IMG/VR virus record: IMGVR_UViG_3300037104_000212 | Location: 1 to 24,370 of that record | DNA length: 24,370 nt | Reading direction: 5' to 3' (one strand) | Source: a virus | In this document: positions 1 to 24,370 of the stretch, one piece after another | How the letters are laid out: the number at the start of each line of letters is the position of its first letter | How positions within the stretch are numbered: position 1 is the first letter of the stretch | The notes under the pieces: generated by a model | Told to the model about the DNA's origin: nothing | Databases searched by the model: none | The model's input: only the letters and a program-made list of their open reading frames with translations | Translations under genes and position numbers: made by a program

Positions 1-327
1 AAGGCGTTCTGGCTATACGAGCTAACGAAAATTCCTGTTTTCATCGGATGCGGTCAGCCCGCGATGCGTCGCGGCGAGATTTTTGACAAAACATTTGACG
101 CCGATCTTGGCCCTCCCTCAAATGTCTTTTTTGGCGGTTGCCGCCGCTGCGATCAAACGGCCCTCGCTTACGAATGGGGAGAAACCGGACACGGCTATGA
201 GCCGTTCGGCCCCTGTCAAAACCCAAAACGCTGCCAGGATTTACCAGCAAGCCAAGAAACCGACAGAATCAGCCTAGCGATAAGCAAGTCTCAAAACGAA
301 CGCTTCGGCGTCTATCCTCGCCGTTGA
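1..327 (+). CDS. Partial hypothetical protein, 5' end outside window
   Basis: This frame is open from the first base to the TGA at 325-327, about 108 codons, so it would be the 3' part of a gene starting upstream; an internal ATG lies at 64. The visible part has several cysteines, including a C-R-R-C pair near residue 50, which could be a metal site, but no family is recognised. It ends four bases before the ATG of the next gene in the same frame, compatible with translational re-initiation, because that gene has no obvious ribosome binding site. A competing reading in another frame (TTG at 83) exists and codon pattern does not separate them. Real coding status is uncertain. Confidence 0.4.
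   Translation, partial: KAFWLYELTKIPVFIGCGQPAMRRGEIFDKTFDADLGPPSNVFFGGCRRCDQTALAYEWGETGHGYEPFGPCQNPKRCQDLPASQETDRISLAISKSQNERFGVYPRR
83..277 (+). CDS. Alternative small ORF, 64 aa (competes with the 1-327 reading)
   Basis: A 64-codon frame starts at TTG 83, whose bases overlap a TGA in the third frame (84-86) as TTGA, the overlap style used repeatedly elsewhere in this window (for example 6301 and 9863). A purine stretch GGCGAGA lies about five bases upstream. The product has an Ala-rich N-terminal segment and a basic C-terminal half, with no recognisable domain. It cannot be real together with the longer open frame over the same bases unless the genes overlap out of frame. It is listed because its coupling signal is good; the evidence is otherwise weak. 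Confidence 0.25.
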   Translation: MTKHLTPILALPQMSFLAVAAAAIKRPSLTNGEKPDTAMSRSAPVKTQNAARIYQQAKKPTESA

Positions 328-330
328 TTT

Positions 331-1020
331 ATGCACAAGCCACGCCGCTTTGATCTATACCCGGACGATTTCTTAGCGGGCATAGCCGGTCAGTTAATGC
401 CAGACGAGGCCGGTATGTATCTTGTGGTTCTTTTGTTAATTTACAGCCGTGGCGGCGAAACCGATGATGACCCAAAAGCGATAGCCAGACTTTTCAAGAT
501 TGCCTACGCCAACAAGGTTAAGCGGCTGTTGGACCGTCTGGTGTCTATCGGCAAACTCTCTCGGATTGACGGCAAACTTACTCAGGATCGAGCGCGGATT
601 GAGAGCAAATCTGCTCAGAATCGCGTAAATCTAGCTGTAATCCACGGTAAGTTGGGAGGTCGTCCTTCAAATAAATCAACCACTTATGATAACCAGTTGG
701 TTTTGTCGTCTGAAAAGCTACCTTCACCTTCACCTTCACCTTCACCTTCAAAGAAAGAAAGTAAGAGCGAAAACGGCGCTTCCGCGCCGCCTGACGGCCT
801 CAAGGCTCAACTATTTGGCGCCTGTCTAAATTACCTTGGGAGCATGAATGGGGGAGACGGAAATAAGTACCGTTCATTGATTGGGAAATGGATAAAAGAC
901 CACGGCGCAGAAACAACGCTTAACGCCTTTCTTGAATGTCAAAAATCTTATCGCGCTGATCCTGTGTCATACATAACGAAAATTCTTAAACCGTCCGGCA
1001 GAAGGAATTTGCCGATATGA
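331..1020 (+). CDS. DUF1376-type phage replication protein
   Basis: The N-terminal ~90 residues match the DUF1376 pattern found in phage replication (initiator or helicase-loader-like) proteins: a Tyr-Pro-Asp-Asp-Phe-Leu-Ala-Gly stretch, then 'PDEAGMYLVVLLLIY' and a basic region. A Ser-Pro repeat linker follows around residues 131-140, encoded by a hexanucleotide repeat. The C-terminal part (about 150-229) is helical with a K-W-I-K-D-H-G segment and a 'DPVSYI' motif, typical of the small C-terminal domain of phage replisome organisers. The gene overlaps the primase-helicase gene by four bases (ATGA), supporting a joint role in DNA replication. No clear ribosome binding site precedes the ATG. 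Assignment to replication is family knowledge plus context; the biochemical role is inference. Confidence 0.75.
   Translation: MHKPRRFDLYPDDFLAGIAGQLMPDEAGMYLVVLLLIYSRGGETDDDPKAIARLFKIAYANKVKRLLDRLVSIGKLSRIDGKLTQDRARIESKSAQNRVNLAVIHGKLGGRPSNKSTTYDNQLVLSSEKLPSPSPSPSPSKKESKSENGASAPPDGLKAQLFGACLNYLGSMNGGDGNKYRSLIGKWIKDHGAETTLNAFLECQKSYRADPVSYITKILKPSGRRNLPI
721..750 (+). repeat. Hexanucleotide tandem repeat CCTTCA x5
   Basis: Five perfect copies of CCTTCA lie inside the DUF1376-type gene and encode alternating Pro-Ser in the linker between its two domains. The unit length is a multiple of three, so copy-number change by slippage would lengthen or shorten the linker without a frameshift. Confidence 0.95.
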
Positions 1021-2732
1021 CGCTTGCTGAAAAACTAGCCGTCGAAGGTATCAGACTAAATTCGTATGCAAATGGCAATTATAAAGTCCGCTGCCCTAAG
1101 TGTTCATCACAACGGAAAAATAAAAATGATCCATGTCTGTCAGTGACGATTGAAGATGATGGTGCCCTGTGGAAGTGCTGGAACAATTGCGGGTTTTCTG
1201 GTGGCGTAAGTGACCGAGAGCCAGCGCGCGTATATCAGCTAAAACAAAAACAAGACGACATACCGACCATCGGGCCGATCTTCCACGATGCCATGCGGTT
1301 CTTTGAGAGCCGTAAGATAACACAAGAAACTTTGCAGCTTGCTGGGGTTGGTTGTGCGTCGTCTTTCATTCCAGCGAAACAAGCGAAGGTTCCTTGCATC
1401 GCGTTTCCGTACAGGGAGCCTGGCGGAAAAGTAGTCAACATAAAATTCAGGACACTGGATAAAGAGTTCGCGCAAGTGAAGGGCGCGAAAAAAGTTCTGT
1501 TCGGTTGGGACCGCGCCGATCTTACCGAAAATCAATTGACTCTGTGCGAGGGGGAAATCGACGCGCTGTCGATGACCCAAGCGAAAGTCACTAACGCCTG
1601 TTCGGTTCCAGATGGAGCGTCAGATCGAAAGTGGGCTTTCCTAGACGATGCCGACCTAGCAAAATTTACGCGGGTTGTGATCGCGGGCGATGCCGACGAA
1701 AAGGGAAATGAACTTGCCGACGAACTCGCTAGACGGTTTGGGTTTGAGCGGTGCTGGAAAGCCGAGTGGCCAGATGGCTGCAAAGACGCGAATGACGTGC
1801 TGGTAAAGTTTGGAGAGGAATTTCTTTTCGGCTGCATCCAAAACGCAAAGCCATATCCAATATCCGGGCTGCATATGATTGACGAATACGAACAGCAGAT
1901 TTGGGAATTATACCACGGAGGCAGGAGACGCGGCGTAAGCACCGGCTGGCACTCGCTTGATAAGCACATGACAATTCGTGGTGGTGAACTTTCAGTAATT
2001 ACTGGTTTGCCAGGGGAGGGAAAATCAGAGTTTGTGGATGCAATCGCAGTAAACCTTGCAAAGACATTGGACTGGACGTTTGCGATTTGCAGTTTTGAAA
2101 ATCCCCCAGAAGAACACTTTGCGAAGTTTGCCGAAAAATATATGGCTGTCCCGTTCTTTGAGGGGCCGCGCAAGCGCATGAGCGAGCCAGAGGTTCGGGG
2201 CTGTCTCGAATGGGCAAAGGGAAAATTCTTTTTAATCCGCACAGATGACGAAGCACCAACGGTGGGGTGGATTTTAGAAAAGGCGCGCGTTGCCGTCATA
2301 CGTCATGGCATCAAGGGGCTGGTCATTGACCCATACAATGAAATCGAACATCAGCGCCCAATGGGGATGACGGAAACGGAATACGTCAGCGACATGCTGA
2401 ATAAAGTTAAACGCTTTGCGCGCAATCATGATCTTCATATTTGGTTTATAGCGCACCCGGCAAAGCCGCAGCGCGTTAAGGGGGGCAACTACCCAGACAC
2501 GACGCTGTATGATATTTCTGGTTCTGCAAACTGGTCTAACAAAGCAGACATCGGCGTTGTGATTGAGCGCGACCACAGCGAAGGTTCCCACCGCGTAACA
2601 GTTCATGTTAAAAAAGTCCGGTTCAAATCCATCGGCATTGCTGGCGTCGTCGATCTTCAATATGACCGCGCTACGGGTATTTACAGCGAAAGCGACGCGC
2701 CGCCGCAACGCGGCGACTGGAACGACCGATGA
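1017..2732 (+). CDS. Phage primase-helicase (zinc ribbon, TOPRIM, DnaB/gp4-type ATPase)
   Basis: The 571-residue protein has the domain order of T7 gp4-like bifunctional primase-helicases. A zinc ribbon is visible at C26-x2-C29 and C54-x3-C58. The TOPRIM primase core has the 'CEGEIDALS' motif (E178) and 'GDADEKG' (D225, D227). The RecA-like helicase domain has Walker A 'GLPGEGKS' (330-337), a catalytic Glu in 'SFENPPEEH' (E362), Walker B 'GLVIDPYNE' (D438) and the following 'IWFIAHPAKP' motif. The length matches the family. Its ATG overlaps the stop of the DUF1376-type gene, and a GAAGGA ribosome binding site lies upstream. It would unwind the fork and lay down primers for phage replication. 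Family assignment is firm; primase activity is inferred from the intact motifs. Confidence 0.93.
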   Translation: MTLAEKLAVEGIRLNSYANGNYKVRCPKCSSQRKNKNDPCLSVTIEDDGALWKCWNNCGFSGGVSDREPARVYQLKQKQDDIPTIGPIFHDAMRFFESRKITQETLQLAGVGCASSFIPAKQAKVPCIAFPYREPGGKVVNIKFRTLDKEFAQVKGAKKVLFGWDRADLTENQLTLCEGEIDALSMTQAKVTNACSVPDGASDRKWAFLDDADLAKFTRVVIAGDADEKGNELADELARRFGFERCWKAEWPDGCKDANDVLVKFGEEFLFGCIQNAKPYPISGLHMIDEYEQQIWELYHGGRRRGVSTGWHSLDKHMTIRGGELSVITGLPGEGKSEFVDAIAVNLAKTLDWTFAICSFENPPEEHFAKFAEKYMAVPFFEGPRKRMSEPEVRGCLEWAKGKFFLIRTDDEAPTVGWILEKARVAVIRHGIKGLVIDPYNEIEHQRPMGMTETEYVSDMLNKVKRFARNHDLHIWFIAHPAKPQRVKGGNYPDTTLYDISGSANWSNKADIGVVIERDHSEGSHRVTVHVKKVRFKSIGIAGVVDLQYDRATGIYSESDAPPQRGDWNDR

Positions 2733-2757
2733 ACCGGGGGCCGCAAAAAGAGGGGGC

Positions 2758-2786
2758 TTGACATCCCATAAATAGGCCCATATATA
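2758..2786 (+). promoter_or_regulatory. Sigma70-type promoter for the RHH gene
   Basis: A perfect TTGACA (2758-2763) is followed after 17 bases by TATATA (2781-2786), which matches four of six consensus -10 positions. Transcription starting about seven bases downstream would begin at or next to the ATG at 2793, so the transcript would be leaderless or nearly so. The site sits in the 60-base gap after the primase-helicase gene and faces the genes that follow. Confidence 0.65.
2765..2786 (+). promoter_or_regulatory. Candidate operator: tandem direct repeat CCCATAWATA
   Basis: CCCATAAATA (2765-2774) and CCCATATATA (2777-2786) match at nine of ten positions with a 12-base period, close to one helical turn. 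They occupy the promoter spacer and -10 hexamer. Ribbon-helix-helix proteins usually bind tandem sites spaced in this way, and the gene immediately downstream encodes such a protein, so autorepression is a reasonable inference. Confidence 0.5.
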
Positions 2787-2792
2787 CATGCT

Positions 2793-2969
2793 ATGAGAAA
2801 ACTACCGGGGAGCGCAGAGCGCCAAAGCATCCTGTTTACGAAGCCACAGGTCGTATGGCTTGTGGCACAGGCGAAGAAGCTAGGGGTCTCGCGCGCTGAA
2901 TTGGTACGCCGGGTAGTGGACGAAAGGCGGCAAGCGATGGAGTCAGGTCATGTTCAGCCTAATCGCTAG
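2793..2969 (+). CDS. Small ribbon-helix-helix (CopG/Arc-like) DNA-binding protein
   Basis: A 58-codon gene: ATG at 2793, TAG at 2967-2969. After a short basic N-terminus, residues 12-18 ('SILFTKP') fit the beta ribbon, residues 19-31 helix A and residues 33-47 ('SRAELVRRVVDERRQ') helix B, the layout of CopG/Arc-type dimers. No Shine-Dalgarno is present, but the predicted transcription start coincides with the ATG, so leaderless translation is possible. The final 20 bases overlap the next gene. The direct repeat in its own promoter suggests it represses itself and the small genes behind it. Fold assignment is by pattern only. Confidence 0.7.
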   Translation: MRKLPGSAERQSILFTKPQVVWLVAQAKKLGVSRAELVRRVVDERRQAMESGHVQPNR

Positions 2970-3156
2970 GACTACGGGGTTTGAATTTCCCGATCTCGCA
3001 AACGGCAGCAAGACAGCTATCGCCAAAACATTGGCGCGCGATTTAGTTTACGGTGTCGTGGGGCTTTTCATTCTCGACGTTTCGTGGAGAACTATGGACG
3101 TTCTGATTGATTTCATTTGCTCGCATGTTCACTTTCTCGCTTGGCTGGGAGATTGA
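2950..3156 (+). CDS. Small putative membrane protein, 68 aa
   Basis: The ORF starts at ATG 2950 with GGAG seven bases upstream and overlaps the end of the RHH gene. Residues ~31-43 ('DLVYGVVGLFILD') and ~49-66 are hydrophobic and could form one or two membrane segments separated by a short charged stretch. No family is recognised. It is followed two bases later by a lipoprotein gene, so the two may act together at the envelope, for instance in exclusion of other phages or in lysis. Both ideas are speculative; a holin role is possible but the N-terminal half is soluble in character. Confidence 0.55.
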   Translation: MFSLIARTTGFEFPDLANGSKTAIAKTLARDLVYGVVGLFILDVSWRTMDVLIDFICSHVHFLAWLGD

Positions 3157-3158
3157 AC

Positions 3159-3389
3159 ATGCGCTATGCAATCTTAATTTTCGTTCTAGGTCTCACCGCT
3201 TGCAGCCCGCGCTTCGATGCTGGGCGGCAGTGCTACCAAGATGCGGGAGGCTTCGGCGCGGCCATGACGTACGGCTACCATACCTACGCGGAAGATTTTA
3301 CCCGTGGGACGCCAGAATACCAAGCGTACCACCAGCAGCTTGATAGCTGCATGGCGAGATATGATGCTGGAGTAGCCATCGAAAAATGA
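3159..3389 (+). CDS. Small lipoprotein, 76 aa
   Basis: The chosen ATG at 3159 is preceded by GGGAGA and gives a textbook lipoprotein signal: Arg at position 2, hydrophobic residues 4-12, and lipobox L12-T13-A14-C15. Cleavage would leave a mature lipoprotein of about 62 residues anchored at Cys15, with two more cysteines. Upstream in-frame starts would spoil the signal peptide, so they were rejected. The mature part is rich in Tyr, Gly and Gln and has no recognised domain. Phage lipoproteins of this size include outer spanins and superinfection-exclusion proteins. There is no inner spanin next to it and the location is early/middle, which slightly favours a surface-exclusion or unknown role. 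Confidence 0.7.
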   Translation: MRYAILIFVLGLTACSPRFDAGRQCYQDAGGFGAAMTYGYHTYAEDFTRGTPEYQAYHQQLDSCMARYDAGVAIEK

Positions 3390-3673
3390 CCGAGCCGAAA
3401 AAATATTTGGAAGGTGAAATTATACCACCGGGGAAAGATTTAATTGACCCGAAGGATATTGTTGTCTCGCGCAGCCGACCAACCGAAGATATTAAAATAT
3501 TCGTCGATCTTCTGGGGGTTCTCCAAGAAGGGGAGGATGGATTTTTTCAGGGGTGGGCGGATAAATGGGACGCGCATAAGAAAAAACATGGGCGCTCCAA
3601 GCCAGTAATCAGTTCGGATGAACGAAACAACATAATCGCGACAGGCCATCCACTCAAGGAAATACCCGAGTGA
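3386..3673 (+). CDS. Hypothetical protein, 95 aa
   Basis: The ORF is joined to the lipoprotein gene by an ATGA overlap and to the terminase gene by a GTGA overlap, so it is very likely translated. The protein is acidic in its first half and Lys-rich around residues 62-72, with no signal peptide or recognised domain. Its place directly before the large terminase is where many phages carry the small terminase subunit, but no helix-turn-helix or oligomerisation region is evident, so that role is not claimed. Confidence 0.7.
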   Translation: MTEPKKYLEGEIIPPGKDLIDPKDIVVSRSRPTEDIKIFVDLLGVLQEGEDGFFQGWADKWDAHKKKHGRSKPVISSDERNNIIATGHPLKEIPE

Positions 3674-5556
3674 CAGAGCCGACGCGCTGGATAAGTCTGT
3701 TTCTGGATTTCATTACCCAGCTTCGGATTGACTCAAAAGAAATTGCCGCCGTTGATGCTCGCGGCTCCCCACTGATTTTGTGGGACAGCCAGAGAATGTT
3801 CTTGGAGGAAATTGCCAAAGGGCTGGCGAACGGGGTTAGGACTTTCTACTGTCTCAAATCCCGCCAGCTTGGAATTTCCACTGTCAGCCTAGCGGTAGAC
3901 ATTTTCTGGCTCGCGGTTCACAGCGGAACAATCGGCGCTCTTGTCACTGACACGCCAAAAAACAGCGCGGCATTTCGTACAGTAATTCGGCGCTACGTTG
4001 ATTCATTCCCGCCAGGATTTTTAGGGAAATCTTTTCAAATCACCGAGGACAACCGAAATTATATGATGTTCTCGAATGGATCGAGACTAGATTTTCTTGT
4101 CGCCGGTACGTCTGGGAAAAGTGTTTGGGGTGAGGGCATCGGGTACTCGTTCGCTCATCTTACAGAGATTGCGAATTATGGGAACCCCGCGTCTCTCGAT
4201 TCATTCGAGGAAGCCCTAGCTCAAAATCATCCCGACAGACTTTTCATATACGAATCGACCGCGAAGGGTATGAACCATTGGTACGAGCGATGGCTTGATG
4301 CTGGACAAGATACCGTCACCAAGCATCGGTTCTTTATCGGGTGGTGGTCGAATCCTCTAAATTCTATTCCGATCAGCGACGGGCGCTTCCCCATTTACGG
4401 CGAGCGGGAGCCGGATGAAAACGAGGCGGCGCTGATTCAGGCAGTAGCCGACGAACATAAATTTAACATCACACCGGAACAATACGCGTGGAGACGATGG
4501 AAGGATTCAAAGGGCGGCGCTGATGCCGGTATGCTGCAACAAAACCAACCGTGGCTTGCTGGCGATGCGTTCATTCAAACGGGGTATTCATTTTTCCAGG
4601 CCAAACTCGTTCAACAGGATTTAATGCGGATTTATGGCGGCGCAGATCGCTCGCCGATTTTGTTTCAAGGCTTCCGATACATTATCGGAACGGATTTCTT
4701 TTCTGTCAGAACCGAACGTATCGACGATTCAGAAAGGCTTGACGAGGTAGAATTAAGAATCTGGCACGAGCCAGTGAAGGGAGCAAAATACGCTGTTGGA
4801 TGCGACCCAGCTTACGGACGAAACGAACACAAGGATCGTCATGCAATCAGCGTATGGCGTGCCTATGCCGATAGGTTCGTTCAATGCGCCGAATACGCCG
4901 CCGATCACACGGATACTAGACAATGCGCTTGGGTCTTGGCGCATCTAGCGGGAGCGTACAGAGATTGTATTGTCAATCTCGAATTGACAGGCCCAGGCCG
5001 CGCGGTCATGGAAGAATTTAACCACATGCGAACGCGGATGCGCGCGGAAATGTACCTGAAACAAGTCGCGGAAAGAGGCTGGGAGGATTTTCTTTCAAAC
5101 GCAAGTTGGTATTTGGCGCATAGGCCCGATTCTTTAGGTGCCGGGTATATGTACAACACGGAAATGAATTTTCGCGTCAAGTTTGAAATGATGAATCAGT
5201 ACCGTGATAACTACGTCACGCAGCTTTTAGATATTTCGAGCGCCCCACTGCTTGAAGAAATGCTAATCGTTACCCAAGAGGGAACCGAAATAGGCGCATC
5301 GGGGAAACGGAAGGATGATCGCGTTTTTGCTGCGGCTCTGGCTAATAAAGCTTGGATTGATTGGTACAGGCTCGGCATGACCGGCAAGGGAGAAACCATC
5401 GAAGCCGTGACGCAAAATGAAATGGCTGAGGCCAATTCTTTATCGTCCGTTGTGGAGCGCCGCGTGGTAAACTTCTTCAAGCGCGCCGAGGAAATGGGCG
5501 AAGCAGAGAATTTGAGCGAGAAGGAAAAATATATGGTCGAAAGGGGGTTGGCGTAG
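3670..5556 (+). CDS. Terminase large subunit
   Basis: The 628-residue protein is the DNA-packaging motor and headful/cos nuclease. The ATPase half shows a Walker A-like 'KSRQLGIST' (63-71), a Walker B with catalytic Glu 'AHLTEIA' (E166) and the coupling motif 'YESTAKG' (194-200). The RNase H-like nuclease half shows the first Asp in 'VGCDPAYGR' (D379), the middle acidic residue in 'VNLELTGPG' (E438) and the final Asp pair in 'KRKDDRVFA' (D549/D550). All catalytic positions appear intact. It starts with GTG inside a GTGA overlap and has AAGGAA upstream. It docks on the portal, which is unusual here in lying on the opposite strand more than 8 kb away. Confidence 0.94.
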   Translation: MTEPTRWISLFLDFITQLRIDSKEIAAVDARGSPLILWDSQRMFLEEIAKGLANGVRTFYCLKSRQLGISTVSLAVDIFWLAVHSGTIGALVTDTPKNSAAFRTVIRRYVDSFPPGFLGKSFQITEDNRNYMMFSNGSRLDFLVAGTSGKSVWGEGIGYSFAHLTEIANYGNPASLDSFEEALAQNHPDRLFIYESTAKGMNHWYERWLDAGQDTVTKHRFFIGWWSNPLNSIPISDGRFPIYGEREPDENEAALIQAVADEHKFNITPEQYAWRRWKDSKGGADAGMLQQNQPWLAGDAFIQTGYSFFQAKLVQQDLMRIYGGADRSPILFQGFRYIIGTDFFSVRTERIDDSERLDEVELRIWHEPVKGAKYAVGCDPAYGRNEHKDRHAISVWRAYADRFVQCAEYAADHTDTRQCAWVLAHLAGAYRDCIVNLELTGPGRAVMEEFNHMRTRMRAEMYLKQVAERGWEDFLSNASWYLAHRPDSLGAGYMYNTEMNFRVKFEMMNQYRDNYVTQLLDISSAPLLEEMLIVTQEGTEIGASGKRKDDRVFAAALANKAWIDWYRLGMTGKGETIEAVTQNEMAEANSLSSVVERRVVNFFKRAEEMGEAENLSEKEKYMVERGLA

Positions 5557-5820
5557 ATGTGGATTAAGCGAAATGGTAAGCTCGTTCTCAAGGGATACGA
5601 TGATGCCAGCATCGATATGAGATACGATAATCCCTACCCATTTCTTGCTACTGTTGGGGCGTGGTCGCAGGAATTTGTTTGGTTGGAAGATGCAAAATAC
5701 GGCGCTGAAAGATTTGTCGCTGATCGAGATGCTTTCGAGAGCAACGATCCGCACGATTCAATGGTTGCGCCAGAGCCTACGGAAGCCAAAAAATATCTCT
5801 CCGAAAGGGGCTTAGGATGA
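5557..5820 (+). CDS. Hypothetical protein, 87 aa
   Basis: The ATG follows the terminase stop with no gap and has AAGGGGG upstream. The protein is Tyr- and Asp-rich with no recognised domain, signal or membrane segment. Its ATGA overlap with the following gene supports real expression as part of the terminase operon. Confidence 0.7.
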   Translation: MWIKRNGKLVLKGYDDASIDMRYDNPYPFLATVGAWSQEFVWLEDAKYGAERFVADRDAFESNDPHDSMVAPEPTEAKKYLSERGLG

Positions 5821-6119
5821 CAAAACAGGCCGTGACAAAGACAACTCACAACCGAATTGAAGATGCTCCGCAAGACGGAACGCATATCTTTCTGATTGAT
5901 TCAGATAAGGTAGAACACTTCGCCATGTGGCAGAAAACTCGCCGCATGGAAAAAGGCCGCTGGGTTGCCTACGGCAAGTGGGTCCATCCGTATACGCGCG
6001 ACACAATCACGATTGAACCCGTTAGCTGGAAAGCCGCGCCAACAGAGGCCGAAGCGCTGAAAGCCGATGTGGATGCAGCAATGAAACAGCGGCATGAGAA
6101 CGAGGAAGCCAAGCGATGA
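5817..6119 (+). CDS. DUF551-like small protein, 100 aa
   Basis: Residues ~14-55 follow the pattern 'IEDAPQDGTHI', a central W, and 'EPVSWKAAP', which resembles the small DUF551-type proteins common in phages (DAP-x-DG-T followed by W and a final W-x-x-x-P). The last 25 residues are helical and charged. The function of this family is unknown. It overlaps both neighbours by four bases. Confidence 0.65.
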   Translation: MTKQAVTKTTHNRIEDAPQDGTHIFLIDSDKVEHFAMWQKTRRMEKGRWVAYGKWVHPYTRDTITIEPVSWKAAPTEAEALKADVDAAMKQRHENEEAKR

Positions 6120-6304
6120 ACGATGATCGCATTATGCTTGTGGCGGACGTTTTGGCGCGTCTCCACTTCCAAAAATATTCTGGCTCAAATCAGCAGATGG
6201 CGGGCGAAGGTGCGGAGGCCTGGGCCAAGCGCAGCGCCGTTCATTTCGAGGGTGATGCCAAGGCTGTTTTAGAGGCCATCGACAAGGCCGAGACCGTCCA
6301 TTGA
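6116..6304 (+). CDS. Hypothetical protein, 62 aa
   Basis: The small, mostly helical and slightly acidic protein has a good GAGGAA ribosome binding site and overlaps its neighbours by four bases at each end (ATGA and TTGA). Nothing identifies its role. Confidence 0.65.
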   Translation: MNDDRIMLVADVLARLHFQKYSGSNQQMAGEGAEAWAKRSAVHFEGDAKAVLEAIDKAETVH

Positions 6305-6801
6305 AAAAATATCGCCTTGTCTTGAATTGTCGGGATTGTGGCCACCGTTGGAAGAAAACGGTAACGACGCTCGATGTGCCAAACCCTCCGTGTCCAAGGT
6401 GCCGGAAGGAACAAAAATACAGGGGCATGGATTATTCTAGCAACCGCGCGCCCGCTGCCGTTGGCATGAGCAATCAAGTCAAGGCGGTTGACGAAACCGC
6501 TCGCATAACGATGGAGGATTACGGCCTAACGGACTTGCGAACGGATGTGAGACAAGGGGAAACCGCAGCGCCAAAGTTACCTGGAAAACTACAGCACATG
6601 GCCGACACGATGTTTTCCGGCGGCACTAACCGTGGCGGAATGATGCGAGGAATCAATACCGGGCAGTTGGCGCGTCGCGCCATGGGCGGCGCATTTTCTC
6701 CATCCAGAACGCACTCTCCCGATCCTATTTCAGTCATTCAAGGCCCGCGAGAAAAGCCGCCGGTTCGTATTCTAAATACGCCGAGCGAGAGACGCCGGTG
6801 A
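6301..6801 (+). CDS. Zinc-ribbon protein of the packaging operon, 166 aa
   Basis: Translation probably starts at TTG 6301 within a TTGA overlap. The N-terminus has a zinc-ribbon pattern: C-R-D-C-G-H (C10, C13) followed by C-P-R-C (C31, C34). The remaining ~130 residues are low in hydrophobics and rich in Gly, Arg and Met, so they are probably extended or disordered. The role is unknown; nucleic-acid or protein binding is the usual use of such ribbons. The gene ends in a GTGA overlap with the radical SAM gene, which ties the sugar cassette to the terminase operon. Confidence 0.7.
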   Translation: MKKYRLVLNCRDCGHRWKKTVTTLDVPNPPCPRCRKEQKYRGMDYSSNRAPAAVGMSNQVKAVDETARITMEDYGLTDLRTDVRQGETAAPKLPGKLQHMADTMFSGGTNRGGMMRGINTGQLARRAMGGAFSPSRTHSPDPISVIQGPREKPPVRILNTPSERRR

Positions 6802-8261
6802 GCGATCTAGTAATCATCCATCCTGGAGCGTCACAGGAAATCTATCAGGGGCTTTCAAACGAATTTTCAGCGATAGAACAGCCGCTATGGACGCGACTGA
6901 TTGCGGGTTATGTGCGCCAAAACGGCTTTTCAGTCAGCATCATTGATGCTGACGCCGATAGACTATCGCCAGCATTTGCGGCTGAAAGAACGAAAAAAGA
7001 AAGCCCGCGTCTTGTCGCTATCGCGGTGGAAGGGCAGCAGCCATCGGCGAGCTCGCAAAAAATGGTTTGCGCTGGGCAAATCGCGCGGGAAATAAAAAAA
7101 CTATCTCCCGATCAGAGAATAATTATGACGGGGAATCATCCGTCTGCTCTACCAGAGAGAACGCTGCGCGAGGAAGAAATTAATTATGTAGCTGACGGCG
7201 AAGGCGCCCTGACAATCGTAGGTCTGTTACGCGGGACGCCGCTCAATAATATTCCCGGCCTTGTATGGCGCATATCTCCGCATAGCATGATTTGGGCTAA
7301 TGCCGCCGCGCCGCTATTGGATTTAGATAATGATTTGCATGGTGACGCATGGGACTTGTTCCCGATGGATCGCTACCGCTCGCACAACTGGCAACGGCTT
7401 GACGATCAGAAAAAACGCAAGCCATACGCGGCCATCTATACGTCTCTAGGGTGCCCCTACGCCTGTCATTTTTGCATGATAAATGTGTTTCAGCACACGA
7501 ACCGTTACCGAACTAGATCGCCGGAATCCGTTGTCAAAGAAATGGTGATGCTAAACCGTGAATATGGCGTCGAGACGTTCAAATTCACTGACGAGCTTTT
7601 TATTCTGAAAAAAGCCCACTACGAAGCAATTTGTAACGGCATTATTGCCGCAGGGCTGGGAGATAAAATTTCAAGTTGGTGCTATGCCAGAACGGATACG
7701 GTGAATCCTGGCAGCCTCGATCTTTTGAGACGCGCCGGATTTAATTGGTTTGCGCTCGGGATCGAAAGCGGCTCGAAGGTTGTGCGCGATGGCGCGAACA
7801 AGGCACTACGAAACGACGATATAGTTGGCGTCGTGCGCTCAATAGAAAACGCCGGGATAAACGTCATATCTAATTTCATTTTCGGTCTGTCTAACGACAC
7901 TCATGCAACGATGAAGGAAACCCTAGACCTTGCCCTTGAGCTAAATACCGCCTGGGCTAATTTCTATGTCGCTCAAGCCTACCCAGGATCGCCGCTTTAC
8001 GACGAAGCGGTTTCAAAGGGATGGACGCTCCCCGAATCATGGATTGGATATTCTCAGCACTCGTATGAAACACGGTGCTTAGATACGGAACACCTTACAG
8101 CCGCCGAAGTCCTGCAATTCCGCGACGATGCGTTTCAACAGTATTTTACAAATCCAGCCTATCTAGTAATGCTGCGCCACAGGTTCGGATTAGAAATCGT
8201 GCAGCACGTTATGGAAATGACTAGCCACAAGATCAAGCGCAAGCTGCTAGAGGCTGCATGA
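6798..8261 (+). CDS. B12-binding-domain radical SAM protein
   Basis: The 487-residue protein starts at GTG 6798. Residues ~1-145 look like the Rossmann-type B12-binding domain of this superfamily, including 'GYVRQNGF', 'MTGNHPSALPERTL' and 'YVADGEG'. The radical SAM core begins near 210 with the 4Fe-4S motif C219-x3-C223-x2-C226 in 'LGCPYACHFC'. 'ALGIESGS' and 'FIFGLSNDT' are typical later strands. Enzymes of this architecture methylate unactivated carbons or rearrange carbon frameworks; the substrate cannot be read from sequence. Because the next genes are a glycosyltransferase and sugar-nucleotide enzymes, a sugar or glycan substrate is a reasonable inference. The gene is coupled to its neighbours by GTGA and ATGA overlaps. 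Confidence 0.9.
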   Translation: MSDLVIIHPGASQEIYQGLSNEFSAIEQPLWTRLIAGYVRQNGFSVSIIDADADRLSPAFAAERTKKESPRLVAIAVEGQQPSASSQKMVCAGQIAREIKKLSPDQRIIMTGNHPSALPERTLREEEINYVADGEGALTIVGLLRGTPLNNIPGLVWRISPHSMIWANAAAPLLDLDNDLHGDAWDLFPMDRYRSHNWQRLDDQKKRKPYAAIYTSLGCPYACHFCMINVFQHTNRYRTRSPESVVKEMVMLNREYGVETFKFTDELFILKKAHYEAICNGIIAAGLGDKISSWCYARTDTVNPGSLDLLRRAGFNWFALGIESGSKVVRDGANKALRNDDIVGVVRSIENAGINVISNFIFGLSNDTHATMKETLDLALELNTAWANFYVAQAYPGSPLYDEAVSKGWTLPESWIGYSQHSYETRCLDTEHLTAAEVLQFRDDAFQQYFTNPAYLVMLRHRFGLEIVQHVMEMTSHKIKRKLLEAA

Positions 8262-9319
8262 AGATTCTCATTGCCACTACATCGACCGGAGACACAGAAA
8301 ATATCGCTGAAAGTTTGCGGTATATGGAAAAACATACCGTGAGCGTTTTCCATTACGATCAGAAATGGACACAAGAAATCGCAATCCAGGGGCGACGAGA
8401 CCAGCGCATAGCAGCGGCGTCTCCACCTGACCTAACCAATAAAAATGTTGGATGTGATGCGGAATTTATTTCTCATACGAAACAGGTTTCCCCTGACTTA
8501 ATTGTTTATATCAGCGCGTGGGGAGCAACCTTCTCGCCTTCTCGGGAAGCTCTGGCACAGATTCACGACATGGCTCCAATGGTTCATATGATTTTTGACG
8601 GGGCCGATCCGCCATGGTGGGGTCCGCTCGCGGAAATGGAAGCATGGGGCGTGTTCGATCTGACCGTCACGATTGACGGGGCGCATGATTGGCCCGGAGG
8701 AAGGGATTGGAAGGACGCGGCAACCAGCCTAGGTAACGCGCTATCTCTTTTGACGCCGATCAGCCCACAATACTATCCAAAGCAACCGCTAAAATTTGAT
8801 GAGCGCCCGTTCCCCATTGGCTTCGGCGGTAATGTTGGGAGCTACGTTCGCAAGGGCGTTGTTGAGCGATTGCAACAAGAAAACATGCCGTTCATTCTTA
8901 AAATGCGCGATGACGCATCGTATCAGCATTACGCCACATATCTTTCTAACTGCCAAATCATCGTCAATGTTCCGTTCACCGGATCGGGGGAAACCAAGCA
9001 CATTAAGGGCCGCGTAATCGAAACCGCATTGGCCCAAGCATGTTTGCTCGAATGGAATAATCCGCTGTTGCGCGAATGGTTCACAGAGCGCCTAGAGTTT
9101 GAGGAATACGCCAACGCCGGAGACTGCGTTGATATGTGTCGGTTTCTTATCACGAAGCCGAAACGCTGTGAAGAAATTGCAATGGCGCTTTACGAGCGAG
9201 CGAGCAAAGAACATTCTCCCGAATCATTCTGGGGAAAGGTTTTTGATTCTATCAAGTGGAGAAATAAAATCCATGTCTTGCACGATGACGGCTGCTCAAC
9301 TCAAAGCGTTCGAGTCTGA
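8258..9319 (+). CDS. CgeB-like GT-B glycosyltransferase
   Basis: The 353-residue protein has a C-terminal half like the GT-B glycosyltransferases of the CgeB/Glyco_trans_1 group. 'KHIKGRVIETALAQACLLEW' (about 248-267) is the nucleotide-sugar-binding segment, followed by a 'LEFEEYANAGDCVDMCRFLI' region and a helical tail. The N-terminal half holds a Rossmann-like domain with a hydrophobic 'PDLIVYISAWG' strand. It would transfer a sugar from a nucleotide donor to an unknown acceptor in the cytoplasm. It starts in an ATGA overlap with the radical SAM gene, and its 3' end overlaps the E1-alpha-like gene by 47 bases, so the two are tightly coupled. Donor and acceptor are not determinable here. Confidence 0.75.
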   Translation: MKILIATTSTGDTENIAESLRYMEKHTVSVFHYDQKWTQEIAIQGRRDQRIAAASPPDLTNKNVGCDAEFISHTKQVSPDLIVYISAWGATFSPSREALAQIHDMAPMVHMIFDGADPPWWGPLAEMEAWGVFDLTVTIDGAHDWPGGRDWKDAATSLGNALSLLTPISPQYYPKQPLKFDERPFPIGFGGNVGSYVRKGVVERLQQENMPFILKMRDDASYQHYATYLSNCQIIVNVPFTGSGETKHIKGRVIETALAQACLLEWNNPLLREWFTERLEFEEYANAGDCVDMCRFLITKPKRCEEIAMALYERASKEHSPESFWGKVFDSIKWRNKIHVLHDDGCSTQSVRV

Positions 9320-9866
9320 CATTGCCGAATCATTCAACCGTGGCGAGATACGAGCGCCGATCCACCTTTATGGTGGCAACGAACGTGAGATGATCGAAGC
9401 GTTCTCGGAGGTGGGCCCCAATGATTGGGCATGTTGTTCTTGGCGCAGTCATTACCAGTGTTTGTTAAAGGGTGTTCCGTCAGAAATATTGCGTGCTGAA
9501 ATTCTCGCGGGAAGATCAATATCCCTTTCGTTTCCTGAATATCGCATTGTCTCATCGGCTATCGTCGGCGGCATATTGCCAATAGCCCTGGGCATCGCGT
9601 GGCAGATTAAGCGAACTGGCGGTAAGGAGCGCGTTCATTGCTGGCTTGGCGATATGACCGCCGAAACAGGCATAGCCTATGAGTGCCTGAAATACGGGAT
9701 AGGGCACAACCTTCCGATACGGTGGATTCTTGAGGACAACGGAAAATCCGTAATGACGGATACCGCCGAAGTTTGGAAATTTCTGCGCGGCCCGTCGTTT
9801 TTCAAGGGCTACAAATACGATCTTCCTTGGCCTCACGCTGGCGCAGGACAACGCGTGCAGTTTTGA
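9273..9866 (+). CDS. Thiamine-diphosphate E1 alpha-like subunit, short
   Basis: The start chosen is ATG 9273, with GGAG 11 bases upstream; a longer reading would overlap the glycosyltransferase too far. The 197-residue product resembles the alpha subunit of 2-oxoacid dehydrogenase E1 components: 'ACCSWRSHYQCLLKG' (53-67), 'AIVGGILPIALG' (96-107) and the ThDP/Mg motif beginning 'GDMTAETG' (126-133) and ending in 'LEDNG' (153-157). Ordinary E1 alpha chains are over 300 residues, so this is a minimal version that keeps the cofactor-binding core. The next gene, overlapping by TTGA, encodes the matching beta-like half. Comparable stand-alone E1 pairs attach two-carbon branches to sugars in some antibiotic pathways (avilamycin AviB1/AviB2). 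That role here is inference. Confidence 0.85.
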   Translation: MSCTMTAAQLKAFESDIAESFNRGEIRAPIHLYGGNEREMIEAFSEVGPNDWACCSWRSHYQCLLKGVPSEILRAEILAGRSISLSFPEYRIVSSAIVGGILPIALGIAWQIKRTGGKERVHCWLGDMTAETGIAYECLKYGIGHNLPIRWILEDNGKSVMTDTAEVWKFLRGPSFFKGYKYDLPWPHAGAGQRVQF

Positions 9867-10387
9867 GCGAATATTCCGACGAACTAACGCGCGCGATGAC
9901 GCTGCTGGGCGAGAGAGAAAATTCTGTCTTTCTCGGTCAAGCGGTCGCTTGCCCAGGAACCAGCATGACAGGGACGCTCAAGGGGGTTCCACGCGAGAAA
10001 TTGATTGAGCTACCCGTAGCGGAAGAAATGCAGATGGGAATGTCTATTGGAATCTCTTTGTCAGGCGGTCTGCCAATCTCGATCTATCCGAGATGGAATT
10101 TTCTTTTGCTTGCGACCAATCAAATTGTAAATCACTTGGACAAGCTCTCGCTTTACTCGGGCTATCGCCCGCGCGTCATTATCAGAACCGCGATTGCAAC
10201 CCCTGAGCCGCTTGATCCGGGGCCGCAGCATCTAGGAGATTTTGGGAAAGCCTTTCGGGCGATGCTGAAAACCGTTGAAGTGAGAGAATTGCGGTACGTT
10301 GAGGAAATTGTGCCAGCGTATATGCGAGCGGCAGACGCCGATCATTCGACCATCCTGGTTGAGGAAACGGCCCTCTATGCCCCCTAA
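9863..10387 (+). CDS. Thiamine-diphosphate E1 beta-like (pyrimidine-domain) subunit, short
   Basis: Translation most likely starts at TTG 9863 in a TTGA overlap, giving 174 residues. Motifs match the pyrimidine-binding domain of E1 beta chains: 'FLGQAVACPGTSMTGTL' (23-39), 'IELPVAEEMQMGMSIG' (48-63, with the Glu that activates the cofactor), 'YPRWNFLLLATNQIVNHLDK' and 'PLDPGPQHLGDF'. Ordinary E1 beta chains have a further C-terminal domain that is missing here; the gene stops after the core. Together with the preceding alpha-like chain it should form an (alpha-beta)2 carboligase or decarboxylase. No lipoyl transferase (E2) or E3 gene is nearby, which argues against an oxidative dehydrogenase complex. 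Confidence 0.85.
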   Translation: MSEYSDELTRAMTLLGERENSVFLGQAVACPGTSMTGTLKGVPREKLIELPVAEEMQMGMSIGISLSGGLPISIYPRWNFLLLATNQIVNHLDKLSLYSGYRPRVIIRTAIATPEPLDPGPQHLGDFGKAFRAMLKTVEVRELRYVEEIVPAYMRAADADHSTILVEETALYAP

Positions 10388-11543
10388 TTACTGGTTTCCG
10401 ACCGCCTTTAGCGCCTGGGATGACCAAGAAAGGGCTGCTATGGCCCGAGTTGTCGCCTCTGGGCGGTTCACCGCAGGGGATGAAGTCAGGGCCTTTGAGG
10501 GCGAGTTTGCTGCCATCCACGACATGCGTTACGGGGTGATGGTCAATAGCGGAAGCTCGGCCAATTTGCTGGCTATCGCGGCACTGTTTCACGTGAAACG
10601 GAATCCTCTAAAGCGCGGCGATAGGGTCATAGTCCCGGCAATGGCTTGGGCGACCACCTATGCCCCGCTAGTCCAATATGGCCTCGATCTGGTGCTGGTG
10701 GATTGTGACGACACCTGGAACATGAGACCTGATTTCTCGGCAGAAGTTAAAGCCAACCCACCATACACTTTCAGCCCTCGCCTGATCGTTGGGTGTTCAA
10801 TTTTGGGAAACCCAGGATATTTGTCCGATTGGAGAATGATGGCTGCTGGTGGAAATTCGTATCTCATCGAAGATAATTGCGAATCCATCGGCGCAGCGAT
10901 AGACGGGCAATTCTGCGGAACCTTCGGCGATATGAATACATTTTCTTTTTTCTATTCTCACCAACTATCCGCCATCGAAGGCGGAATGATACTAACCAAC
11001 CATGAAGAATACGCCCGTCTCTGCCGAATGTTGCGCGATCATGGTATGACGCGCTCGGTTGATAAAATTTCTCGGTTTGAGGATGAATACGATTTCAGAT
11101 TGATGGGCTATAACTTACGCCCTCTGGAAATGCACGCGGCGGTAGCCAGAGAACAACTGAAAAAACTTCCAACACTTATCAAGGCGAGAAAGGAAAATCT
11201 TTCGTATTTCATCGGACGCTGCCAAGAATTTGAAATTCCAGTCACGTTTCAAAAACAAATCGGAAGCCAAAGTCCATTCGGTATCGCCTTCGCCTGTGAA
11301 AACACAGAAGAAAGATCAAATCTCGTTGCCGCTCTACGGTCGAATGGGATTGATTGTCGCCTGACTTGTGGCGGTTCTTTCAGAAAACACGAATACGGAA
11401 AACAATGGTCAAACCAGAAAACCCCAGTCGCTGACCGCATCCACGACACAGCCTTGTTCATTGGTTGCCCGCCGTATTCTGCGAACGAACAGATCGACCG
11501 GATAATTTTGGTGATGAAGGGCGCTCTGTGTCGCGCGCATTGA
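10377..11543 (+). CDS. ColD-like PLP-dependent 4-keto-6-deoxy-sugar 3-dehydratase
   Basis: The ATG at 10377 has GAGGAA ten bases upstream; the product is 388 residues, the length I recall for ColD. It belongs to the DegT/DnrJ/EryC1/StrS fold: 'VMVNSGSSANLLAIAALF' (55-72), 'DRVIVPAMAWATT' and 'YLIEDNCES' (162-170). In the motif that normally holds the PLP lysine it reads 'FSFFYSHQLSAIEGG', so His195 replaces Lys. The same replacement is the hallmark of GDP-4-keto-6-deoxymannose 3-dehydratase (ColD) and of RfbH/E1-type dehydrases, which remove the C3 hydroxyl. The rest of the sequence also follows ColD closely, including 'YNLRPLEMHAAVAREQLKKL'. The predicted reaction yields a 4-keto-3,6-dideoxy nucleotide sugar. 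It overlaps the E1 beta-like gene by 11 bases and the SDR gene by 16. Confidence 0.88.
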   Translation: MPPNYWFPTAFSAWDDQERAAMARVVASGRFTAGDEVRAFEGEFAAIHDMRYGVMVNSGSSANLLAIAALFHVKRNPLKRGDRVIVPAMAWATTYAPLVQYGLDLVLVDCDDTWNMRPDFSAEVKANPPYTFSPRLIVGCSILGNPGYLSDWRMMAAGGNSYLIEDNCESIGAAIDGQFCGTFGDMNTFSFFYSHQLSAIEGGMILTNHEEYARLCRMLRDHGMTRSVDKISRFEDEYDFRLMGYNLRPLEMHAAVAREQLKKLPTLIKARKENLSYFIGRCQEFEIPVTFQKQIGSQSPFGIAFACENTEERSNLVAALRSNGIDCRLTCGGSFRKHEYGKQWSNQKTPVADRIHDTALFIGCPPYSANEQIDRIILVMKGALCRAH

Positions 11544-13567
11544 TAACTGGCATCACAGGATTCGTCGGCTCCCACCTAGCCGAATATCTGATCGAGCATA
11601 CCGACTGGGAAATTGTTGGCATGTGCCGCTGGCGCTCTCCGCTCGACAATCTTGAAAATCTATCTGACAGGATAAATCGAAAAGACAGGGTGAGATTGGT
11701 TTACGGAGATTTAAGAGACGCAATCTCAATTCAGGAAGTTGTGAGCCAAGCCGACCCGGATTATGTTTTTCATTTAGCGGCACAGAGCTTCCCTAAAACG
11801 AGTTTCGACAGCCCACTAGACACGCTGGATACAAACATCCAGGGAACAGTAAGATTGCTTGATGCGCTGCGCCACGAAAGGCCGGATGCCATCATTCACG
11901 TTTGTTCATCGTCGGAAGTGTTTGGCCGCGTCCCGAAAGACAAAGTACCGATCAACGAGGAATGTTCATTCCATCCAGCATCACCCTACGCCATATCGAA
12001 AGTAGGAACCGATCTTGTCGGGCGGTTCTACGCCGAAGCCTATGCAATAAATGTTCAGACGACTAGAATGTTTACGCACAGTGTAAGTCGATGGACTCCA
12101 ATTATTTTTAGGGATTCCATTAGTGGTCTAATGGATATTAAATATATCTCTGAATTTAGGCAGGCTGGAAAGCGAGGCGGGTATTTCTCCGGAAAATTCT
12201 TAGATGACGGAACGCAGATTTGGGATTTCACTAGATCATCCCTAGAGATATGGAATTGCGACGGTTGGACACCAATTAAACATCTCTCGTGTCATCCCAT
12301 CGGGGGTCATAAACTTCTTGAAATATCCACTCGATCAGGATTTGTCGATGTTACTGACAACCATTCAATAATTTCTTCCGATGGTGCTTCTGTAGAAGCG
12401 TGGAAACTTTCTAAGGGCGATAAGTTAAAAACTACGTTTTTACCTTATGCTGACGCCACAGACATATCGGATGAGTTGGCGTGGTTTTATGGGTTTTTTG
12501 TAGCGGAGGGCTGCGTTACTAACGGGAAAATTCGAGTAGATAATAAAAAAATTGAACTTATTAAAAGATCAAAAAACGCACTGCTGCGATACATGGGGGC
12601 GGATTCATACGAAGTGTTTTCTGACGATGGCATGATAAGGCTAATCGTAAGGAAACCGGATAAGTTCACTCATCATTTTGTTGATTGTTATGCAAAGGAC
12701 AGAAACAAGCGCATACCAAAACTCATATTAAATGCCTCTTTACACGTTAAAATGGCATTTCTGAGGGGGTACAATGCTGGTGACGGTCGGACAACTCACC
12801 CAAAACTTAGAAGCGAATTTATTGATTTCAAAACAAAATCTCCCATTCTTGCAATGGGGCTTTATGTTCTTGTCCAAGAAGTCCTGCGGGTTGAGTGTAG
12901 AGTCTATATAGAACATAGAGGCGAAGCTCGATATTTTGCTGTGCGTCCTCTGAATCAGACGAAAAGCAAAAGAGGGCAACACCGAATCAAACCAAGTAAC
13001 GAAGTGGTCTCAATCTTAGAGCAGCCCTATGAAGGAGAGGTTTGGGATTTTGAGACCGGAGATCACCAGTTCCATGCTGGGGTAGGAAACCTTATCGTCC
13101 ATAACACGGGGCCACGCCGTGGCGATGTTTTCGCGGAATCGTCGTTCGCCAAACAGATAGCAATGATCGAGGCCGGACTGTTACCGCCAGCCGTGAAAGT
13201 CGGAAATCTTAACTCCCTTCGCACAGTCGCAGACGTTCGGGACGCCGTGCGAGCCTATCATATGCTGTTGACGGTCAACCCAGTTCCCGGCGCTTACTAC
13301 AACATCGGCGGCGAGAAAACTTTGACCGTGGGAGAAATTCTCGAATTTCTCTTGAGCCTTTCTCCGAAGAAAAACGAAATATCGGTAGAACTAGACTCCG
13401 ATAGAGTACGTCCCATAGACGCTGATCTACAAATCCCCGACACAAGAAAATTCTTCAATCATACTGGTTGGAAAACTGAAATCTCGTTTGAGAAAACCAT
13501 GCAAGACCTGATGGATTATTGGCGCCATAAGGTAGCCATCGAAGGAAAGAGGTTGTTACAGAGATGA
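11528..13567 (+). CDS. Intein-containing SDR nucleotide-sugar 4,6-dehydratase/epimerase (GMD/RMD-like)
   Basis: GTG 11528, with GAAGGG upstream, starts directly before the Rossmann motif G8-x2-G11-x2-G14; the in-frame region further upstream overlaps the previous gene and has no family match. The extein matches extended SDR sugar-nucleotide enzymes of the GDP-mannose 4,6-dehydratase / GDP-6-deoxymannose reductase group: 'FHLAAQSFPKTSF', catalytic Ser/Glu in 'CSSSEVFG' (E130), and Y154-x3-K158. Residues 185-526 are an intein, inserted between His184 and the Thr of 'TGPRRG'. The spliced protein would be 337 residues, normal for the family. GMD would supply the substrate for the ColD-like enzyme encoded just before it; a reductase or epimerase role is the alternative. 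Ends in an ATGA overlap. Confidence 0.88.
   Translation: MSRALITGITGFVGSHLAEYLIEHTDWEIVGMCRWRSPLDNLENLSDRINRKDRVRLVYGDLRDAISIQEVVSQADPDYVFHLAAQSFPKTSFDSPLDTLDTNIQGTVRLLDALRHERPDAIIHVCSSSEVFGRVPKDKVPINEECSFHPASPYAISKVGTDLVGRFYAEAYAINVQTTRMFTHSVSRWTPIIFRDSISGLMDIKYISEFRQAGKRGGYFSGKFLDDGTQIWDFTRSSLEIWNCDGWTPIKHLSCHPIGGHKLLEISTRSGFVDVTDNHSIISSDGASVEAWKLSKGDKLKTTFLPYADATDISDELAWFYGFFVAEGCVTNGKIRVDNKKIELIKRSKNALLRYMGADSYEVFSDDGMIRLIVRKPDKFTHHFVDCYAKDRNKRIPKLILNASLHVKMAFLRGYNAGDGRTTHPKLRSEFIDFKTKSPILAMGLYVLVQEVLRVECRVYIEHRGEARYFAVRPLNQTKSKRGQHRIKPSNEVVSILEQPYEGEVWDFETGDHQFHAGVGNLIVHNTGPRRGDVFAESSFAKQIAMIEAGLLPPAVKVGNLNSLRTVADVRDAVRAYHMLLTVNPVPGAYYNIGGEKTLTVGEILEFLLSLSPKKNEISVELDSDRVRPIDADLQIPDTRKFFNHTGWKTEISFEKTMQDLMDYWRHKVAIEGKRLLQR
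12080..13105 (+). mobile_element. Full-length intein with LAGLIDADG endonuclease, 342 aa
   Basis: The inserted segment starts with Ser1 ('SVSRWTPI', block A), has block B 'VTDNHSII' (T92, H95), a first DOD motif 'LAWFYGFFVAEG' (133-144), a second DOD motif 'FLRGYNAGDG' (227-236), block F 'VWDFETGDHQFHAGVGNLI' and ends with His341-Asn342 followed by extein Thr+1. All splicing residues needed for a class 1 intein are present, with Ser as the N-terminal nucleophile and Thr as the C-terminal one. Both endonuclease acidic residues (E143, D235) remain. The DNA is visibly richer in A/T than the flanking extein, consistent with independent origin. It sits in the conserved TGPR region of the host enzyme. 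Confidence 0.93.
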
Positions 13568-13989
13568 GCGTATCGAGGAAATATCTTCCGACACTTTCGG
13601 ATTTGGTTGATCGGCTAACAATCGTTCAACTGAAATCTGTTTTCATCCCCGAACACCGCAAGGAATATCTAGCCGAACGAAAACTTATCGAGCATGACAT
13701 TGACTCGATAATCAAAGGCGGAAAACTTCGCCTTGGCGCGCCGGCCATTCACGCGATCATCGTCATAATGCTGTGCAACCGCTTCATTTGGGAAAATGAA
13801 TCAAAGGCGCGGGCTGGCGGTTCGGAGCAGGATAAGCTGCTAAAACTTACACATTCAATTAACGGCGTGAGGAACTCTGCCAAGAACGCGCTTGCCGCTA
13901 TTGCTGGCGGGCGAAAGGATTATAAAATCGACGCGTTGGCGGCGGACCTTCCAGAAGAATTTGGGAATTGGCGAGTGTTCGACCAGTAA
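13564..13989 (+). CDS. Small helical protein at the end of the sugar cassette, 141 aa
   Basis: The gene starts in an ATGA overlap with the SDR gene and has GAAGGA upstream. The N-terminus 'LPTLSDLVDRLTIVQLK' recalls the short D-(R/K)-(L/I)-(T/S)-I-x2-(L/I)-K motif found in small uncharacterised proteins near glycosyltransferase genes (DUF6165-like); this is a weak resemblance. The rest is predicted helical with a hydrophobic stretch 'AIHAIIVIMLCNRFIW' near residues 60-75. Function unknown; a helper of glycan transfer is only suggested by context. Its stop codon abuts the stop of the convergent portal gene with no spare bases. Confidence 0.7.
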   Translation: MSVSRKYLPTLSDLVDRLTIVQLKSVFIPEHRKEYLAERKLIEHDIDSIIKGGKLRLGAPAIHAIIVIMLCNRFIWENESKARAGGSEQDKLLKLTHSINGVRNSAKNALAAIAGGRKDYKIDALAADLPEEFGNWRVFDQ

Positions 13990-15771
13990 CTATTTCTTCT
14001 TTCCGCCATGGTGTGGAAGCGCAGCCTCTGGATGCTGGGCGATAAATTCCGCTTGCTGAATCTTTCGAGTCTGTAATCCGCTGAGAATTTCGTTCTCCCC
14101 GGCCGGGTGGGTATGGGTGATAACATCTTCTGGAGATGCCGCACCAAGTTTTGCCAAATCGAACAATAGAGCGCGAGATTGCTGATTAAATGCCGGAGAC
14201 GCCGAGTGAGAATCGACAACTACCTTGGCGTTCTTTGGCATGTCGGCATAGGTAAATTCGACGGCCTTCATTCCTGGGGCCGGTGGCTGTTCCACATCCT
14301 GATCGGGTTGAACCAAGGATTCCACATTCGTTTCATTAGGCAAAACCCAAGCAGTTATTTTAGACGGAACATGTGCCTTGCACATATCCAGGGCGAGGCC
14401 GAAGGCTTCCTCAACGCTACGTTCTACCAATAGAGCGCGATCCATAAAGCGCGGGCTGGCATTTTGCGTCAGGGTAGCGGCATGTCCTTGGGAGCGAACC
14501 CCAGCTTCACCGCGACCGCGCATAACGGGAGGCATCCCCGCCATTTCATTAAACATCGCCTCGGTTTCGTGGATTCTTTCGTAAAGCCCCTGCGGTATTT
14601 CAGGCGCAAGTGTCTGAATTTTTGCGGTTGGAGATGAATCCGAAAGGAACCCGCCCGGCTTGTTTAGTTTTGCGTAGGCGTTCTGATTGACGCTTGTCGA
14701 TCCTGTGAAGGCGCGCGGCGGCTTCTCCTGTAGGCGCAAAAGTAGATTGATGCCGTCGATGCTGACATTAAGCGTTTTTTGCAGAAGCGCGACGTTGCAC
14801 AGTTCTGATCGTCCCCAAAAATATCCATCAAGACGGTTAGGACAAAATTCTATGAAAGGGTGATGGCCCTTCAGAGGGTTGTCTGTGTGGTCTAGGGACA
14901 AGTCCGTGTCGATTGCATCAGCAAAAATGTTTCGATGCTGAATATTTCCCTCGATTACGATATCTCCCACGGTCTGAATCGTTACCCAATCCTTTTGCTC
15001 GCTGTCCCAAGCCCAAAGCTCATCCAGGCGTAGAATCTTTGCCAGAACTTCTGGGCTTAGATTGGGGCTTGGCCCGCTCAGCCAATCAACAATGCCTCGG
15101 CTTTTTGTTGGAGGGCCTCCAGCCGTTTGATATGGATACATTCCGCCAACAATAATTTGACGAAGCACGTCTGAATTTTGGTCATCTCCTGTCCTAGTTG
15201 GGGAAAGGTACTTACGAACCTTTTTCAGCAATTCTGCCTTGTTTGATTTATTCTCAATCAAATCCTCGAACTGATAAATCGTCATGTATGTGCTATGAAC
15301 GAAGGCTGGTTGTCTGTCTAAGTCGGCAACCGATTCGTTCATAACGCCAAACATTTCCGGCTGGACTAGGTATGGATCAAACCCACCATCCGCCCAATTC
15401 AGTTTTAGGAGCGCCTTTCCTTTGACGAGGGACCAAGTGACAACATCCTCAATCTTGGTATCGACGCTGGAATGTCTTAGGAGGCGGTGAAGGTCTGATG
15501 CTATGGCGCGCCCCTTGGCGCGATCCACTGGGCCGACCTGTCCGTGAAATTCAACATCCGGTCTAAGTTCAACCGGGCTGTAAAGAAGTGAGCTTATGCC
15601 GTCGATATACGCGAATGATTTTGGGTATATCTGAGGATTGCCATCCTCGTCGCCGGTCAAATAAAGATTTCGGTACATCGCACCGCGCTGAATGCGCTCG
15701 GTGCGGGAGGAAAGGCAATAGCCGATGATTTCGGCGGCCCACTTTCCTATATTCTTCTTAGGAATTTTCAT
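13990..15771 (-). CDS. Portal protein
   Basis: The 593-residue protein reads like podovirus-type portal proteins, which form the dodecameric DNA channel at the capsid vertex and dock the terminase. Supporting segments are 'KSFAYIDGISSLLYSP' near the N-terminus, 'WSLVKGKALLKLNW' (wing region), 'HHPFIEFCPNRLDGYFWGRS' and 'LQKTLNVSIDGINLLLRLQE' (clip/stem region), and 'PPVMRGRGEAGVRSQGHAA'. The C-terminus is basic. It lies on the minus strand while terminase and capsid lie on the plus strand, an unusual arrangement. Its start overlaps the stop of the AlpA-like gene by four bases (ATGA), so both are read from the divergent control region. The P22 portal is longer (about 725), so the barrel may be reduced. 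Confidence 0.85.
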   Translation of the reverse strand: MKIPKKNIGKWAAEIIGYCLSSRTERIQRGAMYRNLYLTGDEDGNPQIYPKSFAYIDGISSLLYSPVELRPDVEFHGQVGPVDRAKGRAIASDLHRLLRHSSVDTKIEDVVTWSLVKGKALLKLNWADGGFDPYLVQPEMFGVMNESVADLDRQPAFVHSTYMTIYQFEDLIENKSNKAELLKKVRKYLSPTRTGDDQNSDVLRQIIVGGMYPYQTAGGPPTKSRGIVDWLSGPSPNLSPEVLAKILRLDELWAWDSEQKDWVTIQTVGDIVIEGNIQHRNIFADAIDTDLSLDHTDNPLKGHHPFIEFCPNRLDGYFWGRSELCNVALLQKTLNVSIDGINLLLRLQEKPPRAFTGSTSVNQNAYAKLNKPGGFLSDSSPTAKIQTLAPEIPQGLYERIHETEAMFNEMAGMPPVMRGRGEAGVRSQGHAATLTQNASPRFMDRALLVERSVEEAFGLALDMCKAHVPSKITAWVLPNETNVESLVQPDQDVEQPPAPGMKAVEFTYADMPKNAKVVVDSHSASPAFNQQSRALLFDLAKLGAASPEDVITHTHPAGENEILSGLQTRKIQQAEFIAQHPEAALPHHGGKKK

Positions 15772-15968
15772 GCCGTCATTCTAATCTGATTTCGGCGAGA
15801 TTCCATCCAGCGTTCAACATCGTTTTTACGGTAGAGAATGTTTCTACCAACCCTGAAAAAATCCGGCCCCGTTCCAATCTCGCTTCTTCGCTGGTAAAGC
15901 CACCACTCTGATACGCCGATAATCGCTGCGGCTTCCTTTGTACTAAGATGCTCGCGGTCATTCGCCAT
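15768..15968 (-). CDS. AlpA/excisionase-type helix-turn-helix protein
   Basis: The 66-residue product fits the MerR-like winged HTH of AlpA/excisionase proteins: 'LSTKEAAAIIGVSEWWLYQRR' region (8-28), then a wing with 'FFRVGRNILYRKNDVERWM' (37-55). Proteins of this type regulate phage genes or bend DNA for excision. No integrase gene is visible, so regulation is the likelier role. It is the first gene of a two-gene minus-strand operon with the portal gene, and the upstream region contains several dyads to which it could bind. ATG 15968 has a GGAG-like sequence about a dozen bases upstream. Confidence 0.82.
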   Translation of the reverse strand: MANDREHLSTKEAAAIIGVSEWWLYQRRSEIGTGPDFFRVGRNILYRKNDVERWMESRRNQIRMTA

Positions 15969-16159
15969 TGATTGTCAAGTCTCCAATCAGAACTCTATGG
16001 AACCATACATACCACTAAAGGAACTCGCGTCCAATACCGTTCTAGACCTTGTGTCAAGGGCGATGAAAAAGCAAAGTCAGTATGGTCGCAATATTGCACC
16101 TACCAGTCGTCAGGTAATTGGTTTGAGACCCTGACGGCCTAGAACAGGAGACTCGCCAA
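15969..16159. promoter_or_regulatory. Divergent control region between portal operon and head genes
   Basis: This 191-base region holds no ORF of note but has three dyads: CCTTG-TGT-CAAGG (16047-16059), the perfect palindrome GCAATATTGC (16088-16097), and a 7-base inverted repeat CGTCAGG/CCTGACG (16108-16114 and 16130-16136) with a 15-base loop. On the minus strand the first dyad contains TTGACA (complement of 16052-16057), a possible -35 element for the portal operon, though no good -10 follows at 16-18 bases. No convincing plus-strand promoter was found. A 12-base sequence, CAGGTAATTGGT (16111-16122), recurs with one mismatch at 16195-16206. The dyads are candidate binding sites for the AlpA-like protein. 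Confidence 0.5.
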
Positions 16160-16201
16160 ATGGCTAAAGGTCGTCACAAGCGCCGGCACAAGCGCAAGTA
16201 A
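16160..16201 (+). CDS. 13-residue very basic mini-ORF (leader peptide or micropeptide)
   Basis: AGGAG (16146-16150) stands nine bases before ATG 16160; the ORF reads MAKGRHKRRHKRK and stops at TAA 16199-16201. Ten of 13 residues are Lys, Arg or His. The ribosome binding site is one of the best in the window. The ORF is first in the head-gene transcript and is followed three bases later by competing hairpins, an arrangement seen in attenuation leader peptides. It could equally be a real DNA- or RNA-binding micropeptide. No family can be named for so short a sequence. Confidence 0.5.
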   Translation: MAKGRHKRRHKRK

Positions 16202-16203
16202 TT

Positions 16204-16240
16204 GGTAGGGCGGCGCGCTCTACCCTGGGCAGCGCCGCCC
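16204..16240 (+). promoter_or_regulatory. Two mutually exclusive GC-rich hairpins (attenuator-like)
   Basis: Hairpin A pairs 16204-16212 with 16216-16224 (nine pairs, one G-U, three-base loop). Hairpin B pairs GGGCGGCGC (16208-16216) perfectly with GCGCCGCCC (16232-16240) across a 15-base loop. They share bases 16208-16216, so only one can form. A pyrimidine-rich tract with scattered Ts follows but there is no clean T-run, so intrinsic termination is uncertain. Position just after the mini-ORF stop codon suggests translation of the mini-ORF could choose between them. Confidence 0.5.
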
Positions 16241-16271
16241 GCCTCTCTCTCAATTTCATTTATTGGATTTC

Positions 16272-16664
16272 ATGCCTCTACCCGGTCAACCACCCTCTCC
16301 AGCCCTTGCCTCCGCTCCGCCGAATGTCGGCGGCGCTGTTGCACCGCAGGGCAACGCCGGGAACGCGATGGCAGGACTGGAAAAGGTCAAGATCGCGGTA
16401 AAGGCGCTGCAAGATGCGCTCCCGTCCATCCCAATGGGTAGCTCGCTGCATACCAAAGTCCTGAACGCCGCGAAAGATTTATCCAAGGAACTAGGCGCCG
16501 GTTCTGAGCAGGGTGGTGGCCCGCCGATCCAGGCGCTTTTGCAGATGATCCAGCAAGCCAAAGCCAACCAGCCGAACGCCGCTCTCGCTCGTATGGGCGG
16601 TCCGCCTCCAGGTGGTGGCGCTCCCGCCATGCCGATGATGCCGCCCGCTGCGGCAGCCGCCTAA
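16272..16664 (+). CDS. Pro/Gly/Ala-rich head-operon protein, 130 aa
   Basis: ATG 16272 is chosen over an in-frame TTG at 16263; neither has a clear ribosome binding site. The termini are low complexity: Pro-rich at the start, and Gly-Pro then Met-Pro-Ala at the end. In between is a helical core at about 34-105 with 'LEKVKIAVKALQDAL' and 'IQALLQMIQQAKANQ'. It is the first sizeable gene of the capsid operon, a place where podoviruses often carry small head-assembly or scaffold-accessory proteins. No definite family is recognised. Confidence 0.7.
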   Translation: MPLPGQPPSPALASAPPNVGGAVAPQGNAGNAMAGLEKVKIAVKALQDALPSIPMGSSLHTKVLNAAKDLSKELGAGSEQGGGPPIQALLQMIQQAKANQPNAALARMGGPPPGGGAPAMPMMPPAAAAA

Positions 16665-16679
16665 TCGATAGGAGAATCC

Positions 16680-16871
16680 ATGCCGCTCAATAAAACCAAC
16701 CCTTCGTTCCCAGCGCCATATGTAAACGACACGAAAGATACCGATCCGATGATCGTCAAGGTGGACGTGAACAAGACGGAAATTGGCGCACGTTCATCTG
16801 GTATGCCGAAGGATGCAAAAAACTCCAACACCCTGGAACACGTCGATAACCGCAAGACTGGGGGCAAATAG
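16680..16871 (+). CDS. Hypothetical protein, 63 aa
   Basis: A strong AGGAGA lies upstream of ATG 16680. The protein is hydrophilic, rich in Asn, Lys, Thr and Asp, and probably unstructured alone. It sits between two head-assembly genes. A second small protein of similar length and composition is encoded after the gp10-like gene (23578-23775); both end in a Gly-Lys or Gly-Gly tail. No function can be assigned. Confidence 0.7.
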   Translation: MPLNKTNPSFPAPYVNDTKDTDPMIVKVDVNKTEIGARSSGMPKDAKNSNTLEHVDNRKTGGK

Positions 16872-16873
16872 CC

Positions 16874-17455
16874 ATGCCGATGGTCGAAATCGACGAGGAA
16901 CAGCTTGCGCTTTTGCGGCGAGCCGATGCCTTTCTTGGGAAGGCGTTGAATGATGGTGACATTGGGCCTGCCTTGCAGCGCAAGGCGAAGGCCGATTTCC
17001 CGAACGCGCGGTTTGCAGCCGACGTTGCAGATCCTTTCATTAAGCCAATTCACGATGAGCTTAAGGCCGAAAAGGAAGCTCGTACCAAGCTCCAGGATCG
17101 CCTTGACGCCCGAGACAAATCCGAGAAAGACGCTAAAGAAACATCGGAATTGAACGCTTCTCTCGAATCCGCGCGGAAGCGTTATCGCCTGACCGATGAA
17201 GGCATGGACAAGGTTATGAAGCGTATGCGGGACATGAATAACCCGGACGCCGAAGCCGCCGCCGCATGGGTTACTGACAATGAACCGGCACCAAAGACAA
17301 CCCCAGCTTCGTCCTATTCGCCTCAGGCGCTGAATCTTTTTGGCGCTGGCGAAAAGAGCGAGGACGAGAAAATTCAACTTCTTCACCGCGATCCGCTGAA
17401 ATTCTTTGACCGTGAGGTTGCGGATATTTTGGCGGAAGGCAATCAGGCCGCTTAA
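16874..17455 (+). CDS. Putative scaffold protein
   Basis: The 193-residue protein is charged and mostly helical, with a heptad-like coiled-coil region at about 58-100 ('DELKAEKEARTKLQDRLDAR'), an Ala/Glu-rich middle and a C-terminal helix containing 'DPLKFFDREVADIL'. Size, composition and position immediately before the major capsid gene are those of phage internal scaffolding proteins, which line the procapsid and leave on maturation. Sequence alone gives no catalytic motif, so a protease role is unlikely. Assignment rests mainly on synteny and helical character. Confidence 0.7.
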   Translation: MPMVEIDEEQLALLRRADAFLGKALNDGDIGPALQRKAKADFPNARFAADVADPFIKPIHDELKAEKEARTKLQDRLDARDKSEKDAKETSELNASLESARKRYRLTDEGMDKVMKRMRDMNNPDAEAAAAWVTDNEPAPKTTPASSYSPQALNLFGAGEKSEDEKIQLLHRDPLKFFDREVADILAEGNQAA

Positions 17456-17466
17456 GGAGCTAGTCA

Positions 17467-18531
17467 ATGGCACTTCCGACCACGTTCCAGGGGCCAGTCG
17501 CCAGCGGCATAACGCCGGGCGGGTCTATCGGCGCCCAACTTTCTGCCATAACGCGCCGCGCTTTCATTCCATCTTTGTTTGTCCAAATCTATCAGGCGCA
17601 TCCGTTACTAAGCTTGCTGTTGCAGAACGCGCAGAAGGCGCGCGGCGGCGTTTCGCAGATAACCATCCCGACGCAGGGCGCTAGCTTTGTTAATTTCTCG
17701 TGGGGTTCTTTCGCTGGCGACTTCCCAATCCCGGAAGATCAGGCCGCGATTGAAAACGCACAGTTCAACCTCAAGCTCGGCATGGTGCCGATTGGCTTCT
17801 TCGGGATGGAAGCGATTATCCAATCGTCGGAAGTCATCATTCCGAAACTCCGGGCCGTCATGTCTGACGCCGCCACGGTTATCAAGCAGGCCATTGCCCA
17901 ATCTCTCTATGCGAACAACTACTCCAACACGTCAGCCATAGATTCTCTCGCTCAGGCTTACGATAACGGAACGCTCGCGCCGACCTACGGCGGCATAGCT
18001 CGCGCCGGAAATCAATTCTGGTGGGGACAGTATCTGCCAAACTCCGGCGGTATCTCAAATCGCACAGGAATGGCGATCACGCTGACTCGCGTTATGACAG
18101 GCGCCGGCGGTGAAGCGGCTGACTTCGCTGTGATGAATCCTGCCGATTGGTCAACGCTCATGGCCGACTTCATGGGCTATGAAATGTACCAGACCCGGCC
18201 CAAGTCGATTTACGGCAAGGATGATGCGGTCAATGCTGGCTTCCGTGCCATCCAGGTTCTCGACACTCCGATCTTCCCCGATCCGTTCTGCCCGCGCGGC
18301 GAAATGTACGCGATTAACTCGCGTTACCTCGCCATGTACCTATCGGAGTTTGCGCCGTTCATCTTCTCTGGCTTTGAATCGCTCATCCCGCAGGGCCAGA
18401 TTGCCGATATTGGCGTTCTAATCACTGCCCTAGACCTCGTTTGCGCGAAGCCGTCAAGCGGCGCGCATCTTACTGGATTGACCGGGGCCGCGTGGCCCAA
18501 CTCGCCGGGTAGTGTCCCGGCGGTAATCTAA
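17467..18531 (+). CDS. Major capsid protein
   Basis: The 354-residue protein has a classic AAGGAG ribosome binding site, as expected for a highly expressed gene. It has the look of HK97-fold coat proteins of short-tailed phages: an N-terminal arm 'RRAFIPSLFVQIYQAHPLLSLLLQ', 'QITIPTQGASFVNFSW', a spine-helix region 'PKLRAVMSDAATVIKQAIAQSLYAN' split by strands, an A-domain-like stretch with 'FAVMNPADWSTLM', and 'GEMYAINSRYLAMYLSE' near the C-terminus. It follows the scaffold-like gene and precedes the gp4/gp10-like tail genes. There is no protease domain or obvious cleavage site. Confidence 0.85.
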   Translation: MALPTTFQGPVASGITPGGSIGAQLSAITRRAFIPSLFVQIYQAHPLLSLLLQNAQKARGGVSQITIPTQGASFVNFSWGSFAGDFPIPEDQAAIENAQFNLKLGMVPIGFFGMEAIIQSSEVIIPKLRAVMSDAATVIKQAIAQSLYANNYSNTSAIDSLAQAYDNGTLAPTYGGIARAGNQFWWGQYLPNSGGISNRTGMAITLTRVMTGAGGEAADFAVMNPADWSTLMADFMGYEMYQTRPKSIYGKDDAVNAGFRAIQVLDTPIFPDPFCPRGEMYAINSRYLAMYLSEFAPFIFSGFESLIPQGQIADIGVLITALDLVCAKPSSGAHLTGLTGAAWPNSPGSVPAVI

Positions 18532-18560
18532 CCGCCCGTATCGCATAGGAGCGAAAGCAA

Positions 18561-19658
18561 ATGCCTATCGTTTTTGGAGCCCCTGGCGTAGTCCCGAGCA
18601 ATCGCGGGCAGCCTTCCAATGTCATCACGCTTCAAGCGGGTAACGTCCAGCTTGTGCCATCCGGCTCTTGGTATGTGCGTCCGGGCCGCTACACTACGCT
18701 ACAGGAATACGATCCTGTGGCTGGGTTCTGGCGCAGCATCGGCGGCGACTGGCCCGCGGCTTCCATGTCTCTCGTTTGGTCCGATGGCGTCAACGTCCGC
18801 ATCGCCAATCAAACTGGCTGCGTGGTCGGCGCTCTCATCACCAATGCCGGGACGGGCTATACCTCGGACCCGACCGTTACGCCTTCGGCCGGCGCTTCGG
18901 TTTGGCAGTCAGTAACTGGCGGTGCCGTCAGCACGGTTGTCACCGTCACGAACGGTGGCACGAACTACGTCTATCCGCCCATCGTCACTTTCACCACTCC
19001 GAACGCCGCTGGCGGCACGGGGACGGCTCTCGGCATCCAAGCGACAGGCTTTGCCACGATCAGCGGTGGTGCCGTTACGGCCATCACCGTTACGGATCAG
19101 GGCGCTGGATATCCGGCTGTTCCGACGATTTCTCTCATCAACGATCCGAGAGATTCTACTGGCGGCAATGCCTCGGCTGTTGCAACCCTAACGGGGACTA
19201 ATACCGTTACCGCCCTGATTGTTACCGATCACGGCAATCCGCTCACGGCGGTTCCGACGCTCTCGATCACGGGAGGCGGTGGTGCTAGCGCAGCGGCAAC
19301 CGCCATCATGTGCTGGGCGCTCACTGGCGTCACGGCGACTACCACGGGTTCCGGTTATTCCGGCAATTACGGCGCGGTAGAGCTTTCGGCGCTTGGCGGC
19401 TTCCCGTCCGGCACTCCGGCTTATACAAACCCGACCGATCAACTGAATCTCGTCCGTCCGCGCAAGGCGTCCATCCTTGCGTCTATCACTGCTGGCGCTA
19501 TCAGCAATTCCGGTCAGACGGTTCTCGACGGCGGCATCTATGCGGGTAACGCTTCTATCATCGTTTACTCGCCCGGCGATGCTGCGCTCGATCCGGCTAC
19601 CGGACTCACTGGGTCGTTCGGCGGCGTGACAGACGTGGTCCTGTTGTTCGCGATCTAA
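18561..19658 (+). CDS. Virion protein with GxGY beta repeats (decoration or head fibre candidate)
   Basis: The 365-residue protein has AGGAG ten bases upstream. After an ~85-residue non-repetitive start it has about five copies of a Gly/Thr/Val-rich unit resembling 'VTNGGTxYxxxPTV' (residues ~89-276), which should form stacked beta strands, then a unique C-terminal part ending 'FGGVTDVVLLFAI'. The place right after the major capsid gene suggests a capsid decoration, cement or head-fibre protein. The same repeat type appears in the gp10-like protein. The stop codon overlaps the stop of the opposite-strand endonuclease gene by bases 19655-19658. Confidence 0.7.
   Translation: MPIVFGAPGVVPSNRGQPSNVITLQAGNVQLVPSGSWYVRPGRYTTLQEYDPVAGFWRSIGGDWPAASMSLVWSDGVNVRIANQTGCVVGALITNAGTGYTSDPTVTPSAGASVWQSVTGGAVSTVVTVTNGGTNYVYPPIVTFTTPNAAGGTGTALGIQATGFATISGGAVTAITVTDQGAGYPAVPTISLINDPRDSTGGNASAVATLTGTNTVTALIVTDHGNPLTAVPTLSITGGGGASAAATAIMCWALTGVTATTTGSGYSGNYGAVELSALGGFPSGTPAYTNPTDQLNLVRPRKASILASITAGAISNSGQTVLDGGIYAGNASIIVYSPGDAALDPATGLTGSFGGVTDVVLLFAI
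18829..19390 (+). repeat. GxGY-type protein repeats, about five units
   Basis: Degenerate coding repeats with the consensus T-V-T-x-x-G-x-G-Y-x-x-x-P-x-(V/I) alternate with Gly/Ala-rich spacers. Boundaries are approximate. Related units are present at 21795-22490 in another virion gene. Confidence 0.7.
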
Positions 19659-20482
19659 CCAATGGGGAGGCTCGGCGTGTGTTCAAGAACTTGCCGGGCC
19701 TTCTCAGCCTTTCTATCGAGCGAAACAGTAGCGTTCTCATAGAGAACTCTGATTACAGAGATTGCGCGGTGTCCCGCCGTTTGGGCGCGGTAAACGCCTT
19801 TGTCTCTTATAATGTTTGGCGAAAATCCAATACAATGTTGGATAAAATTACTGAACTGGGAAACCAAGTCATAGCTTCCGGTAAGGGAGATTCGTGGGTA
19901 TATGCCCACGGCATCAATGCAGCCGTCTCCATCAATAACGCCACGCCAGAAATCTCGGTTAATTTCAAGGCCAATTACTTTGGCAGTTTTGCTTTTGTTT
20001 GGAACAACGCCATATTTTGCAAGGTCAGAAACCATTTTTATGGAATAAACTCCCACTCCGATCTGTGGCCTAGAGATGTATTTCCCAACAAGAACTCTCG
20101 GGGCTGCGTAAATCATTTTCAGTCCAGAGGACAAAAATTTCTTGAATTTCTGCATATGCTCAGAGTCTTTATCGGACAGCATTATAGAAACTCTTTTGCC
20201 CCAAATGGCTCCGTCGGCCATCATAAATCCAATCCAATAGGCACTTTCTGGAGTGATGAATGCAAATGCGTCATCATTAAGTGGAAGTCGTTTTTGTCCG
20301 CGTGTTTTTACACCGCGCCGTTTTGCCATGTTGCAGATTGCGGGGTGCCCTACGCCGAATTGGTCAATCAAAATCTTTGTATTTTCTCCAGCAACATACC
20401 GGCGCAACAATTCGTCTCTTTGCTGCGGGGTAAGTTTAAGACCGTTTCTCGGCCCAATCTTTCGGTCGGAGTCTAGTGTCAT
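19655..20482 (-). CDS. Free-standing LAGLIDADG homing endonuclease with N-terminal HTH
   Basis: From ATG 20482 (an in-frame GTG lies two codons upstream) the product is 275 residues. Residues 17-60 form a helix-turn-helix ('LTPQQRDELLRRYVAGENT' then 'FGVGHPAICNMAKRRGV') likely to help bind DNA. Two LAGLIDADG motifs follow: 'AYWIGFMMADG' (D90) and 'DFWRGVIDGDG' (D186), both with intact acidic residues, so a single-chain active nuclease is expected. The gene runs opposite to its neighbours and fills the gap between two virion genes, sharing four bases with one and two with the other. Such genes spread by cutting phages that lack them. Composition is more A/T-rich than the neighbours. Confidence 0.88.
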   Translation of the reverse strand: MTLDSDRKIGPRNGLKLTPQQRDELLRRYVAGENTKILIDQFGVGHPAICNMAKRRGVKTRGQKRLPLNDDAFAFITPESAYWIGFMMADGAIWGKRVSIMLSDKDSEHMQKFKKFLSSGLKMIYAAPRVLVGKYISRPQIGVGVYSIKMVSDLAKYGVVPNKSKTAKVIGLEINRDFWRGVIDGDGCIDAVGIYPRISLTGSYDLVSQFSNFIQHCIGFSPNIIRDKGVYRAQTAGHRAISVIRVLYENATVSLDRKAEKARQVLEHTPSLPIG

Positions 20483-21287
20483 GGCCACGTTGGGATGGTA
20501 TTTAACTGATACGGCGTCACTCTTGAGGGACGCCCAGTTTCAATTTACCACAAAAACACAGCTTACTAGATGGATAAATTCCGGTCGCAATCAGGTTGCT
20601 AAACTAACCGGCTGCCTCCGTGTTCTCGTTCCTGGTCAGGCGCCATTCGGCGGCGTGGGGCAAGCTGGCTCGATCATTCCTGGCGGCGCGGCGGCAGGAA
20701 CTGAATTAGGCCCAGCCTCGACCGATACGACCGTCCTTCCCTCCGCGATACCGACAAATAGTTTTCTGACAATCCCAGGCGTGGAAAAATATTCCTATGC
20801 CATGGCGAACCAGTACGTCAGGCGGTTCAACGCCGGTCTAAAGGGGATAATGGATGTAATTGATTTGTCGGTGGCGTGGGGCGGAATACGCCCGACGCTG
20901 GCATGGTGGCCCTGGGAGGATTTGCAGGCTTACGGGAGAAGCTACAATACCGGCGTTACCTCATATCCATTCTTTTGGAGCGTAATGAATGACGGAGTGA
21001 ACGGCCAAGTATGGCTGTTCCCGACGCCAAGTGCAGTTGGAGAAATGGAATGGGATTGCACTTGCCTGCCGCTTGATTTGAATAGCGATGGCGATTACGA
21101 CGCCATACCGGAAAATTTCGCTGGGGCAGTAAAATTCTATGCGGCTGGACTTTCCTATCTAGGCTCTCAGCGCACCGGACAGGCTGCCCTCATGGGTCAA
21201 CTATTCCTAGACCATCTTGGAATTGACAGGGCCGCGAGTGATAGAGGAAAAACGCCTGACTTCTATTTCGGGTCCGGTATTCCATAA
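20481..21287 (+). CDS. Head-completion/adaptor protein (P22 gp4-like position)
   Basis: ATG 20481 has GGAG ten bases upstream; a longer in-frame reading would lie wholly over the endonuclease gene and is rejected. The 268-residue protein begins with 'LLRDAQFQFTTKTQLTRWINSGRNQVAKLTG', a helical pattern common in phage head-tail adaptors (D-x-x-x-x-R-W-x-x-x-x-L-x-x-W-I-N). Later segments are beta-rich with 'VWLFPTPSAVGEMEWDC' and end with helices carrying 'AVKFYAAGLSYLGSQ'. Position before the gp10-like gene matches the P22 order gp4-gp10. It would bind the portal and receive the tail hub. Start and ATG are shared with the start of the opposite-strand endonuclease gene. Confidence 0.72.
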   Translation: MATLGWYLTDTASLLRDAQFQFTTKTQLTRWINSGRNQVAKLTGCLRVLVPGQAPFGGVGQAGSIIPGGAAAGTELGPASTDTTVLPSAIPTNSFLTIPGVEKYSYAMANQYVRRFNAGLKGIMDVIDLSVAWGGIRPTLAWWPWEDLQAYGRSYNTGVTSYPFFWSVMNDGVNGQVWLFPTPSAVGEMEWDCTCLPLDLNSDGDYDAIPENFAGAVKFYAAGLSYLGSQRTGQAALMGQLFLDHLGIDRAASDRGKTPDFYFGSGIP

Positions 21288-23569
21288 TGTCCCTATCCCC
21301 ACAGTTCTCCGAACTTTCCATGAAGGAACAGGCGCGCCTAGGACTCCCCGATGGGTTCAAAATGGCGACCTCGTTTCCGTTTTCAGGGATGAACCAAGAA
21401 GCATCCCGCATTGGAATAGAGGACGCCGAGTTTTTCTACCGAGAAAACTTTATCAAGATTGGCCCAGGAAGATTAAGAACAATCTGGGATGTAGGAGTGC
21501 CGATCTATACAGCGCCTAGTGGTAAAACCATCGTCTGGTTTATCTTTTTCAATATCGCTGCGGTGAATTATGCGGCGGTGTTTCTAAGCGACGGAACCGC
21601 CGATCAAGTCAATGTAGCAACCCTCGCTATAACACATATCAGCACCGTTGCGGGGACGTTCTACGCCGGGACACAATTACCAGCGGCTTGCCAATCTGGC
21701 TCTCAGTATCTTCTAATCGTCAACAATATAACGTCCAATTCGTATTGGATTTGGGACGGGACTGTTCTTTACACAGCCGGGTCACTTGGCCCAGGCGTCA
21801 CCATCACCAGCGGTGGGGCTGGATACAGTTCTGCGCCAACCGTGACCGCATACGGCGGAACGGGGAGCGGAGCCACATTCTCACCGTCAATCGCCAACGG
21901 CTCTGTGGTTTCTGTGGTTCTCACGAACCCAGGAACGGGCTACAGCCCTGGCGATGTCGTTCAGCTTGCATTTACCGGAGGCGGATCAAATACCAGCGCG
22001 AAATTAACTGCCGTCCTACAGGGCGCGGTAATATCGGCCATAGATATTCTGGCTCCCGGCTCTGGTTATACAAACGGGACTTATGCGCTCGGGATTACTG
22101 GCGGTGGCGGAACCGGAGCGACCGGAACCTTTACCGTCGCCGGAAATATCGTCACCAGCATTGCGCTCACAGCCGGAGGCTCGGGCTATACATCAACGCC
22201 GACGATTTCTTTCCCCGGCGCTGGAGGATCGGGCGCCCAAGGTAAGGCCATACTTGTTCCTGGCGGAATCGCATCCGTAACGGTGACGAATGGTGGAACG
22301 GGATACAATTCAACCCCAACTCTCACGGTTGTAGGCGGCGGCGGAACCGGCGCAACATTGACCGCCACCATATCTGGTGGGGCCATTACAGGTGTCGCCG
22401 TTAATGTTGCTGGAACTGGATATACGTCGGTTCCGGCGATTGAAGTTCAATCTGGCGTCAACAACGCTGCCTCAGCAACGGTTTCTCTCATGCCGTTTGG
22501 CATTAGCGGGTCGTCAATTGAGACGTTCCAATCGAGAGTATGGATACCGTTTCCGAACCAAGCCGGAAAGCAAAATAATGGCGGCACGTTCCTTGTTTCC
22601 GCCCCATCGTCAATCACCGATTTCTCTACATCGGACGGCGGTTTGATTTTCGTCAGCAATGACAGATTTTTGCGAGCTAATTATGTGAACATTCGTCAAT
22701 CGAATGGATATCTATACCCATTCGGCGATAGCTCGGTCGAAGTCATATCGAATGTTCAAACGAGCGGGAATCCGTCAACCACGACTTTCAATTATCAAAA
22801 CGTCGATCCGCAAATCGGCATGGCATGGCGAGACACTTGCCAGGATTTCAGCCGAACGATTCTTTTTTCAAATTCTCTCGGCGTATTCGGTCTATATGGC
22901 GGTGCCGTAACGAAGGTAAGCAAAAAAATAGATCAGATATTCGATAATGCGATTTTTCCGCCAACGGCTGGCGCGGTCACGCCATGCGCTGCCGTGGCAA
23001 GCATCCATACGATCAGAACCTATCTCATCCTAATGACCATTATGGACCCGTTCACCGCAGCGCCTAGAAATGTGCTTTTAGCGTGGGATGAAACAGAGTG
23101 GTTTGTCGTCAGTCAAACCCCGGCACTAATCTATATCGGGACACAGGAAATCGACAGTGACCTAACGGCGTGGGGAACGGACGGAACGACTCTTATGCCG
23201 CTGATGGAAACTCCATCGACGCTAATAACAAAAAAACTATCGTCCAAACTATGGGGCGCTGCTAATGCGTTTCTTACAAAACTCGCACTTGGTTTCTACG
23301 TTCAAGGAACAGATCGCTCAGCAGCCAAGGTTGGAATCTCCTTGAACGTGAATGTCGATAGCGAACTAACTTCAACTACCATCCCCAATAGCCCCCTTTC
23401 GATCACGGCGGTATCCCCCAATATGCAGTTCATCCCCACGGGAAGTGGCGATATTTACGGCCAGCAGCTTGGCTATACTCTCACTAGCACTTCCCCTGAT
23501 TTTGAATTAGACTATTTGGGCCTGGGGTACTCGGATTGGTGGGGAGGGTGGGGATCACCTCCAGCATAG
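21287..23569 (+). CDS. P22 gp10-like tail hub (DNA stabilisation) protein with repeat insertion
   Basis: The ATG at 21287 overlaps the previous stop (TAATG). The 760-residue protein resembles P22-type gp10/tail nozzle proteins: 'GRLRTIWDVGVPIYTAPSGK' near the N-terminus, then 'SNDRFLRANYVNIRQ', 'GYLYPFGDSSVEVISNVQTS', 'PQIGMAWRDTCQDFSRTILF' and 'LGVFGLYGGAVTKVSKKID', as in the beta-propeller-like hub that closes the DNA channel. Between about residues 169 and 401 it carries some six GxGY repeats not expected in gp10, accounting for its large size (P22 gp10 is about 470). The insertion may form an external beta-solenoid or adhesin-like domain. Confidence 0.75.
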   Translation: MSLSPQFSELSMKEQARLGLPDGFKMATSFPFSGMNQEASRIGIEDAEFFYRENFIKIGPGRLRTIWDVGVPIYTAPSGKTIVWFIFFNIAAVNYAAVFLSDGTADQVNVATLAITHISTVAGTFYAGTQLPAACQSGSQYLLIVNNITSNSYWIWDGTVLYTAGSLGPGVTITSGGAGYSSAPTVTAYGGTGSGATFSPSIANGSVVSVVLTNPGTGYSPGDVVQLAFTGGGSNTSAKLTAVLQGAVISAIDILAPGSGYTNGTYALGITGGGGTGATGTFTVAGNIVTSIALTAGGSGYTSTPTISFPGAGGSGAQGKAILVPGGIASVTVTNGGTGYNSTPTLTVVGGGGTGATLTATISGGAITGVAVNVAGTGYTSVPAIEVQSGVNNAASATVSLMPFGISGSSIETFQSRVWIPFPNQAGKQNNGGTFLVSAPSSITDFSTSDGGLIFVSNDRFLRANYVNIRQSNGYLYPFGDSSVEVISNVQTSGNPSTTTFNYQNVDPQIGMAWRDTCQDFSRTILFSNSLGVFGLYGGAVTKVSKKIDQIFDNAIFPPTAGAVTPCAAVASIHTIRTYLILMTIMDPFTAAPRNVLLAWDETEWFVVSQTPALIYIGTQEIDSDLTAWGTDGTTLMPLMETPSTLITKKLSSKLWGAANAFLTKLALGFYVQGTDRSAAKVGISLNVNVDSELTSTTIPNSPLSITAVSPNMQFIPTGSGDIYGQQLGYTLTSTSPDFELDYLGLGYSDWWGGWGSPPA
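21795..22490 (+). repeat. GxGY-type protein repeats inserted in the gp10-like gene, about six units
   Basis: Units such as 'VTNGGTGYNSTPTLTVVGG' and 'LTAGGSGYTSTPTISFPGA' recur every ~35-45 residues, separated by Gly-Gly-Thr-Gly-Ala spacers. They resemble the units at 18829-19390. Boundaries are approximate. Confidence 0.75.
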
Positions 23570-23577
23570 GAAAGCCC

Positions 23578-23775
23578 ATGGCAAAGTCAAAAAATCTGAA
23601 TTTCGTCGGTGCCATTCGTGACGGCGAAAACCCGAAAGGGCAAACGTCAGTCACCGTGAATGGATTGGAGCGCCAGAAAGACGGCGGCTACAAATCCGAT
23701 TTTACGGACATTGAGCGCCCGCGAGACACGCCAAGCGTCCAGATCGGCAATGAGCGGAAGCGCATTGGGGGCTAG
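23578..23775 (+). CDS. Hypothetical protein, 65 aa
   Basis: AGGAAA lies just before ATG 23578; an upstream in-frame start would overlap the gp10-like gene. The protein is small, basic and hydrophilic with Gly, Asn and Asp and a C-terminal Gly-Gly. It shares general style with the 63-residue protein at 16680-16871 but no clear homology can be asserted. Position after the tail hub suggests a virion or assembly factor. Confidence 0.65.
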   Translation: MAKSKNLNFVGAIRDGENPKGQTSVTVNGLERQKDGGYKSDFTDIERPRDTPSVQIGNERKRIGG

Positions 23776-23776
23776 G

Positions 23777-24109
23777 TTGTTGTCAGCGATTCTCAATATT
23801 CCGAAAACTCCACTCGAATGGACGCGGTGGAGCTTTCACCATCGGTTGCAGCACGATCAAATTCAGCAAGCCATCATGGAGCAAAAAGGGGTCAGCACCA
23901 CGACCTTTGTGCTTGATCCCATAAATTTCGGAAGGCCGAGAGATTTTCTTGAAAGAAATCAGGAAACTCACACACAAATGAACGCTCCACTAGGGCTGCA
24001 AGGGAGCGATCTTGAGGACGTTGATTTGAAAGACCCGAGGCAACTCCAAGCGTGGATTTTTGCTGAGTACCAAGAATTGTTTTCGGCAAGCGCCGCGTTG
24101 AAAATATGA
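23777..24109 (+). CDS. Hypothetical protein, 110 aa, in tail operon
   Basis: The likely start is TTG 23777 (or TTG 23780), a few bases after the preceding stop and behind GGGGGC; earlier in-frame starts lie inside the neighbouring gene. The protein has aromatic-rich 'PLEWTRWSFHHRLQHDQIQQ' near the start and helices elsewhere, with 'AWIFAEYQELFSAS' near the end. In podoviruses, similar-sized helical proteins after the tail hub are sometimes internal or injection-related, but this cannot be shown here. It ends in an ATGA overlap with the following partial gene. Confidence 0.65.
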   Translation: MLSAILNIPKTPLEWTRWSFHHRLQHDQIQQAIMEQKGVSTTTFVLDPINFGRPRDFLERNQETHTQMNAPLGLQGSDLEDVDLKDPRQLQAWIFAEYQELFSASAALKI

Positions 24110-24370
24110 ATACAGCGCAAAAACATATCGAGAAAAACCATTTTGCGAAAGTGGGCGCTATTGACGTTTCGAGCGCGGCCTTCGCGCTTAAGCGTCATGT
24201 GGTACATTTTTCTGATGAAACAAGCCGTCAGACGTATGGCGGTACGGCTCACCCGGATTCAGAGACAATCTATCTTCGCATGACGCCGGTTCATACGATG
24301 GATGGCGTATTCAATTCGCTGGAAGTAGAGAACTGCCCTCTTTCTTCCGTATCTGAATTTTCAGATTTGC
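24106..24370 (+). CDS. Partial protein running off the window; possible 2OG-Fe(II) oxygenase-like
   Basis: ATG 24106 overlaps the previous stop as ATGA, and the frame stays open to the last base (88 codons). Residues 49-58 read 'HPDSETIYLR', where H49-x-D51 followed by a hydrophobic strand recalls the first metal-binding motif of 2-oxoglutarate/Fe(II) oxygenases (including the aspartyl/asparaginyl hydroxylase-like proteins some phages carry). The distal His and the 2-oxoglutarate-binding Arg would lie beyond the window, so the idea is untested. It may instead be an unrelated tail-region protein. Confidence 0.6.
   Translation, partial: MNTAQKHIEKNHFAKVGAIDVSSAAFALKRHVVHFSDETSRQTYGGTAHPDSETIYLRMTPVHTMDGVFNSLEVENCPLSSVSEFSDL

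Follow-up and report, generated by a model that had tools for sequence, protein, structure and literature searches.

Microviruses (phiX174 and the gokushoviruses) encode among their head genes a tiny, highly basic protein, J/VP8, about 24-40 aa in length, with a strongly basic and nearly acid-free composition. VP8/J sits inside the capsid (PMC11945456). The adenovirus core peptide mu (protein X) is 19 aa long and arginine-rich, condenses dsDNA and is present at about 100-300 copies per virion (PMC7998265). The arginine-rich motifs of lambda N and P22 N are short, rich in Arg and Lys, and bind nucleic acid; the full lambda N protein is longer and acts in antitermination, with boxB as its target. 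The trp, his, erm and tna leader peptides are encoded at operon heads by mini-ORFs that have a Shine-Dalgarno sequence (SD) before them and a hairpin after them. Large-scale prediction of small phage genes has also been carried out (Fremin, Bhatt and Kyrpides 2022, as cited in PMC11323111).

The basic mini-ORF that we describe here is, like those predicted small genes as PMC11323111 refers to them, an unannotated phage microgene. Its peptides share with J/VP8 their tiny size, their highly basic, nearly acid-free composition and their place among head genes, a likeness for which we claim no sequence relationship; J/VP8, however, belongs to ssDNA non-tailed phages, whereas the micropeptide is 9-18 aa long and belongs to tailed phages. 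Adenovirus mu differs in being cut from a longer precursor, whereas here the mini-ORF itself is the gene, and the virus is unrelated. The peptide has the Arg/Lys-rich, nucleic-acid-binding composition of the lambda N and P22 N motifs, and the order of elements (SD-led mini-ORF, then hairpin, at an operon head) is that of the leader peptides; unlike in the trp, his, erm and tna leaders, the alternative stem is unconserved, the codons are abundant ones, and placement relative to the putative promoter and operon varies by clade.

The window, by which we mean the whole stretch analysed (24,370 bases, an IMG/VR virus record), carries an ATG-to-TAA ORF of 13 residues, MAKGRHKRRHKRK, at 16160..16201 (+), with the SD AGGAG (16146..16150, +) 9 nt 5' of the ATG. 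The preliminary description had reported a basic 13-residue ORF with a strong ribosome binding site, placed before the capsid operon, and both points hold: translation of 16160-16201 gives K, R or H at 10 of the 13 positions, and the major capsid protein (MCP) gene downstream (17467..18531, +) matches the major head protein family phrog_9953 (E = 8e-19). When both strands of the window were searched, 16160-16201 was the only SD-led basic mini-ORF found, the background density of such ORFs being about 0.007-0.009 per kb. A 56-aa TTG ORF (15972-16142, +) overlaps the presumed leader 5' of it. The capsid operon begins with a Pro/Ala/Gly/Met-rich 130-aa gene (16272..16664, +), homologues of which adjoin the mini-ORF in most relatives, and continues with a conserved 63-aa gene (16680..16871, +) and a probable scaffold gene of 193 aa (16874..17455, +; judged from its position and coiled-coil-like sequence) before the MCP. 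The portal gene (13990..15771, -; 28-29% identity to the annotated portal of MW202753/MW202825) lies on the other side of the mini-ORF.

Further upstream, about 7 kb of cargo (6798-13989, +) separates terminase from portal and looks like a sugar-modification cluster, with radical SAM/B12-binding, glycosyltransferase-like, E1 dehydrogenase, transketolase pyrimidine-domain, DegT aminotransferase and GDP-mannose dehydratase ORFs. The GDP-mannose dehydratase-like ORF (11465-13567, +; 700 aa) is interrupted by a LAGLIDADG_3 domain with a weak intein-splicing match, probably an intein within a phage-carried sugar-metabolism gene, and a free-standing LAGLIDADG_3 homing-endonuclease-like ORF (19655-20488, -) lies antisense between structural genes. 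These homing-endonuclease and intein genes have no bearing on the micropeptide finding.

A search with the window's MCP gave 40 related IMG/VR loci; searching with an MCP alignment and with the MW202753 MCP widened the set considerably, to loci whose MCPs are only about 37-40% identical. We refer to loci nearest the window's MCP as the 'w clade' and to those nearest MW202753, a freshwater clade, as the 'm clade'. A mini-ORF was counted if it encoded 9-18 aa with at least 45% K/R/H, had an ATG and an SD, and lay within 1.0-2.3 kb before the MCP gene. Among the 177 loci with enough sequence upstream (5 duplicates were dropped from later counts), 165 had a qualifying mini-ORF beside the portal/capsid genes, one of which (L061) is probably a spurious match. 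Hand inspection found displaced, longer, weak-SD or divergent mini-ORFs in seven more loci (L009, L030, L031, L037, L088, L119 and L124), which brings the total to ~172/177; four or five loci are left without one, so the mini-ORF is not strictly essential across the phage group. Such ORFs occurred at 1.08 per kb in the interval vs 0.005-0.009 per kb elsewhere or on the opposite strand (~150x), and the spacing from SD to ATG, an SD being required for counting, was mostly 5-8 nt. Most m-clade loci (66/89) have two mini-ORFs, and three are apparent in some loci (L231, L240, L262). The host group of the micropeptide is large and made up mostly of uncultured tailed phages; the cultured distant MCP relatives Mx8, Mx9, BUCT555, ppBjS10J-1 and Mwe-JY13, and four other records, lack the mini-ORF. 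Pfam and PHROGs gave no profile match for variants of 21-23 aa, the shorter peptides falling below the tool's length limit, and the open-access literature that we searched, a search that did not extend to the small-gene catalogue of Fremin, Bhatt and Kyrpides 2022, describes no such peptide family.

Portal and a small HTH_17/excisionase-like gene (13990-15968, -) are inverted in the window relative to the terminase and capsid genes. The inverted portal is common to many w-clade relatives, while the gene is on the plus strand in other w-clade loci and in the m clade, and the mini-ORF stays in capsid orientation although portal orientation differs between clades. In the GenBank record MW202753 (L042, 4740-5038), two minus-strand hypothetical CDS are annotated over two plus-strand mini-ORFs and are probably spurious. 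Between the two mini-ORFs of m-clade loci (e.g. L042, 4800-4877) we also observed a recurring GGGUGUGGCU..CCC..GGCCGC, a potential small pseudoknot with no Rfam match.

We also scanned 2.9 million viral contigs blindly, using DNA patterns made up of an SD, an ATG, a run of basic-type codons, CGN/AAR and TAA, and ignoring neighbouring genes; by our estimate fewer than one match would be expected by chance. The scan returned 47 loci (one of them, L005, already known), and in 45 of these the portal and/or capsid genes of the phage group lay beside the match. The exceptions were L217, where the match is inside a long ORF, and L236, with a distant terminase and, immediately 5' of the match, a portal-sized ORF. 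The MCPs of most blind-scan loci were only 36-50% identical to the references, and the phage group is therefore broad. An SD followed by a basic mini-ORF is a nearly diagnostic DNA signature for this group.

Substitutions within the ORF point to purifying selection on the amino acids. Across 60 non-overlapping ORF pairs, 108 single-base codon changes were synonymous and 24 nonsynonymous (82% synonymous, compared with 27% expected from the codons and with 11% and 3% for the same 60 pairs in the other two frames); counting all pairs, which are not independent, gave 87%. The ORFs had been chosen for basicity, a possible bias in this share, but the bias is small because nearly all loci have such an ORF. 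Codon changes from basic to basic outnumbered those from basic to other residues by 1079 to 53 (again among non-independent pairs). The frequency of synonymous changes also implies that the RNA sequence inside the ORF is not tightly constrained. Among 128 distinct peptides, whose sequences are related and so not independent, R stood at position -5 in 111 and at -2 in 104, and K or R at -1 in 125, giving a C-terminal pattern R-x-x-R-[K/R] in what is the most constrained part of the peptide. Family members are about 9-18 aa long, with some variants of 21-23 aa; their net charge runs from +5 to +11 (mean +7.4), and only 7/128 distinct peptides contain D or E. K and R interchange among relatives, such that charge is kept rather than one amino acid. 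The presence of the ORF in nearly all relatives and the selection on its amino acids bear out the alternative raised in the preliminary description, namely that the peptide itself is functional, and we have very little doubt that 16160-16201 is a real, selected micropeptide gene.

Codon use resembles that of the capsid gene. CGT and CGC make up 90% of Arg codons in the m clade and 81% in the w clade; the AAG share of Lys codons in the w clade is 81% in the mini-ORF, compared with 82% in the MCP, 63% in portal and 59% in terminase genes, and TAA ends 74% of w-clade mini-ORFs, the highest share among the genes compared. A strong SD, capsid-like codons and TAA stops suggest the profile of an abundantly made product, which would be the opposite of a hungry-codon leader. 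The earlier suggestion that charged tRNA levels might gate the head genes does not agree with these codons, which are the abundant CGT/CGC and AAG and not rare ones. Hungry-codon attenuation was accordingly rejected, given that the Arg and Lys codons and the TAA stops resemble those of the capsid gene; nor did the mini-ORFs show the codons for one sensed amino acid, often rare or clustered, that mark an attenuator, K and R interchanging and usage being capsid-like.

We reasoned that 16160-16201 would be a stand-alone gene for an ultra-short polycationic peptide, translated efficiently and presumably in the late phase, and that its product may accumulate and work in trans. We consider it probable that the peptide works in trans and not solely as a leader. 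The role that we judge most likely for it is binding of nucleic acid as heads are assembled or DNA is packaged; the peptide may enter or assist the head, where it could neutralise the charge of DNA in the prohead after the manner of microvirus J or adenovirus mu. The flanking hairpins would then most likely be elements of mRNA processing, stability or leaky termination that isolate a highly translated cistron from its neighbours. We put forward the nucleic-acid role itself with some reserve, as a plausible reading to which we give slightly less than an even chance and which draws on composition, expected abundance and location. Several points count against this reading. A Rosetta-stone search among the relatives found no known head protein, and no known DNA-binding protein, with the peptide fused to it; the head proteins of the few loci without the mini-ORF contain no compensating basic stretch. 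Several hundred copies of a 13-aa peptide would neutralise only a small fraction of the DNA charge, conservation anchored at the C-terminus also fits a nascent-chain effect, and the four or five loci without the ORF and its absence from the distant MCP relatives weigh in the same direction.

A different, and in our judgement unlikely, role in trans is that of an RNA-binding regulator, in which the peptide, a bare arginine-rich motif, would bind phage RNA, either at the flanking stem-loops or elsewhere, and act in antitermination, mRNA stability or late-gene translation, as lambda N does at boxB. Arginine-rich motifs match the micropeptide in size and composition, and hairpins lie on both sides of the ORF. 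The upstream stem-loop CGTCAGG/CCTGACG (16108..16136, +), a candidate 5' mRNA hairpin, has a partly conserved loop, UUGGxUUGAGAC, and compensatory changes at 5/8 pairs among 5 relatives in a shallow alignment. Past the stop, stem B (16204..16243, +; core 16208-16243) has a predicted stability of -27 to -32 kcal/mol (-31.8 for the whole), and the 131-nt region is more stably folded than its shuffled versions (z = -3.1). The post-ORF hairpin sequences were too divergent to align and RNAalifold found no common fold, so structure there was assessed by z-scores for each locus: values below -2 over the 50 nt past the stop were found in 64% of 45 non-redundant w-clade loci, compared with 3% of controls, and in 25% of 32 m-clade loci. 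A hairpin is thus frequent at this position in the w clade, but its sequence is unrelated between loci while the peptide is conserved, which speaks against this role, and no boxB- or nut-like element was recognised and no Rfam match obtained for the window and 12 loci. In L033, L044, L220 and L225 the hairpins end in U-runs and resemble intrinsic terminators; those of other loci do not, and the window has no canonical U-tract.

Binding to a host or assembly partner, such as the ribosome, the polymerase or an acidic scaffold or minor head protein, in place of packaged DNA, seems rather improbable. The choice between Arg and Lys is kept at fixed C-terminal positions, suggesting a specific partner, and the mini-ORF keeps its nearness to portal, the 130-aa gene and the scaffold gene. 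Host takeover is less easily squared with a gene that sits among head genes and uses capsid-like codons, however, and no partner was found to compensate in loci that lack the peptide.

We regard as improbable a leader or arrest peptide, whose translation, perhaps with a slowdown at the C-terminal basic-x-basic motif of the polybasic ORF, would control the adjacent hairpin and thereby how the capsid operon is transcribed or translated. The residues at the C-terminus are the most constrained, and the hairpin lies a few nt from the stop in many w-clade loci; in the window two bases separate the end of the stop (16201) from the start of the hairpin (16204). The preliminary description had noted two stems sharing sequence just past the stop, and stem A (16204..16224, +; 9 bp, loop of 3, -12.9 kcal/mol) and stem B indeed use one 5' arm. 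Stem B is far more stable, so competition between them would be only transient, during transcription. Stem A is specific to the window and its near-identical copy L001; the relatives closest among those that differ (L002 and L003, whose MCPs are ~93% identical) lack it, as do nearly all the others examined. Of the conservation that the preliminary description had called for, that of the peptide was found and that of the competing pairing was not, and the attenuation by competing stems that it proposed is not upheld. Strong post-ORF structure is also missing from L221, L237, L239, L242, L253 and L259, all of which keep the ORF, and the charge kept with K/R interchange, the abundant codons and the TAA stops likewise speak against a leader.

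Putative promoters and neighbouring genes bear on the same question. In the w clade, TTGACA lies 5' of the mini-ORF in 50/77 loci and was absent throughout from the 160 nt past it, a placement consistent with leader ORF and capsid operon sharing one transcript; the w-clade ORF sits in the putative capsid-operon leader, and the window leaves little room for a later promoter. In the m clade, TTGACA is found past the last mini-ORF and before the capsid operon in 71/83 loci, which would argue against a leader there. The -10 elements are weak, so these promoters are only suggested. In some m-clade loci (e.g. L186, L192, L201) the TTGACA past the last mini-ORF is sometimes followed by a palindrome, GTTTGTAA..TTACAAAC, possibly a regulated capsid-operon promoter. 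Other genes come between mini-ORF and capsid operon in L227, L256, L260 and L261 (~1.7 kb), and about 1.4-1.8 kb separates the two in L234 and L238. Across the group, peptide and SD are constant, as is a position close to the portal/capsid genes, while hairpin, promoter and flanking genes vary, which makes the peptide the functional unit and disfavours a universal attenuator; a leader role limited to the window's own clade is possible.

Finally, functionlessness is usual for very short ORFs, but a chance or artefactual ORF is contradicted here by prevalence (165/177 loci), density, the in-frame substitution pattern (82% synonymous) and the blind scan (45/47 matches in one neighbourhood), and is highly improbable.

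The outcome is a defined, testable micropeptide family. Nearly all examined members of a divergent phage group keep the mini-ORF with MCP-like codon use, and annotation pipelines miss it; genes of 10-14 codons fall under gene-finder cut-offs. It is conceivable, and we suggest it tentatively, that free-standing polycations of 9-18 residues, with two or three encoded in some genomes, serve as stoichiometric assembly or packaging components in a large group of tailed phages; if so, they would be among the shortest conserved structural-type genes known. To our knowledge, a protamine-like device of this kind has not been described for tailed phages. Metal ions and polyamines are the usual explanation for packaging charge in dsDNA tailed phages; if the peptide enters the head, these phages would also be able to use encoded polycations for packaging.
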